From Paenibacillaceae bacterium GAS479 (GTDB lineage: Bacteria; Bacillota; Bacilli; Paenibacillales; Paenibacillaceae): a stretch of DNA of 64,000 nt. Positions within the stretch are counted from its first letter, which is position 1, and every line of letters starts with the position of its first letter. The DNA lies in contig LT629764.1 of NCBI GenBank assembly GCA_900105225.1, forward strand, positions 2,078,501 to 2,142,500, read 5' to 3'. The notes under the pieces were generated by a model that saw only the letters and a list, made by a program, of their open reading frames with translations, was not told the DNA's origin and did not search any database. Positions 1-64,000 of the stretch are shown piece after piece. The position numbers and the translations under genes were made by a program.

Positions 1-52
1 ACATTTCTTGTCCATGGGCCTTTTTGGGCATTGTCCGCCGCTAGTTGTTCCC

Positions 53-1693
53 TTAGTTATCCGCTTCCATTTCTATGGGGCGCTCCTGCTCCAAATCCCA
101 TAGCCAGCGCATTTTACTGGCGCTCAGACGGATACCACCGAGCCATTCTTCTTCCTGTAGTCCATCCACCGTTATGCTCAGCAATGAACCTGCCGTTTTG
201 TCCCCCAATCTGTATGCCGCGTCAACTTGGAATCGGCCTTCCAGCGCTGCCAGCCCTTGCTCCGTCACCTTCAGCAGGTTTTGCTTCAGCCCGGACGAAT
301 CCTCGTTGTAGAGCGGCAAATCGCTCTCACCTTCCATCTGCAACAGCGGAGACTCGCCTTGCAACATGCCTCGCAGTACATGCCAATACTGCAGGTCGCC
401 CGAGCCTAACAGGTGAAGCCTCGGTCCATATAGCCCGAACAGCTCCAGAGGACTCATCGGCCCGAACTCCCGCAGTAGCTCCAGTGTTGTGCGCTGCTCT
501 ACGCCAAGCCCGTCCTGCGTCGACGGAAGCCGAGACAGATGAGCTTTAAATGCGGCAGCCGCATAGGGAAGCGGCGAAAGATCGCCGTCTAGCAGCTGTT
601 GCATCGGCAGTGGACTCGCGGCGGTATAGGCCCGCCACAGCTCACGGCCAAGCTCCAACTCACGCTTAGACACCTGACTCCAGCTCCCGCTCAGACGGCC
701 GAGCTGCTCGGGCGATAGCTGACCGAGCCCCAGAAAAGGCTCTACGCCGGGATATTCCCCTATGCATAGCAAGCTGACTCGTCCCGCGGCGGCATCCGGC
801 CATTCCGACAGCCGATGCAGCAGCGCTGCAAGCATTGCTTGATCGAACAGGTCATGCTCAAACCAGAGGATGATCTGACCTTTTTGTTCCCGGTATGCCT
901 CAAGCTTCTCCTCCTGGTACTTGCAGCCCTCCAGGTATTGCGCCTGCGGGATACCGAGCGTCCCTTCCAGATAAGCGGCCCTGTTCTCCCGCTCGACCCC
1001 CTCACCGATTATGCGCTCACTGATCGGACCAAACGAGTAGACTTCCCTCCAGACCAAAATGTCGCCCTCGAGCCCATACTTCCGAAGCTTGTCCCCAACG
1101 AAATCCCCATTCACGATATGCAGCATCCCCGTATTCCTCCCGTACAAATCCTTAATCACGGAAGCCGCATCGGTAAGCGGCAGAGCACTTCTCAGCTTGC
1201 GCCGGGCGTCGAACAAGCGCTTACGGAGCACAGCCTCCGGGCGGTCCAGATACGACGACAGCTCCTTCAGCGAATAGCCCTCCAGGTAAAATAACTCCGC
1301 AGCCAGCCGCTGCCCGGGCGGAAGCGCCGCCAGCGATTCCCGCACCAGCTGCGCCGTCTCCCGGCGCACTGTCTGCTCCGGCAGCGGCATCGCGCCGTCA
1401 TCCCGAGCCTGCTGCTCCTCATAGGAAACCGTGCCCCCTTGCAGCTTACGCAGCTGTCTCCAGCATTGCCGCTCAACGATGCGTCCCAGCCAGCCTGGGA
1501 AAGCCTCTGCTTCCCGCAGCTTGTGCAGATTAAGAAAGGCTTCGAGCAGCGCCTCCTGAACGGCGTCCTCCGCCAAGGCAGCATCGCGCAGACGGCTGCG
1601 GGCTGCTGCCCTGGCCAGCGGCAAAGATCGGGCCGCCAGTTCCTCCCAAGCGGCGCGATCTCCGGCGGCCGCCCGATTTACCGTATCTTTCAT
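53..1693 (-). CDS. Sigma-70 family (ECF-like) protein fused to a DUF1835 domain
   Basis: The N-terminal third is an ECF-type sigma factor: region 2 at about residues 25-85 (motif AEDAVQEALLEAF, then FPGWLGRIVERQCWR) and a region 4 helix-turn-helix at about 115-170 (LPPGQRLAAELFYLEGYSLKEL). From residue 190 (MLHIVNGDFVGDKLR) the protein becomes a DUF1835-type domain that runs to the C-terminus, so it is about three times the length of a plain ECF factor. The start is an ATG behind AAAAGGAG. No anti-sigma gene is adjacent. In known cases DUF1835 occurs as a stand-alone protein of unknown function; that it senses something and controls the sigma domain is inference. It ends close to the window edge and is complete. 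Confidence 0.85.
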   Translation of the reverse strand: MKDTVNRAAAGDRAAWEELAARSLPLARAAARSRLRDAALAEDAVQEALLEAFLNLHKLREAEAFPGWLGRIVERQCWRQLRKLQGGTVSYEEQQARDDGAMPLPEQTVRRETAQLVRESLAALPPGQRLAAELFYLEGYSLKELSSYLDRPEAVLRKRLFDARRKLRSALPLTDAASVIKDLYGRNTGMLHIVNGDFVGDKLRKYGLEGDILVWREVYSFGPISERIIGEGVERENRAAYLEGTLGIPQAQYLEGCKYQEEKLEAYREQKGQIILWFEHDLFDQAMLAALLHRLSEWPDAAAGRVSLLCIGEYPGVEPFLGLGQLSPEQLGRLSGSWSQVSKRELELGRELWRAYTAASPLPMQQLLDGDLSPLPYAAAAFKAHLSRLPSTQDGLGVEQRTTLELLREFGPMSPLELFGLYGPRLHLLGSGDLQYWHVLRGMLQGESPLLQMEGESDLPLYNEDSSGLKQNLLKVTEQGLAALEGRFQVDAAYRLGDKTAGSLLSITVDGLQEEEWLGGIRLSASKMRWLWDLEQERPIEMEADN

Positions 1694-1863
1694 CCCTTAT
1701 AGGCTCCTTTTTTCCGTGTCAGGGTATAGTGCCATTCCAGCGTAAAAAGGTTACCTGAACCCGAAAATAAAAAAGGGCCCGAGAGCAGCAGCTCAACTCC
1801 TGCCAACCCCGCCCCTTTGCTCTTGCTCAATGTCCACACCTATTTCCATTCCTATGTCGATAC

Positions 1864-2130
1864 CTATGTCCAAGCCCAGAAAAAACCGTCTCTATCCCAG
1901 GCGATACGGCCGCGATGCAGTTTGCGGAAAGCTTTTTTGACCTCTTTTTCCAGCGATGCGTTCCCTTGTTCGTTCACGAATACATACTGATCTCCATAAT
2001 GGCTGCGCACATGCGCAATGGCATCCCCCTGACGAAGGATGCTCTTGTCACGGATCTCATCCACCATCCACTGTGCGATCTTCTGCTCGGGCCCGACTTG
2101 CTCTTGTTCACTACTCGGTGACTGCTCCAT
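1864..2130 (-). CDS. Small protein, possibly DUF6953-like
   Basis: 88 residues, hydrophilic, with no signal peptide or membrane segment. The start is ATG behind TAAGGAGG. The middle (KIAQWMVDEIRDKSILRQGDAIAHVRSHYG) and the tail (LHRGRIAWDRDGFFWAW) resemble small winged-helix-like proteins found widely in Bacilli, and I believe the family is DUF6953. That assignment is from memory of the FFWAW ending. It is a monocistronic gene between the sigma fusion and the PD40 cluster. Function unknown. Confidence 0.6.
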   Translation of the reverse strand: MEQSPSSEQEQVGPEQKIAQWMVDEIRDKSILRQGDAIAHVRSHYGDQYVFVNEQGNASLEKEVKKAFRKLHRGRIAWDRDGFFWAWT

Positions 2131-2222
2131 AAAAACCTAATTCCTCCTTACAGCTGATCTTGCCTCGTATCGCCAGTATACCACTCCCTGCTGATCGGTT
2201 GTATAAACCAGAGACAGACAAC

Positions 2223-2252
2223 AAAAAGCCCTTCCAATAATCGAAGAAGAGC
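2223..2252 (-). terminator. Probable intrinsic terminator after the PD40 lipoprotein gene
   Basis: Read on the minus strand: an 8-bp stem AGCTCTTC / GAAGGGCT (one G-U pair) followed by TTTTTG, 29 bases past the stop codon. Confidence 0.5.
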
Positions 2253-2280
2253 TGATCTAGCTTATCTCATCTGCCCAGGC

Positions 2281-3429
2281 CTATTTAAAATAAACAACCG
2301 TACCATTGAATTGAAACGTTCTAGAATCTTTGTCATAGGCTTCATAGTTGATCAACAGCTTTTTGCCGGAAGGACTCCACTTCATTAATCCTGAAACGGA
2401 ATCGTTAGTAAGTTTGAGTGGAGTGGATTCGGTAGTTTGCTCATTCGTAATAAATACACCGTTATTCCCGGTCCCGGCGTCACTCGTGACAGAGTAAGCA
2501 AGCCTCTGTCCGTCCGGCGACCAGCTAATTCCATTAATAGACGCACTGGTGCCAATTGTCTTTTCCGTCTTGCCATTCAAATCGGTGAAAATAAGCTTTT
2601 CCTCGGCAGCGCTTATTCTTTTGACAATTGCCAGACGATTGCCGTCCGGGGAAGGAGCGACCAATCGCGCATTATCCATAATCTTAATAAATACACTGGC
2701 AGTTGGATCGTATACAAATAACGTACTTGATGAATGAGAAATGTAAACACTGCCATTACTTGATACAACGAGACTGGGAGGTATATTCACCTCACCTGTT
2801 TCCAGAACTTCACTGACTTTTCCCGTTACATCCAAGCGAACAATCATCCCATTTCCCGTCATTAACAATAAACTTTTCTTATCCGTCCAAGCGGCCTCCC
2901 AAATGACCCCAACGTCGGACTTGATTTCAGTGATGCCGCCCGTCTCCAAATTCATAATCTTTCCTACACGGTGAACATAATTTTCCGATTGCTGAATGTA
3001 AAAGAGATGTTTTTTGTCCGGAGATATTTGAGTATATACAAAATTTTCATTCCCCTTCAAAATCTCTTCCATTCCCAAGGTTGGACTACTGTCTTGTGAC
3101 TTATTAAGATGTCGAAGGTACAGGTAGGACGGAGGCTTTTGTTCATCCGCGACTTGGCCAATCATTTGTTTAGCCCTCTTGCTGACAATAAGGCTATCTT
3201 CACCCGTCCAGTCTAGGCCGATAAAATCGGCGCCCAATTGGACGGTCTTGTCTACCACTGGTCCCGATTTATATAGGGCTCCAGCATTACTTTGAATAAC
3301 GGTTATTTCTTTGCCCAGTCGCTCGACGAGTTGCCGTTCAGCACTGCTGGCGGTTCCGCAAGCCGATACGATTAATAAAAGAGTGACGCTTATAGCAAGT
3401 GCCGAACTGCGGATGTTTATTTTGTTCAA
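2281..3429 (-). CDS. PD40/TolB-like beta-propeller lipoprotein
   Basis: The best start is TTG at 3429, seven bases after GGGGG; it gives a classic lipoprotein signal (NKINIRSSALAISV..., lipobox VSAC). An open frame upstream lacks these signals. The mature protein carries repeated PD40 blades (SPDKKHLFYIQQ, SPDGNRLAIVKR, SWSPDGQRLAYSV, KWSPSGKKLLINY) and ends in VVYFK. It is clearly a paralogue of the next gene upstream (3497-4630), with the same blade order and C-terminus. It lies 67 bp downstream of that gene and is probably cotranscribed with it. Likely role: a membrane-anchored outer-face propeller. Its ligand is unknown. Confidence 0.8.
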   Translation of the reverse strand: MNKINIRSSALAISVTLLLIVSACGTASSAERQLVERLGKEITVIQSNAGALYKSGPVVDKTVQLGADFIGLDWTGEDSLIVSKRAKQMIGQVADEQKPPSYLYLRHLNKSQDSSPTLGMEEILKGNENFVYTQISPDKKHLFYIQQSENYVHRVGKIMNLETGGITEIKSDVGVIWEAAWTDKKSLLLMTGNGMIVRLDVTGKVSEVLETGEVNIPPSLVVSSNGSVYISHSSSTLFVYDPTASVFIKIMDNARLVAPSPDGNRLAIVKRISAAEEKLIFTDLNGKTEKTIGTSASINGISWSPDGQRLAYSVTSDAGTGNNGVFITNEQTTESTPLKLTNDSVSGLMKWSPSGKKLLINYEAYDKDSRTFQFNGTVVYFK

Positions 3430-3496
3430 GAATATTCCCCCACGTCTTAAACAGCCTGCCCCAATCCGGAGATTCCAGATAGGAGCAGGCTTGAAC

Positions 3497-4630
3497 TTAT
3501 TTAAAATAAACAACTGCACCGGCATGCTGGTAATTTTCATTAATGACTTTACCATAGTTGACCATCAGCTTTTCACCGGAAGGACTCCAGTTGAAAAATA
3601 CATGGGTCTGCTTAGTTAATCCCAGCGATGTAGATTTACCGGTTTTGACGTCGGCAATATACGCTCCGTTATTCTTAGTATCAGGATATTTATTAACAGT
3701 GTATGCCAACGTTTTACCGTCCGGGGACCAATTTGGTGCGAAAATTTCACGTCCAGTTGCAATTGTTTGCTGTTTATTACCATCCAAATCCGTAATAACT
3801 AGATGTGATTCCAATTTTTCATTTTTATATTCTTGGGTGACCATCGCCAGACGAGTACCGTCAGGAGAAGGAGCGACAAATGGAGCATAAACGTCCTTGT
3901 CGGTAACTTTTGTTGATTTCTTCGAAACCGTATCGTAAGCCATTACTGAGGCCGAGCTGGTGTAATACAATGTTTTCCCGGATACTGCAAGGCTAAACAC
4001 CATCCCACCTTTTGCTATTTTGCTTGTTTTCCCATTTAAATCCGATTGGAAAACAGCCTCATTCTCACCGTCTTCAAACCCTGCAAAAAATACCGTGTTG
4101 TTATCGAGCCAAGCCCCTGTTTCTTCCATTCTCACTGAATCGGATTTAATTGTGGTAACTTTGCCCGTCTCCAGATTCATGATCTTAGCGGCGCCGCCCA
4201 ACGAATGTGGAGCAGTTCTTTCGACAAAAAACAGATTTTTTCCATCAGGAGATAATTGGACATTGCCGATTTCCTGTTTTCCATCAAAGAGCTCTTTCTT
4301 TCCTTTTAAAAGGTTGCTTCCCTCCGACTGACCAAGGTTTAGCGTGAACAGATCATTCCGCAGTTTCTCTTCGTTTTTGTTAAGGATCGTATCGAAGTTT
4401 GTCATTACAATATTGTTCTCGTCGATCCATTCCTTTCCTAGCCAACTCAAGCCAAGATCGGCCGTTTTGAGCACTTTAAGTTCCGATGTTTGGGCAACAG
4501 CCGCCTCTTTACTGTTAGTTGCTTTTTTTAAAGGCTCTGTGGCATAAGCAGCTCCACCGGCCACAGCAGATAAAACTGTAGCTGCACTTAGTACGGCTAA
4601 TGTAGAGCGTTTAATTCGTTTGTTAAACAT
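3497..4630 (-). CDS. Exported PD40/TolB-like beta-propeller protein
   Basis: The start chosen is ATG at 4630 with AGGAGG ten bases upstream; the open frame extends further but without signals. A Sec signal peptide (FNKRIKRSTLAVLSAATV..., cleavage after AYA) leads into a propeller of WD40-like PD40 blades (LSPDGKNLFFVE, SPDGTRLAMVT, NWSPDGKTLAYTV, NWSPSGEKLMVNY). It is a paralogue of 2281-3429. It lies 102 bp downstream of a histidine kinase gene on the same strand, so the two-component pair may control it or sense through it. That link is inference from position only. Confidence 0.82.
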   Translation of the reverse strand: MFNKRIKRSTLAVLSAATVLSAVAGGAAYATEPLKKATNSKEAAVAQTSELKVLKTADLGLSWLGKEWIDENNIVMTNFDTILNKNEEKLRNDLFTLNLGQSEGSNLLKGKKELFDGKQEIGNVQLSPDGKNLFFVERTAPHSLGGAAKIMNLETGKVTTIKSDSVRMEETGAWLDNNTVFFAGFEDGENEAVFQSDLNGKTSKIAKGGMVFSLAVSGKTLYYTSSASVMAYDTVSKKSTKVTDKDVYAPFVAPSPDGTRLAMVTQEYKNEKLESHLVITDLDGNKQQTIATGREIFAPNWSPDGKTLAYTVNKYPDTKNNGAYIADVKTGKSTSLGLTKQTHVFFNWSPSGEKLMVNYGKVINENYQHAGAVVYFK

Positions 4631-4732
4631 GTATTGTTTCCTCCTCTTAGGTGATGCTCTAAGCATACGAGGAAGTTGTATCCGAACCATATCTAATATG
4701 TCCAACTTGTATCCAACCGAATTTTTTTTCGG

Positions 4733-6232
4733 TTAGACCTTTTCTAGATAAAGCGGCAAACGTAGCTGAAAGATCATTCCACCACTTTTTCGGGGCTGCG
4801 CATGAATGCTGCCGCCTTGCCTATCAACCAGCTCGCGGACGAGCGAAAGTCCAAGGCCTGTGCCGCCTGACTCACGACTCCTGTCCCGGCTAACCGTGAA
4901 AAACGGCTCGAATACTTGCTCCAATAGCTCGGTTGGTATCCCGATACCGTCGTCCTCCACCTCAATAATTGCGAATCCATCTTCAGGACGGCATTTTAAG
5001 CGAACAAATCCATCGGATTGATTGTACTTGATCGCATTATCGATGAGATTGATGAAGATAAGCAGAAAGCTCTCCCTATCGCACCACACGAATGTTTCCT
5101 GCAGATCCAGCTCCATTGAAATACCGAACTTCTCCGCTTTGCCGCGCATGCGCCCGACGATATCCTCAAGCAGCCCCCGAGCGTCAAAACGCTCCGCTTG
5201 CAATTCAAACTCATATCTCTCCAAAGAGGATAGCTGCAGTACCTTTTCCACCATCTCGTACAGCCGCTCAGTTTCCTTGCCAATATTATGATGCGCCTCT
5301 TCCAACAAATTCGGGTCATCCCGATACGTGTTGACAAGCTCAATATACGCCTTGATGGAGGTCAGCGGTGTCTTAAACTCATGACTAATGCTGCCAATGA
5401 ATTCCTTTTGCTGGCGTTCCAGCTGCTGCAGCTTCTCCACGGCGAGGCGCAAATTATTTTGCTCATGCTCCATCTTCTGGATACCGCTCTGCAATTCACG
5501 ACTCATGAATGCCATCCCCTCGCCGAGCTCTCCGAACTCGTCACGACTTTTTATAGGAGATTCCATGATAAAGTCATGTTTACGAATGCGGTCCGCAGCT
5601 AGTTTAAGCTGAGTAACGATGGAGGCTATTCTGCTAAAATAAACAAAACCAAGAGTGAAGGCGACTGCCAGTACCGCTAAACCAATGAAAAGGAAAAGCT
5701 GATTCATATTCTGCCGGAAATCATTTATTTCGAGCAGCGAATACTGAAACTGAACAACGCCGATCTGGCCGTCCACCCCATATAATGGCGCCATATACAG
5801 CAGCGAGTCTCCTAATTCCATATAGGCAATTTTATTGTCCAAAGCAATATCCAGCAGGCTTTGCTCATCTGGCGTTATCGACCCCGAAGCGCTCCCCACT
5901 TCTCCTGTAGGACCTTCCTGCAACGAGCTGCCTACTCTTTCTCCAAAAACCTCATACAACTTTATTGGAAGCCCAATAAAGTTGTAAAGCTCGGAGGCTA
6001 ACAGCTGCCCATTCTGCTTGAGAACAGCCTTAGAATCGCCGCCGCCACTGGATGCGTTAGCTTGCTGAATACGCAGATTAATCATCTTCGTTCGCTGTGC
6101 AAGCTCCTGCTCCATTTGATCCCGTTGGTTATTCTCGATCCCTCGTTGCACGAGTAAGCTGAGCAACCCGATAGCCAGCATTAACAGCAAAGCTAGGAAA
6201 AGAGTAAGCCGCAACTTCAAGCTCATCCGCAT
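4733..6232 (-). CDS. Two-component sensor histidine kinase (HAMP, HisKA, HATPase_c)
   Basis: A transmembrane segment at residues 6-27, an extracellular sensor region of about 140 residues, a second membrane segment at about 177-200 (LFLFIGLAVLAVAFTLGFVYF), a HAMP linker, the H-box SISHEFKTPLTSIKAY with the phospho-accepting His284, an N-box (NLIDNAIKYN), and G-boxes (VEDDGIGIP, GGTGLGLSLV). It abuts the response regulator gene with no gap (regulator stop 6233-6235, kinase ATG at 6232), so the two are translationally coupled. The ligand is unknown; the PD40 genes downstream suggest an envelope function. Confidence 0.93.
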   Translation of the reverse strand: MRMSLKLRLTLFLALLLMLAIGLLSLLVQRGIENNQRDQMEQELAQRTKMINLRIQQANASSGGGDSKAVLKQNGQLLASELYNFIGLPIKLYEVFGERVGSSLQEGPTGEVGSASGSITPDEQSLLDIALDNKIAYMELGDSLLYMAPLYGVDGQIGVVQFQYSLLEINDFRQNMNQLFLFIGLAVLAVAFTLGFVYFSRIASIVTQLKLAADRIRKHDFIMESPIKSRDEFGELGEGMAFMSRELQSGIQKMEHEQNNLRLAVEKLQQLERQQKEFIGSISHEFKTPLTSIKAYIELVNTYRDDPNLLEEAHHNIGKETERLYEMVEKVLQLSSLERYEFELQAERFDARGLLEDIVGRMRGKAEKFGISMELDLQETFVWCDRESFLLIFINLIDNAIKYNQSDGFVRLKCRPEDGFAIIEVEDDGIGIPTELLEQVFEPFFTVSRDRSRESGGTGLGLSLVRELVDRQGGSIHAQPRKSGGMIFQLRLPLYLEKV

Positions 6233-6928
6233 TTACTGCTCTCCCCCAATGCCCGCTGACACTTTGTAGCCAATTCCATAAACGGTCTGAAGCATGGATT
6301 GCGAGGGCTCCCCGAGCTTTTTGCGAAGCCGCTGAATGTGCAGATCTACCGTACGTGTGCCGCCGTCATAATCTATGCCCCAAACTAGATCTAGTAACTC
6401 CTCCCGGGTGTAGACTCTCTCTGGATGGGTGAACAGCATGGCTAGCAGATCGAACTCTCTGCGCGTAAGATCGAGCTCCCTGTCTCCGACGTATGCGGCG
6501 CGACTTCCTGGATTAATACTTAAGCCACCTTTATCTGGTTGTTCCTGCGGTTCCGCAGGGATACGCTCCAATCTGCGGGCAAGCGCCTTAATCCGTGCTA
6601 AGAGCTCACGAATCTCGAACGGTTTGGTCATATAATCATCTGCGCCGAGCTCCAGGCCAACAATTTTGTCGACGATTTCATTTTTGACTGTCAGTAAAAT
6701 AATGCCAATTTCATTTCTTTTTTCCAAACGGCGGCATACTTCGTAGCCATTTAAGCGAGGCATCATGATATCAAGTACCAGCACTCGAGGGCGGAAGCTC
6801 TCTACTTTCTCCAACGCTTCCTCGCCGTCATGGGCGGTTTCAACCTCATAACCTTCCCTCCGAAGAGCATAAGCGACGGCGGAAGCAATGCTTTTTTCGT
6901 CGTCGACAACGAGTACTTTAGTATCCAT
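6233..6928 (-). CDS. OmpR/PhoB-family response regulator
   Basis: Receiver domain with acidic pocket DDE (residues 9-11), phospho-acceptor Asp53 (VLDIMMP), Thr and Lys in LLTV and MTKPFE, and a C-terminal winged helix (LTRREFDLLAMLFTHPERVYTREELL, then GTRTVDLHIQRLRKKL). ATG at 6928 behind AAGGAG. It is the first gene of a minus-strand unit with the kinase, and is divergent from the DUF6376 lipoprotein gene; both promoters must lie between 6929 and 7081. Confidence 0.93.
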   Translation of the reverse strand: MDTKVLVVDDEKSIASAVAYALRREGYEVETAHDGEEALEKVESFRPRVLVLDIMMPRLNGYEVCRRLEKRNEIGIILLTVKNEIVDKIVGLELGADDYMTKPFEIRELLARIKALARRLERIPAEPQEQPDKGGLSINPGSRAAYVGDRELDLTRREFDLLAMLFTHPERVYTREELLDLVWGIDYDGGTRTVDLHIQRLRKKLGEPSQSMLQTVYGIGYKVSAGIGGEQ

Positions 6929-7081
6929 TAAGCTTAATCTCCTTTTTCACTTTCGGAAAACATGCTATTAGTATATCCAAATGCCCACGTATGGAAAGCT
7001 GGCTTACTGGCAAAAACTGAAACCATTCCTGGTCTGATTCAGTATAAACGAGTTATAAACTCGCGGAAGGATGAAGAACCG

Positions 7082-7549
7082 ATGTCCAAAAGATGGCTAA
7101 TGGCGCTAATCCTCGCGCCCGCATTGCTGGTTGGATGCTCTCTACCAGGCAGCGTTGATGAAGGACTCAACAAAGTTAATGACTCGCTTTCTTATGTGAA
7201 CGATGCAACGGCTTATATTAATGATGCAACTCAGTTTTCGCAACAGCTGCCAACTCTAGCCCAGGAAGCGCTGACCAGTCCAGACGCTCTCGCCAATCTG
7301 GAATCCGAAATTACAGCTATGCAGGCTGACATTGCCGCATTCAACAGTCTCACCCCACCGGCATTCGCCGAAAGCATTGACGCCAAGTTAGAACAGTATA
7401 ATGCCACGCTGGACGGGCAGCTCACCAATTTGATGGAGACGGTGCAATCCGGTCAACTGACTGCAGAAACACTGAAACAGTCACAGGTAGGACAGACCGT
7501 AGGACAAATCTCCTCGATTCTGGAGCAAGTACAGCAGCTCGGGAAATAA
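7082..7549 (+). CDS. DUF6376-type lipoprotein
   Basis: The start taken is ATG at 7082 (SKRWLMALILAPALLVGCSL), which places a lipobox LVGC at residues 16-19; an open frame upstream of it is not needed. The mature part is helical and rich in Asn/Ala/Gln, with the repeated segment LSYVNDATAYINDATQF and the conserved FNSLTPP, both characteristic of the Bacillus DUF6376 lipoproteins. Length (155 residues) fits the family. Function unknown. It is divergent from the response regulator gene, so it could be a target of that system. Confidence 0.8.
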   Translation: MSKRWLMALILAPALLVGCSLPGSVDEGLNKVNDSLSYVNDATAYINDATQFSQQLPTLAQEALTSPDALANLESEITAMQADIAAFNSLTPPAFAESIDAKLEQYNATLDGQLTNLMETVQSGQLTAETLKQSQVGQTVGQISSILEQVQQLGK

Positions 7550-7582
7550 TCAACAATATTTGAATTTGAAGGAGTATCCAAC

Positions 7583-7627
7583 AAAGAGCCTGAGCTCCCG
7601 CAATGCGGAAAAGCAGGCTCTTTTTTT
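7583..7627. terminator. Terminator between convergent genes
   Basis: AAAGAGCCTG ... CAGGCTCTTTTTTT forms a strong GC stem with a T run on the plus strand and an A run on the other side. It can serve the DUF6376 gene and the short PD40 gene. Confidence 0.8.
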
Positions 7628-7638
7628 CGTTTTACTCC

Positions 7639-8019
7639 TTATTTAAAATTAATAACTTGGGCGTTGTTCTGAAGGCCTCCTGTGACAAACGCGCCGGCAT
7701 CGATAAGCAGCTTGCTGCCGTCTGGGCTCCATTCAAGCTTCGTTACTAGTTCGGTCTTGACGCCAAGCGGTTTGGACTGGCCATCTTTCACATTTAGAAG
7801 GTGAATTCCGTTAATCTCCGGGTTATCCTTATCCGAGATATCGTAAGCAACCGTGCTTCCGTCCGGACTCCCTTGCAGATTGGAATAGTTTGACTTAGCT
7901 TGTGCGTCCAGCGCTTGAGGATCGGGAATTTTAGCGTATACATACGTGGCAGAAGACACCACTGCTGCTGCACTAAGTGCAACCATTAAAGAACGATGAG
8001 CTTTACGAAGTTTTATCAG
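7639..8019 (-). CDS. Short single-blade PD40-type exported protein, probable CTG start
   Basis: The C-terminal half has PD40 blades (SPDGSTVAYDIS, LEWSPDGSKLLIDA) and ends INFK, like the two longer paralogues at 2281-4630. The first in-frame ATG (7986) has no ribosome binding site and would leave a signal peptide with no positive charge. A CTG at 8019 sits six bases after a perfect GGAGG (8026-8030) and adds IKLRKAHRSL, the missing basic n-region before the hydrophobic core and the YVYA cleavage site. Residue count from CTG is 126, about one third of the paralogues, so this may be a shortened copy. The CTG start is inference. Confidence 0.7.
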   Translation of the reverse strand: MIKLRKAHRSLMVALSAAAVVSSATYVYAKIPDPQALDAQAKSNYSNLQGSPDGSTVAYDISDKDNPEINGIHLLNVKDGQSKPLGVKTELVTKLEWSPDGSKLLIDAGAFVTGGLQNNAQVINFK

Positions 8020-8199
8020 GTAATACCTCCGGATAAGTTATTATGTTGCTAAATGAAGTATATCTGGAGGATGTGTCAACAAAATATCTCAAATGTATCC
8101 AGCTTATATCCGCGACAAATAATGTTCTCGCTCCCAAAGGAATTGCCGTACCGTGCAAAAAAACCTGAATTTCCGCAAGTCGGGAATTCAGGTTTTTAC

Positions 8200-8766
8200 T
8201 CAGCCGTTTACATAATACGGAGCCATGAAGAGATACACGATGACGCCAGTAAAGCTGACATACAGCCAAATCGGCATCGTCCACCGCACGATGCGCTTAT
8301 GCTTTTGCACCTGATTCGTCCAGCCCCATACGAGAGAGAACAATGCCAGCGGCACGATGACCGCAGCAAGGAAGCTGTGCGTGATGAGAATGGTAAAGTA
8401 AATTGGGCGCCAAATACCTTCTCCTCCGAACTTCGCTGTCTCCGGAGACAGGTAGTGGAAGGTTAAGTAGGTGACGAGGAACAGCAGCGTCGAGGTGAAC
8501 GCAGCTAAAATGAAACCTTTGTGCAGCTTGATGTTTTTGCGGATGATCGACACAAGAGCCGCCACAAGGAAAATGAACGTGAAGCTGTTCAAGATGGCAT
8601 TAATCCTCGGCAGAATCGTAATGTCCCAGGAAAGACTGCCTTTATAACCAACCGGCCCAAAGAACAGCATTAGAATAACAAAGTTTGCGACTAAAGAGAT
8701 ACCGATGATCCAAGTCGTAAAGTTACGCTTTGTCGTCGGCTTGTACGAATCTGGAGTCTGTTTCAG
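8200..8766 (-). CDS. DUF420 (CtaM/YozB-like) membrane protein, probable CTG start
   Basis: Five hydrophobic segments (for example NSFTFIFLVAALVSII, FILAAFTSTLLFLVTYLTFHY, FTILITHSFLAAVIVPLALF) and the histidines of LHKGF, TFHY and ITHSF fit the DUF420 family, some of whose members (CtaM in staphylococci and bacilli) assist heme-copper oxidase maturation. The first ATG (8670) would delete the first membrane helix (TTWIIGISLVANFVILMLFF). A CTG at 8764-8766, nine bases after AGGAGG, restores it and gives 188 residues, the usual family length. No cytochrome oxidase genes are visible here. Confidence 0.8.
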   Translation of the reverse strand: MKQTPDSYKPTTKRNFTTWIIGISLVANFVILMLFFGPVGYKGSLSWDITILPRINAILNSFTFIFLVAALVSIIRKNIKLHKGFILAAFTSTLLFLVTYLTFHYLSPETAKFGGEGIWRPIYFTILITHSFLAAVIVPLALFSLVWGWTNQVQKHKRIVRWTMPIWLYVSFTGVIVYLFMAPYYVNG

Positions 8767-8889
8767 AGCGATTAACCTCCTTCCGCATTACATGCGGGGT
8801 TCTGTCTTCATTATAGAGAAATGCCGCACTACCATGTGTGACAACACCTTGAACGCATGGCCCTGCTATTTTCTATATTTCCAACACGT

Positions 8890-8910
8890 AAAAAAGGGGC
8901 TTATCGCCCC
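8890..8910 (-). terminator. Intrinsic terminator of the chemoreceptor gene
   Basis: Minus strand GGGGC GATAA GCCCC followed by TTTTTT, just past the stop at 8917. Confidence 0.8.
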
Positions 8911-8916
8911 TACCCC

Positions 8917-10965
8917 TTACACTTTATATTGGCGTAAGTAAGATTGCAAATCCTCTGCCATTTCTGCTAACGATGTTGCCGAAGCACTTACTTGCTCCAT
9001 TGCCGCCAATTGCTCCTCCGTTGCAGCAGATACATTTTGCGTCCCCTCTGCTGAACGTCCTGCAATTTCGGTAATCACATTCACCTGCTCAACAGCGTGT
9101 TCCGTGTTGCTGTTCATCTGGAGCGAATAGGTCGTTACCTCTTGAATTTGTGAAGCTACTTGCTGAACAGAATCTAATATCTCAGTAAACGCTGCACCTG
9201 CTTGGTTCACGACATCCATGCCAATCGCAACTTCACGTGTGCCTTCTTCTATTGAATCAATCGCTAGCACAGTCTCGCTCTGAATGGCAGCGAGCAGCTT
9301 AGCGATCTGCTGCGTTGATTGAGCCGATTGCTCCGATAGCTTGCGAACCTCACCGGCTACGACTGCAAAGCCGCGTCCTTGCTCACCAGCACGTGCCGCC
9401 TCAATCGCAGCATTCAGCGCCAACAAGTTCGTTTGCGCCGCAATATCCGAGATGACCTTAACGATATTGTCGATGGCAGACGAGCGCTGTCCCAGCTGCT
9501 TAACGGTACCATTTATCGTGTTAACGGTATTTTGTATGGATTGCATTTGCTGCATGACCGATTGTAGTTTACGGTTGCCCATTTCAGCACTTTCCGAAGC
9601 GTTCAAAGCAGAATGAGCAACACTCTGGGCGTTGTTTGATATTTGCTGAACCCCTTGGGCAACTTGATGGATTGAACGCACACTTTCTTCCACATTATTT
9701 ACTTGCTGATCAGAACCATCTGCTACCTCTTGAATCGACATTGCAATATGTTCCGTCGCTTTGCTCGTATGCTCCGCGTTAGCAGACAGTTCCTCAGCAG
9801 ATATTGCTACATTTTCAGCTGTACGATTAACTTGCTGAATAAACTGACGCAGCGTACGAATCATCGTATTTACTGCGCTAGTCAGCTTGCCAACTTCATC
9901 ATTCGACTTCACGGCTAATTCCACTTGATTCAAATCACCGTTAGATACACGCTCCGCAGCTTCCGCAACTGCAACGATCGGACGCGTAATCTGCCGTGCA
10001 ATAAAGTAGGCAAGCAGGATGACAACCAAACAGACGGCAACTACGATAAGGAACACTGACCATTTAATAGAAGAAACAGCTGCTGTAATCGAATCTTCAG
10101 GAATGTTCATATAGATGTTATATCCAGTGGTAGGAACTGGAGCATACGCAACGGTATACTCTTCTCCAGCATCCGAGTAGTCAAAAGACGTTGCTTCAGC
10201 CTTTTTTTGACCCAAAATCTTAACTAATCCTGACGGCAGCTTCGCTTCCTCAGCCGTCTTTCCGATTAATTCTTTATTTTTGTGGAGTTGAATCTTCCCT
10301 GAACTGTCTATAACAATCGGGTACCCCACCCCATTGTCAATGTACAAGCTTTTAAAGATTTCATTAGTGAATTTTTCAAAATTAACAAGTCCGGTTAAGG
10401 CACCCGTCACTTTCCCATCCGCCTGCTTTACAGGTACGGCTACAATAATCGAGCGTTGGCCTGTCGTCTTCGCTAAAATAACATCCGTGTATGTTTCTTT
10501 TCCTTCCATGGCATTTTTGAAGAAAGGCCTCATGCCTAAATCAATGCCAACACTCTTCTCAAATGTGTCTGCTTTCACAAGGCCATCCATACCGATAAAT
10601 GTGTTCCCGTCATAGTGCGGGGCGTTCTCTTTTAAACTTTGGATAAATTTCATCTTATTCGCAGTATCTTCTGCACGAATATCAGTCGTAGTTGCGAGTA
10701 TTTTCATTTCACTCATACGCTCTTTAAAATACTGATCCATCATTTCAGCTCTACTTTTCACAAGCGAAACATAGGAATCACTTTGTTTTTCAATCAATTT
10801 GGATGACGATGTACTATATACAAATACTGAGGTAAGGACAAGGGGAATAAGGGACACGACAATAAACCAAGTTATCAGTCGATTTTTAAGCTTCCCCTTA
10901 AGCACCTTACCCACTAAACTAACCGTGGATACAATCTTCTCATTTGATTTTACATTTTCTTTCAT
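8917..10965 (-). CDS. Methyl-accepting chemotaxis protein with Cache sensor
   Basis: Standard transmembrane chemoreceptor: membrane helix at about residues 32-54, a double-Cache type extracellular domain (about 60-300, including TYTDVILAKTTGQRSIIVAVPV), second membrane helix at about 303-326, HAMP (ARQITRPIVAVAEAAERVSNGDL), then a long coiled-coil signalling domain. The invariant hairpin tip is present (VISDIAAQTNLLALNAAIEA, then ARAGEQGRGFAVVAGEVRKL). Ligands of this sensor class are small molecules such as amino acids; the actual one cannot be read. Single gene, own terminator. Confidence 0.95.
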   Translation of the reverse strand: MKENVKSNEKIVSTVSLVGKVLKGKLKNRLITWFIVVSLIPLVLTSVFVYSTSSSKLIEKQSDSYVSLVKSRAEMMDQYFKERMSEMKILATTTDIRAEDTANKMKFIQSLKENAPHYDGNTFIGMDGLVKADTFEKSVGIDLGMRPFFKNAMEGKETYTDVILAKTTGQRSIIVAVPVKQADGKVTGALTGLVNFEKFTNEIFKSLYIDNGVGYPIVIDSSGKIQLHKNKELIGKTAEEAKLPSGLVKILGQKKAEATSFDYSDAGEEYTVAYAPVPTTGYNIYMNIPEDSITAAVSSIKWSVFLIVVAVCLVVILLAYFIARQITRPIVAVAEAAERVSNGDLNQVELAVKSNDEVGKLTSAVNTMIRTLRQFIQQVNRTAENVAISAEELSANAEHTSKATEHIAMSIQEVADGSDQQVNNVEESVRSIHQVAQGVQQISNNAQSVAHSALNASESAEMGNRKLQSVMQQMQSIQNTVNTINGTVKQLGQRSSAIDNIVKVISDIAAQTNLLALNAAIEAARAGEQGRGFAVVAGEVRKLSEQSAQSTQQIAKLLAAIQSETVLAIDSIEEGTREVAIGMDVVNQAGAAFTEILDSVQQVASQIQEVTTYSLQMNSNTEHAVEQVNVITEIAGRSAEGTQNVSAATEEQLAAMEQVSASATSLAEMAEDLQSYLRQYKV

Positions 10966-11055
10966 TACCTCATACCTCCCTTTCTGGTCAGATATTTCTC
11001 TGAATCTTCTTTTACAGCCTTATTTCCTGGTTGCATGAGACAAATTGGGCATGTT

Positions 11056-11107
11056 GAAGAGGTCGTCAAGGTAATCTACCATAGCGACCTTTCTTGACAA
11101 CCTCTTC
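11056..11107. repeat. 15-bp inverted repeat between ggt and the chemoreceptor gene
   Basis: GAAGAGGTCGTCAAG at 11056-11070 pairs with CTTGACAACCTCTTC at 11093-11107 (14 of 15, the odd pair being G-U in RNA); the loop is 22 bases. No T run follows on either strand, so it is a weak candidate terminator for the GGT gene and may be an mRNA stability element. Confidence 0.55.
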
Positions 11108-11141
11108 ATACTGATTTGAAACTAATTATGCCTTAAAGTGA

Positions 11142-12860
11142 TTAATAGCCTAAAGCCGCACCTTCACCACGTGGGTCAGCGCCAGCAAACTTAACATTTG
11201 TGCTTGGATCAATCACAACCATACCGGATTGACCAACTTGGTCTGTGTAGTCGTCAATTTTTTTCACTGGATGACCGCGACGTGCCAATTCATCCATTAC
11301 GGATTGCGGGATACGGCCTTCCATTCTTAATCCGTTAGCAGACTCGCCCCAGTTACGGCCATGCAGCCATCTTGGTGCTTCAATCGCATCTTGAACCGAC
11401 AAGCCAAAATCAACATAACGCGTAACTAAGGATGCTTGTGTTTGAGGTTGTCCCTCGCCGCCTTGTGTACCGTATAACATATAAGGCTTGCCGTCTTTCA
11501 TCAACATTGCAGGATTGAGTGTATGGAACGTACGTTTCTTAGGCTCCAGGTCGTTTACGTGATTCTTATCCAAGGAGAAGAAGCTACCACGGTTTTGCAA
11601 TAGAACGCCTGTGTCTTTTGCGACTACGCCTGCACCCCAGTCAAAGTAATGACTTTGGATAACGGATACAGCATTACCGTCTTTATCAACGATTCCGAGC
11701 CAAACTGTGTCACCTTTAGGATCAAGCGGTTTAACGTTCTCTGCAGCTTTGTTCATATCAATGCGTGCAGCGAGGTTTTTACCGTGCTCTTTAGACAGCA
11801 GATCATCAACTGGAATTTTATTGAAGTCTGGATCAGTCAAATATTTGTCACGATCAGCAAAAGCTTGCTTAGTAGCTTCAACCATAACGTGGTAGTAGTC
11901 AGCTGAACCATCGCCCATTTTCTTCAGGTCAAAGTTGTTCAAAATGTTCAAGATAGACAAGGAAGCCATACCTTGAGAGTTCGGTGGAACGTTGTAAGCT
12001 TGGTAGCCACGGTAGTCAACAGAGATTGGTTTAACCCAGTCCGCTTTGTGATCAATGAAATCTTTACGAGTTAAGGAGCCGCCGTTAGCTTGAATGTCAG
12101 CAGCGATCAATTTACCCGTTTCACCCCTGTAAAATTCACTAGCGCCGTTTTTAGCAATACGCTTCAACGTTTTCGCCAAATCTTTTTGTACCATCATTTC
12201 GCCTGTTTTGTAAGGCTTGCCATCCGGCTTCAAGAAAACTTTGCTGAACGTTTCAAAACGACCCAGGTCTTTAAGCTCTTTATCAGTTGGATCGATAGCA
12301 GAGTTTGTCCATCTTTCTTGGTTAGGAGTTACAGGGTAACCTTTGTCCGCATAACTGATTGCGCGTTCCATCAAGTCATCCCAGTCCATGGACAAGTTCA
12401 TCGTTTGTTCTGCATATTTGTAAGCTTCGCCCCAACCCGATACTGTCCCTGGAACTGTGTTAGCTGCCAGATATCCGCGAGAAGGAATTTTTTCAAAGCC
12501 CTTATTTTTATAAAAGTCAATTGTTGTCTTCTCACCGGAACGACCACTTGCATTCAACGCTTTAAGCTCTTTTGTCTTCGCGTTGTAGACAAGCCAGAAT
12601 GCATCTCCGCCTATACCTGTGTATTGCGGATATACAACCGCGAGCGTAGCTTGTGCAGCAATCGCTGCATCAACCGCATTCCCCCCCTCTTCAAGCACTT
12701 CGAGCGCTGCAGCGGAAGCTAAATAATGAGGTGTGGTAACGATTCCGTTCGGCGCCATCGTCGTAGGACGATTAGCTGCATTAACAGATGGCCCATAAAT
12801 TGAAAAGCACATTGCTGTTGTCATTAACAAAACTGACCCTTTTTTCATTGAACTACGCAT
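11142..12860 (-). CDS. Gamma-glutamyltransferase family protein (YwrD/GGT-like), exported
   Basis: Signal peptide (KKGSVLLMTTAMCFSIYG..., cleavage near VNA). The N-terminal part matches the GGT large subunit (MAPNGIVTTPHYLAS, then EVLEEGGNAVDAAIAAQATLAV and GIGGDAFWLVY). The self-processing and catalytic Thr should be the one in GDTVWLGIVDKDGNAVS, followed by small-subunit motifs (LLQNRGSFF, TLNPAMLM, TQGGEGQPQ). It would cleave gamma-glutamyl bonds of glutathione or polyglutamate outside the cell. The GDTVW... form is closer to YwrD-type enzymes than to classical Ggt (NTTHLS). ATG behind AGGGGG. Monocistronic. Confidence 0.92.
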   Translation of the reverse strand: MRSSMKKGSVLLMTTAMCFSIYGPSVNAANRPTTMAPNGIVTTPHYLASAAALEVLEEGGNAVDAAIAAQATLAVVYPQYTGIGGDAFWLVYNAKTKELKALNASGRSGEKTTIDFYKNKGFEKIPSRGYLAANTVPGTVSGWGEAYKYAEQTMNLSMDWDDLMERAISYADKGYPVTPNQERWTNSAIDPTDKELKDLGRFETFSKVFLKPDGKPYKTGEMMVQKDLAKTLKRIAKNGASEFYRGETGKLIAADIQANGGSLTRKDFIDHKADWVKPISVDYRGYQAYNVPPNSQGMASLSILNILNNFDLKKMGDGSADYYHVMVEATKQAFADRDKYLTDPDFNKIPVDDLLSKEHGKNLAARIDMNKAAENVKPLDPKGDTVWLGIVDKDGNAVSVIQSHYFDWGAGVVAKDTGVLLQNRGSFFSLDKNHVNDLEPKKRTFHTLNPAMLMKDGKPYMLYGTQGGEGQPQTQASLVTRYVDFGLSVQDAIEAPRWLHGRNWGESANGLRMEGRIPQSVMDELARRGHPVKKIDDYTDQVGQSGMVVIDPSTNVKFAGADPRGEGAALGY

Positions 12861-13361
12861 GTTTTTCCCCCTAAGATGTGTTCATGATTTCGTTGACTTG
12901 CTGAACTATTCTCTCTTAAACCACCCCTTTCAGTGGGATAGCCAGCTTTCGCTTTAGCGACACAAAATGGATATATTGTTACTTATTTACAACATTTTTT
13001 TCTATTGGTATATTATCATATGAATAGAAATAATAGACTATCTAATATTCCTATTTTAATAGAAATCCTGAGAATGGATCGTGTTATAAGACTATTGAAT
13101 CAGCAGATAGTTACTTACTTCCTATTGCCACACAATTACTACATCGGTTTTAAAGATCAAACTTTTTAATATTTTTCAAAAAAAACTATTAAATTTTTAT
13201 AACTGCCATTGCTTACTTCAAACCTGGATTACGAAAATAACTTTTGAGAAAAAATAAAAAAAGTGCCTTGCTCTTTGGCAGAACAGTGTTTGTTGTAAAC
13301 ACATCACCAATGAGAGGAGCACCTTTATTCAGGTTCAGGCTTGTGAGCACTGGACGTATGA
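12861..13361. other. A+T-rich intergenic region, no gene seen
   Basis: About 500 bases between ggt and the AbrB-type gene. It is markedly A+T-rich between 12960 and 13260 and has no open frame with a ribosome binding site. It should hold the promoter of the GGT gene. I could not assign a clear -35/-10 pair, riboswitch or small RNA. Confidence 0.4.
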
Positions 13362-13409
13362 AAGGGAGATAACTTAAGCTGCCCATAGGCATCTCAAGCT
13401 ATCTCCCTC
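13362..13409 (-). terminator. Terminator-like hairpin after the AbrB-type gene
   Basis: Minus strand: GGGAGATAGCTTGAG ... TTAAGTTATCTCCC forms a long stem 15 bases past the stop codon; the T run is short, so efficiency is uncertain. Confidence 0.55.
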
Positions 13410-13423
13410 TTTGTTGAATGAAT

Positions 13424-13996
13424 TTATTTCATCGTTCGTAATAATTGACTGACCCTGCCTTGCGAGATGCCAAGCATACGAGCCCATTCCCCTTGTGAAG
13501 CCCGAGGATGAGATTGCATGACTTCGGCCAGGCGCCTGGCTGTCTGCTCACCCTTACTTTGCTGACTAAAAAAGCCTGCCGCCAAAGAAGCTGCCGGGCC
13601 TCCTGCACGCCGTTCTACGTTAGATTGACTGAACGATTCCATCCGAGTTGCAGCTACCTGAGGTTTTGCGAAAACTCCCGCTGCCGGATGCATCTCATCT
13701 CTGCGTGACTCTACCGAGCTCCCGAATCCTACAGCAGCCTTGTTCTCTTTCGTTGAAACATCCGCTAGACAGCTACCGCAGATGAATCGGTTTTTGAAAA
13801 AAGCGAGCGCTTCCGTTGATTGGCAAAACAGGCATTCTTGCGAGCGAAATTTGCGCAGCACCAAGCGCTTCGCTGCCTCATCCATGAAAAACTCAACCGG
13901 ATCGCCTTCATTCAATTCCAACATCCGACGAAGCTCGATAGGCAAAACAATGCGTCCCAGCTCATCAATTAAACGAACGATTCCAATACTTTTCAT
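13424..13996 (-). CDS. AbrB/SpoVT-type transcription regulator with zinc knuckle and C-terminal HTH
   Basis: Residues 1-50 are a swapped-hairpin AbrB domain (GIVRLIDELGRIVLPIELRRML, EGDPVEFF). Residues 54-80 carry two CxxC pairs (CLFCQS and FICGSCL), a probable zinc site. A variable linker follows, and the last 35 residues form a helix-turn-helix (SQGEWARMLGISQGRVSQLLR). AbrB proteins of Bacillus are about 95 residues with no second DNA-binding domain, so this is an extended version. ATG behind AAAGGGTGAG. Single gene; targets unknown. Confidence 0.8.
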   Translation of the reverse strand: MKSIGIVRLIDELGRIVLPIELRRMLELNEGDPVEFFMDEAAKRLVLRKFRSQECLFCQSTEALAFFKNRFICGSCLADVSTKENKAAVGFGSSVESRRDEMHPAAGVFAKPQVAATRMESFSQSNVERRAGGPAASLAAGFFSQQSKGEQTARRLAEVMQSHPRASQGEWARMLGISQGRVSQLLRTMK

Positions 13997-14223
13997 CCGT
14001 CACTCACCCTTTTAGCGTTTCTTTACCACTAAAGGTTCGGTAAAACGTGTCGAATTCCTTTAGAACTTAAAAAAAAAGGATTCAAAATCACAGAATTGGG
14101 TATTAACCTCGGTTGTTCGCCCTTTGACCAAGCGTAAAAGAGCATGCCTATACCTTTTTCATACATCCTTAAATACGCTGTTGGATACAGCTCATTGTAA
14201 GTCGCAGCTCCATATAATTCCAC

Positions 14224-14270
14224 AAAAAAACAGCTCCCTGCAGCCCATGATACAGGCGCAGAGAGCTGTT
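14224..14270 (-). terminator. Strong intrinsic terminator of the glycosidase operon
   Basis: Minus strand: AACAGCTCTCTGCG ... TGCAGGGAGCTGTT followed by TTTTT. It lies downstream of the GH31 gene and its remnant and is the probable end of the lacI operon transcript. Confidence 0.85.
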
Positions 14271-14289
14271 CGTCATACATCTATTCCGC

Positions 14290-14355
14290 CTATTGCTTCG
14301 TCACCCTCACGTCATCGATGTGCAGGGTAGTTCCGCCTGGAGAATCGACGTCACC
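14290..14355 (-). pseudogene. Out-of-frame tail of a carbohydrate-binding domain
   Basis: Immediately past the GH31 stop, a different frame reads GDVDSPGGTTLHIDDVRVTK and then Gln and a stop (14290-14292). GTTLHIDDVRVTK is the typical last strand of family-4/9/22-like carbohydrate-binding jelly rolls. Together with WTQVQDVTGLRPGSY at the end of the GH31 protein it suggests that a C-terminal binding module has been deleted and frameshifted. Confidence 0.5.
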
Positions 14356-17300
14356 TCGCAATAATTAGGCTTCCCGGCCCACTGCCCGCCGCAAGGAACA
14401 GCTCTTTCCCGACTTTGGCATAGCTTCCCGGACGGAGACCTGTTACATCTTGAACCTGCGTCCACAGGCCGCTATCGGAAACAAGGGATGCCGCTTTGTG
14501 TGAGTCCGAGTCCGAGTTCGGATGCGAGTTCGAATGCAAGTCCGCGTCTGGGCCCGAGTCCGAGTCCGAGTCCGGCAGGTGGATCAGGAAGGTCACATCC
14601 TGCTGCAGACTACCCTGCCAAGTAAGCTCAAGACGAGTTCCCGATCTTGATGCCGATACCGTCACGACATTGCCAAGATCATCCTCGAACGAATCTTGAA
14701 GCTCTGTTGTGACATATAAGCGGAAACAGAGATGTTTATACCCATCTACTTTGCTGCCAACGTGGCCCATTAGTGCATAATCATCCGCCAAATCAAGCGC
14801 AAGCATGCTGTTCTGCCGGATATACACCGGGATCTCATCCAAATCTGCGCGCACCTTCAGAAGTTTCGGGCCTTGCATCTCGTCACCGCCGAACAACGGC
14901 AGCCAGCTGCCCTCCGGCAAGTAAACCTCTTTGACGGTATGCCCTTCCTCGGTAACCGGCGCGACGAGCAAGCTTTCACCGAACATGTACTGGCTGATCA
15001 ACTCCGTGCAATTGAGATCAGCAGGGAACTGCATATGCATCGCGCGCATCATCGGCTGGCCGGTACGGCTGGCCCGAATCGCCTGATCGTAAATATAAGG
15101 CAGGAGATTCATCCGCAAATCTGCGAATTTTTTGTACCATTGGATGACCCGGGGTTCGCCCGTCCGTTCCGCGATGTTCCACGGTGTGCGATCTTGATTG
15201 AACTCGCCCTTCGTCTCGGCATGGTACTGCATGACCGGGCAAAATGCCGCCATCTGAGCCGAGCGCACAAACAACTCCGCTGTTGGAATGTCTCCATGGA
15301 AACCGCCGAGATCCCAACCCCAGAACGGAATCCCAGACATACCGCTGGACAGTCCGGCAATGATGGAAGAGCGGAACGCCCCGAACGTTGAGCGCTCGTC
15401 GCCCGCCCAGTGCATCGGATATTTCTGAGCTCCCGTATACCCTGCCCGGCTGAACGTAATACCGCCTTGCGGAGAATACTCCTGGACAAAATCATAGTAG
15501 CTGCCTGCATACAAATTAGGATAAAGATTGCGCATTTCGCGTCCGGTGGAGCCATCATGGAATTTCAGATCGTGGCCGAATACGAACTCGCCGCCGTCGG
15601 TTTTGAAGCCGTCCACCCCGATCTCCTGCGCCAGGTATTTCCGCTTATCGAACCACCACTTCTTTGCCTCCGGGTTCGTGAAGTCGATAATATGGCTGTC
15701 TTTGAACCAGTTGTAGGGCAGCGTGAACGGCGTTCCATCCGCATTGGCGACGTTGTACCCCTTCTCAAGCAGCGTCCGCTCATCCTGATCGCGCTGGCCA
15801 TGCGCCACTCCGTACATGCATTTGTGGATCGGAATTTGCCATAACAGCACCTTGAGCCCCTGCGCATGCAAATCTGCGACCATCCCTTTCGGGTCCGGCC
15901 AGCGTCCCCACTCTGGGAAATTGAAGTCGTCGTAGCTCAGAGCTTCACTGCCATTCTTCACTTCATATTGCGCATCATTGAAAATGTAAAACGTCGCTTC
16001 ATCGCTCCACTGCTCAATGACGAGCACAGTAGATGGAATCTCATAGGCAGCCGTCAGCGCGGCCTGTTTCATGACCTCAGCCTGCGAATCCCAGTTGTTG
16101 CTGGACATCCATGGTCCGAAGGACCATTTTGGCGGCAGCACCGGCAGTCCGGCTAAGGAAGCAAAACCGCGTACCATTTCCAGCGGCTCCCCCACCAAGA
16201 AACAGGCCGTCAACTGCTGCGACTCGGGAGATAGATCCGCTTCCATTTCGACGAGACCGGACAAGCGGGTGTGGAATCGGAATGTGGAGTACAAGGGAGA
16301 ATCCAGGAAGATGGAGTACCCGCCCGAGCTGACGGCAAATGGCACCGGCATATACGTCTTGAGCCCCTGATCCCTGTACTGGTTGTATACATACTGGTCC
16401 ACTTCCTGGCCCGAGTAATCATAATGAGAAAAGCGTTCGCCCATGCCGAACCAGCGATGCGCCGGCTGCGCCCGTAAATTCAGGCGCAGCTTGTGAACGG
16501 TGCCCGATCGATCCGTGAGGATCTCGATCGCTGCTTTGCCGTCGGCGGAAAAACTTTCCGCCAGCACGGTGCTGTCGGCGCTGCGCAGCTCCAGCGCCAG
16601 CTTGCCCGCGGGCGCCGATACTTCGAGGCGCCCCGCACCAAGCTGCAGAGCCGCGCTTTGCAGCGGCTCGCCAATGACGTTCGCGCCAGCTGCGGCGAAC
16701 GTCATCTTCACCGCGCCGCTGGCATCGGCGCGGAAGATCAGTGCCGGCTGCGCTGCGCCGCCGGCATCCCCCTGCTCCCCGATGACATGGGGAGCATGCA
16801 ACAGGGCGGCGAATCCACCGTCCGCCGCCGCATGGAATGCATGGACGCGCTTCAGCGCCGTCCATGCCCTAACGTGAAAGCGGTAAGCCGGGGTCGCGGC
16901 CGACCGCTCCCCGCTTTGCAGCGCAAAGGAATAGCTTACCTCGTCCCCCGCGAGGTAGGGACCCAGGCGCGCTTCCCATACTTTTTCGCCGCCAGACACT
17001 GTCCTCATCACAGCAGGCACCGGTTCTGTGGCGGTGATTCCGTTCACCTCAACCAGCACCGTTACGGACTGGCTCGCTTGGAATGGCTGCGCCAGCACGC
17101 GGACCAGAACGACCTCCCCTTCTTCGGGATGGCGCGGGAATCGCTCGCATGGCATCGTCACGTAAGGGTCGTCGTAACCGGTCGGCGTATGCACAAGCAT
17201 GATGCCTTCCTGGCCACCAGCGCCGCCAGTTGCACCGCTTCCCGCAATTGCGTCAAGGGCCAGCTCAAGCAATATCTCGCTCCATGAACTCGCAGGGAGT

Positions 17301-18190
17301 TGTTCACCGTTTTGAGCCAGCCAGTAGTCGCGCATCAACGGCTCTCTTGCTGTCGTCAAATCCACTTCATAGAGGCGACCATGCTCCTCCCGCAGCGCCT
17401 CTACATGCCCAAGCAGTTCCTTGGCGCGGGCCAAATCGCCCTTATTGGCGTAATACCATGCCAGCAGACAAGTCAGATCGGGGCGTTCACAGCCCCCAAG
17501 CCAAGTGTCGCTTGGCTTCAGGCGAACCCCTTTGCCCACCAATGTTTCTTCAAGCTTGTAGAGCGCTTCAATAAGAATCCGATCCTCAATCCCGAGCATG
17601 CCAAAAGGAATCGCCGCCGCGATAATATCGCCATGGATCGCCGTATCACCCAGCTCGCTCACAACCCGGCCATCTTTAATGAACCGCTCGAAGACGAGCT
17701 CGCGGATTGATTTGAGCAACTTAATGCCCGTTTCCTCCGCACTATGAGGGGGAGCAGACTGAATTGCAGCATAATACAGAGCTAAATGGCTCAAATAGAT
17801 GCCGCTTGATTCCTGATGCCTTGCTCCCTGCTGCCTTGATCCCTGCTGCAGCCAATGAGGCAGTGGCTGCTGCCACTGCTGCTCGATCCGACCAACTACG
17901 TCCGCTGCAAACGTTTGTCCTGATACGACATCAAAGTCCCGCCCACTACTTTTGACATACTCCCCCCATGCCCAAAGCGCAAGCGCCGCATCGGTCAAGC
18001 TGGTCTCGGAATCTCCCTCGACCTGTTCCATCAAACGCCGCAGCAGCGACAAAGCTAGCCCAGGCTCTCCCCGCTGCATATGTAACCGACTTAAAAACGC
18101 CATCCCCTTCATACCTTCATGCCCCGCTATAAGAGCAACGGTCCCACCGTTGCCGCTGGCTTGCGGCGCCTCATTCCCCTTGCTTTCCAT
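14351..18190 (-). CDS. Large GH31 family glycosidase with N-terminal GH15-like domain
   Basis: 1279 residues without a signal peptide, so probably cytoplasmic. About 1-330 is an all-helical region resembling the (alpha/alpha)6 barrel of GH15 (GDTAIHGDIIAAAIPFGML, RPDLTCLLAWYYANKGDL). A beta-sandwich segment follows at about 340-440. The GH31 part has its catalytic nucleophile Asp865 in GVDGFKTDGGEF and acid/base Asp931 in HWAGDERSTFGAF, plus WGWDLGGFHGD. The C-terminus has a Ser/Asp-rich linker (PDSDSDSGPDADLHSNS) and a truncated binding-domain start. GH31 enzymes hydrolyse alpha-glucosides, alpha-xylosides or act as transglycosylases; the substrate is not fixed by the sequence I can see. It is the last gene of the lacI-ABC operon. 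Confidence 0.9.
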   Translation of the reverse strand: MESKGNEAPQASGNGGTVALIAGHEGMKGMAFLSRLHMQRGEPGLALSLLRRLMEQVEGDSETSLTDAALALWAWGEYVKSSGRDFDVVSGQTFAADVVGRIEQQWQQPLPHWLQQGSRQQGARHQESSGIYLSHLALYYAAIQSAPPHSAEETGIKLLKSIRELVFERFIKDGRVVSELGDTAIHGDIIAAAIPFGMLGIEDRILIEALYKLEETLVGKGVRLKPSDTWLGGCERPDLTCLLAWYYANKGDLARAKELLGHVEALREEHGRLYEVDLTTAREPLMRDYWLAQNGEQLPASSWSEILLELALDAIAGSGATGGAGGQEGIMLVHTPTGYDDPYVTMPCERFPRHPEEGEVVLVRVLAQPFQASQSVTVLVEVNGITATEPVPAVMRTVSGGEKVWEARLGPYLAGDEVSYSFALQSGERSAATPAYRFHVRAWTALKRVHAFHAAADGGFAALLHAPHVIGEQGDAGGAAQPALIFRADASGAVKMTFAAAGANVIGEPLQSAALQLGAGRLEVSAPAGKLALELRSADSTVLAESFSADGKAAIEILTDRSGTVHKLRLNLRAQPAHRWFGMGERFSHYDYSGQEVDQYVYNQYRDQGLKTYMPVPFAVSSGGYSIFLDSPLYSTFRFHTRLSGLVEMEADLSPESQQLTACFLVGEPLEMVRGFASLAGLPVLPPKWSFGPWMSSNNWDSQAEVMKQAALTAAYEIPSTVLVIEQWSDEATFYIFNDAQYEVKNGSEALSYDDFNFPEWGRWPDPKGMVADLHAQGLKVLLWQIPIHKCMYGVAHGQRDQDERTLLEKGYNVANADGTPFTLPYNWFKDSHIIDFTNPEAKKWWFDKRKYLAQEIGVDGFKTDGGEFVFGHDLKFHDGSTGREMRNLYPNLYAGSYYDFVQEYSPQGGITFSRAGYTGAQKYPMHWAGDERSTFGAFRSSIIAGLSSGMSGIPFWGWDLGGFHGDIPTAELFVRSAQMAAFCPVMQYHAETKGEFNQDRTPWNIAERTGEPRVIQWYKKFADLRMNLLPYIYDQAIRASRTGQPMMRAMHMQFPADLNCTELISQYMFGESLLVAPVTEEGHTVKEVYLPEGSWLPLFGGDEMQGPKLLKVRADLDEIPVYIRQNSMLALDLADDYALMGHVGSKVDGYKHLCFRLYVTTELQDSFEDDLGNVVTVSASRSGTRLELTWQGSLQQDVTFLIHLPDSDSDSGPDADLHSNSHPNSDSDSHKAASLVSDSGLWTQVQDVTGLRPGSYAKVGKELFLAAGSGPGSLIIAR

Positions 18191-18235
18191 CCTTATTCCC
18201 CCACCCTATCCTAATTCTTGCTGCATTTTGGTAAA

Positions 18236-18262
18236 AGAAAAGGGGCACCACAATCATGCCCC
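18236..18262 (-). terminator. Terminator or attenuator between binding-protein and GH31 genes
   Basis: Minus strand GGGGCATGATTGTGGTGCCCC followed by TTTTCTTTT. It would lower GH31 expression relative to the binding-protein gene. Confidence 0.75.
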
Positions 18263-18288
18263 TTCCGCCTCGCTAAACCAGCTTGCTG

Positions 18289-18344
18289 TTATTTTTTCCA
18301 CTAGCCCTTCAACTTGCTTCCGAGCTTCGTTTCAAAGCCTGCTC
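18289..18344 (-). repeat. Decayed tandem copy of the binding-protein gene 3' end
   Basis: The 54 bases that end the substrate-binding-protein gene (18350-18403) recur at 18289-18344 with a few substitutions and single-base indels, including the terminal GAAAAAATAA. The copy is out of frame and non-coding. Confidence 0.8.
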
Positions 18345-18349
18345 TTCAA

Positions 18350-19708
18350 TTATTTCTCCATCAGCTTCTCAACTTGCTTCTGTGCTTCGTTCAAAGCTTG
18401 CTCTGCCGTATAATTTGGCTTCAGCTTCGCTTTTTCCAGCTCGTCTCCGATCGCTTTTGTCAGATCGCTCCATTGGTCCGGAATCGACCCAACCGGGGTC
18501 AGAACGAGTGTTTCGAGCGCATCCATGACCACTTTTTTGGATTCTGGAGGTGTCTGCTTGAAGTAAGCGTCCATAACCTTTTCGTCGGATACCGCAGGCA
18601 CGCTCCAGCCTTTTTCAATCCGTTTGCTTACAACCGCAGGATCAGAGGACATGAACTTGATGAACTTCCAAGCCGCTTCAGCATTTTTCGATTTCCCAGC
18701 TACAACGAGTCCGTCTGCGAAAAAGTGATGGGCTTTATTCGTGTTGCCTGGCTCCAGGGCAATATCCCATTTGAACGAAGCGTCCGCGAAGCGGCCGAAA
18801 TTCCAGATTCCGGCGCGCAGCATCGCAACTTTGCCTGATTTAAAGGCATTCAGATCCGCATCAGGCTGGTTGAACGTATCATCGTTGAGTGGCGGTGATA
18901 CTTTGTACTTGCCCGCTTTGTCGAGCATCCACTGGAATGCTTCAATGTTTTGTTTGCTGTTGATCGTCGGTTTGCCGTCAATACCCCAGATGCCTCCGCC
19001 ATTTTGCGCAATCGTTTTGTAAAATTCGTAGAACTGAATTGGGGAATAAGTTCCCCATACGCCCGCTTTGGCATCTGTCAGCTTCTGCGCAGCTTCAAGC
19101 TCTTCTTTCCACGTCCAATCGGCCGTAGGGTAGGCGACTTGTTTCTGGTCGAACAAGTCCTTGTTGTAAAACAGCACTACATCGGAGAAAGACTCTACAA
19201 CGCCGTACTGCTTGTCGTCGTATTTGAACGAGTCATAGGCTAGCCCTTTGTAAATGTCGGGCTTAAAGGAAGTGTCCTCCGCGATGATCGGCGTCAAGTC
19301 CTTCAGCGTGTTCTTCGCGGCATAAGAGACAAAATTCTCGTACCCAACCTCGAAAACATCCGGCGCATCTCCTGATGCGAGCTGCGTGTTGAGCTTCGTG
19401 TAATAGTTATTGTAATCAACGATGTCCAGCTTCACCTTAATGCCGGGATTAGCGGTCTCGAATGCTTTGACCATTTCTTCAAGTGTTTCTTCCTGCGAGC
19501 CACTTGCGGTGTACTGCATGAACTTGATCGTTACTGGCTCGCTCGTTTTCCCGCTTGGCGCCGGTGACGTACTGGAGTTGATTGCTGCATTGGAAGTTGA
19601 ATTAGAAGCCCCATTATCCGTGTTCGAAGTGTTTGATCCGCAGCCACTCGCTGCAAGAGCAACAGTCATACCTAGTATTGCGACCCATCCCTTACGTTTC
19701 ACTGTCAT
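18350..19708 (-). CDS. ABC transporter sugar-binding lipoprotein
   Basis: Lipoprotein signal VKRKGWVAILGMTVALAASGC (lipobox LAASGC), a Ser/Thr/Asn-rich tether, then a family-1 extracellular solute-binding fold (VTIKFMQYTASGSQEETLEEM, FETANPGIKVKLDIVDYNNY, SGDAPDVFEVGYENF, AWKFIKFMSSDPAVV). It captures an oligosaccharide for the two permeases encoded just upstream. No ATPase gene lies in the cluster, so a shared MsmX-type ATPase elsewhere is likely, as is usual for this class in Firmicutes. Its 3' end has been partly duplicated. Confidence 0.93.
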   Translation of the reverse strand: MTVKRKGWVAILGMTVALAASGCGSNTSNTDNGASNSTSNAAINSSTSPAPSGKTSEPVTIKFMQYTASGSQEETLEEMVKAFETANPGIKVKLDIVDYNNYYTKLNTQLASGDAPDVFEVGYENFVSYAAKNTLKDLTPIIAEDTSFKPDIYKGLAYDSFKYDDKQYGVVESFSDVVLFYNKDLFDQKQVAYPTADWTWKEELEAAQKLTDAKAGVWGTYSPIQFYEFYKTIAQNGGGIWGIDGKPTINSKQNIEAFQWMLDKAGKYKVSPPLNDDTFNQPDADLNAFKSGKVAMLRAGIWNFGRFADASFKWDIALEPGNTNKAHHFFADGLVVAGKSKNAEAAWKFIKFMSSDPAVVSKRIEKGWSVPAVSDEKVMDAYFKQTPPESKKVVMDALETLVLTPVGSIPDQWSDLTKAIGDELEKAKLKPNYTAEQALNEAQKQVEKLMEK

Positions 19709-19780
19709 GTTGTAAAGCCTCTCTTCTCTTTAAATTTTTTTATGAAGAAAGCCTGTCGCGAGCGTTCAAGCCCTGTCTGC

Positions 19781-20611
19781 TCAGCCTTTTACGCCGCTCA
19801 TCGTCATTCCCTTGATGAAATATCGGGACGCGAACAGGAACACGATGAAAATAGGAACGAAGCTAATTACATTGCCCGCCATCAAAATATTCCACTCCGT
19901 AGCCCATCTACCGGTCAGCTTGCTGAGCCCGATCGGCAGCGTCATCAGCTCTTTATCGCTCGTCGCGATGAGCGGCCAGAGGAAGTTATTCCATGAAGCC
20001 ATGAAGGCAAAGATGGACAGCGTTGCTAGCGCCGGCTTGCTAAGCGGAATAATAATTTGGGCGAACACTCTCGCATAAGAAGCTCCGTCCATTCTGGCCG
20101 CCTCGATGAGCGGATCGGGAATGGTCATCATGTGCTGCCGGAGCAAGAATGTACCGTAAGCGCTGAATATTCCCGGAAGAATCAGACCCGGATAAGTATT
20201 GATCAGGTTCAGCTTTTGGAACACGATGAATAGCGGCGTCAGCGTTACTTGCATCGGGATCATCATCGTGATCAAGTAGAGACCGAACAGCGTCTCCCGC
20301 CCACGGAACTGAATTTTGGCAAAAACAAACGCCCCCATCGCACAAGCTGCCATCTGCGCAAGCGTTGTAACAATGGCCACGAACACGCTATTGCCGAGAA
20401 AGCGGTAAATCGGGAAGTACTTCGTAATTTCCACATAATTGCTGAAGAGAAATGTTTCTGGAATGAGGTTCGGCGGCATCTTGACTACTTCTAAACTGTC
20501 TTTGAACGAACCCGAAAGCATCCAGATGAAGGGGAAAACCAGAACAATAGCAGCTAAGATGAGAATGAGATGGGACAGCAGGTTTTTGAAAACCGCGAAC
20601 TTATCGGTCAT
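19781..20611 (-). CDS. ABC transporter permease, MalG type
   Basis: Six hydrophobic segments and the EAA loop typical of sugar permeases (EAARMDGASYARVFAQIIIPLSKPALATL). The C-terminus is SRYFIKGMTMSGVKG, as in MalG/LacG-type subunits. Its start overlaps the end of the partner permease gene by 11 bases, which indicates translational coupling. It imports the sugar delivered by the binding lipoprotein encoded next. Confidence 0.95.
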   Translation of the reverse strand: MTDKFAVFKNLLSHLILILAAIVLVFPFIWMLSGSFKDSLEVVKMPPNLIPETFLFSNYVEITKYFPIYRFLGNSVFVAIVTTLAQMAACAMGAFVFAKIQFRGRETLFGLYLITMMIPMQVTLTPLFIVFQKLNLINTYPGLILPGIFSAYGTFLLRQHMMTIPDPLIEAARMDGASYARVFAQIIIPLSKPALATLSIFAFMASWNNFLWPLIATSDKELMTLPIGLSKLTGRWATEWNILMAGNVISFVPIFIVFLFASRYFIKGMTMSGVKG

Positions 20612-21485
20612 AAGTCACCCACCTCTTTTGCAGCTGTTGCTGGATAATCGTTACGATGAGGATGATGACGAATAGAATCCATGACTGCGCGGAAGCGAAG
20701 CCCATTTTGTAGCTTTGGAAAGCATTTTCGTAAATTTGTTGCACAAGCGTGCTCGTACTGCCGGCTGGCCCGCCATTCGTCATCACCAACACCTGGTCGA
20801 ACAGTTGGAAGCCGTTAATCAGCGAGATGACGAGTACGAAAAATAAACTAGGCGTCAGCAGCGGCAGCGTCACGCGCCAAAATTTTTGGAAACCGCCCGC
20901 TCCGTCAATCGTCGCCGCCTCGTAATAGTCGTCCGATATATCCTGCAGACCCGCCAGCAGAATGATCGTCACATAGCCGAGATCTTTCCACACGCTCACT
21001 GCGATGATCGCCGGCATCGCCCAGAAAAAGTCCTGCAGCCATACCGGCCCTTGGATGCCGACCAGCGAAAGCACGTAATTGACGAGTCCGCTCTGCCCGT
21101 TGAGCAGCCAGCGCCAGATGATCGAGACCGCTACCCAAGAGGTGATTACCGGGACGAAAATCGCGATTCGGTAAAATTGCACCCCTCTTAGCTTCCGATT
21201 CAGCAGCACCGCAAACAGCAGGCCCAGCGCTAACACCGATGGAAGATAACCGGCGATATATTTCAAGATGTTCAGCATCGATGTAAGCGTTTGCTCATCT
21301 TGCAAAGCTTCGCGATAATTATCAAGTCCGACGAACCGAGCCTTCGTGAGCAGATCCCAATCCGTGAAGCTAATCACCGCCGAGGACAGCATTGGGATCA
21401 GTTGGAACAACAGCAGCCCAGCCAAGCTGGGAAACAAAAAACCGAGGATGACAACAGCTTTTGACAGTCTCCTTTGTCCTACCAT
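20601..21485 (-). CDS. ABC transporter permease, MalF type
   Basis: Hydrophobic N-terminus (AVVILGFLFPSLAGLLLFQLI), the conserved FTDWDLLTKARFVGLDNYREAL motif, and the EAA loop (YEAATIDGAGGFQKFWRVTLPLLTPSLFFV). It forms the heterodimeric channel with the MalG-type subunit. The gene begins 27 bases after lacI and has a typical ATG behind an AGGAGAA site. Confidence 0.95.
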   Translation of the reverse strand: MVGQRRLSKAVVILGFLFPSLAGLLLFQLIPMLSSAVISFTDWDLLTKARFVGLDNYREALQDEQTLTSMLNILKYIAGYLPSVLALGLLFAVLLNRKLRGVQFYRIAIFVPVITSWVAVSIIWRWLLNGQSGLVNYVLSLVGIQGPVWLQDFFWAMPAIIAVSVWKDLGYVTIILLAGLQDISDDYYEAATIDGAGGFQKFWRVTLPLLTPSLFFVLVISLINGFQLFDQVLVMTNGGPAGSTSTLVQQIYENAFQSYKMGFASAQSWILFVIILIVTIIQQQLQKRWVTYDR

Positions 21486-21512
21486 GGCGTTCTCCTTCTC
21501 CTGTCTTCGCGG

Positions 21513-22538
21513 TTATGACTTAAACTTGACCGTTCCCCGCTCCACAACCTCAAGCGGCAGCAAAATTTCCTTTTCATCCAGCTCGGTGCGGCCTTGAATC
21601 ATTTGGATGAGACTATCGGCAGCGATCGCACCTTTTTCCGTAATGCTTTGGCGGATCGTCGTCAGCGGCGGGATGAACATCTTCGACATCGAGATATCAT
21701 CAAAGCCGATGACCGATATGTCCTCCGGCACCCTTTTTCCTTCGTTCATCAGACTTCTCATCGTTCCGAAAGCGACCAAATCGCTCGTGGCGAAGATAGC
21801 GGTAATTTCCGGATACTTATCCGCGATCAGCTTACCGGCTGCCAGTCCGTGCTCATAGCTCATGGATTCCTCAAACACATAGTCCGGATTATAAAAGAGG
21901 TTGGCTTCCCGCATCGCCCGTTTGTAACCGAGAAAACGCTTCTCCACGACACCGTCCTTACGAATCGCACCTGTAATGAGGCCGATGTTGGAATGGCCTT
22001 GGTTAATTAAATGACGGGTTGCGAGATAACCGCCATATTCATCATCGATGCCAATCCGTTTGAAATAGCTGTCATTAATGTAGCTGTCGATCAGCACAAT
22101 CGGGATGTTGATCTTCTTGAAGCCATCATAAAAAGGCTCCGGGTAAATTCCCATCAGGATGGCTCCGTCCAAATTCCGTTGCACGGACAGATCCAGATAA
22201 CTTTCGCCTTGATTGACTCCTGAGAGCAGCAGATGATATCCATGCTCCCGCAGCTTGCCTTCAATTCCACTAATAATTTCACTGTAGAAAGGGTTTTCAA
22301 GAATGAGTTGTTTATGCGACTCTGTCTGTGGAATGACAATGCCAATCAGCTTCGATTGGTTCTTCGCTAAACTCCTCGCCGAGAAATCCGGAATGTAATT
22401 GATGGATTCAATGACTTCCATGATGCGTTCCATCGTTTCGCCAGACACCTTATCGGTACGGCCATTCAATGCGTAGGATACAGCTGCTGCGGAGACGCCC
22501 GCCGCCTTGGCTACGTCTTTGATCGTAGGTTTTTTCAT
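21513..22538 (-). CDS. LacI-family transcriptional regulator
   Basis: N-terminal HTH PTIKDVAKAAGVSAAAVSYALNGRTDKVSGETMERI with hinge helix (NYIPDFSARSLAKNQSKLIGIVIPQ), then a periplasmic-binding-protein-like effector domain (MSYEHGLAAGKLIAD, ATSDLVAFGTMRSL, ISVIGFDDISMSKMFIPPLTTIRQS). It is the first gene of the sugar operon and lies directly downstream of an 18-bp palindrome with a central CG, so it should repress its own operon until the sugar binds. Confidence 0.94.
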   Translation of the reverse strand: MKKPTIKDVAKAAGVSAAAVSYALNGRTDKVSGETMERIMEVIESINYIPDFSARSLAKNQSKLIGIVIPQTESHKQLILENPFYSEIISGIEGKLREHGYHLLLSGVNQGESYLDLSVQRNLDGAILMGIYPEPFYDGFKKINIPIVLIDSYINDSYFKRIGIDDEYGGYLATRHLINQGHSNIGLITGAIRKDGVVEKRFLGYKRAMREANLFYNPDYVFEESMSYEHGLAAGKLIADKYPEITAIFATSDLVAFGTMRSLMNEGKRVPEDISVIGFDDISMSKMFIPPLTTIRQSITEKGAIAADSLIQMIQGRTELDEKEILLPLEVVERGTVKFKS

Positions 22539-22551
22539 TAGTACTCCTCGT

Positions 22552-22569
22552 TAGTTATACGTTTAACTA
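22552..22569 (-). promoter_or_regulatory. LacI-type operator
   Basis: TAGTTATAC | GTTTAACTA, an 18-bp palindrome with 8 of 9 matching positions and the central CG typical of LacI-family sites. It starts just past the -10 element, so bound repressor would block initiation. Confidence 0.75.
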
Positions 22570-22570
22570 G

Positions 22571-22599
22571 ACTATAATCCCATTTCTCTCTTTTTACAA
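22571..22599 (-). promoter_or_regulatory. SigA-type promoter of the lacI-sugar operon
   Basis: Minus strand TTGTAA (22594-22599), 17-base spacer, TATAGT (22571-22576). It overlaps no gene and is followed by the operator and then the GAGGAG ribosome site of lacI. Confidence 0.65.
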
Positions 22600-22688
22600 G
22601 CTATAATCGGTATATTTTTCTATATTTTGTCCGATTCAAGTTAATCGATTAACTTGATGCATATACCCAGCCGAAGTGAGTAAGCTTT

Positions 22689-22800
22689 GCTTGTGTATGA
22701 ATGGACGAGCGTGATTAGTTGAACTGCCGTGCGATGAGTTTCGCTTGGGTATGAAAGGTCGCGCAGGAACTCCGAGCTTCTCTTGTGTATGAACGGTCGC
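22689..22800. repeat. Three copies of a short motif
   Basis: The motif CTTGnGTATGAAnGGnCGnGC occurs near 22689, 22743 and 22783 in the same orientation, spaced about 40-55 bases. It is non-coding. Its relation to the palindromic element that follows is unknown. Confidence 0.55.
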
Positions 22801-22827
22801 GCTAAGGCTTCGAAACACATTCGTCCC

Positions 22828-23012
22828 TAACGGAACTGGGAAGCCTTATTTCAGTAAAATTAAGGGTTTTCTAGGCGTAACGGATCTGAGAGACGCTATT
22901 GAGGGTATTTTCACAGTATCATCATCATTTACGAACCAAATAAGGCTTCTCAGTTCCGTTAGCTACCTCGAACCCTGGGTTTGAGGAGGAATAAGCTCTC
23001 TCAGTTCCGTTA
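22828..23012. repeat. Palindromic intergenic repeat element, copy 1
   Basis: Four copies of a ~23-bp motif, TAACGGAACTGAGAAGCCTT-like: two direct (22828-22850, 22878-22900) and two inverted (22939-22961, 22990-23012). The whole could fold into nested stems. A related element with the same four-part order lies at 55985-56166. No coding potential is seen. Confidence 0.8.
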
Positions 23013-23279
23013 GCTAGTCCATGAACAGCCGAGTTGAGCTGAAGCCACTTGGCATAGATGCATAAGGGTAGAGCGAGATTACTTTAACCGAAAACGGAGG
23101 CGTGCTGTTTGGTGGTTCATTAGACGTTGGTGGTTCATTTGAGGTAGGAGATTCGATTCATTAAAGGTGCATACTTCACTAGAGATAAGTGGTTCATTAG
23201 GGATAAGCCGTTTTTCGAGGAATACCACTCTTGAGCTTCGTTAACGATAAGCCATACTACCCAATTCCATATCGAAACA
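23013..23279. repeat. Non-coding stretch with repeated GGTTCATT motif
   Basis: GGTGGTTCATTAG, GGTGGTTCATTTG, CGATTCATTA and AGTGGTTCATTAG occur within about 90 bases (23110-23200), and GATAAGCC appears twice after them. No ORF with a ribosome site lies here. Confidence 0.45.
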
Positions 23280-23306
23280 CAAAAACAGCCTCCCGAAGGA
23301 GGCTGT
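23280..23306 (-). terminator. Intrinsic terminator after the ydjO-like gene
   Basis: Minus strand ACAGCCTCC TTCG GGAGGCTGT followed by TTTTTG; an 8-9 bp GC-rich stem with a UUCG tetraloop. Confidence 0.85.
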
Positions 23307-23419
23307 CTGACAGTATGCTCGGAGCAGAAAGGATAACCTCTGCTGCCCCATTGTATGCCGGGAACCGGTAATACAAGCTCTGCCCGAATTTTGCTGGCAG
23401 CTGACTTCAGCAGTCCTGC

Positions 23420-23656
23420 TTATTCGTCGCCCGAGGCCGACTTCTTAAGCGCTTGTGCTGAAGTTCCGTACTCATGAAGTACGGGAAGCTCCCGAGTGGA
23501 ATGCTCCATCGGCGACTGACAGAGGAAGCACACCGGCACTTCGTCCAGAGCGAAGTTTTTGCGCATCCATCCATTGCAGTCCTCGCTTACGCATGACCAG
23601 ATCTCGGTGATCTCGGTAGGCAGCTCTGCCTGAGGTTTCTTGCGGGAGTAATACAT
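23420..23656 (-). CDS. ydjO: YdjO-type cold-inducible zinc-ribbon-like protein
   Basis: The start at 23656 follows AGGAGG; a longer open frame would run through the cold shock gene terminator and is not believed. 78 residues with WSCVSEDCNGWMRKNFA and VCFLCQSPM, the two cysteine pairs and the CNGWxRKNF core of Bacillus YdjO. It probably binds zinc and nucleic acid, which is not proven for the family. It is encoded right behind a cold shock gene, matching the cold-inducible label. Confidence 0.85.
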   Translation of the reverse strand: MYYSRKKPQAELPTEITEIWSCVSEDCNGWMRKNFALDEVPVCFLCQSPMEHSTRELPVLHEYGTSAQALKKSASGDE

Positions 23657-23685
23657 CGTATGCTTCGCCTCCTGTTCAAAGTGCC

Positions 23686-23711
23686 AAAAAAGGCCCTGCA
23701 TAGCAGGGCGC
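23686..23711 (-). terminator. Terminator between csp and ydjO
   Basis: Minus strand GCCCTGC TAT GCAGGGC then TTTTTT, six bases past the csp stop. It partly separates the expression of the two genes. Confidence 0.85.
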
Positions 23712-23716
23712 TTTGA

Positions 23717-23920
23717 TTAGTAGATCTTAACAACGTTCTCGGCTTGTGGGCCGCGGTTGCCGGCAACGACGTTGAACTCAACGCGTTGGCCTTCGTCCAG
23801 CGTACGGAAGCCTTCGCTTTGGATCGCGCTGAAGTGAACGAATACGTCTTCGCCGCCTTCAACCTCGATAAAACCAAAACCTTTTTCTGCGTTGAACCAT
23901 TTTACTGTACCTTGTTGCAT
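23717..23920 (-). CDS. csp: Cold shock protein (CspA/CspB family)
   Basis: 67 residues with RNP1 KGFGFIEV and RNP2 DVFVHFSAI, preceded by [13 protein letters not shown]. It is a single OB-fold RNA chaperone. ATG behind AAAGGAGG. The promoter at 24035-24063 gives a leader of more than 100 bases, as is usual for csp mRNAs whose folded leader responds to temperature. Confidence 0.97.
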
Positions 23921-24034
23921 GGGTCATTCCTCCTTTATTAAGTGCACGTAAACAAAAGAAAAGCCGCCTGCGGAAAAGAGCAGCATCGCGGGCCCTTTCT
24001 CCTAGGCGACTGGTGTCTCCTATACGATTCCATT

Positions 24035-24063
24035 ATTGTATCACGCCGAGCATGTAATCGCAA
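24035..24063 (-). promoter_or_regulatory. SigA-type promoter of the cold shock gene
   Basis: Minus strand TTGCGA (24058-24063), 17-base spacer, TACAAT (24035-24040). The resulting untranslated leader is about 108 bases and includes a GC-rich hairpin-forming region at 23955-24005. Confidence 0.65.
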
Positions 24064-24090
24064 AGAATCGGCCAAAATTTTTTCATTTTT

Positions 24091-24756
24091 TTATCTAAAC
24101 TGGCTCACCGAGAGGATTCCAAGCCGCTTCGCCTCTACAATTGCCTCCGATCTTGAGCGTACACCAAGCTTCTCAAAGATGCGCGTAAGGTTGTATTCTA
24201 CGGTGCGCTGGCTCATAAGCAGCTTGCTCGCAATATCCTTGTTGCTGCTGCCGCTGGCGACTTCCTGCAGAATCTCCTGCTCGCGCTCGTTGATGCTGAC
24301 CTCTTCGAGCGCTTTCTCCTCGCGATCCTGATTCACCCGAATATCGCGACGCCGAAGCTGACGCAGCAGCGACACCGGAACAACCGCTTCATCTCGCAAA
24401 ACGCAGCGAATTGAAGTCAGGAGCTGCTCGCGGGAAGCCGTTTTGCTCACAAAGCCGCTAACACCCGACTCAATCAGCAGATTGAAGTTCGGGCTAATCT
24501 CATAACCGGTGTAAATCAGGATTCGGTAATCCGGTCCTGCGGCCATTAGCCGCTTGGTTAGCTCCAGACCGCTGATAATCGGCATGTTCAGATCGAACAG
24601 CATGACGTCGAATGTTTCTGTCTTGACCAGCTCCAGTGCCTCCATCGCCGAATAAAGAACCGTCACATTCATCTCGGGGTCCTGCTCAATCATCGTTTTG
24701 GTTCCTTCGCCCACGGAAGGGTGGTCGTCAACCAGCAAGATTCGAATCATGCCCAT
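24091..24756 (-). CDS. comA: ComA-type response regulator (NarL/LuxR family)
   Basis: Receiver with DDH pocket, EGTKT and phospho-acceptor Asp55 (LFDLNMP) when counted from ATG 24756, followed by IYTGYE and SKT. Asp55, EGTKT and YTGYE all recur in B. subtilis ComA. The C-terminal LuxR helix-turn-helix is INEREQEILQEVASG, then MSQRTVEYNLTRIFEKLGVRS. It is the transcription factor of the quorum system: phosphorylated by ComP, it activates density-dependent genes. ATGs at 24765, 24756 and 24750 are all possible starts; each overlaps the comP 3' end, so translation is coupled. Confidence 0.88.
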   Translation of the reverse strand: MGMIRILLVDDHPSVGEGTKTMIEQDPEMNVTVLYSAMEALELVKTETFDVMLFDLNMPIISGLELTKRLMAAGPDYRILIYTGYEISPNFNLLIESGVSGFVSKTASREQLLTSIRCVLRDEAVVPVSLLRQLRRRDIRVNQDREEKALEEVSINEREQEILQEVASGSSNKDIASKLLMSQRTVEYNLTRIFEKLGVRSRSEAIVEAKRLGILSVSQFR

Positions 24757-27112
24757 CTTTCCCATCTTCTCCTTCACTCACTGCCGTCTTCTCCGGCAGC
24801 CAGATGTCAACTTCAAGCCCTTCGCCCGGTTCTGAGAAAAAACGGATCTTGCCGGCAAGGCTGCGTACCCTCTCCTTAATGCCCGACAAGCCCATATGCT
24901 GGTAGGAATCTCCCAACTTCTCCTGCGCCAGCCCGATCCCATCGTCTTTGTACCTTAGGCGAATGCCATTCTCCTGCCCTAGCTCGATCCAGATACGTGA
25001 GGCTTTGGCATGTTTGCCGGCGTTCACGAGCAGCTCCTGCACGATGCGGAACAGCGTCAGCGTTGCCTCGTCACTCAGTGCTTCTGTCAGCGGCCCGGCC
25101 TCGAACTCAATGGAGTAGTTCGCCCGAATCTGCTGTTGCTCGAACAGGCTGCGCAGCGATTCGACAAGCCCCATCTCCGTGAGCAACGGCGGTCTCAGCT
25201 CGTTGCAAGTTTCCCGGATCTGATGAATAACGTCCAACAGCCCCTCCCGGATGTCCGTCAAATCGTTGCGCAGCTCCTCCGAAAGCTCATGATCGAGCAT
25301 GGCGGCCTCCAGCTTGCGGTACCAGATTAGCTGATCCTGCAAAGCGGAATCATGCAGATCCGACGCCAGCTTGCGGCGCTCGCTCTCGGCCAACTGGAAG
25401 ATCATCCGCAGCACCCAGGTTGGCGTGCCCTGCCGCTTGGACATTTCTGCTTCCAGGTCACCGATCAAATTCTCAATCAAATATAGATTCTCATAAACGA
25501 TTGCACTGTAGTTAGCCAGCGTCTTGAGCCAACTCAGCTCATCGAGATTAAACTTGGTTCGGTTAGTTTTATCGCCTACCCATAGAATATGATAGGTCGA
25601 CCTTTTTTGCCCGATTACGACAGCCAACCCTCTCGAAAGCACAACGGCAACTCCGACTGCCAGCTTGCGCCCGCTCTCCGCCAGTTCCCGTACTGCTTGC
25701 GCAGCGACTTGTTCATTTTCTGGAGTTGGGGCCGATGCAGTTTGACCAGGCTTGCCCGTTGTTCGATTCATCGAGGCGGCATCCTGCTCATAACTGAAAA
25801 ATTTCACATCCCGGATCGGAAGAATCGTGCGAATTTCCTGTTCCAGCACCCGCTCCAGGTCAGCCTGCTTCATGACCCTAGAGATGCGCGATGAAAAGCG
25901 GTCCAGACTGCCTTGAAAGTTATTTAAATCCTTGCTCCACTTTGGCCGCAACCGGTGATCCAGAAATTCCTTGCCGAACAGAAATACAGTGATCAGCAAA
26001 TAAACAATTAAAAACAGCTGTACCCAATTCAGCCACGGCAATTGGTTCTGGCTCATAATGAGCACAGCCAGGCCGGTAATAATCAGTGTCGGGACAAACG
26101 CAAGCATCGTGTAGTATGAAAACCGACTAAGAAAAAAGTCGATGTCAAACAACCGTTGGGTCGTGAACATGTACAGGTAGACCAAGGGTAGCCCTAATAA
26201 ACAGATTGCCGCAGCTTCTACCGGAATGAAAGGCACGCCGAATAGTCTAGGTACGCCAAATAATAGCAGAAACGGCAGAAACCCGACCATTTGGCCGAGC
26301 AGCGTCAGTTTAAAAAGCGACTTCAGGTCACTCTCTCGATGCGCAATATACTCACGAATCAGCTTGTAGAGAATATAAAGATTGCCAAGCGCAAAGTAAG
26401 CCATTAGAACTTCCGGCTTTATTCCGATGAATCGGAAAACTTCTACTACCTGAAGCAGAAGGTTCAACACAAAGCCGCCCCACATAACGGTCATAACCTT
26501 GCGGGAAGCAAAAATCTTTCCGTATCTCAACAAGTAGCGATTCAGAAACAATAGAAATGTAAGCGGAACAGCGGGAAATGCAATTGTCATGATGGTCCTG
26601 CCAATCAGATCGCCTTTTCCTGAGGAAAAAGAACTTAGATAAGCAAGCCCTATACTGAGAAAAAACAGAATGAGATATATAGCTGCCGGATCTTCTTTTT
26701 TTCGACGGTAAACAAAAAAAGCAAAGGATGCAAAGACCAGCATAGAGAGACTTGGTAATATCAAACGGAAAACCAGTTCATTGCGCGTAAGATCGCTGGG
26801 AATATCAAAGGACAATTCCTGAGACTCTCCTGCGCTCTCCCGGACAATTTTAATGGAGGATGCCATCTCCAAATATTCAAAGGTTCGAAGTACAAAGGAT
26901 TCACTCGGAGACTCGCCGTTGACCTCGACGAGCAGATCACCTGGCTGCAGCTTTCCTTCCGCCCAGAATCCCGGATCTATCGTATCAACTCGATATTGAT
27001 TCCCCTGAACCGGATGTGCATCCACTCCTATCAGCGGGAACAAGGCAATACTTCGAATTAGATACAACACCGCCAGAAAAATACAAAGGGTGAACCCAAT
27101 TACCTTATGCAG
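24728..27112 (-). CDS. comP: ComP-type membrane histidine kinase (pheromone receptor)
   Basis: Layout as in ComP: an N-terminal membrane anchor, an extracytoplasmic PDZ-like segment (YRVDTIDPGFW, KLQPGDLLVEVNGESPSE), then about nine further membrane helices to about residue 380, a linker, HisKA_3 with His587 (SERRKLASDLHDSALQDQ) and an HATPase domain (QELLVNAGKHAKAS, YKDDGIGLA). The start is unusual: a GTG at 27070 has no ribosome site and cuts the first helix, whereas CTG at 27112, eight bases after AAAGGGT, gives HKVIGFTLCIFLAVLYLI and a complete anchor. It begins 30 bases after comX. Confidence 0.88.
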   Translation of the reverse strand: MHKVIGFTLCIFLAVLYLIRSIALFPLIGVDAHPVQGNQYRVDTIDPGFWAEGKLQPGDLLVEVNGESPSESFVLRTFEYLEMASSIKIVRESAGESQELSFDIPSDLTRNELVFRLILPSLSMLVFASFAFFVYRRKKEDPAAIYLILFFLSIGLAYLSSFSSGKGDLIGRTIMTIAFPAVPLTFLLFLNRYLLRYGKIFASRKVMTVMWGGFVLNLLLQVVEVFRFIGIKPEVLMAYFALGNLYILYKLIREYIAHRESDLKSLFKLTLLGQMVGFLPFLLLFGVPRLFGVPFIPVEAAAICLLGLPLVYLYMFTTQRLFDIDFFLSRFSYYTMLAFVPTLIITGLAVLIMSQNQLPWLNWVQLFLIVYLLITVFLFGKEFLDHRLRPKWSKDLNNFQGSLDRFSSRISRVMKQADLERVLEQEIRTILPIRDVKFFSYEQDAASMNRTTGKPGQTASAPTPENEQVAAQAVRELAESGRKLAVGVAVVLSRGLAVVIGQKRSTYHILWVGDKTNRTKFNLDELSWLKTLANYSAIVYENLYLIENLIGDLEAEMSKRQGTPTWVLRMIFQLAESERRKLASDLHDSALQDQLIWYRKLEAAMLDHELSEELRNDLTDIREGLLDVIHQIRETCNELRPPLLTEMGLVESLRSLFEQQQIRANYSIEFEAGPLTEALSDEATLTLFRIVQELLVNAGKHAKASRIWIELGQENGIRLRYKDDGIGLAQEKLGDSYQHMGLSGIKERVRSLAGKIRFFSEPGEGLEVDIWLPEKTAVSEGEDGKDGHDSNLAG

Positions 27113-27142
27113 CTGACTTCACCCTTTCTTCTCGATTAAACT

Positions 27143-27322
27143 TTACATCCAAGCATCGATTTGAAGAAGGCGCGACTCACTTCCACTTTCCCGCTTACTC
27201 ACCACGTCGACGAACGCTCTTTGCTCCACGTCGCTAAGTCCTGCCAGTTGAAGTTGTCCACCTTGAGTGCGCAACAGAGAACCTGGATCCTTAACCATAG
27301 CCTGAATCATTTCCTTCAACAT
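27143..27322 (-). CDS. comX: ComX-type quorum-sensing pheromone precursor
   Basis: 59 residues. The start ATG at 27322 has GGAGGG seven bases upstream. The first 40 residues, beginning MLKEMIQAMVKDPGSLLRTQ, fit the ComX prepeptide pattern: a short amphipathic start, an NPE-like DPG, then GGQLQLAGLSDVEQRAF. The C-terminus is RLLQIDAWM, with a single tryptophan at position 58. In ComX family members a C-terminal Trp is prenylated by ComQ and the last 5-10 residues are released. Gene order comQ-comX-comP-comA on one strand supports the call. A -10-like TATAGT at 27372-27377 may give comX its own transcript. Trp as the penultimate residue is unusual to me. Confidence 0.87.
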   Translation of the reverse strand: MLKEMIQAMVKDPGSLLRTQGGQLQLAGLSDVEQRAFVDVVSKRESGSESRLLQIDAWM

Positions 27323-27638
27323 TGTACATCCCTCCGATTCGTGTTTAAGAGCGTTGTCATCTCTTAATTACACTATAACAAGGAGTTTGCGCGGCGAAAA
27401 CGAAAAGCATTCTAGTAGTTCCCACAAACCTCATTGCGTCCCGCTTGCGGTGTGTTGCGGGGGTGGTAGCGGGCTGCAGCCAGCTGATGCGCGGACCCGC
27501 CAACTGCATTGCCCTAGCTGCGTTATCTGCTTAAGGAGCTGGTCCAACATCACGGCTGCTCCTAGCTGCAGAATTGAACGGAACAGCGTTGACCTACCTG
27601 CGTCAACCTGCGCGCTGGCAGAGCTGATCCCGCCGCGC
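27323..27638. other. Long comQ-comX spacer, no gene accepted
   Basis: 316 bases between comQ and comX, GC-rich and stem-prone near 27440-27620 (for example GCAGCTAGGAGCAGC and nearby complements). In B. subtilis the two genes touch or overlap. No ORF here has a ribosome site; the comX promoter candidate lies at its low-coordinate end. Confidence 0.5.
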
Positions 27639-28643
27639 CTATTCAGCCAGCGCCAGCATTTCCTCCTGCCAGCCCGCGTCCAGGTTAAGCTCTCCAAGCA
27701 GATCAAGAAAGCGATAATAATGCGTCCTCATCCGGACGGAGGAGTAGAGCATAGTACCCGTCTTCTCCATGATTACTTCGAGCTCTTCACGCCGATTCAG
27801 GACATCCTCCATTGTCAGCCGTCCTTCAAAGTAGTCCAGAACCCAGCGGTCCTCGTCGGTTACCGCCTGCAGCAGAAACAGCGTGGGCAAGGTACGCTTG
27901 CGATTTAGAAAATCATTTTTGTTGTCCCAATTAGCCAGATCGCGAATATCGTTCTTGATCTGAGCCGCTATGCCGAGCTGCTCGGCGTAGCCGCGCACTT
28001 GCTCCATCCATTCACCGGTGGCGAGCATCGTGCCGATCATGCATGCGCATACGAGCAAGGCAGCCGACTTCTGGCTCACCATGTCGAGATATGCTTCTTC
28101 ATCGGGAATCTCATTGAGCAGGTCAAGCGTCTGGCCATGCACGGCGGTGAGCACCTGCATACTCAGCAACCGGGCTGCCTGCCGAGCGCGTTCCGACTCG
28201 AAGCCGCCTTCCAACAGCAGCCGCTGAGCGATCATCAACATGCCGAGCGCCAGGTTAAGCGTAATTTCCGGTGCATACCCATTCCACACGACCGACTTGT
28301 TATCCTTATCCTGCACATCATCGATCATATCGAGGCTGAGAACCATCAGCTCTACCGCAGCCGCAGCGCGATAGATCCGCTCATCCTCACCGGCGAACAT
28401 CCGGTAGTGTAGCACGGTCATTTTGCCAAAAAGCAGCGATTCCTGCAGCTTCTCCTCCAGGCAGGCCTGCGCCATCTCCTGCAACTGCGGTAGTACGAAG
28501 TATGAAGCCAGACTCTCTCTCATCTCATGTCCTAATCGCTCCGCCAACGCTGACACGGTATCCCCCCTGTTCTGATTCATATGCCTCATGTATGCCTGCC
28601 CAACCGCTGCCGCATATGAATAATGTCCTATGACATATTCCAT
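27639..28643 (-). CDS. comQ: ComQ-type isoprenyl transferase
   Basis: Trans-isoprenyl-synthase fold: first aspartate-rich motif DDVQD at residues 108-112 within LSLDMIDDVQDKDN, and a second, incomplete one, NDIRD at 231-235. The loss of the second DDxxD is a hallmark of ComQ compared with chain-elongating synthases. It should transfer a geranyl or farnesyl group to the ComX tryptophan in the cytoplasm. ATG 28643 has only a distant AAGGAAA; GTG 28556 (V-S-A-L-A) has GGGGGGA five bases away and is the better start on that ground, shortening it by 29 residues. First gene of the comQXPA unit. Confidence 0.85.
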   Translation of the reverse strand: MEYVIGHYSYAAAVGQAYMRHMNQNRGDTVSALAERLGHEMRESLASYFVLPQLQEMAQACLEEKLQESLLFGKMTVLHYRMFAGEDERIYRAAAAVELMVLSLDMIDDVQDKDNKSVVWNGYAPEITLNLALGMLMIAQRLLLEGGFESERARQAARLLSMQVLTAVHGQTLDLLNEIPDEEAYLDMVSQKSAALLVCACMIGTMLATGEWMEQVRGYAEQLGIAAQIKNDIRDLANWDNKNDFLNRKRTLPTLFLLQAVTDEDRWVLDYFEGRLTMEDVLNRREELEVIMEKTGTMLYSSVRMRTHYYRFLDLLGELNLDAGWQEEMLALAE

Positions 28644-28688
28644 GGGTCGTTAACCATTTCCTTCTATGTATGGGAGGCAGATTAGCGC

Positions 28689-28734
28689 AAAAAGACCTGC
28701 ACCGTCATCCTCGCAGGATGAAAGAACAAGTCTT
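28689..28734 (-). repeat. Tandem stem-loop 1 (terminator-like)
   Basis: Minus strand: AAGACTTG ... TCATCCT GCG AGGATGA ... CAGGTCTTTTTG. It has outer and inner stems and a T run. It is the closest of three related hairpins to comQ and the most terminator-like. Confidence 0.65.
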
Positions 28735-28735
28735 G

Positions 28736-28777
28736 AGACATTACCCCGTCATCTCTACGGGATGAACGAGAACGTCT
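28736..28777 (-). repeat. Tandem stem-loop 2
   Basis: Minus strand: AGACGTTCTCGTTCATC ... GATGACGGGGTAATGTCT folds with the same outer AGAC/GTCT and inner CATC/GATG pairs as its neighbours; no T run. Confidence 0.55.
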
Positions 28778-28786
28778 TTAGTTTTT

Positions 28787-28820
28787 AACCTCCTATCCCA
28801 CGGGATGAGGGGGAGGTCTT
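28787..28820 (-). repeat. Tandem stem-loop 3, overlapping the GntR stop
   Basis: Minus strand: ACCTCCCCCTCATCCC GT GGGATAGGAGGT. Same CATCC/GGATR core as the two others; begins within the stop codon region of the GntR gene. Confidence 0.55.
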
Positions 28821-29278
28821 CAGGCATCTTCTTTGTCGGGGATGGAAGCCAGCAGCTCTCGCAGCAGCTCTTCCATTTCCTCTGAGGCCATGCCATGCCT
28901 TATTCCAGTGCCGACAGCGCTGCGGAAAGCTTCAAAAACGAGTGCACGGGACCAGGAGCGGCGAGCGGATTGGCCTTCGTCATCAGATCGGACAAAAGTC
29001 CCAATTCCTTTTTGAATAGAGAGCAGACCTTCACGCTCAAGATCCAGATAAACTCGCCTCACTGTTATAAGACTACAATTGAGCTGCCGAGACAAATCCC
29101 GTAGAGACGGTAAGTGAAAGTCCGGCGGCAATGTACCGCTGCGAATCAGTCGGCGAAGCTGGTCACGAAGCTGCACATAAAGAGGCATCGAGGAAGTGTG
29201 CGAGATAGAGAGAGGCAACACTTCAGGAAGAGAGGGCGCCGGCCGCTCCCCCTGAGGACGATCAGCTCCGTACCGCAC
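28820..29278 (-). CDS. GntR-family regulator, YtrA type
   Basis: Winged helix PLYVQLRDQLRRLIRSGTLP, HLPSLRDLSRQLNCSLITVRRVYLDLEREGLLSIQKGIGTFV, followed by a short tail with no large effector domain; this is the YtrA subgroup, which usually controls a linked ABC exporter. The frame is open to 29380 but that would overlap the DUF4177 gene by 119 bases; GTG 29278 or a later GTG/TTG near 29223 is more likely, and none has a good ribosome site. Last gene of the DUF4177/SagB-like group. Confidence 0.78.
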   Translation of the reverse strand: MRYGADRPQGERPAPSLPEVLPLSISHTSSMPLYVQLRDQLRRLIRSGTLPPDFHLPSLRDLSRQLNCSLITVRRVYLDLEREGLLSIQKGIGTFVRSDDEGQSARRSWSRALVFEAFRSAVGTGIRHGMASEEMEELLRELLASIPDKEDA

Positions 29279-29459
29279 GTTCAAAAATGAGTTCGAACCA
29301 AGTTGCAGTGCCGTAGCCATGCGTACCAGGTGCAAAAATCTGGAATAATCTCCAGTCCTCTCCGGCATGCTCGCGGACAATTTCCCGGTAGTCTTGCTTC
29401 GGTTTGCTCTCGAAAACGCCCTTCAGTTCGACTTTGACGAATTTATATTCATACCTCAT
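29262..29459 (-). CDS. DUF4177 domain protein
   Basis: 65 residues starting RYEYKFVKVELKGVF and ending GTATWFELIFER, the pattern of the small DUF4177 fold. Function unknown. Its ATG overlaps the preceding stop by four bases (ATGA), so it is coupled to the SagB-like gene. Confidence 0.8.
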   Translation of the reverse strand: MRYEYKFVKVELKGVFESKPKQDYREIVREHAGEDWRLFQIFAPGTHGYGTATWFELIFERAVRS

Positions 29460-30259
29460 CTCAATTCAGCCTCCTTATGCATCATCAGGCAGGAAAGCAC
29501 AACTTCATAATGGCCATCCAAGCCGAGCAGCTCATGCACTCGGTTATCGTAGAAGCCAAGCACCGACTGCAGGCTGCAGCCCGTTCCCGGCGCGCAGGCG
29601 GCCAGCCGCTCCGTAAGGCGTCCGCCCTCCAGCAAGCTCAGCCGATAACCACGCTCTCCGAACAGTTGCAGCGTACGGCGCAGATTGGCGGCGATGAACA
29701 CCGCTCCCTCCAATGGCGCAGGAGCAATGGAGGGGTCGAACAGCGTTGAACTGCGCTCCTCCGCTATGGAACCGAGCGATTGCAGACAATCTCCATGCGG
29801 GTGAAAATATAGCAGCTCCAAGCCGCCAGTCGCCTGACTGCGCGAAAGCATATACAGCTCCGGCGAATCTAGCGCCGCTCCTCCCAGCTCCTCCAGCGCC
29901 CCGAAGTCCGCAAACGGTTGCGACTCGGGCTGCGTTTCCCGTAGACGGCCCAGCAGTTTCTTCACTGCCGGATGAGCGCTCAGCCCGCTCGCTTGGCTCA
30001 GCTCCCGGGCTGCCGGACCGAAAAGCTCCGGCTCCTCGGCTCCTCCGTTCGGGAGCTTATAGCGCGGCACGGCATAATAGCTCTTGGCAGGTGTTACTGG
30101 CGCGCTCATTTGCGCGAACAGTTTGCGAAGCATTTTCATCCGGGAACGGGTCAGAACGTCTAACTGAGGATAATGGCTTGAATTGAGGTGGTACGTAAGC
30201 GATAGCCGATCCTCCTCGGCATGGACATCAGCACGCCAATCAATAAACTTGGATTGCAT
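29456..30259 (-). CDS. SagB/nitroreductase-like protein, partial match
   Basis: 267 residues. The C-terminal half follows the SagB/McbC flavin oxidoreductase pattern: GGLELLYFHPHGDCLQSLG, then AVFIAANLRRTLQLFGERGYRLSLLEGGRLTERLA, GCSLQSVLGFYDNRVHELLGLDGHYEVVLS. The N-terminal half (SHYPQLDVLTRSRMK, SYYAVPRYKLP) is only weakly similar. SagB enzymes oxidise azolines in thiazole/oxazole-modified peptides, but stand-alone homologues exist. No cyclodehydratase or precursor peptide gene is seen, so the function is open. ATGA overlap with the DUF4177 gene. Confidence 0.65.
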   Translation of the reverse strand: MQSKFIDWRADVHAEEDRLSLTYHLNSSHYPQLDVLTRSRMKMLRKLFAQMSAPVTPAKSYYAVPRYKLPNGGAEEPELFGPAARELSQASGLSAHPAVKKLLGRLRETQPESQPFADFGALEELGGAALDSPELYMLSRSQATGGLELLYFHPHGDCLQSLGSIAEERSSTLFDPSIAPAPLEGAVFIAANLRRTLQLFGERGYRLSLLEGGRLTERLAACAPGTGCSLQSVLGFYDNRVHELLGLDGHYEVVLSCLMMHKEAELR

Positions 30260-30407
30260 GGAATCACGTCCTTAAGGGATGGATTTCCGACCGCTTGGGC
30301 CGGTTCAACCTGTTGACTGACTTTAAGGAAAAGGATGCGGACTAAGGTGGAGAGAGGCAGCCGATTCCCAGCTACTTGCGAATGTCTATGGCCATTTTCA
30401 CTGCCCC

Positions 30408-31643
30408 TTACTGCGATCTGAGAGCTTTGTAGATCAACCTTGGACTCGGCTTCTGTCCATAGAGCAGTACGCCAACCTTGTAAATCTTAGCGGACATCCA
30501 GCAAGCTAGGCCGCTTGAGGCGAACAGAATCAGCATCGGCACTAAAATTTCCAGACCTGACGGATCGGTTATTCCTATTCTCACGATCATGGCAAATGGC
30601 GTCACGAAGGGAATGTAGGAACCGGAAACAGCGAGCGTGCCTTCGGGATCACCCATCGAAATCAATGCGGTCATGAAGCCTCCCATCATTAAGACAGCGA
30701 GCGGCATTGTCACCTGGTTGACCTCTTCACTGCGACTGACAAGCGAGCCTGCCGCTGCGAACAACGCCGCATAGAAGAAGTAGCCAAGGACGAAAAACAG
30801 CACTACTAGAGCAATCGTTTTGCCGTCCAGAATGGAGAAATCAACCGTGAAGCCGAACAGATCCAAAGCGGCGCTTGAGCCCGAAGCAAGCAGCATGGCG
30901 TAACCGGCGCCGATGATGATCAGGAATTGCAGCAACCCAGCGAGGCCGACGCCGAGCACCTTGCCGAACAACAACTGCTCCGGCTTCACCTTGGTGATAA
31001 GGATCTCTTTGACACGAGAGCTCTTTTCGACGGATACGGACACCGCCACATTGCCTCCGAAAAGATAGATGAGAAAATAGAGCAGCATCGTGATCATATA
31101 GATCGGCAGGTACATCTCCACATAAGACTTGCTGCCTTCTTTAAGCTCCTGCACCTCTACTTGTACAGCAGCGGTCAGGCGATCCTTCTGGGCTGGATCG
31201 AGGACAAGCTTGCTCATCTCGGCATTCGTGTAGAGACTCTGCACATAGCCGTTCAGTTGATTGGAGTAATCGGCATCATCCAGCTTGTTGACTGTGAGGG
31301 ATAACACTGGTTTGCCGGCTTTTTCTTCAAGCGTCGCCAGTCCAAGCCATTGCTCTTCCTTTGCCAGCTGCTCGCGAGCCGCCGGAGCCTCCTCTGCGGA
31401 AATCAGCCTCCAGTCATAAGACGGGGAAACGCTCTGCCTCAAGCCCTCTGGAGTAATAGCCAGCTCCGTTTGGTTCACGACTGCAATCTTTCCTTCCACC
31501 GACTGACCGTCCGACTGCAGGTACTTCGGTAGGAAAATCAGACCTGCCAGCAGCACAACCATGACATAGGTCATCAGCTTGAACGCCTTGGAGCGCAAAC
31601 GTTCCATGAAAGAATAGCGGAATACGAGGCCGAACTGCTTCAT
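30408..31643 (-). CDS. ABC-2 type exporter permease (NatB/YhaP-like)
   Basis: One N-terminal membrane helix (LMTYVMVVLLAGLIFLP), a large outside loop of about 130 residues, then a cluster of five helices (IYMITMLLYFLIYLFGG, ALVVLFFVLGYFFYAALFA, VTMPLAVLMMGGFMTAL) with the conserved SVSVEKSSRVKEILITKVKPEQLLFGK. This is the NatB layout (Na+ or drug export). Overlaps the ATPase gene by ATGA. Confidence 0.9.
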   Translation of the reverse strand: MKQFGLVFRYSFMERLRSKAFKLMTYVMVVLLAGLIFLPKYLQSDGQSVEGKIAVVNQTELAITPEGLRQSVSPSYDWRLISAEEAPAAREQLAKEEQWLGLATLEEKAGKPVLSLTVNKLDDADYSNQLNGYVQSLYTNAEMSKLVLDPAQKDRLTAAVQVEVQELKEGSKSYVEMYLPIYMITMLLYFLIYLFGGNVAVSVSVEKSSRVKEILITKVKPEQLLFGKVLGVGLAGLLQFLIIIGAGYAMLLASGSSAALDLFGFTVDFSILDGKTIALVVLFFVLGYFFYAALFAAAGSLVSRSEEVNQVTMPLAVLMMGGFMTALISMGDPEGTLAVSGSYIPFVTPFAMIVRIGITDPSGLEILVPMLILFASSGLACWMSAKIYKVGVLLYGQKPSPRLIYKALRSQ

Positions 31644-32536
31644 GATACTTCCCCAACCTTTTCAACGAAGATTTCGTGGAGCGTCGGCTCCTTGATCTCG
31701 AACTTCAGCAAGCGAACGCCGACCTCATTCATCGATTGCAGCAAACGATGAGCTTGCTCTTCGCTGTCTACCTTGACCTGCCACTCTTGAGCGGAGGCTT
31801 CTACCGGCTGCATGCCGAAGGCAGTCAAATGCGGAGTCAAATCCTGCTCACTGCGCAGCAGCAGATTCGAGCGGCCATAGGCGCGTTTGATTTCGAGCAG
31901 ACTGCCGGAAACCATCATTTGTCCTCTCTTCAGAATGCAGATCTGGTCGCAGAATCGCTCCACCTGACCCATCTGATGGCTGGAAAAAATCATCGTTTTG
32001 CCCAGTCCCAGCTGGTCCTGGACGATGGAGGCAAGCATATCGGAGTTGATGGGGTCCAGCCCACTGAATGGCTCGTCGAGAATAACTAACTCCGGATCGT
32101 GGATGAGTGCTGAAATGATCTGCACCTTCTGCTGGTTGCCTTTGGACAGCTGCTCAACGCGCTTGTTCTCGTGCTCGGCGATGCCAAGGCGCTCCAGCCA
32201 AGCCTTCATCGATCTGACCGCCACTTGCCGCGTCATTCCTTCCAGTCTGGCGAAGTAAACGAGTTGCTCACTCACTTTCTCCTTTGGATACAGACCTCGC
32301 TCCTCCGGCAAATAGCCAATGCTAGGCCGATTCTCGGTAATCGGACGGCCATTCCATGTCACTGCGCCGGAGTCATAATTGACCAGTCCGAGAATCGAGC
32401 GGATCGTCGTCGTTTTGCCCGCTCCGTTACCTCCCAGCAAGCCGAACGCTCTGCCGGTGCCCGCCTTCAGTGAGATACCGTGAAGCACCGTGTTGCCCCC
32501 GTATCGCTTGATCAAATGTTTGACTTCCAACCCCAT
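31640..32536 (-). CDS. ABC exporter ATPase (NatA-like)
   Basis: Walker A GGNGAGKTT, Q-loop region YLPEERGLYP, signature LSKGNQQK, Walker B LVILDEPFSGLD, H-loop SSHQM, and a C-terminal region ending EPTLHEIFVEKVGE. The start ATG 32536 follows AAGGTGGG by nine bases. Partner of the permease at 30408-31643; substrate unknown. The adjoining YtrA-type regulator and SagB-like genes downstream suggest, but do not show, that a modified peptide is exported. Confidence 0.93.
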   Translation of the reverse strand: MGLEVKHLIKRYGGNTVLHGISLKAGTGRAFGLLGGNGAGKTTTIRSILGLVNYDSGAVTWNGRPITENRPSIGYLPEERGLYPKEKVSEQLVYFARLEGMTRQVAVRSMKAWLERLGIAEHENKRVEQLSKGNQQKVQIISALIHDPELVILDEPFSGLDPINSDMLASIVQDQLGLGKTMIFSSHQMGQVERFCDQICILKRGQMMVSGSLLEIKRAYGRSNLLLRSEQDLTPHLTAFGMQPVEASAQEWQVKVDSEEQAHRLLQSMNEVGVRLLKFEIKEPTLHEIFVEKVGEVS

Positions 32537-32796
32537 TTTGTATCCCACCTTGTCTGTAATATAGGCCAAGGCTGTTTAAGCCGGCTTTGCGTCTTTACAA
32601 TGAACTAATCATAAGTGACTTTTTTCCATTCCACACCGAAAACCATGCTTCGTTTTCCCACAAACCGATTGCGGAAATAGACCGCAATATCTGCTCAAAA
32701 CCGCATCTTTATAAAATTTCGGAATCATTGCGGCCCTTCACTTCAGGGGCGATTTTGTCCGCTATGCCCCGCAAGCAGGCTTGCGGTATGTCCAGA
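32537..32796. other. Intergenic region, no gene seen
   Basis: 260 bases upstream of the NatA-like gene containing inverted GCAAGC/GCTTGC-like segments near 32770. It should carry the exporter promoter. Confidence 0.35.
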
Positions 32797-32827
32797 TAAA
32801 AAAAGCCACCTCCAATAGGAGATGGCT
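32797..32827 (-). terminator. Intrinsic terminator after the DUF5808 gene
   Basis: Minus strand AGCCATCTCC TATT GGAGGTGGCT then TTTTTT. Confidence 0.85.
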
Positions 32828-32885
32828 GAAGCTGAGACTCACTAATTCCATTTTTTGCACCCGCAGAAATTCATCGCAACTTAAC

Positions 32886-34289
32886 TTAAGTTTCACCTGT
32901 CCCAATCCCGCTTCCAGTTAACTGTCGGAACAGTTGCTCTGTGCCCATGCGATCCTTCTCATTAAAGAACACGAATGAATCCTTGAGCTTCATGCGGATA
33001 TAAGGCGGGTTATTCTTGTATACATACAGGTTGGACTTACCGAGGCCCTCCAGGTTGAATCTTCCGCGCAGCACCTTATCCGTCGCCTCCCCGACCCGCT
33101 TGGAGCCGCGGGGGATGTCGTTCACAAGCGTAAGCTCCTGCACGTCTCCAGCATTAAAGCTCATGGAATACATGGGGTAAGAAATATGAACCCGACGCTT
33201 TTCCGCAATCTCCATTGACGGCGACACAAGCTCGGAGATTAGCAACATCGTGCAAACAAACAGCATTGCCGCCCCTGCCAAACCCAGAATACCTCTGAAA
33301 AGTATCTTCCCAACCGTTGTCCCTGTATTAAAAGTCTCCCCGATTCCAATCCGCTTGGGAACCATAACCCTGCTGTCATGAGGATTATGGTAGGTAAAGC
33401 CGTTCGCCCAATATTCGTCGTCATCGCTGTAAACAGCCTCACCATCAGGGGCCAGAATATCTTCTTCCAGCTTGCGAATACCGCGGTAAGTCCAATAAAT
33501 CACCAAGATCGGCACAAGCGCGAACGCCGACGCGGCATACAACCAGATCATTTGCAGCCCTGCGTTGCTGCTTCTGAAAGCAAACAGGAGGAGCAGCACA
33601 TGCCCATTCTCCAAAATTGCCAGCAGCAAAAACAATCGTGACAGACTGCACCGCCGCGTCTGATTCAGCAGCACATTAACCTCGCTGTCGGTACTGTACA
33701 CCTGGGCCTTCATGCGCCGATGAATCAGCGTTATTCCCAGCATGACCAAAGCCAGAGTTATGCCCATAGCGGCCAGAGGCAAGAAATCGCTGCCACGATT
33801 CCCCTCCATCAGCATAAGAACCGCTCCCATACAGATTGGGATCAGGAACAGCCAGGGCGAAAGCGACCGCGCGTTCTTCTGTCTGGCTGCCCGGAGATCC
33901 ACTTTCAGCATTCGTTTGCGAGGTCCGACGAACCAATCCTCCCTTCGCTTGAGCTCCAAAGTTCTGTGGAAGGCTCTCTGGAAGGGGCGCACTATGATAA
34001 AAATGAATCCGGCCATCCATACTATAAAGTAAACAATCTGAAATCCTATCCAGGGAAAAAGCAGGACATACGGGAGCAAAGCAGCAGCCGTCCAAAGCGT
34101 AACCTGGCGCATCTCCTTGCGGAAGCGCTCCTGTACGGACTTGATCTCCGGATGACCAATCGCTTCTGGCGGCAGCTTGATTGCGAACAGCATGCCGCTG
34201 CGATAGTTGGCTTGAGGGGTATAGGTGAGCAGCACAGTCAAATAAAGAATGAGGACAACAACAGCAAGCACGATATGAAGTCCGATCAT
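32886..34289 (-). CDS. Polytopic membrane protein with DUF5808-like segment
   Basis: 467 residues with about eight hydrophobic helices. A central motif DDDEYWANGFTYHNPHDSRVMVPKRIGIGETFNTG is the DUF5808 signature, and the C-terminus (VHISYPMYSMSFNAGDVQELTLVNDIPRGSKRVG...RMGTEQLFRQL) looks like a bacterial PH domain. Such proteins commonly sit behind a YtrA-type GntR gene, as here (ATGA overlap at 34286-34289). Function unknown. Confidence 0.78.
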   Translation of the reverse strand: MIGLHIVLAVVVLILYLTVLLTYTPQANYRSGMLFAIKLPPEAIGHPEIKSVQERFRKEMRQVTLWTAAALLPYVLLFPWIGFQIVYFIVWMAGFIFIIVRPFQRAFHRTLELKRREDWFVGPRKRMLKVDLRAARQKNARSLSPWLFLIPICMGAVLMLMEGNRGSDFLPLAAMGITLALVMLGITLIHRRMKAQVYSTDSEVNVLLNQTRRCSLSRLFLLLAILENGHVLLLLFAFRSSNAGLQMIWLYAASAFALVPILVIYWTYRGIRKLEEDILAPDGEAVYSDDDEYWANGFTYHNPHDSRVMVPKRIGIGETFNTGTTVGKILFRGILGLAGAAMLFVCTMLLISELVSPSMEIAEKRRVHISYPMYSMSFNAGDVQELTLVNDIPRGSKRVGEATDKVLRGRFNLEGLGKSNLYVYKNNPPYIRMKLKDSFVFFNEKDRMGTEQLFRQLTGSGIGTGET

Positions 34290-34693
34290 CGCAAGACTCC
34301 TTTCTCGAATCCCCCGGTCATTTGGGCAAAAATTCTTCCGCAGGCTTCTTGGAAGCCATCCTCATCCATGCCATGAATGGAGGCTTCAGCAATGAGCAGT
34401 TGCAGTTCCTGTTCCAGTCTGGGCGGCAGTTCTTTGCGCTCTTGAGATGATGCTAGCTGCGGCTTGACCTTGGCGCCATGCCGCCTATCGATGGCGATGA
34501 AACCCTCTTGTTTCATCAGAGCGTACGCTTTATTGACCGTCATCGGATTCATACTAAGCTCCTCCGCCAGCTGACGCACCGTGGGCAGCTTCTCCCCAGG
34601 CTCCAACTGACCTGTGGCGATGCCGAGCACGATCTGGTTGCGCAACTGTTCGTAGAACGGAGTGCTGCTATCGGGATCTAGTGTAATGATCAT
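34286..34693 (-). CDS. GntR-family regulator, YtrA type
   Basis: 135 residues: PFYEQLRNQIVLGIATGQLEP, KLPTVRQLAEELSMNPMTVNKAYALMKQEGFIAIDRRHGAKV and a short helical tail. ATG behind AAGGAG. Controls its own two-gene operon through the palindrome upstream, by analogy with YtrA. Confidence 0.92.
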   Translation of the reverse strand: MIITLDPDSSTPFYEQLRNQIVLGIATGQLEPGEKLPTVRQLAEELSMNPMTVNKAYALMKQEGFIAIDRRHGAKVKPQLASSQERKELPPRLEQELQLLIAEASIHGMDEDGFQEACGRIFAQMTGGFEKGVLR

Positions 34694-34717
34694 GGCTTTA
34701 ACTCCTTACAACCATTT

Positions 34718-34749
34718 AAGTATTACTATATATAATACATATAATACTT
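34718..34749 (-). promoter_or_regulatory. Probable operator and promoter of the GntR/DUF5808 operon
   Basis: AAGTATTA at 34718-34725 and TAATACTT at 34742-34749 form an inverted repeat around an A+T core that holds a nested GTATTA ... TAATAC pair (34720-34738) and TATAAT-like hexamers. It fits a YtrA-subgroup operator over the -10 element. Confidence 0.6.
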
Positions 34750-34776
34750 CCAGAGATTGGATTTGTCTATATAACG

Positions 34777-34810
34777 AAAAAAAGCCACCGGCCTCCACTT
34801 GGCCAGCGAC
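34777..34810 (-). terminator. Intrinsic terminator of the MerR-SMR operon
   Basis: Minus strand GTCGCTGGCC ... GGCCGGTGGC followed by TTTTTTT. Confidence 0.85.
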
Positions 34811-34850
34811 TTAATATAAAATTTCCTTCTTCTGCAATCGCCATGCTCAG

Positions 34851-35165
34851 CTAGGAAGTCAGCTTCAACCCCACCACAGCAAAAATAACACCCACAATGC
34901 ATGCGACCCTAACTAAGTTTTTTGGCTCCTTGAAAAAAATCATGCCCACAACGGTGGCTCCTACCGCTCCAATTCCTGTCCATACGGCGTATGCCGTTGC
35001 CAAAGGGATCGTTTCCATAGCCCGCACAAGCAGTTGAAAACTAATGACAAATCCGCCGATCAGGATCAGGTTATTCGTCCAGTTGTTGTTCTGAGCTACC
35101 CTTTTGATGCCGATAACGCCTACGATTTCCAACAACCCCGCCAAAATAAGCAGCCACCAATTCAT
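34851..35165 (-). CDS. SMR family efflux subunit
   Basis: 104 residues, four membrane helices, conserved membrane Glu near the start (WWLLILAGLLEIVGVIGIK), and GxxTAYAVWTGIGAVG in ATAYAVWTGIGAVGATVVG. Small multidrug resistance pump half. Overlaps the second SMR gene by four bases, implying an obligate heterodimer like YkkCD. Confidence 0.92.
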   Translation of the reverse strand: MNWWLLILAGLLEIVGVIGIKRVAQNNNWTNNLILIGGFVISFQLLVRAMETIPLATAYAVWTGIGAVGATVVGMIFFKEPKNLVRVACIVGVIFAVVGLKLTS

Positions 35166-35524
35166 CTGGCTTCGCCTCCCTTAGCTGAAGCTGACAGTTT
35201 AAGCCCGATCATACAGGCCAGCAGCAGCAAAATAAACACGATCCTAAGCGGACGAACCGCTCCGCCGGACACAACCATTTCAACCGCTGTTGTACCTAAC
35301 GTTCCCATACCGGCAAATACGGCATAAACCGTTCCTACCGGCAAAACTGTTGTAGCTCTTATAAGCAAATCGAAGCTGACTAGCAAAGAGACCAGAACGA
35401 TGGCTCCATTTATCGATTCATACTTGAATCCGCTCGCCCAGACTATTTCGAGGATACCTCCAATAATGACATAACACCATGCTCTCGCTTCACTTATCGG
35501 TTTCTTCTGCGCTTTCGCCTCCAT
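35162..35524 (-). CDS. SMR family efflux subunit, partner
   Basis: 120 residues. Membrane Glu in YVIIGGILEIVWASGFKY, then VGTVYAVFAGMGTLGTTAVEM. A 15-residue N-terminal extension precedes helix 1. Its start overlaps the MerR gene by 35 bases. It is encoded with the 34851-35165 subunit and probably pairs with it. Substrates could be guanidinium or quaternary ammonium compounds; no guanidine riboswitch is seen. Confidence 0.92.
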   Translation of the reverse strand: MEAKAQKKPISEARAWCYVIIGGILEIVWASGFKYESINGAIVLVSLLVSFDLLIRATTVLPVGTVYAVFAGMGTLGTTAVEMVVSGGAVRPLRIVFILLLLACMIGLKLSASAKGGEAR

Positions 35525-36287
35525 CGTTTGTCCCCTCCTCTAAATGCTGCAGGTACCAATCCACGATTCGGTCCATGTAAGCCATCACCTCAGCGTCCAT
35601 CCCGTACACCTTAGGCTCTTCACCTTCCTCGGAACGGATCTTTGTCCAGTATTTCTCGATGAGCTGCTCATCCTGGCCAAACCATTCCATTGATACATCT
35701 ATCAAATGCGCCGCAAGCTGTTGCGAAGCCGGAGAATCTGGCGGTTCGTGAAGCTGCTCTCTTATTTGACGGATCAGCTTCACCCAGACCAAGTTTCGTT
35801 CATCGTCCTCGCCAAGATCCGGCAGGTTTTTAATAATTTCGCTTTCCCGCTGTGTAAAATTCCGACTCAGGAATTGTTCCCTGGACTCTGGAGGAATGTT
35901 CATCGCCCGGATGAACAGAAAAATATCTTCGGGTTCAAGCTCCCCCTTCATCTCATAAGCATAACGAGCGTTAAACAGCAGCTTTTCCATCTCATCTAGT
36001 CTCGCCCGTTCGTTTCGGATTGCCAACAGTTCAAGCTCTAAATAAGACTCCCACTCAGGCGCAGCAAGCTTCGGACCGGAACCGAGCATACTTTTAATGG
36101 CCGATAACGTAAACCCCAGCTCCTTCAGAGCTGTTATATGCTGGAGCTGCCTAATTTCTTCGTTTGAATAGTATCGGTACCCGGATTCGGCTACTTTCGC
36201 GGGCTTGAGCAGCCCGATCTCATCATAGTACCTTAACGTTCGGATCGATAAATTCGTTTGTTTGGCCAATTCGCCAATCCTATACAT
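35490..36287 (-). CDS. MerR-family regulator
   Basis: N-terminal MerR HTH: YRIGELAKQTNLSIRTLRYY, then DEIGLLKPAKVAESGYRYYS, a dimerisation helix, and a helical effector region (residues 120-250) with WFGQDEQLIEKYWTKIRSEE, as in TipA/BltR-like drug sensors. No cysteines for metal sensing. First gene of the operon that encodes the two SMR subunits, so a drug-responsive activator of its own operon is expected. Confidence 0.92.
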   Translation of the reverse strand: MYRIGELAKQTNLSIRTLRYYDEIGLLKPAKVAESGYRYYSNEEIRQLQHITALKELGFTLSAIKSMLGSGPKLAAPEWESYLELELLAIRNERARLDEMEKLLFNARYAYEMKGELEPEDIFLFIRAMNIPPESREQFLSRNFTQRESEIIKNLPDLGEDDERNLVWVKLIRQIREQLHEPPDSPASQQLAAHLIDVSMEWFGQDEQLIEKYWTKIRSEEGEEPKVYGMDAEVMAYMDRIVDWYLQHLEEGTNDGGESAEETDK

Positions 36288-36311
36288 CGCCTATTCCCTC
36301 CTGACTTTTCC

Positions 36312-36343
36312 AGTATACAGTCTCACGTTAACGTTAGAGTCAA
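36312..36343 (-). promoter_or_regulatory. MerR-type promoter with long spacer
   Basis: Minus strand TTGACT (36338-36343), 19-20 base spacer, TATACT (36312-36317). The spacer holds the palindrome CTCTAACGTTAACGTGAG. Lengthened spacers with central dyads are what MerR activators untwist. Confidence 0.75.
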
Positions 36344-36435
36344 GATGAAATGCAAAAAAAGCTCACGGCAAACCGCCAGGAGCGGAACCATGAGCCCTCT
36401 TGCTATAGTTGGCCTTGATCGTCCATTAATAGGTC

Positions 36436-37146
36436 TTAATCGTCCATTCTGCGCTTCCTGTAGACATACGTCGTCACAAGATAAACTACGACTATCCAAG
36501 CGAAAATAACAAGCAGGTTCGGCCAACCTTCCCCCCAGCTTTCGCCCCTTTCTACGGCGCTCGCCAGTTCAATAAGCTGCAGGTTCGGCAAATACTCCGC
36601 CACTTTTAAAAACGGATATTTATCAAATAAGAGCGTAAGCAACGAGCCGAATGTAAACACACCCACTGCGGGAAGGATCGCAACTGACGCTTCCATAACC
36701 GACTTTGTGATTAGCCCGATGAGCGTACCTAGCCCGACGTAAAATACCGCCGACAGCACCAAAGCCACGCTTATAACGGGAACATTAGCTGGGCTGTAGC
36801 CGAGCAGAAGTATGCTGCCCGCAGTTAAAACCAGAGTGACTATGAGGCTCAACAGACTTTTGCCAAAGAAAATTTCCAACGTGCTAGCTGGGGAGAGCAT
36901 GAGCCCCCGCAATGTATTTTTCTCTTTTTCTTCAGCAATTAGGCTGGATTGTATAAATGCCCCGACAAAGCTAAAGGTCATATTAATAATCAGGTAGGTC
37001 ATATCGATGGATAAGGTGCCAGTTTGTCTGTAAATAATTGCCATAAGCAGCGGCAAAATCAGCGTCGAGGAAACAAACATATTGCGTGACATATCTTTGA
37101 AATCCTTAACGAAAATTGCAGTTACTCTCTTCGTAGAAAATGTCAT
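36436..37146 (-). CDS. ABC-2 type transporter permease
   Basis: 236 residues with six hydrophobic helices (VSSTLILPLLMAIIY, YLIINMTFSFVGAFIQSSLIAEEKEKNTLRGLMLSP). The EEKEKNTLRGLMLSP loop is typical of ABC-2 permeases. Coupled by ATGA overlap to the ATPase gene. Substrate unknown. Confidence 0.9.
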   Translation of the reverse strand: MTFSTKRVTAIFVKDFKDMSRNMFVSSTLILPLLMAIIYRQTGTLSIDMTYLIINMTFSFVGAFIQSSLIAEEKEKNTLRGLMLSPASTLEIFFGKSLLSLIVTLVLTAGSILLLGYSPANVPVISVALVLSAVFYVGLGTLIGLITKSVMEASVAILPAVGVFTFGSLLTLLFDKYPFLKVAEYLPNLQLIELASAVERGESWGEGWPNLLVIFAWIVVVYLVTTYVYRKRRMDD

Positions 37147-37991
37147 ACCAGACTCCTCCCTGTAACTTCGACAAAAATATCTCCGAGTGTCGGTTCATTG
37201 GAATGCACGGATTGCACTCGGTCGCTGCTCATATATTGATAAAGCTCCTGTGCGCCCCCCTTGCCACTGTCAAGGTCCACTGTTGTACCGTCCGTCAACT
37301 TTACCGTCAGACGTCCATTACTATGGCGGGCACGAAGCTTTTGCGGCGAGTCGAGAAGTTGAATCTGTCCATGATTGAGAAAGGCAACTCGGTCACAGAG
37401 CGTTTCGGCTTCGCTCATGTCATGAGTCGTCAAGAAGATCGTAGTACCACGTTCTTTGAATCCATTTAGCGCCTCGTAAATATGCTTCGTATTCACTGGA
37501 TCGAGAGCTGAAGTCGGCTCATCCAGGAACAACAGCTCCGGCTCATGCAGGAAAGCCCGAGCCAGCGTAATGCGTTGCACCATGCCTTTGGATAGCTTGG
37601 ATACCGCCTTGCCACCCTCTCCAGAGAGATTAACCAGCGCTAACACTTCATCAATACGCCTCACCGGTATATCATACAGATCGCAGTACAGCTTCAGGTT
37701 TTCTCTAACGGAAAGTCGGCTATAAAGCGCCGTATTATCCGTTACGATACCAAAACGTTTGCGATACTTCTCTCCATGAAGCTTATCTGCGCTTGTTCCG
37801 AATATATAGATATCTCCGGAAGTTGGCTTCAACTGGCCAGTCAATATTTTAATCGTTGTCGTTTTTCCCGACCCGCTCGGCCCAAGAAACCCGAAAATCT
37901 CTCCTTTGCGCACCGAGAATGAAACATCTTTAAGTGCAGCCGTCCCGGCAAAGGTTTTTGCCAGAGACGTAATTTCCATTATATTCGTCAT
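37143..37991 (-). CDS. ABC transporter ATPase
   Basis: Walker A GPSGSGKTT, signature LSKGMVQR, Walker B LLFLDEPTSALDP, H-loop LTTHDM. C-terminus EPTLGDIFVEVTGR. It belongs with the permease at 36436-37146 and lies 130 bp downstream of the LytTR/pseudo-ATPase gene on the same strand; a TATAAT at about 38060 may provide a separate promoter. Confidence 0.93.
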   Translation of the reverse strand: MTNIMEITSLAKTFAGTAALKDVSFSVRKGEIFGFLGPSGSGKTTTIKILTGQLKPTSGDIYIFGTSADKLHGEKYRKRFGIVTDNTALYSRLSVRENLKLYCDLYDIPVRRIDEVLALVNLSGEGGKAVSKLSKGMVQRITLARAFLHEPELLFLDEPTSALDPVNTKHIYEALNGFKERGTTIFLTTHDMSEAETLCDRVAFLNHGQIQLLDSPQKLRARHSNGRLTVKLTDGTTVDLDSGKGGAQELYQYMSSDRVQSVHSNEPTLGDIFVEVTGRSLV

Positions 37992-38121
37992 TATCCGTCC
38001 ACCTCTCTTGTTCGCTTGCTTGATACCCCAAGTGTAGAGGGTGGAGGGAATGCCCGCATTATATATACCATGAAAGGAGCAAGGAAGAGGATGAATGCAG
38101 CATAACAGAGGGTGAATGGAG

Positions 38122-39372
38122 CTATTTAAGCCCCATCATTTCTTTTAGTTCAGCCATTTTTGTTTTTGAAAGGGGCACATGAGTTCTTGATTGATCATCC
38201 AACACAAGACTGTAGCTATTACGTGTATAGGTGATGACCTCTTTGACTTTTTGGAGATTAACCAGATAGGAACGATGGCAGCGGAAAAAGCCGCAGCTTT
38301 GCAGTCTTACCTCAAGCTCGTTGATTTTGAAAGCAGATGCGTACATTTCTCCATTTACATAAAGGTTGGATTGTCCCTCGCTGCTCTCGATATAATCGAT
38401 CTCAGGCGGATTGAACAAAATAATTTTATCGTTAACCCGAGTAGGAATTTTCTCGAACCGAAACGACCCGAATACCGATTCTTCGCCAATATTCGACTCC
38501 TCCGTCTCGGACCGATCCCGTGCAGACGACGATGCATTGTCCACGTCCAGCGAAGCAACAGGCTCATCGGCGACAGCATGAACTATTTCCTGGGCAATAG
38601 TTTGCTGAGAGAGTCCTATCTCCATTTCACTAATTCCCAAATTATGTATGTCCGGTGTTGATCGCTTCTTATTCAGCTCAAGGGATGCTCTCCCGGCACT
38701 GAATCCGCTTAACTGCTCGGCATCACGCTCAGATTTCTCCTGAATATCAAATACATGAAGCCCCTTGTCGTCCAGCCGGCATACCTGACTTGTCGCGCTT
38801 AAAGCTGTCTCCATACTGCCCGTAAGAATGAGCACCATTTTGCCTTTTGCTGAAAGAGAACGTACCAGCTCGTGAAAAACAAGTTTCGTTTCAATATCTA
38901 CATTCTGATCCGGCTCCTCGAACACCAACAGCTCCGAATTTTGCAGCAGCAGCCTTCCGTACTGGACTCTTCGCTTCTCCGATGACGTGAGCTTTACTAA
39001 TTTGTGATCCGCTTTTTGATCCAATTTCAGCACGCGGAGAACCTCTTCAAGCGCAACACTTGAACCATATATATCGCGATAAAAAGAAAAATTCTCTTTC
39101 ACCGTAAGCCGCTCATATAATCCTTCATCCAGCCTCATGAAGCCGATTAGACGAGAAGCCCGCTTTCTGTCTGACGGGGCGTACTCGCCAATCCGGATCT
39201 CTCCTTGATGAATCGGCATGCTTCCGGCCAACATTGCCATCAACACATGCCGCACATTCATCGTTGAATAAATAGCCAAAACCTCACCCGGGGCCGCTTC
39301 TATATTCACAGCCGGAAACAATGTTGTATGCTCAACATGGCAAGCCAATCCACGTATTGACAATGCGGTCAT
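38122..39372 (-). CDS. Degenerate ABC ATPase fused to a LytTR DNA-binding domain
   Basis: ATG 39372 follows GAGGTGAT; an open frame upstream is not needed. Residues 1-230 have an ABC ATPase outline, but the Walker A site reads AIYSTMNVRHVLMAML (no GxxGxGKS/T). The signature reads KLTSSEKRRVQYGR, Walker B is partly kept (LLVFEEPDQNVD), and the H-loop histidine is replaced (ILTGSME). A variable linker follows, then a LytTR domain at about 310-416 (KIILFNPPEIDYIESSEGQS, FFRCHRSYLVNLQKVKEV). It should be a DNA-binding regulator with a dead ATPase module, probably acting on the ABC exporter genes downstream. Confidence 0.85.
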   Translation of the reverse strand: MTALSIRGLACHVEHTTLFPAVNIEAAPGEVLAIYSTMNVRHVLMAMLAGSMPIHQGEIRIGEYAPSDRKRASRLIGFMRLDEGLYERLTVKENFSFYRDIYGSSVALEEVLRVLKLDQKADHKLVKLTSSEKRRVQYGRLLLQNSELLVFEEPDQNVDIETKLVFHELVRSLSAKGKMVLILTGSMETALSATSQVCRLDDKGLHVFDIQEKSERDAEQLSGFSAGRASLELNKKRSTPDIHNLGISEMEIGLSQQTIAQEIVHAVADEPVASLDVDNASSSARDRSETEESNIGEESVFGSFRFEKIPTRVNDKIILFNPPEIDYIESSEGQSNLYVNGEMYASAFKINELEVRLQSCGFFRCHRSYLVNLQKVKEVITYTRNSYSLVLDDQSRTHVPLSKTKMAELKEMMGLK

Positions 39373-39587
39373 CCGATCACCTCTTCTGTCCGAATAATTT
39401 CGGATCACATAGCAACAATATCCATTTTCATAGTATAGCGGATTCCCTTGCAGGGAAGAAGAACTTCGTTTGTTAGCGCTCAATTTCGAGGTAAATACCA
39501 TTCAAGAGCTAAAATTACCTTATTATGTAACCTAAAATATTCTCCATCGTATAGAAGCATACTTTAAGTTTGAAGGAGAGGATTTCC

Positions 39588-39995
39588 ATGATGGGTCCCG
39601 GTTGGGGATTTGACTTTATGTTCACGCTCGGTCCAATTATATTTGTAGCCATATTCGTTCTTATGATCGCAACACTCTTATTCAGAGGGATCAAGTACAT
39701 GAAAAATGCAACTTCAAAAAACGAATCCCTGTTTGTACGGATCGTGTCCAAGCGAACCGAGGTGCGCGGCAGAACAAATTCGAGCCCTCAACAAATGACC
39801 GGAAATCTGAACACGACGAGCATGTCTCATACTTATTACTATATTACCCTGGAATTTGATAACGGCACTCGCAAGGAATATCTCGATGTGAATCATCTGT
39901 ATGGCCTCGTTGCAGAGGGAGACAGCGGTTATGCTGAAGTAAAAGGAGAATGGATCGTCGCTTTTCATCGAAATATGAATCATAGTCAAGGATGA
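39588..39995 (+). CDS. DUF2500-type membrane protein
   Basis: 135 residues. One membrane helix (FMFTLGPIIFVAIFVLMIATLLF), then a soluble domain with SLFVRIVSKRTEVRG and HTYYYITLEFDNGTRKEYLDVNHLYGLVAEGDSGY, the DUF2500 pattern. Start ATG 39588 (or 39591) behind GAAGGAGAGG. Function unknown. Confidence 0.85.
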   Translation: MMGPGWGFDFMFTLGPIIFVAIFVLMIATLLFRGIKYMKNATSKNESLFVRIVSKRTEVRGRTNSSPQQMTGNLNTTSMSHTYYYITLEFDNGTRKEYLDVNHLYGLVAEGDSGYAEVKGEWIVAFHRNMNHSQG

Positions 39996-40014
39996 ATTTC
40001 CAAATAAGCAATAT

Positions 40015-40045
40015 CAAAAAACGGCCCCGTTAAAGGCCGTTTTTA
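40015..40045. terminator. Bidirectional terminator
   Basis: AAAAACGGCC CCGTTAAA GGCCGTTTTT, serving the convergent DUF2500 and SRPBCC genes. Confidence 0.85.
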
Positions 40046-40056
40046 TGTATCCACGT

Positions 40057-40491
40057 TTATTTTAGCTTTTCTGACACAGCATCAGTAAGCTCCTTGACCA
40101 TTTTCGGCACGAAATCCTTCATCACGCTGTTCATCATCATGGCCATGAAACCTTTGCCGCTGATTTCCAGATAACCGGTTAGTTTTGTAGAATGATTGCT
40201 AATAGCTTCTGCTTCAAAATACCCTTCACCCTCAACTGCATCTGAGATGCCAGTCAGATCAAACGAGACTTTCGTCGGCTCGACGGGCTCTTTCATTACA
40301 ATCTGAAGCTTAATGACCTTTTTGGTGAACCCCAAATCTCCCTTGAACGTCCAGGTAGACTCTTGGTTATTCAAAATTTCATGCTCGATGTAGCCAGGCA
40401 CCAAAGGCTCCCAGTTGTTGGCATCCTTGATAAATGTCCATACTGTCTGAAGGGGAACAGCGATTTCTACCGAATGCGATCCATTAGGCAT
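40057..40491 (-). CDS. SRPBCC/CoxG-like protein
   Basis: 144 residues: HSVEIAVPLQTVWTFIKDANNWEPLVPGY, then beta strands and a long C-terminal helix. This is the START/Bet v1-like fold with similarity to CoxG (membrane anchoring of CO dehydrogenase in other bacteria). No CO dehydrogenase genes lie nearby, so it is an orphan member with an unknown hydrophobic ligand. Confidence 0.82.
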   Translation of the reverse strand: MPNGSHSVEIAVPLQTVWTFIKDANNWEPLVPGYIEHEILNNQESTWTFKGDLGFTKKVIKLQIVMKEPVEPTKVSFDLTGISDAVEGEGYFEAEAISNHSTKLTGYLEISGKGFMAMMMNSVMKDFVPKMVKELTDAVSEKLK

Positions 40492-40638
40492 TAACTTCAG
40501 CTTCCTTCCCTTTTTCTATTCGTTAGCTTTTTTCCGAATCTGCTTCATGGTACCATAAACGCTGCATAAGCTGTTCTCCGATCTGAACGATTGCAAGTGC
40601 ATTAACCTAACAATAAACCTGCGAAGGAGGCGGGGAGT

Positions 40639-42114
40639 TTGTCCATTCGATTTAGACTGCTACTGTCTTTCACTTCGGTGGTTGTAGTCTCTGTTATCCT
40701 GTTCGTCTTGGCGGCGTACTTGCTTTCCATTGCCGTTACAGGTGATTTTCGCAGCTTCAATAGCTTCTACAATATCCACTACTCTCTAAATCCACTTTCG
40801 GAGGAAGAGGAAAACCTGTTTCTTGATCTGAAGTATTTGGCGAAAAATGACCCCGAAAAACTAAAGGATCAGAATCTGTTACAGCAATTTGATTACCAGT
40901 TAAAAATGGTGCAGGCCGGACTTGTTGTCCGGGAGAACAATGAGGTCATTTACTCCGCCGCTTCCCTAAGCGGATTCGATCTGTCCTCAAGCCTGCCCGC
41001 TTATGAAATGGGCAACAACTCCATTCGTAATACAATGAACGAGGGGACGCGCTTCTTTTCCTATGCCAAATTCGATTTCTATTTCTCGCCGGAAACAGGT
41101 GAAAAAGGAAGTGTGTTTGTCATCAAGGAACGGAGCCCTTTTGCCCAGATAGTACGAACGCTGCTTCCGATGTCCATCGTCATCTTTGTGCTCATTCTGC
41201 TGCTGACGGGTTGGCTGTTATATCGATATGTCACTCGCAAAATTTTTCAGCCGCTCGATAAACTTCGTACATCTGCCCAGCATATTAAGGATGGCGATCT
41301 GACTTTCCGCTTGGAGGCAACTTCCCGCGACGAGATCGGGCAACTTGTCGGGACATTCGACCAGATGCGTCAAAAACTGCTGGATTCCGTTCAGCTCCAG
41401 CTTCATTACGAGGAAAACCGCAAACAGCTTTTATCGAATATTTCGCATGATTTGCGGACGCCAATCACGACGATCAAAGGGTATGCAGAGGGAATTCGGG
41501 ATGGCGTGACTAATACACCAGAAAAATTGGATCGTTATGTAGCAGCCATTCATACAAGGGCATCCGATTTGGAGCGTCTTGTTAATGAGTTGCTGTTTTA
41601 TTCCAAGCTCGATTTAAAAAAGGAACCCTTTTCCTTTATCAAAGTGGAACTAAGCCCTTTCCTGCACCGGATTATGGACGAACTCGCCATCGAATTCGAA
41701 AATGATGCCGTTGAAGTAACTTGGGAAGAGGATCTGCAGAAGCCATTATTCGTGCTTACCGATGCCGAAAAGCTGAAGCGGGTCATTATGAACTTGCTCG
41801 ACAACTCGCTTAAATACATGAATCAGCACCCCAAGCGCTTAAAAATCGCCATCGGGCAGCAAGCTGAGTTTGCCCTCATTGAAATATCGGATAACGGCCC
41901 GGGTATTGATCCGGAATCCTTGCCTCATATATTTGAGCGATTTTATCGTGAAGAACCTTCCCGCAGTCAGGCTGTTGTCGGAGGAAGCGGGCTTGGACTT
42001 GCCATCGCAAAACAGATTATTGAAGGGCATGGCGGTACAATCTGGGCTGTCAGCGAGCCCGACCAGGGCATGAGCGTCTTTTTCACATTAAAAATATCTG
42101 TAGATCGACGGTGA
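40639..42114 (+). CDS. Two-component sensor histidine kinase
   Basis: TTG start behind AAGGAGG. Membrane helix at 10-34, extracellular region to about 175, second helix (LLPMSIVIFVLILLLTGWLLY), HAMP (RKIFQPLDKLRTSAQHIKDGDL), H-box NISHDLRTPITTIKGYAEG with His270, N-box NLLDNSLKY, G-boxes ISDNGPGID and GGSGLGLAIA. Encoded six bases before its regulator. Confidence 0.93.
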   Translation: MSIRFRLLLSFTSVVVVSVILFVLAAYLLSIAVTGDFRSFNSFYNIHYSLNPLSEEEENLFLDLKYLAKNDPEKLKDQNLLQQFDYQLKMVQAGLVVRENNEVIYSAASLSGFDLSSSLPAYEMGNNSIRNTMNEGTRFFSYAKFDFYFSPETGEKGSVFVIKERSPFAQIVRTLLPMSIVIFVLILLLTGWLLYRYVTRKIFQPLDKLRTSAQHIKDGDLTFRLEATSRDEIGQLVGTFDQMRQKLLDSVQLQLHYEENRKQLLSNISHDLRTPITTIKGYAEGIRDGVTNTPEKLDRYVAAIHTRASDLERLVNELLFYSKLDLKKEPFSFIKVELSPFLHRIMDELAIEFENDAVEVTWEEDLQKPLFVLTDAEKLKRVIMNLLDNSLKYMNQHPKRLKIAIGQQAEFALIEISDNGPGIDPESLPHIFERFYREEPSRSQAVVGGSGLGLAIAKQIIEGHGGTIWAVSEPDQGMSVFFTLKISVDRR

Positions 42115-42120
42115 GCAGAG

Positions 42121-42813
42121 ATGAAACGAATCTTGATTATTGAAGATGATCCCTTTATTGCCGAGCTGGAGAAGGATTATTTTATGCTGCATGATTATGA
42201 AGTTGAATTGAGTTCCGATGGGCATGAAGGGTTGGCTAAGGCATTAGAAGGAAGGTACGACCTCCTCATTGTTGATCTCCAGCTGCCAGGAATGGATGGA
42301 TTCGAGATATGTCGCATAATACGTGAGAAGCTGGACGTACCTATTCTCATTGTGTCGGCCAAAAAAGAAGAAATCGACAAGATCCGAGGGTTCGGACTCG
42401 GCGTGGATGACTTCATTACAAAACCATTCAGTCCGAATGAACTAGTCGCTCGCGCAAAAGCGCATTTGGCGCGATACGAACGTTTTACCGGGGGCAATAC
42501 GGTTAAAAAACCGGACAGCATTCAGATTAGAGAGCTCACCATTGATAAATCGTCCCGCCGGGTGTTCGTTCACGGAAATGAAGTAAGCCTTACGACCAAA
42601 GAATTTGAAGTGCTCGCTTTTTTGGCAACGCATCCCGATCGGGTGTTCAACAAAGTGGAGCTATTCGAAAGAATCTGGGGCATGGATTCCAATGGCGAAA
42701 TCGCAACGGTTACGGTACATATCTCGCGAATACGCGAAAAAATCGAGGCCGATCCTTCCAACCCGCAGTTCATCGAAACCGTCTGGGGAGCGGGCTACCG
42801 GTTCACAATATAG
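42121..42813 (+). CDS. OmpR-family response regulator
   Basis: Receiver with DD at 9-10, Asp52 (IVDLQLPG), VSAKKEEID, TKPFSP; winged helix SLTTKEFEVLAFLATHPDRVFNK, TVTVHISRIREKI. The SLH gene starts 143 bases downstream on the same strand and could be a target; this is inferred from position. Confidence 0.93.
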   Translation: MKRILIIEDDPFIAELEKDYFMLHDYEVELSSDGHEGLAKALEGRYDLLIVDLQLPGMDGFEICRIIREKLDVPILIVSAKKEEIDKIRGFGLGVDDFITKPFSPNELVARAKAHLARYERFTGGNTVKKPDSIQIRELTIDKSSRRVFVHGNEVSLTTKEFEVLAFLATHPDRVFNKVELFERIWGMDSNGEIATVTVHISRIREKIEADPSNPQFIETVWGAGYRFTI

Positions 42814-42956
42814 GGTGCTGATATGGGCTGAAAATGACTCTGAACATTGTTATTTGGCTGTTTATAAATTGTTTATACTTCCTTATCTGCCCGTTTATTG
42901 TGATCGTTTAAGCTTGGTTTATGAACGAAACACATTAAACGAGAGGATGTTGAACA

Positions 42957-44468
42957 ATGAACAAAAAGATAAAAAAAACCGTAGCAATCGCAGCTTTAAC
43001 AGCAATTATGGGCGGAGGGGCTCTGCTTCCAAGCGGGGCTCAGGCAGCTCCAGTTGCAGTCGCGACAAAAACAATAACCAAGCAGCAATTTACTGCTCTG
43101 GATTTCTCGAGCCGCATTGAGCAAGCAATTAATCAGCTCGTCAACCAACTCGTGCTAAACGGCTACGCCGACGGACAAATGAGAGCAGAAAAACAAGTAT
43201 CAAACGCCGAGCTGATTAAAATGATCGTGCTTTCGCTTGACTTGAAACAACCCGAAGCGTCGAACAAACAAATCGGCAAGCAACACAGCTGGTACACTCC
43301 GTATGTCGAGACAGCTGTAGCGAATGGCCTTCTCGAAAGCACCGATAACTTCGAGCCGAATAAACCAGCCACCAGCGCAGAAGCCGCCGCTATGATCGCC
43401 AAAGCATTACAACGCGACGTTAAATCCGTTCAATACTGGATGGATGGCTTCAAGATCGAAAGTGGCAACATGACTCGCGGTGAAACCGCGCAGCTGCTGT
43501 TGCTGTCGCAAAAAGCGATTCGCTCCGCTTCGGCTGAGATCGTGTCCATCAAAGCTTTGAACAAAATTGCCTTCGAAGTTACTTTTACAGCTCCACTTGC
43601 TGTGGAAGATGAAGCTACCCCTGCGGCCAATGCTAACTTTGCCTTCAGCTCAGACTTGAAGCTGGTAAACCAGCCGCGCTTGAAAACAGGCTCCATCGCC
43701 ACTTATATCGTACCGGTTCAATCCATGACCGAAGGCATGACCTATACGACCAACTATAAAGGCAAAAACAAGCACAATGTCGCTGCTAACACGGAACAAA
43801 TCCGTTTGAACGACGTTCGCCAAGTAACCTCAGATACATTTGAAGTAGACTCCTTCCGCGAGGACGGCGTCATCGATTACGGCTACCTCATCTCGGCTTA
43901 CTCCGGTGGCAGAGGCGCTAACGCTGCTGTATTGGACGACAACAACCAAATTAACGGCAAAACAATGCAAGTTATTCCATCCTTGGCCCAAAGACAAGCT
44001 ACAATCACACCGGAAAACGGCGCTCCGATCACGGTGAACTATGTCGGCTTCACGCAATCGACCGATGGCAAACAAGAGCCAAAATTCCGCCTGCCAGCTG
44101 GAACTTCCCTGCAACCAGGCGTTAAATACACGGTAACTTCCGATTGGTTCGTACTGGAAAACAATACGTTCACGGCACAGTCCATCTCGCCGCTGACGAT
44201 TTCTTCCGTAACCAAAGTGGACGCAGCTACCCTTAACGTAACCTTGGCAGCAGACCCTGGAGATGAGCTGTTCGCTTACCGCTCCATTCAGTTGAAGGGC
44301 TCTGACGGCACAACGCTGACCGCTCAATACAAAGTGCAGACTCGTAAAGGCGCCATCGGCGTATTCGAACTGCAAAACAACGGCAAACTTGCCGCAGGTG
44401 TTGAGTACGAAGTAACGCCAGTTGGAACTTGGGCTGTTGCGGACGGAGTTAAGCTTAGCTCGAACTAA
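42957..44468 (+). CDS. Exported S-layer-homology domain protein
   Basis: Signal peptide KKIKKTVAIAALTAIMGGGALLP..., cleavage after AQA. SLH-like modules at about 45-195 (LVLNGYADGQMRAEKQVSNAELIKMI, WYTPYVETAVANGLLESTDNFEPNKPATSAEAAAMIA), which anchor proteins to pyruvylated wall polysaccharide. The rest is beta-rich with Ig-like repeats (IVSIKALNKIAFEVTFTAPL, ISSVTKVDAATLNVTLA). Probably a surface protein; the binding target of the beta part is unknown. Confidence 0.88.
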   Translation: MNKKIKKTVAIAALTAIMGGGALLPSGAQAAPVAVATKTITKQQFTALDFSSRIEQAINQLVNQLVLNGYADGQMRAEKQVSNAELIKMIVLSLDLKQPEASNKQIGKQHSWYTPYVETAVANGLLESTDNFEPNKPATSAEAAAMIAKALQRDVKSVQYWMDGFKIESGNMTRGETAQLLLLSQKAIRSASAEIVSIKALNKIAFEVTFTAPLAVEDEATPAANANFAFSSDLKLVNQPRLKTGSIATYIVPVQSMTEGMTYTTNYKGKNKHNVAANTEQIRLNDVRQVTSDTFEVDSFREDGVIDYGYLISAYSGGRGANAAVLDDNNQINGKTMQVIPSLAQRQATITPENGAPITVNYVGFTQSTDGKQEPKFRLPAGTSLQPGVKYTVTSDWFVLENNTFTAQSISPLTISSVTKVDAATLNVTLAADPGDELFAYRSIQLKGSDGTTLTAQYKVQTRKGAIGVFELQNNGKLAAGVEYEVTPVGTWAVADGVKLSSN

Positions 44469-44485
44469 ATTCGAATTAGCCCTGG

Positions 44486-44520
44486 CTAGAAGATCCCTTG
44501 GGGGTCTTCTAGCTTTTTTT
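44486..44520 (+). terminator. Intrinsic terminator of the SLH gene
   Basis: GCTAGAAGATCCC TTGG GGGTCTTCTAGC followed by TTTTTTT. Confidence 0.88.
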
Positions 44521-44538
44521 GAATGAGAACATGTATAA

Positions 44539-44566
44539 TTGTTATAACAGTTGAATATTATAACAA
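44539..44566 (+). promoter_or_regulatory. Palindromic operator of the toxin-antitoxin operon
   Basis: Perfect 9-bp arms TTGTTATAA (44539-44547) and TTATAACAA (44558-44566), ten bases apart. A -10-like TATAAT at 44534-44539 runs into the left arm. This is where an AbrB-type antitoxin would bind to repress its own operon. Confidence 0.7.
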
Positions 44567-44581
44567 GGAGTGACTTACCTA

Positions 44582-44845
44582 ATGAATGGGATGATTGATA
44601 TGGAACGAAAGGTGACGAAGTTCGGAAATAGCCTGGGATTGACCATGACTGATGCTTTGAAACAACTTGGACTTGAACAAGGCGACATGGTTAGTATAGA
44701 TGTGAATCAGGCTAGCGGAGAAATTATCATCAAAAAATCAGTAAAGGTAACGCTACCTACTGGAATAGGCGATGATTTTATGGACTCTCTTGTAGATGTT
44801 ATAGGTGAGTACGACGATACGCTACGAGGTCTTAAGGATAGATGA
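44582..44845 (+). CDS. AbrB/MazE-type antitoxin
   Basis: 87 residues from ATG 44582 (GGAG eleven bases upstream; ATG 44600 is an alternative). Swapped-hairpin domain ERKVTKFGNSLGLTMTDALKQLGLEQGDMVSIDV, then a toxin-binding tail (DDFMDSLVDVIGEYDDTLRGLKDR). Overlaps the Doc-type toxin gene by four bases. It should neutralise the toxin and repress the operon. Confidence 0.85.
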   Translation: MNGMIDMERKVTKFGNSLGLTMTDALKQLGLEQGDMVSIDVNQASGEIIIKKSVKVTLPTGIGDDFMDSLVDVIGEYDDTLRGLKDR

Positions 44846-45249
44846 AACAGATCCGATTTTTAACGACACAGGAAGTGATAGCAATCAATCTCGCTATGAT
44901 CCAGCGCTACAGTCCAGGTGAACATGTGGGAGTAAAAGAGCCCGGTTTACTTGAATCCGCTGTTGTTCGAGCGCAGTCCTCAGCCTTTGGAAATGACGCT
45001 TATCCTACCATTTTTGAAAAAGCAGCCGCATTATTTGAATCGCTTGGCCAAAATCACTCTTTTTTTAATGCAAACAAACGGACTGCTTTTACAGCTCTTG
45101 TCATTTTCCTGCGTTTGAATGGATGGCATTTCAAAATGGACGCAAAACAAGCCGAGGACTTTACGGTGGATATGGTGACCCACAAGTACAATTTTCAAGA
45201 CCTGGTTCTTATCATTCAAAACCATTGTGCGACCATAACCGACACATAA
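44842..45249 (+). CDS. Doc-type toxin (Fic fold)
   Basis: 135 residues of the death-on-curing family: start QIRFLTTQEVIAINLAMI, G-V-K-E-P-G-L-L-E-S-A segment, and the catalytic motif HSFFNANKRTAFTA with His72 and Arg80. Doc proteins phosphorylate EF-Tu and stop translation. Catalytic residues are intact, so it is probably active. Pairing with an AbrB-type rather than Phd-type antitoxin is a known variant arrangement. Confidence 0.88.
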   Translation: MKQIRFLTTQEVIAINLAMIQRYSPGEHVGVKEPGLLESAVVRAQSSAFGNDAYPTIFEKAAALFESLGQNHSFFNANKRTAFTALVIFLRLNGWHFKMDAKQAEDFTVDMVTHKYNFQDLVLIIQNHCATITDT

Positions 45250-45285
45250 AAAACCGACACCTAAATCCGGTGTCGGTTTCTTTTT
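45247..45285. terminator. Bidirectional terminator
   Basis: AAAAAACCGACACC TAAATCC GGTGTCGGTTTCTTTTT between convergent doc and DUF1854 genes. Confidence 0.85.
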
Positions 45286-45287
45286 CC

Positions 45288-45824
45288 CTATAATACGTCC
45301 TTCAACTGGCTCCGACTGTGGCTGTCCAAAGCCTGATAATCGCGAATTTCGCATCTTTTCCCGTTGATATCGGTTAGGATAATCCGGTTCTCACTTGGAA
45401 ATTGCATGAATTCATGCAGGTTCCTCATGATGATGCGGGTTGGCCCAAGATTCGTTTGCAGCTCCCAAATCCACAGGTCGGCTTTGTTCTTAACCGAGTT
45501 GATCTGCTCCACTAGCGGGAGGAAATAGCGCAACTGCAGCTCTTTGTCTATTTCTACTCGGCTTTCCTCATCCAACTGGGCAATATCGCGGATGACGCCG
45601 ATCTCCTCGTTTTTGGGGTTTCGAACCGATATGAACTGTGTTGTATATTGAAAAGGGAAGACGCGAAACAGCACGATTTCCTCGTAAGCCTGACCTTCGA
45701 TTATTCCTTGAAACACTCCGCCTTGACTGCGGCTGAAGGAAATCTTATCCGGCTCAAGCATGTTGATTTCAAAAGGGTCCTTCACGCTCGGTTGTTCAAG
45801 AGTGATGACTTCTACGTCACTCAT
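45288..45824 (-). CDS. DUF1854 domain protein
   Basis: 178 residues: VLFRVFPFQYTTQFISVRNPKNEEIGVIRDI, RYFLPLVEQINSVKNKADLWIWELQTNLGPTRI, NGKRCEIRDYQALDSHS, the DUF1854 pattern. ATGA overlap with the ABC exporter gene, a pairing also seen in cyanophycin-linked loci of proteobacteria. No cyanophycin genes are visible here, so the role is unknown. Confidence 0.85.
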   Translation of the reverse strand: MSDVEVITLEQPSVKDPFEINMLEPDKISFSRSQGGVFQGIIEGQAYEEIVLFRVFPFQYTTQFISVRNPKNEEIGVIRDIAQLDEESRVEIDKELQLRYFLPLVEQINSVKNKADLWIWELQTNLGPTRIIMRNLHEFMQFPSENRIILTDINGKRCEIRDYQALDSHSRSQLKDVL

Positions 45825-48013
45825 GCGCTTTCCACCCCTTTGATTTTGGACAGCTCCCTTTGAGCCTCCACCAGTTTGAAATACGCGCCCTCTGCTTGGA
45901 GCAGCTCTTCATGCGTGCCTACTTCCACAATTTTGCCGTGATCCAGCACAACAAGCCGGTCCGCATTGCGCAAAGTCGACAGTCGGTGAGCGATCGCAAA
46001 CGTCGTTCTTCCTTTGACCAGACGTGAGATCGCCTCTTGAATGAGCCGCTCTGTAACCGTATCCACAGATGCTGTCGCTTCGTCCAAAATCAATATCCGC
46101 GGATCGTGGATGATCGCCCGAGCAATAGATACCCGTTGCTTCTCTCCGCCGGACAGCTTATGCCCGCGCTCGCCAACCCTCGTATCGTAACCGTCAGGCA
46201 ATTGAACGATGAAATCATGGGCGTTGGCGATTTTCGCAGCACGCATGATCTCTATTTCCGTTGCATCCGGCTTGGAATAGGCGATATTTTCGGCAATCGT
46301 ACCGTCAAAAAGGAATGTCTCTTGAAGCACAACTCCGATCTGCTGGCGCAGATCCATCTGACTAATATTGCGGATATCCGTGCCGTCAATCGTAATCGTA
46401 CCTTCATCGCTGTCATAAAATCGGCAGATCATGTTGATGAACGTCGATTTCCCTGCGCCTGAATGTCCGACCAGACCGATCATCTCACCTGCAGCTACTT
46501 TCAAATCTACATTTTTCAGAACTGGGTGATGCTTCTCGTATCCATACGTAACTTGTTTGAATTCGACGTCGCCCTTCACGCGGCCAATCTGAGCCGGATT
46601 GATTGTGTCTGGTACATCAGCCGGAGTATCCATAATCTCAAACACACGGTCCGCAGCTGAGATTGCATGACTCGCCCAGTTGATCATTTGGCTTACCCAC
46701 TGCAAGGGACCAAGCAGCATGCCAAGGTATGTGATCATCGCAATCAGCGTACCGATGGACATATCGCTATTAATGACCTGCTTGCCGCCATAATACCAAA
46801 TTAACAGGGTGCCGGCGCCAGCAACTAGACCGAAGATCGGGAATATCCCCTGCCATACTCCTTCAATTTTGATGTTATGCCGGACTAACTCCTTATTTGC
46901 GGTTGTATAGCGAGAAATTTCCGTTGATTCCTGGCCAAATGCTTTGACGACGCGAATCCCTTGAAGTGAATCGCCTACGATGGAATTCAGCCTGAAGATG
47001 GATCTCCACTGTTGGTACCAGAGCTTACCGATCTTCGGCCATAACACGGAGGACACAATAATCATAATTGGCATAGGCAACATTGCCAGCAGCGTTAATT
47101 TCCAATCGAGACTGAACATAATGATAAAAATCGCAACGACCCTTAACGTTTCACCAGAAACCCAGATGACGCCATCCGTCATGAACTGCCGCATCGCCTC
47201 GGAGTCGCTGTTGACCCTCCCGATGAATTGTGAGGATTGCCTTCGATCAAAAAAGGATAACGACAGCTTCATCAAAGAGTGATAAACATCGCGGCGAAGA
47301 TCACCCATTAGCTTGGAACCGATCCATACCCCGATTAATCCCCGCACAGTTTGCATAAGCGTAAGCACCACCGAAGTTACAGCAAGGCCAATTACAATCC
47401 AGAGCAGGGCGGAGCCGAGATCCTTTGGCGTCAGCACATCATCCACGAGCTTTTTGGTCAAAAATGGCGGGATCAGTTCAATCAAGGTTGTAAAAATCAG
47501 CATGATTGCTGCCACAACCATTTGCTTTCGGTAGGGCTTGGTATAACTAAGCATCCGTAGCATTACTCTGCCGTTTCTTTTGCAGATTGGGCAAGCCTGC
47601 GAATCCTCCGGCAAAGGAGTGCGGCATTTCGGACAAAGTCTTGGGAAATCCTTCTCCGAAGCCGTTGGCAGCTCCTCTCCTTTGGCCAAAGCCCCAATTA
47701 GCTTGGAGGCATGACCGAACACCGAAGTCAGCGATGCCGTATACCGGATCAAGATCACTGGGCCACTCTTCGTGTCGGCAAGCAGCGAACCGCCGCCTAC
47801 CCCGCCCACAACGCGAGCATCGGTTATTTCTGCAATCGGAATTTTCGTTACTTGTTCACCATTAGCGCCCCATACGGAGGCTTCTTTTTCCGTTACTACT
47901 AACCACTGCTCACCGAATTGTCCGTCCTTCATCAAGTCCGCTACGGCGTGGAACAGAGGTTTTTCTGTTAGCTGAAGCTCTATGCTGTTGGGTAACTTAT
48001 CAATAAATGACAT
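45821..48013 (-). CDS. ABC exporter (TMD-NBD fusion) with N-terminal PH-like domain and zinc ribbon
   Basis: Residues 1-110 form a PH/GRAM-like segment (WLVVTEKEASVWGANGEQVTKIPIAEITDARVV). Then comes a zinc ribbon CPKCRTPLPEDSQACPIC at about 125-142. Next is a six-helix transmembrane domain (MVVAAIMLIFTTLIELIPPFLTK...) and an ATPase with Walker A GHSGAGKST, signature LSGGEKQR, Walker B ILILDEATASVD and H-loop AHRLST. Works as a homodimer or with an unseen partner. Substrate unknown. Coupled to DUF1854. Confidence 0.92.
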   Translation of the reverse strand: MSFIDKLPNSIELQLTEKPLFHAVADLMKDGQFGEQWLVVTEKEASVWGANGEQVTKIPIAEITDARVVGGVGGGSLLADTKSGPVILIRYTASLTSVFGHASKLIGALAKGEELPTASEKDFPRLCPKCRTPLPEDSQACPICKRNGRVMLRMLSYTKPYRKQMVVAAIMLIFTTLIELIPPFLTKKLVDDVLTPKDLGSALLWIVIGLAVTSVVLTLMQTVRGLIGVWIGSKLMGDLRRDVYHSLMKLSLSFFDRRQSSQFIGRVNSDSEAMRQFMTDGVIWVSGETLRVVAIFIIMFSLDWKLTLLAMLPMPIMIIVSSVLWPKIGKLWYQQWRSIFRLNSIVGDSLQGIRVVKAFGQESTEISRYTTANKELVRHNIKIEGVWQGIFPIFGLVAGAGTLLIWYYGGKQVINSDMSIGTLIAMITYLGMLLGPLQWVSQMINWASHAISAADRVFEIMDTPADVPDTINPAQIGRVKGDVEFKQVTYGYEKHHPVLKNVDLKVAAGEMIGLVGHSGAGKSTFINMICRFYDSDEGTITIDGTDIRNISQMDLRQQIGVVLQETFLFDGTIAENIAYSKPDATEIEIMRAAKIANAHDFIVQLPDGYDTRVGERGHKLSGGEKQRVSIARAIIHDPRILILDEATASVDTVTERLIQEAISRLVKGRTTFAIAHRLSTLRNADRLVVLDHGKIVEVGTHEELLQAEGAYFKLVEAQRELSKIKGVESA

Positions 48014-48385
48014 GATCTACCTCCGCTTCTTCGCCAACTCATTAACTCATATTTATTTACCGCGGTAAAGCTAAAAAAGGACTATAATTGTTCTATTCCT
48101 GTCCAGTTGGTGAGGTCTGAAGAGTGCAGGCTTGTGGAGGGAATTCTGGATGTGAGCTTAATTCATTACAGTGCTCTGAATCGTGGTTTATGTATGTAAA
48201 GTCAACCGTATATTATTGAATAAAGAATTCGGATTATCCCATACTCATTTTACAATTACTTCCGTTTTCTTAGAACAATCGAATGGGACAATAAGCTGTC
48301 TGATACGGCCAAAAGAAAGGTTTTCACACCGAGGATAAACGTCCCCATTCATTGCCGATCTCAAGTCCATATGGAGGAATTAATT
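48014..48385. other. Divergent promoter region
   Basis: 372 bases between the ABC exporter and the AraC-type gene. Apart from the palindrome at 48056-48069, I see no ORF. Both divergent promoters should lie here. Confidence 0.5.
48056..48069. promoter_or_regulatory. Perfect 14-bp palindrome TTTACCGCGGTAAA
   Basis: Centre CG|CG with perfect symmetry, 43 bases upstream of the ABC exporter start. It resembles a dimer-binding operator; the protein is unknown and no LacI-type gene is next to it. Confidence 0.5.
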
Positions 48386-49294
48386 ATGCCGGATCTAGAC
48401 TTCCGAAGAGCAAACACCTTGCTCAATCAGCATCTGTCTCAGCTTGCCGGGGATAATATTAGCTTCCGGATTCATTATTGGGGGCTCATGCCTCTTCATT
48501 TTAATAACTCTGTGCATCGGCATTCCTTCTTCGAAATCTGTTATGTGTTAGAAGGCAGCGGGGAGTACACGGACAACGAGATCGACTATCCTCTGGAGGA
48601 CGGCACTTTATTTTGCTCAAGGCCGGGCATATGGCATCAAATTCGCAGTGAACAAGGGCTCAAATTGTTTTTTGTTGCGTTCGAAATCGATGAGTCGCAA
48701 ACTTCCGAAGCTTATTCGAGGAGCTTCCGAAGCTTGATCCAACGCGGGAAAATCATTGCCGAGCCCAAAGACGCCGCCATCTCCGCTCCGATCTGGCAGA
48801 CGATTTTCAGCCTGATGGAGAGCAAACAACCCGCCTCCAAGGATATGGTGCAGCATCTTGCTCTTTCCTTGTTTCTTTCTTTTCTGCATGGGTTTTCTTC
48901 CGGCTCCGATTCAAGCGCAGATTCCTTGGAAGATGATACCGAAGGGCATCGCTTGCTGAAGCGGTCGAAGCTTTATATCAACGACAATTTGTCCTCTCCA
49001 TTGAGAATTGAGCAGGTCGCGCAAGAGCTCGGTATTTCTTCAAGGCATTTATCGAGGCTTTTTCACGATCAACTCGGCCAGACCTTTGTCCATTATGTTC
49101 AGGAACAAAGAGTTCAAAGGGCCAAACAATGGCTGCTTAACAGCGACATCGCCATCAAGGATATTGCCAAACGTGCGGGTTTTGATTCCGTTCATTATTT
49201 TACCCGTGTGTTTACCAAGATGCTCGGTGTTGCTCCTGCAAAATTCCGCAAATCCCAATTCTCGGATGGAAGGCAAAATAAGCCGCAAGCCTAA
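48386..49294 (+). CDS. AraC-family regulator with cupin sensor domain
   Basis: ATG 48386 is eight bases after GGAGG; an upstream ATG contains that ribosome site and is rejected. N-terminal cupin (HRHSFFEICYVLEGSGEYTDNEIDYPLEDGTLFCSRPGIWHQI) and two C-terminal HTH motifs (IEQVAQELGISSRHLSRLFHD, IKDIAKRAGFDSVHYFTRVFTKMLGVAPAKFRK). Likely activator of the adjoining mannose cassette, responding to a sugar. Confidence 0.92.
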   Translation: MPDLDFRRANTLLNQHLSQLAGDNISFRIHYWGLMPLHFNNSVHRHSFFEICYVLEGSGEYTDNEIDYPLEDGTLFCSRPGIWHQIRSEQGLKLFFVAFEIDESQTSEAYSRSFRSLIQRGKIIAEPKDAAISAPIWQTIFSLMESKQPASKDMVQHLALSLFLSFLHGFSSGSDSSADSLEDDTEGHRLLKRSKLYINDNLSSPLRIEQVAQELGISSRHLSRLFHDQLGQTFVHYVQEQRVQRAKQWLLNSDIAIKDIAKRAGFDSVHYFTRVFTKMLGVAPAKFRKSQFSDGRQNKPQA

Positions 49295-49430
49295 CAGCCC
49301 AAAAATGTCTTCCCTCTCCTCCCCCTTAACCTCATGTCCGAATTGTACAAAAATAAGGAGCCTATTTCTAAAGATTTCAAGTCGCAAACTTCTTACAATG
49401 AAGCTATTCAAAGTATAGGAGTTGACTCCC

Positions 49431-51263
49431 ATGTTTCAGAAAAGACCGGTGAATCCCGTTCGCATCGGGCAACCGATCCAGCCTGGTTCACAGGCTCCTT
49501 TTGCCGAGCCAGGCTTGCAACAAGGATTCGATCCAATTATAGCTCCAATCATTCAATTGGCCGATGAACGCGAGTTGCTCCATATTGCCTTTGACGGCAC
49601 TCATGGGGCCCATTTCCAACCCGTTCTCCAAACAACCGTAGAAGCGCTTGAGAAGAGGGGCCATCGCGTCGTTGTCGCAGCGACCAACAGCTTCTTAAAA
49701 ACGAGTGAAGAGCTGCGCCATCACTTCAATTCCAATATTACGGATAACCGTGCATTCGGATATTTTACCAATGGAACGATTGAAGATTACTTCCGGCCCG
49801 AGGCCAAACAGGAGGCTTCAGCCCTCCTGACGAAAATGCAAGAAGCGCTACCCGCTTCTGACACAGGCATAGCAACGATTCTTATCACCTTCGGCCCAGG
49901 CGCTTACTGGCTTGGCGACGAGAAATTTGATATCACCTATTTCTTGGATGTTTCCCGCGAATACCAACAGATGGAGCATAAACAACATCTGCTCAATTTC
50001 GGCTTCAGCTGGAACCGGGATGATGTGGAGAAATATAAAATATCCCTGTTTGTCGAATGGCCTATCTTCGAAACTTATCGCAAAAACGTCCTGGATTCTA
50101 TCCATTATTACATCGATATGAATCAGTCTAAGGTTCCGGTTCTCACGACAACCCATTCCTTGCGCCAAATGATCGCATCTATTGCGCAAGCACCAATGCG
50201 CGTAAAGCCATTTTTTGCTCCTGGCGTATGGGGCGGCCAATTCCTCAAAGAGTTTGCGGATTTACCGGCGGATTGGGCGAATTGTGCATGGGGCTTCGAG
50301 CCTATCGCTCCGGAAAACTCCATCATTGTGGACTATGAGGGCACGCAGCTTGAGCTTCCTTTTCTCACCGTCATGCATTATGAGCACCACCATATTCTCG
50401 GAGAACGGCTGGTGAAGCTATTCGGCGACTACTTCCCGATCCGTTTTGACTATCTCGATACGATTGAAGGCAGCAACCTGTCCCTCCAGGTTCACCCGCA
50501 GCAGGAGTACATTCGCAGTCAGTTCAACGAGTTCATGGCACAGCAAGAGTCCTATTACATTATGGAAAAAGAAGGCGATGCCACCGTCTACTTGGGCCTG
50601 ACGGATTCATGCACGAAGGACGGACTCCTTGACGCGGTGCAAACCGCTCAAGAAACCGGCGTTCCCATTCCATTCACGGACTATGTGAATAGCTACACGG
50701 CGGAGAAAGGCGATCTCTTCCTTATTCCGACAGGAACCGTTCATGCATCGGGCAAGGGCAACTTAGTGCTGGAGATCTCGTCCACCACCTGGTGGTTCAC
50801 CTTTAAAATATACGACTACCTCCGCAAAGGCATGGACGGCAAGCCGCGTCCGATCAATATTGATCATGCCTTCGAAAATATCGACTTCTACAAAAAAACG
50901 GAGTGGGTTGAAAACAATCTAATCCCAACTCCTACCCTGCTTAAGTCCCAAGGGGATAATGAGGAGTATCTTTTAGGCCAGCGCGATGACTTGTTGTTCT
51001 ATGTTCGTCGACTGCATCTGCAAGATACATGGCAGGATAATACCGGGAACGAAATGGTCATGTACAATCTCGTAGAGGGAGAGCAGGTTCGGATCGTTTC
51101 CTGTGCGGATGAAGCCGTTTATGTAGAATTCAGGTATGCTGAGTCCTACATTTTGCCTGCTAGCTTCGGGGAATACAAGATCATCAATCTCGGCAAAAAA
51201 CCGTGTAAACTCATCAAAGCTGGAGTGTCCCATACTTGGGATGTGAGCCTCCTAGATGGCTAA
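49431..51263 (+). CDS. Class I mannose-6-phosphate isomerase-like protein with N-terminal extension
   Basis: 610 residues from ATG 49431 (TAGGAG nine bases upstream). The C-terminal half is a PMI-type cupin: VWGGQFL, GSNLSLQVHPQQEYIR (metal His and Gln), LFLIPTGTVHASGKGNLVLEIS, WWFTFKIYDY. The first 250 residues have a degenerate nucleotide-kinase look (LLHIAFDGTHGAHFQPVLQTTVEALEKRGHRVVV) without a Walker A lysine. It would interconvert mannose-6-phosphate and fructose-6-phosphate. Next gene overlaps by eight bases. Confidence 0.82.
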   Translation: MFQKRPVNPVRIGQPIQPGSQAPFAEPGLQQGFDPIIAPIIQLADERELLHIAFDGTHGAHFQPVLQTTVEALEKRGHRVVVAATNSFLKTSEELRHHFNSNITDNRAFGYFTNGTIEDYFRPEAKQEASALLTKMQEALPASDTGIATILITFGPGAYWLGDEKFDITYFLDVSREYQQMEHKQHLLNFGFSWNRDDVEKYKISLFVEWPIFETYRKNVLDSIHYYIDMNQSKVPVLTTTHSLRQMIASIAQAPMRVKPFFAPGVWGGQFLKEFADLPADWANCAWGFEPIAPENSIIVDYEGTQLELPFLTVMHYEHHHILGERLVKLFGDYFPIRFDYLDTIEGSNLSLQVHPQQEYIRSQFNEFMAQQESYYIMEKEGDATVYLGLTDSCTKDGLLDAVQTAQETGVPIPFTDYVNSYTAEKGDLFLIPTGTVHASGKGNLVLEISSTTWWFTFKIYDYLRKGMDGKPRPINIDHAFENIDFYKKTEWVENNLIPTPTLLKSQGDNEEYLLGQRDDLLFYVRRLHLQDTWQDNTGNEMVMYNLVEGEQVRIVSCADEAVYVEFRYAESYILPASFGEYKIINLGKKPCKLIKAGVSHTWDVSLLDG

Positions 51264-52179
51264 TATCGTCATCGCGCTTGATGTGGGCGGGACTTTCATC
51301 AAAACCTGCATCGTGGAAAACGGCGTCCCCCTTGCGTGGAGTCAGGAGGTCTTTCCCGCTCTTGCCGATCAGGATGAGGGTACAATTCTCGCTCAATTTA
51401 TGCATATTCTCAAATCCCGATACCAACTCTATACTTCACAGGTTGCAGGGAATGGGCTGAATTATCATTGGCAGATTGGCTTTGCCTTTCCGGGTCCATT
51501 CGACTACGAACAAGGGATTTGTTATGTGCAGGGACTAGGTAAGTTCGAATCCCTTTACGGAGTGAATATAAGAGAAGCTCTCTACGAACGGTTGCAAAAA
51601 GAAGAAGCAGAATGGGCAAAACAGCTGCAGCAGGCTGAAATCCGCTTCCAAAATGATGCTCGGCTGTTCGCACTAGGCGTAAGTCTCGACTTTCCTCGGG
51701 ATCGCTTTATCGCCTTAACTTTAGGCACCGGACTCGGCTCTGCCTTTATCGATCAAGCGCAAATAAGCGGGCATGTCCAAGGCATTCCTGAGAGTGGCTG
51801 GCTGTACGATCAACCGTATCGGGGCGAACGTATTGATGATGTTTTTTCCAGAAGAGGGCTGCTTCAACTGGCAGAGGACTTAGGAGCTCTCCATTCGGGA
51901 ATGGATGTAAAAGAACTCGCTGAATCAGCGAGACTCGGCAATGTCCCTGCCAGAGAAGTGTTCCGCGAATTCGGTAAACGTCTGGCCGACATGCTCGCTC
52001 CGTATATAGAGCTATACCGACCAACCCTCATCGTGTTTGGAGGGCAAATTTCAAAGAGTTATGACTTGTTTGGCAAAGCCCTGCAAGATGGCATAAACTC
52101 ACCGACTATTGTGATTCACACATCCGAAAACATGCTTGAGCACACCTTCAAAGGCATCTCGCGACTGTTCGAAAAATAA
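51256..52179 (+). CDS. ROK family sugar kinase without the usual zinc motif
   Basis: ATP-phosphate motif IALDVGGTFIKTCIVENG, catalytic Asp in FQNDARLFALG, GTGLGSAFI and VFGGQISKS. The CxCGxxGC zinc-binding loop of most ROK kinases is absent (the region reads GIPESGWLYDQPYRGER). Probably phosphorylates mannose or a related hexose that the neighbouring GH38 enzyme releases. Overlap with the PMI-like gene implies coupling. Confidence 0.85.
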   Translation: MANIVIALDVGGTFIKTCIVENGVPLAWSQEVFPALADQDEGTILAQFMHILKSRYQLYTSQVAGNGLNYHWQIGFAFPGPFDYEQGICYVQGLGKFESLYGVNIREALYERLQKEEAEWAKQLQQAEIRFQNDARLFALGVSLDFPRDRFIALTLGTGLGSAFIDQAQISGHVQGIPESGWLYDQPYRGERIDDVFSRRGLLQLAEDLGALHSGMDVKELAESARLGNVPAREVFREFGKRLADMLAPYIELYRPTLIVFGGQISKSYDLFGKALQDGINSPTIVIHTSENMLEHTFKGISRLFEK

Positions 52180-52244
52180 GGCCAGGGGTCGGACGGACGA
52201 CTATCGTCCACGTCCCTGCGCATATCGCAAAGGAGAGATTATAA

Positions 52245-54692
52245 ATGGCAACGAAAAAACCATGGACGATTTATGCGATCCATCATTCCCATACCGATAT
52301 CGGCTATACGGAACGCCAAGAGAAAATACAGCAATACCATGTCGATTATATCCGGCAAGTGCTCCATATTTTACGTGAAATCAGATCCGGCAACCGTCCC
52401 GACTGGACGGGCTTCAAGTGGGTATGCGAAACGTTCTGGCCCATCGAAACTTTTCTGAAAAAAGCAAACGAGCAAGAGAAAAACGAATTCGAAGAAGCGG
52501 TGCGCCGCGGCGATATCGGACTGTCCGGCACCTATCTCAACATGACCGAATTGGTCGGCAAAGAACTGCTGGAATCGATGATCGGCCGCGTTCGCCGCTA
52601 CGGGGAATCCATTGGGGCTCCGGTGACTTCCGCCATGACCGCCGATATTACCGGATTCAGCTGGGGATATGGCCAAGTGTTGCTCGATGCGGGAGTTCAA
52701 AACTTAATCACCTGCATTCATACGCATCATTCCATGTATCCGCTGTGGAAGAAACAGCAGCCTTTCTGGTGGGAAATGCCGAGTGGAGAACGACTGCTGA
52801 CCTGGAACGGTGAGCATTATATGTTCGGCAATGATCTGGGATTGATTCCAGGCCTTGGCGGCTCCTACATGGTTCGAGATGAATTCGATACGAGCCACGG
52901 GGTTACTTTTGAAATCGCAGAAGCCCGGATTCACCGTTACATCGACCGCATGGAGCAGGATGGATATGCGTTTAACTTCGCTCCGACGATGTTCTCCGGC
53001 TTGCCAACAGACAACGGAGCTCCGAATACGGCAATCATGGAATTTGCGCAAAAATGGAACGAAAAACACGGCGACCGAGTTACGATCGTACCGGCTACGC
53101 TGGAGGACTTCTTCAAGGTAGTTCGCGAGCATGCTGCGGAGCATCCCGAAGATATTCCCGTGCATCGCGGCGATTGGCCGGACTGGTGGACAGATGGCGT
53201 AAGCTCAACACCGAAGCATGTCCAGGTCTATCGCGAAGCTCAGCGTGTGTACCAGAAGGTAACACGTTTGGACCCTAACGGTGAAGTCGTTTCTCAGGCT
53301 GCGCTTGAAGATATGGAATATCAGCTGACGTTATTTGCGGAACATACTTGGGGTTACCATTCATCGGTTATCGAACCTTGGAACCCCTTTGTCCAGGAGC
53401 TAGGCTTGCGCAAAGAAGCTTTTTCAGCCAATGCCAGCACGGCGGCCCATCGCGCATTGTACGACATTCTTGAGCATAAAGGCGACGCACTTCTCGCTCC
53501 CAACCGGCCGATGAAATTTAAGCTGTCCAATCCTTTCGAATACGTTCAGGAAGGCATTGCTCAGCTCATTATGGAAGGCTGGCATTACGATCTCATTAAA
53601 GACGGCTTTGAAGTCCGCGACGCAGATAGCGGAGAGTTATATGTAGCTCAGCTAAGCCGAGTTATGCGCGGCGTTATCGTCACCCTTCCTATCACCCTGC
53701 AGGCAGGGGAAGAAAGAATCGTTACTATTCAGCCGGTTAAGTCGGATGCCGTCAGAACTGCGTTTCAAAATGACTATATCGCAACGGACGGTATGATGGA
53801 TGTGGATGTAACGAGTGACGAGCAATCGTTCCGAGTAACATCTACCTATATTGATACACCTTTTGTAAAGATTGAGTGGACCGTAGGAGAAGGTATTACC
53901 ACTTGGATCGACAAACGCACAAACAAGGATATGCTGCGCTCGGACCGCAATCATAATGCCTTTACACCGGTGTATGATATAACCCACGCATCTACTGTTA
54001 TGGAAATGTATGATGCGCGGCGCAAAATGGGACGTAATCGTAAAGGTCCCGGAGCGGTTACTTCTGTAGGCGTGCTGACCAAAGGGGAGATCCTTTCCCA
54101 AGGGGATGTATTTGCCACAGTTCAACTGACCTATGAGGTAGCAGGCTGCTCCCACTACTCCTTGCTCGTGACGGTGTATGCCAACCAACCGCGTGTAGAT
54201 GTGGCCGTGCGTATGCATAAGGATAGCGTTTGGGAGCCTGAGAATTTGTATATCTCGCTCCCATTTGGAAGTCCGGTTATGAGTGAGGCCGAGGAACTAT
54301 GGATTGATAAAATGGACGCCTTGACGCGCCCTCGCAAAGACCAATTGCCGGGCAGCTTGGCCGATTATTACTGCTTGGGTGAAGGCGCGGCTTATGTATC
54401 TGCCGATAACGGCGTCGCGATTGCTATGCCGGATACTCCGCTCATTCAGCTCGGCTCATTGAAGCATGGCTTCCGTCTGCTGAATGGAGATGCAAAGCTT
54501 CAGCAGGATCCTGGCCATCTGTATGCTTGGGCGATGAACAACTACTGGGAAACGAACTTCCCCGCCACCTTGGGCGGATTTTATGAATTCCGTTATCTTG
54601 TCGCTTGGGGCGAGTCATTGAATACGCCTGAAGCTGCTTTGACGTCATGCCGCAGTATGAATGCGGGAATCTTGAGTTGGCGTTTGAAGTAG
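52245..54692 (+). CDS. GH38-type alpha-mannosidase
   Basis: 815 residues, no signal peptide. Metal ligands in HHSHTDIGYT (His16, Asp18) and the catalytic Asp134 in TADITGFSWG; more motifs are HTHHSMYPLWKKQQPFWWEMPSGERLLTWNGEHYMFG and AEHTWGYH. Cytoplasmic GH38 enzymes trim alpha-mannosides, and with the ROK kinase and PMI-like enzyme would feed mannose into glycolysis. No transporter gene is in the cassette. Clear ATG behind AAAGGAGAG. Confidence 0.9.
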   Translation: MATKKPWTIYAIHHSHTDIGYTERQEKIQQYHVDYIRQVLHILREIRSGNRPDWTGFKWVCETFWPIETFLKKANEQEKNEFEEAVRRGDIGLSGTYLNMTELVGKELLESMIGRVRRYGESIGAPVTSAMTADITGFSWGYGQVLLDAGVQNLITCIHTHHSMYPLWKKQQPFWWEMPSGERLLTWNGEHYMFGNDLGLIPGLGGSYMVRDEFDTSHGVTFEIAEARIHRYIDRMEQDGYAFNFAPTMFSGLPTDNGAPNTAIMEFAQKWNEKHGDRVTIVPATLEDFFKVVREHAAEHPEDIPVHRGDWPDWWTDGVSSTPKHVQVYREAQRVYQKVTRLDPNGEVVSQAALEDMEYQLTLFAEHTWGYHSSVIEPWNPFVQELGLRKEAFSANASTAAHRALYDILEHKGDALLAPNRPMKFKLSNPFEYVQEGIAQLIMEGWHYDLIKDGFEVRDADSGELYVAQLSRVMRGVIVTLPITLQAGEERIVTIQPVKSDAVRTAFQNDYIATDGMMDVDVTSDEQSFRVTSTYIDTPFVKIEWTVGEGITTWIDKRTNKDMLRSDRNHNAFTPVYDITHASTVMEMYDARRKMGRNRKGPGAVTSVGVLTKGEILSQGDVFATVQLTYEVAGCSHYSLLVTVYANQPRVDVAVRMHKDSVWEPENLYISLPFGSPVMSEAEELWIDKMDALTRPRKDQLPGSLADYYCLGEGAAYVSADNGVAIAMPDTPLIQLGSLKHGFRLLNGDAKLQQDPGHLYAWAMNNYWETNFPATLGGFYEFRYLVAWGESLNTPEAALTSCRSMNAGILSWRLK

Positions 54693-54717
54693 GAACAAGA
54701 GCTTGGCGCAGATTTTA

Positions 54718-54773
54718 AAGGGCTGGTGCGTAGTCATGACAATGACTATGTGCCAGCTCTTTTTTATTTTTAT
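54718..54773 (+). terminator. Intrinsic terminator of the mannose cassette
   Basis: AGGGCTGGTGCGTAGTCAT ... ATGACTATGTGCCAGCTCTTTTTT, a long interrupted stem followed by T-rich sequence. Confidence 0.85.
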
Positions 54774-54884
54774 CAAACTCTAAAACTCTCACTCAAAATT
54801 TCATCCTAAGTGTCCACACGACTTCTACGAGACGGAATAGTATACGACAAAGACGCAAAAAACGAGAATGGGAGAGTGATTGTG

Positions 54885-55538
54885 ATGATGCTTTATGTCG
54901 CTCTGGGTGACTCCATAACTTTCGGGGAAAGCGCATCTTCATGGGCAAGGGCCTATCCCCAATTATCTACAGCCGCTTTAAATGCTCGCCGTTATCCAAC
55001 AAGAGGTGCTGTAATTGCCAGGTCCGGTTGGAGCAGCGCGGATTTGCTCAATTCCATCGAAGGACCGGGCAGAAATTTGATTCGGCAAGCCGAAGTCATC
55101 ACCGTATGGATCGGAGGCATTGATGTAGCTAACTATGCTCTGGAAGCCTACAGGAACCAGCAGCCGATCGAACTGGGCCCAGTTCTGGCGGATTACTCGC
55201 AAAATTATAGCTCCATTTTGAGCTATATTAGAGCGAATAGCCGTGCAAGAATCGTTTGCTGCACTCAGTACAATCCTTTTCCTAACAGTCCTATTGCCGT
55301 TACCGGTATTCAACTGCTGAACTCCACCACAGATCTAGTCGCTAGACGGTTCGGTGCCGTGACCGCTCCGGTTCATAGCTGGTTCGAAGGCAGACAGCAA
55401 AATCTGATCTATGGCTATCAAAATGGCATCATTGAAGATGCTCTGAACGGCTTCTTCCCTATCCACCCCAACAACCGCGGCCATCAGGTCATCGCCAGAG
55501 GTTTGTTTCCTTTTCTTACTCCTCGGAGGTCTAGGTAG
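54885..55538 (+). CDS. SGNH/GDSL-type hydrolase
   Basis: 217 residues. Block I YVALGDSITFGESASSW (catalytic Ser), block II-like glycine (RSGWSSADLL), block III IGGID where many have GxND, and block V HPNNRGHQVIA (catalytic His and partner). ATG 54885 follows GGGAGAG; GTG 54882 is an alternative. Esterase or lipase of unknown substrate; no signal peptide. Confidence 0.85.
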   Translation: MMLYVALGDSITFGESASSWARAYPQLSTAALNARRYPTRGAVIARSGWSSADLLNSIEGPGRNLIRQAEVITVWIGGIDVANYALEAYRNQQPIELGPVLADYSQNYSSILSYIRANSRARIVCCTQYNPFPNSPIAVTGIQLLNSTTDLVARRFGAVTAPVHSWFEGRQQNLIYGYQNGIIEDALNGFFPIHPNNRGHQVIARGLFPFLTPRRSR

Positions 55539-55984
55539 GCGGTTATGTAGTTAAAATTAGTGCTTTAACAGTGAACGTCGCTCCGCGAGCCAATCCTTCT
55601 TCCGATCGCTGTTGTAGTCCGATTCCCTGATTTCCCTAGCCCTTATAAGGGTTGGATCTGCCTACAAAGGCGAACGGCGTTGCTTCTCCAGAAGGACCGG
55701 CTCTCTCCGCTTCCTCACTCGTTTATCTAGTTCAATGCCTTAAAACCGCGAGCTCGGCTCCGCTCAATTTTATTAAGAGACATCTGCCCCCTTTCATTGA
55801 AGATAAAGGGGGTATGAAAAAGGGGCTGTCCCTTAGTTATTTAGGCCGCCAGTTCAATATTGGCGGACGGCGCTGCATCGTTATCGAATCCGAGGCGTCT
55901 TGAGCTTTCATTTTTATATGAATGGTCAAACTATACGCTCTGAGTTCCGCTCGCCCATTCATTCAAACTCCTCCCTCGGTAGCG
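55539..55984. other. Intergenic region, possible gene remnants
   Basis: About 450 bases. Short open frames are present around 55650-55900 but none has a ribosome site or a recognised family. The text AAAAGGGGCTGTCCCTTAG at about 55820 resembles half of the terminator at 56236-56290, suggesting duplicated or decayed pieces. Confidence 0.35.
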
Positions 55985-56166
55985 TAACGTAACTGAGAAG
56001 CCCTATTTCAACAAAATGGAAGGTTTTCGAGGCGTAACGAAACTGAGAGACGCTAATTGAGGGTATTTCTCGGGAAAATCATCATTTTGACTCACATAAC
56101 ACTTCTCAGTTTCGTTCCATCATTTGTAGCCTGTTTTGAGGCGAAATAAGCTCTCTCAGTTCCGTA
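55985..56166. repeat. Palindromic intergenic repeat element, copy 2
   Basis: Same four-part order as the element at 22828-23012: two direct motifs (55985-56007, 56035-56058), then two inverted ones (about 56098-56116, 56145-56166). The four ~23-bp motifs match well, the interspersed text less well. Confidence 0.8.
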
Positions 56167-56235
56167 AGGATGTTCGTGGACAAGCAGAGGCGCTTGCAGT
56201 TTCCTTAGTGTTGAAGCGAAGCGATAGGAATTTTC

Positions 56236-56290
56236 ACAAAGGGGCTGTCCGAAAGTCATCTAATGAGTGACTATTAGGACGGCCCCTTCT
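56236..56290 (-). terminator. Terminator overlapping the GNAT gene end
   Basis: Minus strand AAGGGGCCGTCC ... GGACAGCCCCTTT, a long loop between GC-rich arms; the last codons of the gene are inside it. Confidence 0.7.
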
Positions 56291-56849
56291 TAATGGAGGC
56301 AGAGAAATCTGAACACCTGTTCGAAGGCAATTCATGTTCCAAGATCGAATACTGTAAAGAATCATGCCATACCCCTTTGTACCACATATGCCCACGCAAA
56401 TGGCCCTCATATTTCATGCCGATGCGTTCCATGACTTTCGCAGAGCCCGTGTTTTCAGGACGGCATCTCGCATAGATGCGGTGTAAGCCAAGCTCTCCGA
56501 ATCCGAATTGAACCAGAGCCCCTGCGGCCTCTGATGCATATCCTTTTCGCCAATAGGTCGGATTGAAGCAATAACCAATTTCAGCTTCTCTCGGCTCTGA
56601 AGTATGGATGCCGCAGCCTCCGATCAGTTCGTTGCTTTCTTTCAATATTACAGCGAATTCATAATCAATACGTGATTGTTGCCCTTGCATTTCGATTACT
56701 CGCTCAATGAATTCACGGGTTTCTTCTTCCGTGTTCGGCCCCCAAATCGTGTGTCTGGCAACTTCGATATCCGATGCATACTGATGAACAGAAGCAGTAT
56801 CCTCATGTGTAAATTCCCGTATAATGAGACGGTCCGTTTCAAGCCGCAT
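56274..56849 (-). CDS. GNAT N-acetyltransferase (RimJ/RimL type)
   Basis: RLETDRLIIREFTHEDTASVHQYA start, acetyl-CoA site region IGYCFNPTYWRKGYASEAAGALVQFGF, then RIYARCRPENTGSAKVMERIGMKYEGHLR. This is the RimJ/L-like subgroup that acetylates protein N-termini, Ser or small molecules; the substrate is unknown. ATG behind AGGGGGGAAT. Confidence 0.92.
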   Translation of the reverse strand: MRLETDRLIIREFTHEDTASVHQYASDIEVARHTIWGPNTEEETREFIERVIEMQGQQSRIDYEFAVILKESNELIGGCGIHTSEPREAEIGYCFNPTYWRKGYASEAAGALVQFGFGELGLHRIYARCRPENTGSAKVMERIGMKYEGHLRGHMWYKGVWHDSLQYSILEHELPSNRCSDFSASIKKGPS

Positions 56850-56982
56850 ATTAATTCCCCCCTAGCCTAATCATGGATAATCTGACCTTCATCGTTCCAC
56901 CGAGATGCGAGTTCCAGGATCGTAAGATCCCTTAGCAGCGTCTGGAAGCATCCTTTCAGCGGATGCAACAGGGAGAGTAGTT

Positions 56983-57141
56983 TTATGGTTTTAATTGTTT
57001 GCGCTTTAAATATAAAATGCAAACAACAACGATTAAAGTAATAACAGAAACTATATCTCCAATCCAATCATTATCAACAAAAATCTGAAAAAAGAAATTT
57101 GCGCCCACTACAACTAATAGGAGGTTATTTAGTTTTTTCAT
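56983..57141 (-). CDS. Small two-helix membrane protein
   Basis: 52 residues, ATG at 57141 with AGGAG ten bases upstream. Two hydrophobic stretches, LLLVVVGANFFFQIFV and IVSVITLIVVVCILYL, separated by DNDWIGD, and a basic tail KRKQLKP. The topology is a hairpin with both ends probably inside. No known family recognised. Confidence 0.6.
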   Translation of the reverse strand: MKKLNNLLLVVVGANFFFQIFVDNDWIGDIVSVITLIVVVCILYLKRKQLKP

Positions 57142-57351
57142 TACATACACACTCCTATCTTAAATAAACAGCTATTCAAAACCTTCTCCGTCAAAAATGT
57201 CCCCTTTACTTCCTCGTCCTCCTTCATCCCGCCGCCAGGCAGCTTATAAAGGGTGATTTCGGCAAGCATCCACCTTTGTACTTCAATTGGAAAATATTAT
57301 ATTTCCAATCCATGGTATTAGCAACGGGGAGTTTACCGGGTTTCCTACATA
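57142..57351. pseudogene. Possible Nudix hydrolase remnant
   Basis: A minus-strand frame reads EITLYKLPGGGMKEDEEVKG and continues without a start codon or the REVxEExG part of the Nudix box. LPGGGMKEDE resembles the beginning of that box. It may be a fragment of a lost gene; weak. Confidence 0.3.
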
Positions 57352-57384
57352 CAAAAAAAGAGAGCACCCTATGCGGTACTCTCT
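57352..57384 (-). terminator. Second terminator after the HTH gene
   Basis: Minus strand AGAGAGTACC GCATA GGGTGCTCTCT followed by TTTTTTT. Confidence 0.8.
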
Positions 57385-57411
57385 TACAGGTTTGATGGAG
57401 CAAGCCCCACA

Positions 57412-57437
57412 ATAAAAAAAACACCTCATTGGTGTTC
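57412..57437 (-). terminator. First terminator after the HTH gene
   Basis: Minus strand AACACC AATG AGGTGTT followed by TTTTTTT. Two terminators in a row insulate the HTH gene. Confidence 0.75.
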
Positions 57438-57457
57438 GCTCTAAAGGTGACTTGTGC

Positions 57458-57682
57458 TTATTTCTTTACCAGCTCATCTATCTCACTCTTCAATAAGAGG
57501 TACCTGTGGACACTTCTCATGATCGGCACTTTGGTTAGATTGCTTTTATCTGCAAAGGATTTCATTTGATCTTTAGAAAGGCCCAACAAATTACCTGCTT
57601 CTGTAACGGTTAACACATCTTCCGTACTTGTAGCGTTAAAGGTCTTTTTTACTTTTTGGTTCCAGTCTTCGAATGCATTCAT
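57458..57682 (-). CDS. Small excisionase/MerR-like DNA-binding protein
   Basis: 74 residues: VLTVTEAGNLLGLSKDQMKSFADKSNLTKVPIMRSVHRYLLLKSEIDELVKK, the winged-helix layout of small HTH_17-type proteins. ATG behind AAGGATG. No integrase is nearby, so it is a free-standing regulator of unknown target. Confidence 0.65.
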   Translation of the reverse strand: MNAFEDWNQKVKKTFNATSTEDVLTVTEAGNLLGLSKDQMKSFADKSNLTKVPIMRSVHRYLLLKSEIDELVKK

Positions 57683-57843
57683 GTCGTCGCATCCTTCCTC
57701 TTCTTAGCCAATATCTCCATTGACTTCATCCTCTTATTATAACAGAAGTTCAGGATTTTACCTAAACCGATCGGCAGCAACTGTCTTGTATATCATTTGA
57801 ATGTAAAAAGAGACCGTTATAGGCCTCTTCTCGTACCCATCTC

Positions 57844-59067
57844 TCAGCTAAGTCTGCCCGAAACGATGTTTCCTTTATACATCACGGCTTGTCGCTTCGA
57901 CCTTCTCGCCACCGCTTCTGCAGAACAGCTTGCTTCCACGAGCACCATGCTGGCTTTGTCCCCTGCTTTCGGCCAGACCTGCTGCCCTAATTTGTTCAGC
58001 GGTGTTATGCCGCCTGTAATGAACCCTAAAGTCTCGGCTAACGCCTGCTCCGTGCTTCTTCCGAATCGCTCCGCCAACCGGCCCACGCGCTCCAATATAT
58101 CTCCGTTTCCAAAAGGAGACCAAGAATCGAAAATGTTATCACAGCCTACCGCTACTGACACGTTTCTCTCATGAAGGAGATTCACCGGAGGGATTACTCT
58201 GCCGATGGGTACGCTCGTAATGATCGTGATTCCAAGCTCGGCAAGCATCTGCATTATTTCATCGGCTTCCTGTCCGGCCATATCCCCCAATGAAAAAGCA
58301 TGGCTCACCGACACTCTGCCTTGCCAGCCTGCATCTTCCGTGAGCGCTGCCAGTCTCTTGATGGTCGCTAGACCCGTTTGGCCTCCGTCATGCAAATGCA
58401 AATCTACGCCAGCGTTAGCTTCCACTGCAAGCTCCATCATCTGCTGCAGGGACGCCTCCATATTGCCGTCGACGTTTGCCGGGTCGACTCCTCCCACCAA
58501 TCCAGCTCCACTACGTAACGCTTCCCTGACGAAGTTCACGCTGTTGCTGAGGAGCAGGCCATGCTGTGGAAACGCCACAATCTCATGCGATAATTTGCCC
58601 CCATAAGTGGCTAGTGCCTCTTGCACGGCCTCCAAATTTCGCAAACCCACTTCCGGATAAATGTCGACATGAGTTCGAACATGGGTCGATCCGGCTTGCA
58701 GCAATGTTCCGAGCAGCTGCTCAGCCCGTTCTTTTACCGTTGTAGGCAAGGTTGGCAGCACATTTTTTTCAATTTCAAAGCGTTCAAAAATACTGGATGC
58801 GGGTCGTACCGCCCTCCATGAATCGCCGAGGATCGTCTTGTCCAGGTGACAGTGTTTTTCAATAAAAGAAGGCAGCGCCAGCAAATTTCCAGCGTCTTTT
58901 TTCGGAAGATCATCGTTCAGTGCAGTAATAGCGGGGACAATCTCTGATATGGTACCGCTTTCAATTAACACATGGCAGCTTTCCGTTACGGTCTCCGTAA
59001 CAAAGCCCTCCTGGAATCGATACCCGCTCTCCAACCGGACGTTCGTTAACCAATAAGCTTCGCTCAT
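57844..59067 (-). CDS. Amidohydrolase, cytosine-deaminase type
   Basis: 407 residues. Metal-binding residues in EKHCHLDKT, THVDIYP, DLHLHDGGQ, VSHAFSLG and GCDNIFDSWSPFGNGD follow the CodA-like amidohydrolase pattern. It hydrolyses a cyclic amidine or amide; whether cytosine is the substrate cannot be told. ATG behind GGTGAGCG. Monocistronic. Confidence 0.9.
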   Translation of the reverse strand: MSEAYWLTNVRLESGYRFQEGFVTETVTESCHVLIESGTISEIVPAITALNDDLPKKDAGNLLALPSFIEKHCHLDKTILGDSWRAVRPASSIFERFEIEKNVLPTLPTTVKERAEQLLGTLLQAGSTHVRTHVDIYPEVGLRNLEAVQEALATYGGKLSHEIVAFPQHGLLLSNSVNFVREALRSGAGLVGGVDPANVDGNMEASLQQMMELAVEANAGVDLHLHDGGQTGLATIKRLAALTEDAGWQGRVSVSHAFSLGDMAGQEADEIMQMLAELGITIITSVPIGRVIPPVNLLHERNVSVAVGCDNIFDSWSPFGNGDILERVGRLAERFGRSTEQALAETLGFITGGITPLNKLGQQVWPKAGDKASMVLVEASCSAEAVARRSKRQAVMYKGNIVSGRLS

Positions 59068-59358
59068 TTTCCGCTCACCCTTCTCACAAGCTAAAATTAG
59101 GTTTGTTAGGGTCCCTCGTTTCTCTCGCCCCTATCATCATTAAGAAGGAAGTTTCTGTCAAGCATTGGATTGGGTCATCGATTGAAAAGAACCAGTCACC
59201 AATGATTCCGTCGACTGGCTGCTTAACTTGCAATATGGTTTAAGCTCTCTCAAACAAGGCCATACTATCACACTCCAAAATAAGGATAACAGATTCCTGC
59301 TTCGAAGTTATAATGGAGTTGTAAAATATGGAAAGAAAATTGAATGAGGAGAACTCTG

Positions 59359-59919
59359 ATGAAATTCGTTAAAAGAAAGTGGTTCTGGAATTATGAGAGG
59401 GAAGAAGAATGGCTGAACGAAATGTCTGCTAAAGGGATGATGTTAACCGACTATTCCTGGGGCAAATATGTTTTTGAAGAGGGGACGCCTAGGGAATATA
59501 CCTATCGCATCGAACTATTGGAGCAATTACCCGCCCACTCCGAAAGCAAGGCCTATCTCGATTCCATGGAGCAAAATGGGATTGAGCGCGTTGCGTCTTA
59601 TATGCGTTGGGTATACTTTCGACGTAAGTCTTCGGAAGGCGTCTTCAATATGTACTCCAACCCGGAATCCAAGTTAAAGCACTATAAGCATGTTTATTTT
59701 TGGTGGAAGACTCTGATGGCAATTGAGTTGACCATAGGTCTAATAAATATCCTAATCGGCATCGTTAGTCTGACTATCAATGAAGGGAATAGGTACTATA
59801 TGGTAAACTTCTTTATTGGTTTCCTCACCATTGTAATCAGCTTGTTCTTCTGGAAAATAGGCGCATCGATCCGTAGGAAGATCAAAGGACTTGAGCAAGA
59901 ACAACAAATTAGGGTGTAA
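59359..59919 (+). CDS. DUF2812 membrane protein
   Basis: 186 residues. KWFWNYEREEEWLNEMSAKGMMLTDYSWGKYVFEEG and YTYRIELLEQLPAH match the DUF2812 soluble domain, followed by two membrane helices (MAIELTIGLINILIGIVSLTI, FFIGFLTIVISLFFWKI). ATG 59359 behind GAGGAGA. Usually found behind a PadR regulator gene, which is missing here. Confidence 0.85.
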   Translation: MKFVKRKWFWNYEREEEWLNEMSAKGMMLTDYSWGKYVFEEGTPREYTYRIELLEQLPAHSESKAYLDSMEQNGIERVASYMRWVYFRRKSSEGVFNMYSNPESKLKHYKHVYFWWKTLMAIELTIGLINILIGIVSLTINEGNRYYMVNFFIGFLTIVISLFFWKIGASIRRKIKGLEQEQQIRV

Positions 59920-59956
59920 CCGTCAGCATGCACAGTCCGTCTACACTTACATATAA

Positions 59957-59993
59957 CACAAACCCCGGTCCGTATACGGACCGGGGTTTGTGT
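59957..59993 (-). terminator. Permease terminator, copy 1
   Basis: ACACAAACCCCGGTCCG TATA CGGACCGGGGTTTGTGT, a near-perfect stem. Confidence 0.8.
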
Positions 59994-60005
59994 ATTTCAA
60001 CCTTT

Positions 60006-60435
60006 TTAATGAGCAAAAAACACAAGCTGAACAAAGAACAACACGGCGAACAAGTAGAAAATCGGATGGACTTCACGCCACTTGCCTTTCACCGCTTTTA
60101 AGATCGGATACGCAATGAAACCAACACCAATCCCTGTAGCGATACTGTAAGTCAAAGGCATAAGCACGATAATCAGAAACGCTGGAAAGACAACCTCGAA
60201 GTCGCTCCAGTCAATTTTAGAAACTACGCTAATCATGAGAAATCCGACTATGATTAACGAAGGCGCTGTAATGGCCGGAACAGCAGCAAGTACCGCAACA
60301 ACGGGCGAGAAAAACAGCGTTAGACCTAGAAGCACACTTACCGTTACTGCTGTCAATCCGGTTCTGCCACCTACTGCAACACCGGCACTGGATTCAATAT
60401 ACGCCGAGGTTGGGCTCGTCCCGAGAACTGCACTT
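60006..60435 (-). pseudogene. Truncated 3' fragment of an NCS2 purine permease gene
   Basis: 143 codons from LGTSPTSAYIESSAGVAVGG to FFVQLVFFAH, identical to the permease at the window end except V to I in FFSPVVAV. Homology stops abruptly at 60435. The fragment lacks the first two thirds of the protein and a proper start, so it is not functional. Confidence 0.85.
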
Positions 60436-60718
60436 TGCACGGCTCAGGGGCTTTATTTCCACGTGCCTGAAACAAAACATGCCCTTGCTCGCATCTCTAG
60501 TAGGTGCAACCAAGGGACAGTTCCGGTTCCAGGCTATAATAATCAATTAAACCAATAACTGAACAAATTTACATAAATCAACCCAATGGATGAGTTACAT
60601 TTAAGAGCTGGTTACTACTTAGGTATCAATATATCAATAAGATTATAGTTGGCTATCGATATTATTAGATATACTATTAGTTTTTCCAACAAAGACCAAA
60701 CCACATTGGAGGTTCAAT

Positions 60719-61948
60719 ATGAAAAGAAAATTTCTTATATCAGTAGTTCTCTCAGCTAGCATTTTGCTGACAAGCGGTACACTCCCTATCACTAAAGTTC
60801 ATGCAGAAGAGACACAATCTCTACCTTCTTTAGTTTCTTCTGAAGCAGATACAACGAACGTGACAGTTATGGCAGTCATTAAAGAAGTCATTGATACAGA
60901 ATCTCACAAAAAATTAGTTCTTGATCGCCAAGACAATACTACGTATACATTGGAAATCAAAAAAATCCCTGATTCAACTGATTATAGTTGGAGCATGGTC
61001 TTGACTCAAAACATGGAGGTATTAAGTAATCAAGAATTGAAAGTCCAATCTTTATCGGAAAATTTCTCAATGGTTAGTTTAAGTCAAATTATTCAAATGA
61101 ATGATTTCGAGCAAATTTCTAAATATATTAAAAGCAATGTCCAATTTATAGAGGAAGAACAGAAATCCACGGAAAAACGAGTTGCTCTTCCATTGGTAGC
61201 CGTAGCAGGACTTTCCTCATCGACAATCGCTTCGCTAAATGTTGCTATAAATGCCGCAACAGTAGCTGTGATTGCTACTGCACTTACTAACGTGTATAAC
61301 GACAAAAGATCTGCTTCAACTCTGAGTTTTCCTTCGGGTTCGCAAATTGATGGTAAGTATGACGATTTTGCTAATTACCCAACAGATTACCAAAGAGAAG
61401 CTACGAATCATTTTGAAATATCTCTAATAACCACTATTGCGAATATGTTTAGAAATAATACGAACAGCGGCTATCACAATCTTGAAATATTTGCAACTTC
61501 AATGAAAGGATCCGATTTGGGTGCAAGTATCATGACAGTCGCTAATATTGACAAAGATTTATTTGGTATTGGAAATCGTCACTTAGGCAATAAAAGGGGG
61601 CGGTCTTGGGAAAACAAGAATTATGCCGATGAGAAATTGAATCTTAAAGGTTACACTGTATACATGGTTTACAATCATCAGACAAGAAAAATTTTCCATT
61701 TTCATGCAGTTCCCAGTGAAAATAGAATTGATGAGACAATGCATATGCGTTATACATATAGTTACGATCTACAAATTTTCCCGAAATATCAACAAAACAA
61801 GTTCTACTTAGAGCCGGCTCCTGATTCACCTCACCGACAACAATGGGAACAAAATCAGTTGTTGAACGCTGGTAAAAGAAAAGAGAAATTAGAAATAGAA
61901 ATAGGCGGTCTTGGAAGGCGGTCCGTAGTTCCGAAGAAAAATCCTTAA
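60719..61948 (+). CDS. Secreted protein of unknown family, candidate toxin
   Basis: 409 residues with a clear Sec signal (KRKFLISVVLSASILLTSGT..., cleavage after VHA). Then a charged region, a long hydrophobic stretch (about 155-192, LPLVAVAGLSSSTIASLNVA), and a His/Tyr/Arg-rich C-terminal domain (NRHLGNKRGRSWENKNYADE, YMVYNHQTRKIFHFHAVPSE). ATG behind TTGGAGG. The codon use is A+T-rich, unlike the neighbours. I do not recognise the family. A secreted modular protein followed by a small gene inside an island resembles a toxin/immunity pair, but nothing here proves it. Confidence 0.6.
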   Translation: MKRKFLISVVLSASILLTSGTLPITKVHAEETQSLPSLVSSEADTTNVTVMAVIKEVIDTESHKKLVLDRQDNTTYTLEIKKIPDSTDYSWSMVLTQNMEVLSNQELKVQSLSENFSMVSLSQIIQMNDFEQISKYIKSNVQFIEEEQKSTEKRVALPLVAVAGLSSSTIASLNVAINAATVAVIATALTNVYNDKRSASTLSFPSGSQIDGKYDDFANYPTDYQREATNHFEISLITTIANMFRNNTNSGYHNLEIFATSMKGSDLGASIMTVANIDKDLFGIGNRHLGNKRGRSWENKNYADEKLNLKGYTVYMVYNHQTRKIFHFHAVPSENRIDETMHMRYTYSYDLQIFPKYQQNKFYLEPAPDSPHRQQWEQNQLLNAGKRKEKLEIEIGGLGRRSVVPKKNP

Positions 61949-62012
61949 AACGGAGGGATTCTCTATCTACAATGAAGTCTCGAACCAAATAAATGTAAAT
62001 TCATATCATAGT

Positions 62013-62432
62013 TTGGTTCTTAACGGTCTCAGTGATTTTAACTTCAGTGGAATCACGGTTGTCGCTAAAACAATTCATACAGATTTGATTCGAGTTGAAG
62101 TCACTAAAGATAAACATAAATTAATTTTTTCATTGGAGGTTCTGCCGGAGACTTTTTTGAGAAGCAACGGAATTTTGAGCCAGTTTAAAGTCCCCAATAT
62201 TTTACGATATACACGGTTTAAAGTAATGGATGACAAGTTAAGCTCAGTCGAATTACTGGACGCAGCGTTGACCATTACAGGCGCTTATTTTTGGATCGTT
62301 TTAATCGAGAGCGATTATTTAATAAATAAGTTTAACGATATTCCGAGCGGACTAGCTGTGTTTAGTCACCGAACTATAGAATTACTCGATAGTGATCTTT
62401 CGGCGTATGGCTGTTATTGGTTAGTGTTTTAA
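62013..62432 (+). CDS. Hypothetical protein downstream of the secreted protein
   Basis: 139 residues from TTG 62013, no ribosome site there. The frame is open upstream to 61947 and GGAGGGA (61952-61958) lies before it, but no ATG/GTG/TTG is in frame near that site; the nearest ATG (61972) opens only six codons. Predicted beta-rich (LIRVEVTKDKHKLIFSLEVL, TITGAYFWIVLIES). Family unknown. It may be an immunity protein with a damaged or rare start. Confidence 0.45.
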   Translation: MVLNGLSDFNFSGITVVAKTIHTDLIRVEVTKDKHKLIFSLEVLPETFLRSNGILSQFKVPNILRYTRFKVMDDKLSSVELLDAALTITGAYFWIVLIESDYLINKFNDIPSGLAVFSHRTIELLDSDLSAYGCYWLVF

Positions 62433-62485
62433 TTAGTTCTGAACTTGAATTATCTTGATTGTGGCCAAAAGCACTGCTTAGACAA

Positions 62486-62527
62486 TAAAAAGTTGACTTC
62501 TGACATCACAGAGGTCAACTTTTTTAC
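62486..62527. terminator. Bidirectional terminator inside the island
   Basis: AAAAAGTTGACTTCTG ... CAGAGGTCAACTTTTTT. Confidence 0.8.
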
Positions 62528-62563
62528 TGTCCGCTGGTACCGCTGAAGCCTTATCGAATATAG

Positions 62564-62692
62564 TTGCGTAAGCAGGAAATCCACAACTGTACCACGTTCG
62601 GCTATTGGGAACTAGATACGGTTGTCTATAGCCGAGGAAAGAGCATGACTTCGCTTCCGATACAGATGAACATCTCGCCACATCTAGGGTAA
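62564..62692 (+). pseudogene. IS30-family transposase fragment
   Basis: One frame reads LRKQEIHNCTTFGYWELDTV, VYSRGKSMTSLPIQMN..., closely like the central IS30 transposase signature (RTTFGHWELDTVVSSRGKSK). It is cut at both ends and has no flanking inverted repeats that I can find. It overlaps the end of the hydroxylase gene. Confidence 0.75.
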
Positions 62693-63331
62693 GCGAAGGG
62701 CTTGTCTTCTCATCCACATCGTGGCAACCCACTTTTCTCCTTTGATCACTGGTGTACCTGCGTGTAGAGTAAAATCGTTTAATTCTTGATTGTTGTAAAA
62801 ATATTCAAAGTAAACAGCCGTGCCTTTATTAGGAATAACGGAGATATTAAGCATGGGGAATGTCGTTTTCCCGCCTTCCTCTACATCATTCAAGTACATC
62901 ACGAGCGTACTAATTCGATTGTTAGCACTTGCTCGACTCGTTTCTGCAAAGAAATCATGATGAGGTTGATACTCTTGACCAGGGGTATACATCAGAACTT
63001 GCAAGCCGTCGCCATGCTCGATTGGAATATTCATAATTTGAGAGAATCGCTTCTCGATTCTTGCCACCGTCTCATTCTGATCACAGAAAACCCCACTGCT
63101 CGTTCTAATCGGATTGACTGCATGATCTCCACCTATTTTTGAACGTTGCAATTGTTCCCTAGAATGTTTTATTAGCTCATCGCATTCCTCATCGCTAAGC
63201 ACATTTCCTAGTACGACAACCAATGGCGCCTCATACTTGGCAAGAATACGAATCTCTCGATCTTCTGTCTTGATTGAATTCCCAGTATGATCAAATATCG
63301 TCCGCTCTTTTTCTGTGGTATCCCCTATCAT
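62684..63331 (-). CDS. 2OG-Fe(II) oxygenase, bacterial prolyl 4-hydroxylase type
   Basis: 215 residues from ATG 63331 (AGGGG ten bases upstream). Iron ligands His124 and Asp126 (YQPHHDFFAE) and His190 (FTLHAG), 2-oxoglutarate Lys200 (KGEKW). NNRISTLVMYLNDVEEGG and ERTIFDHTGNSIKTEDREI match the B. anthracis P4H closely. It hydroxylates proline in peptide repeats; no collagen-like gene is in view. The last residues (RRQALRLP) run into the IS30 fragment and differ from the family. Confidence 0.88.
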   Translation of the reverse strand: MIGDTTEKERTIFDHTGNSIKTEDREIRILAKYEAPLVVVLGNVLSDEECDELIKHSREQLQRSKIGGDHAVNPIRTSSGVFCDQNETVARIEKRFSQIMNIPIEHGDGLQVLMYTPGQEYQPHHDFFAETSRASANNRISTLVMYLNDVEEGGKTTFPMLNISVIPNKGTAVYFEYFYNNQELNDFTLHAGTPVIKGEKWVATMWMRRQALRLP

Positions 63332-63429
63332 TTTTATGCAGCCCCTATAGTTATGACATTCACCAAGGAATACCATAGCATAAACTGGAACTATTCACCC
63401 TTTTGAATTCAGAAAAATCCAAATAATCA

Positions 63430-63931
63430 AACTGTCTGCACTTCCATACAACACAAAACCCAGTCCGTATGCGGACTGGGTTTTGTCATTCAAACTTTTA
63501 ATGAGCGAAAAACACAAGCTGAACAAAGAACAACACGGCGAACAAGTAGAAAATCGGATGAACCTCACGCCATTTGCCCTTCACAGCTTTTAAGATCGGA
63601 TACGCAATGAAACCAACGCCGATCCCCGTAGCGATGCTGTAAGTCAAAGGCATAAGCACGATAATCAAGAACGCTGGGAATACAACCTCGAAGTCGCTCC
63701 AGTCAATTTTGGATACGACGCTAATCATGAGAAATCCGACTATGATTAACGAAGGCGCTGTAATGGCTGGAACAGCAGCGAGCACCGCAACAATGGGCGA
63801 GAAAAATAGCGTTAGCCCAAGAAGAACACTTACCGTTACTGCTGTCAGCCCGGTTCTGCCGCCTACTGCAACACCGGCACTGGACTCAATATACGCAGAG
63901 GTTGGACTTGTTCCGAGAACTGCACCTGCTG
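63430..63931. repeat. Direct repeat copy 2 flanking the island
   Basis: Second copy of the permease 3' end and its terminator; here it is continuous with the rest of the gene. Confidence 0.85.
63452..63486 (-). terminator. Permease terminator, copy 2
   Basis: ACAAAACCCAGTCCG TATG CGGACTGGGTTTTGT. Confidence 0.8.
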
Positions 63932-64000
63932 TCGTCCCTACAGCATCCGCTAGTAACGCTCCACGCGAACGAGGGAACTTTCCATCCTTGGTGGTCAATC
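63498..64000 (-). CDS. NCS2 family purine permease, C-terminal part, runs off the window
   Basis: Reads TTKDGKFPRSRGALLADAVG, TTAGAVLGTSPTSAYIESSA, GVAVGGRTGLTAV and then membrane helices to FFVQLVFFAH. This is the Azg/PbuG-like group of hypoxanthine/guanine proton symporters. The N-terminal two thirds lie beyond 64000. Probably the working copy. Confidence 0.88.
   Translation of the reverse strand, partial: LTTKDGKFPRSRGALLADAVGTTAGAVLGTSPTSAYIESSAGVAVGGRTGLTAVTVSVLLGLTLFFSPIVAVLAAVPAITAPSLIIVGFLMISVVSKIDWSDFEVVFPAFLIIVLMPLTYSIATGIGVGFIAYPILKAVKGKWREVHPIFYLFAVLFFVQLVFFAH

Follow-up and report, generated by a model that had tools for sequence, protein, structure and literature searches.

The comQXPA-like gene row of Paenibacillaceae bacterium GAS479 raises the question of whether it is a complete quorum-sensing locus and what occupies the 316 bases between its comQ and comX genes. 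The DNA analysed here (the window) comprises 64,000 nucleotides of this Paenibacillus-like bacterium (assembly GCA_900105225.1, contig LT629764.1, positions 2,078,501-2,142,500 of the forward strand); all coordinates refer to the window, its first letter being position 1 (Table 1). Family-wide counts are based on 83 Paenibacillaceae comX loci, which are not independent of each other (several genomes per genus; g17 accounts for 32 of the 83), and 27 comX matches from beyond the family were examined for comparison. Note that the ComX family model PF05952 gave no match in a control set that included B. subtilis and missed a comX-like ORF in genome G142 (locus L237), which was reached via the operator described below; PF05952 counts are therefore lower bounds.

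Table 1. Features of the com locus and of the gene row upstream of comQ.
Feature	Position	Strand	Remarks
comA	24091..24750	-	NarL/LuxR-type response regulator; family match; 23-base overlap with the end of comP
comP	24728..27070	-	histidine kinase; start unsure, up to ~45 bases farther upstream possible
comX	27143..27322	-	59 aa, ends QIDAWM; PF05952 match
comX promoter (putative)	27372..27460	-	ComA-type half-sites, TTTTCG and -10-like box
comX promoter, half-sites	27455-27460, 27445-27450, 27434-27439, 27422-27427	-	ComA-type
comX promoter, TTTTCG	27401-27406	-	sequence
comX promoter, TATAGT	27372-27377	-	-10-like; sequence
comQ	27639..28643	-	334 aa; polyprenyl synthase superfamily, predicted Trp prenyltransferase
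GntR-type regulator	28820..29380	-	family match
DUF4177 protein	29262..29459	-	65 aa; family match
SagB-like protein	29456..30259	-	partial TIGR03605 match, below cut-off
ABC-2 type permease	30408..31643	-	weak SagH resemblance, far below cut-off
ABC transporter ATPase (DrrA-like)	31640..32536	-	homologous to the ATPase of relatives' daptide clusters
Second ComA-type operator and promoter (putative)	32608..32786	-	half-sites, core, TTTTCG and -10-like box
Second operator, half-sites	within 32669-32786	-	five exact copies
Second operator, core	32658-32674	-	CCGCAATCGGTTTGTGG
Second operator, TTTTCG	32637-32642	-	
Second operator, TATGAT	32608-32613	-	-10-like

The comQXPA locus

As the original prediction had it, comQ, comX, comP and comA are adjacent, in canonical order and on one strand, and all four ORFs are present. 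The small comX gene does possess a good ribosome-binding site (GGAGGG, 27330-27335, ahead of the ATG), and the sole Trp of its product is residue 58 of 59. This product (P0001) matched PF05952 with 40.3 bits (cut-off 25; E 2.9e-10) and was the only match of a profile search in the 5.52 Mb genome. comX is present in five of eight genomes of the genus, always with 59 amino acids and Trp second from the end; the ORF and its Trp are kept in all four locus-bearing sister genomes, and three of the eight genomes lack the locus. The 316-base comQ-comX gap, given as a contrast to B. subtilis, was confirmed. The penultimate Trp, proposed as a second peculiarity, is an ordinary feature and in fact the commonest state in the family (64 of 83 loci). 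ComX of GAS479 and that of P. herberti are identical in 48 of residues 1-49 and in 5 of the last 10, and a pherotype of its own, as suggested for this strain, appears plausible. A 5' hairpin in the comX leader was not significant (z -1.58; 14 of 200 shuffles fold equally well).

ComQ was recognised as a polyprenyl synthase (polyprenyl_synt, 73.8 bits in the family profile search) with DDVQD as first Asp-rich motif and a degenerate second one. In a tree of 33 ComQ sequences and the two other polyprenyl synthases of the genome (B. subtilis ComQ not included), these two were split from the ComQ side with 100/100 support, so that ComQ does not group with ordinary synthases. ComP contains HisKA_3 and HATPase_c domains; its start is unsure, because a protein beginning at GTG 27070 would have a truncated first membrane helix. 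ComA contains Response_reg and GerE domains, and ATG 24750 is a more likely start than GTG 24777. The best solved match of its DNA-binding domain is B. subtilis ComA; the best solved matches of the whole protein are other response regulators, the solved ComA entries covering the DNA-binding domain only.

Judged by its sequence, the GAS479 locus is a genuine and complete ComQXPA, i.e., a system of a known kind. It shares the four protein families, gene order, strand, ComX size and C-terminal Trp with the loci of B. subtilis and of the non-subtilis clade, and the comP-comA overlap has been described for the latter clade as well (PMC4008528). Unlike in these loci, comX and comQ of GAS479 are parted by a putative promoter with ComA-type half-sites.

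Putative ComA operators before comX and before the row leading to comQ

The 316-base gap appears to be a promoter with a rigidly spaced array of ComA half-sites, which is the new part compared to known ComQXPA systems. The layout of Paenibacillaceae comX operators is CGCAA-N5/6-TTGnGG, followed after 15 bases by TTnnCG and after 23 more by a -10-like box, and both promoters of the window conform to it. In 60 of the 83 loci, the 200 bases preceding comX contain CCGCAA-N6-TTGCGG with up to 2 mismatches in 12 (shuffles, 0.47; permuted half-sites, at most 4), leaving 23 loci without an operator in this interval; the GAS479 operator near the core has 2 mismatches. The fixed 15- and 23-base spacings are kept in 48 of 61 operator-bearing loci. 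Furthermore, the operator accompanies a comQ-comX gap of at least 60 bases (56 of 67 loci, against none of four with a shorter gap). Among the 27 comX matches from outside the family, comQ lies directly upstream in 16, and half-sites were found in none of these 16. Milder excesses of the hexamer occur also within comQ, comX and comP.

The half-site TTGCGG is common to these operators and to the ComA sites of B. subtilis. However, the canonical B. subtilis repeat is inward-facing with a 4-base spacer (PMC4797271), whereas the main arrangement in Paenibacillaceae is outward-facing with a spacer of 5 or, most commonly, 6 bases and is followed by TTnnCG and a -10-like box. In the window, the canonical repeat has no site with 0 or 1 mismatches and a single 2-mismatch match (19504), which is outside the locus.

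The second operator heads the row of ABC transporter, SagB-like, DUF4177 and GntR genes that leads to comQ, and a second operator of identical layout was found in 31 of the 83 loci (scrambled patterns, 0). Positions 32769-32786, which could be taken for a terminator stem, are part of this operator.

Exact CCGCAA-N6-TTGCGG did not discriminate well enough to find a wider regulon: the GAS479 genome has 2 sites, one of them at 32769-32786, against 1 in the reversed control. A search of the own genome with the operator model R1, which misses the second operator (5-base spacer there), gave nothing below E 0.34 besides comX. A strong operator match lies before a gene in G079, a genome without PF05952 match.

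Daptide clusters in relatives and the reduced row of GAS479

Family models and gene order identify the row ahead of comQ in eight related genomes as a YcaO-containing RiPP cluster of the daptide type. These clusters encode precursors (found in 8 of 8 linked loci), aminotransferase, intramembrane protease, SDR, methyltransferase, YcaO and an ABC transporter. In three of them (G178, G029, G107) aminotransferase, protease and methyltransferase score above the NCBIfam cut-offs and precursors are present, the precursor model having been applied to a single peptide of G178; the RRE protein does not reach its cut-off. A Cys/Ser/Thr-rich TOMM precursor was sought near the YcaO genes as well; none was convincing, and the daptide precursors explain the enzymes better. 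The gene set is that of known daptide clusters (PMC10036551) and of YcaO-containing ones (PMC12670281), but in the relatives it adjoins comQXPA and has a ComA-type operator at its head. Neither the operator nor the com-daptide link was found in the literature searched.

GAS479 differs from known daptide clusters in lacking YcaO (whole genome searched), the methyltransferase (no NF041820 match above cut-off) and recognisable precursors (a pattern search of the window, on the strand of the com genes, gave no precursor-like ORF). It retains the operator and the ABC transporter, SagB-like, DUF4177 and GntR genes before an intact comQXPA. We infer that this reduced row reflects a loss and not the ancestral state.

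Proposed circuit and its alternatives

We propose, with a probability of about 0.7, that GAS479 possesses a complete ComQXPA with a family-specific circuit, in which putative ComA half-site arrays before comX and before the row leading to comQ would amplify the signal. According to the protein families, ComQ would prenylate the near-C-terminal Trp of ComX, and secreted ComX would be read by ComP, which would phosphorylate ComA. ComA~P may then bind both arrays, and by activation, and by read-through into comQ, the signal could amplify itself and perhaps also its maturing enzyme. Points against this reading are the 23 loci without an operator in the interval searched, the 2 mismatches of the GAS479 operator, the main site arrangement, which is not the canonical B. 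subtilis repeat, the genome-wide number of exact outward repeats, which is close to that of the reversed control, the hexamer excesses within comQ, comX and comP, and the match of whole ComA to other response regulators. In B. subtilis, feedback on signal production is reported to be absent (PMC7794433), so the comX operator predicts a self-amplifying ComQXPA.

It is rather unlikely that the system is an ordinary ComQXPA without positive feedback, in which another NarL/LuxR-type regulator binds the sites in the gap, or ComA acts there as a repressor, and signal production is uncoupled. The main site arrangement is indeed unlike known ComA repeats, and the reported lack of feedback in B. subtilis fits this as well, but the hexamer is that of ComA, and the canonical ComA repeat is enriched too (20 of 83 loci against 0.67). 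Moreover, within the genus the R1 matches vanish together with the locus, although the five positive sites belonged to the training set of the model.

The retained row could also serve ComX itself. Export of ComX by the transporter behind the second operator, instead of or besides a service to daptides, would suit its position next to an intact signal locus after the daptide genes have gone, and PMC4008528 describes the route by which ComX leaves as unknown. We regard this as improbable: the relatives of the transporter belong to daptide clusters, P. herberti and G036 carry comQXPA without such an ATPase in the stretches searched, and E. coli equipped with comQ and comX produces the active pheromone (PMC4008528). 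A ComX pheromone with a second modification, made by RiPP enzymes in the relatives and by the SagB-like protein in GAS479, is less probable still, even though a SagB-like gene adjoins comQ in 20 of 83 loci, including genomes without recognised daptide genes. The daptide precursors already supply a substrate for these enzymes, a YcaO acts elsewhere on daptide C-termini (PMC12670281), the tails of ComX peptides encoded next to YcaO have, by eye, no Cys, Ser or Thr in common, and the SagB-like protein of the window lacks the PSGGA motif of G171-type SagB.

Extending the self-amplifying circuit to the family, we tentatively consider Paenibacillaceae ComQXPA as a RiPP switch with one promoter design for comX and for the row into comQ, a view that falls a little short of being probable. 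The row would be a daptide-YcaO cluster in part of the family, and several lineages, including GAS479, would have lost the peptide genes but not the switch and the transporter, and would now be listeners or non-producers with protection.

ComQXPA of B. subtilis has been studied as feedback-free, and how sharp switching arises is posed as an explicit question in PMC7794433. With the same proteins and a ComA-type operator before comX, the effect of closing the loop becomes directly testable. The com-daptide linkage points to a possible way in which daptide production is turned on in Bacillota, and the genomes offer a set in which the peptide genes are missing and the communication system is retained. 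A further comparison is PalQ/PalX/PalP of Paenibacillus alvei (PMC10853753), where, as in GAS479, the genes for a precursor and a histidine kinase are accompanied by one for a Trp prenyltransferase belonging to the isoprenyl synthase superfamily. The precursors differ: that of GAS479 is a ComX of the PF05952 family whose Trp is penultimate, whereas in PalX the Trp is C-terminal and the leader is of the nitrile-hydratase type.

The com genes and the distribution of comX

The original prediction of a complete ComQXPA locus holds: comQ, comX, comP and comA lie where they had been placed, all on the minus strand, and the 59-residue ComX matches the ComX family model (PF05952), by which it was to be checked, with 40.3 bits (cut-off 25), the single match of a profile search in the whole 5.52 Mb genome. 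The other products match PF00348 (ComQ), HisKA_3 and HATPase_c (ComP) and Response_reg and GerE (ComA). Among solved structures, ComA (2krf, 3ulq) is the best match for the DNA-binding domain of the window ComA; for the full-length protein the best-scoring matches are other regulators. Confusion of ComQ with an ordinary polyprenyl synthase had been a concern; a tree of 33 ComQ proteins (24 from Paenibacillaceae loci and nine from outside) and the genome's two other polyprenyl synthases separates both groups with 100/100 support. By ComQ comparison, the closest named relative found is Paenibacillus herberti R33 (94% identical).

PF05952 matches at 83 places in 77 of 295 Paenibacillaceae genomes and in five of the eight own-genus genomes. 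Counted from the ComX end, the last Trp stands second in 64 of the 83, fourth in 11, third in five, at the very end in one and farther away in two (in G211 and G286, with no comP or comA nearby). In 71 of the 83 loci, comQ ends at most 600 bases upstream of comX. The window and P. herberti share 48 of 49 residues of the ComX leader and five of the last ten residues; judged from these sequences, this fits, without proving, a diverging pherotype. Some loci (L043, L052, L045; L037, L046, L072, L110) carry either two comX-comP or comP copies after one comQ, or comX-comP pairs without nearby comQ or comA; these are possibly multi-signal arrays.

The promoter region of comX

We searched the comQ-comX gaps for ComA half-sites (TTGCGG/CCGCAA) following the half-site and spacing rules taken from PMC4797271. 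Exact hexamers occur 101 times (7.0 in shuffles), in 46 of 71 loci, and 31 times (vs 1.8) in the 12 loci without adjacent comQ. Counts at the comQ start (9 vs 9.8) and after comX (3 vs 3.4) resemble those of shuffles, and a milder excess is seen inside comQ (58 vs 36.1), comX (16 vs 7.8) and comP (62 vs 42.4) and after comA (19 vs 13.0). In the 200 bases ahead of comX, 60/83 loci from 10/12 genera have the outward-facing pair CCGCAA-N6-TTGCGG, hereafter the operator, with no more than two of 12 mismatches; shuffles yield 0.47 (with a maximum of 2), and permuted half-sites never exceed 4. In the same region, the canonical ComA repeat occurs in 20/83 loci (vs 0.67 in shuffles) and same-direction half-site pairs with a 9-base spacer in 27/83 (vs 0.57).

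Of 58 distinct sites, 47 align without gaps over 48 columns, seven of them invariant; the 11 left out come mostly from genera with other flanks. An operator lies no more than 260 bases upstream of comX in 61 loci; 48 of these have TTnnCG 15 bases past the operator and a -10-like box 23 bases further on, and eight miss the TTnnCG element. A sequence model of the operator, whose training set included the five sites of the own genus, ranks the comX promoter first in all five own-genus genomes with comX; the three genomes lacking comX yield no match below E 0.22. An inverted repeat in the comX leader, TTAAGAG...CTCTTAA, is similar across the genus; its predicted fold is not significant. At L237 (genome G142), an operator precedes a comX-like 53-aa ORF ending in AFWA, missed by PF05952, and then a long ORF.

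Positions of sequence features in the window
Feature	Positions	Remark
comX promoter half-site	27455-27460	
comX promoter half-site	27445-27450	
comX promoter half-site	27434-27439	one mismatch
comX promoter half-site	27422-27427	one mismatch
comX leader inverted repeat	27345-27367	
Half-site cluster of the second operator	32669-32786	118 bases

Where the comQ-comX gap measures at least 60 bases, 56 of 67 loci have the operator; none of the four loci with a shorter gap does, and five of the 12 without adjacent comQ do. Our sample from outside the family comprised 28 places, 27 with a locus. In 16 of these 27, a comQ-sized ORF with DxxxD lies directly upstream of comX (gap -71 to 19 bases), and all 16 lack exact half-sites within 300 bases. 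Because of this, the presence of the operator seems, on sequence comparison, to go together with the separation of comX from comQ. Of the remaining 11 loci, which include at least four doubtful comX calls, three have an exact half-site (L136, L144, L158).

The second operator, and daptide genes ahead of comQ in relatives

Upstream of comQ, the window contains a second operator with five exact half-sites; the other 59 arrangements of the half-site letters reach at most three per any 118 bases of the window. Its core, CGCAA-N5-TTGTGG-N15-TTTTCG-N23-TATGAT, has the same layout as the comX promoter. Of 16 extended neighbourhoods, 12 carry a single copy of the corresponding motif, located on the com strand upstream of comQ; a single copy is also present in each of 31 of 83 shorter neighbourhoods, for which three scrambled patterns give 0. 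The motif is followed in the window by genes for an ABC ATPase, an ABC-2 permease, a SagB-like protein, DUF4177 and GntR, and then by comQ.

In the relative G178, this row encodes an 817-aa protein (daptide RRE model match below cut-off), an aminotransferase (NF041821), tandem precursors of 41-43 aa (the one peptide tested matches NF041808 above cut-off), a protease (NF041824), ABC ATPase, permease, SDR, the daptide methyltransferase (NF041820), a leader-binding protein (TIGR03882), SagD/YcaO (TIGR03604), SagB-like protein, DUF4177 and GntR, followed by comQXPA; G029 and G107, each tested for three proteins, are consistent with it. NF041820 scores above cut-off in nine of 295 genomes. Eight of these matches lie upstream of comQ, all eight loci with precursor-like ORFs; the ninth genome, G133 (L285), has precursors and YcaO, with no comQ or comP match within 19 kb and no PF05952 match. 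A different YcaO/SagB cluster precedes comQXPA in G171, G201, G235 and G084. Full-length SagB with PSGGA was observed in these four genomes (L088, L090, L091, L092, L245, L246).

The window genome lacks YcaO and has no NF041820 match above cut-off, and an ORF pattern search of the window's com strand revealed no precursor-like ORF. In P. herberti, a promoter with a core identical to that of the window's second operator precedes a 415-residue ORF that matches the 817-aa protein over its first half (36% across 410 residues), and in G036 the promoter stands immediately ahead of the SagB-like gene. Since sister genomes retain different remnants, this suggests that they lost the daptide genes separately.

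Proposed circuit and further operator matches

The genes, operators, promoter layout and gene order are established here. Judging by the protein families, ComX would be prenylated at Trp58 and sensed by ComP, which would lead to phosphorylation of ComA. ComA~P may then bind both half-site arrays and activate, which would close a loop on comX and perhaps on comQ too. For B. subtilis, PMC7794433 reports ComX production without feedback. In the literature searched, supplements aside, no ComA operator before comX in Paenibacillaceae and no daptide cluster tied to comQXPA came up; PMC10036551 reports 180 Bacillota daptide clusters, listed in its supplement.

Operator matches were also observed elsewhere. 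Downstream of comA, a comX-type operator precedes a gene for an ABC ATPase in four g7 genomes (L038, L042, L044, L071). In genus g5 (L231, L233, L234), the match precedes a 799-aa ORF, ComP-like by eye, with no adjacent comX call. In g17 (L221, L222, L223, L225), matches lie ahead of the gene for a conserved protein of 134-162 aa, accompanied by a divergent ORF of 421-428 aa; these genes are candidate ComA targets.
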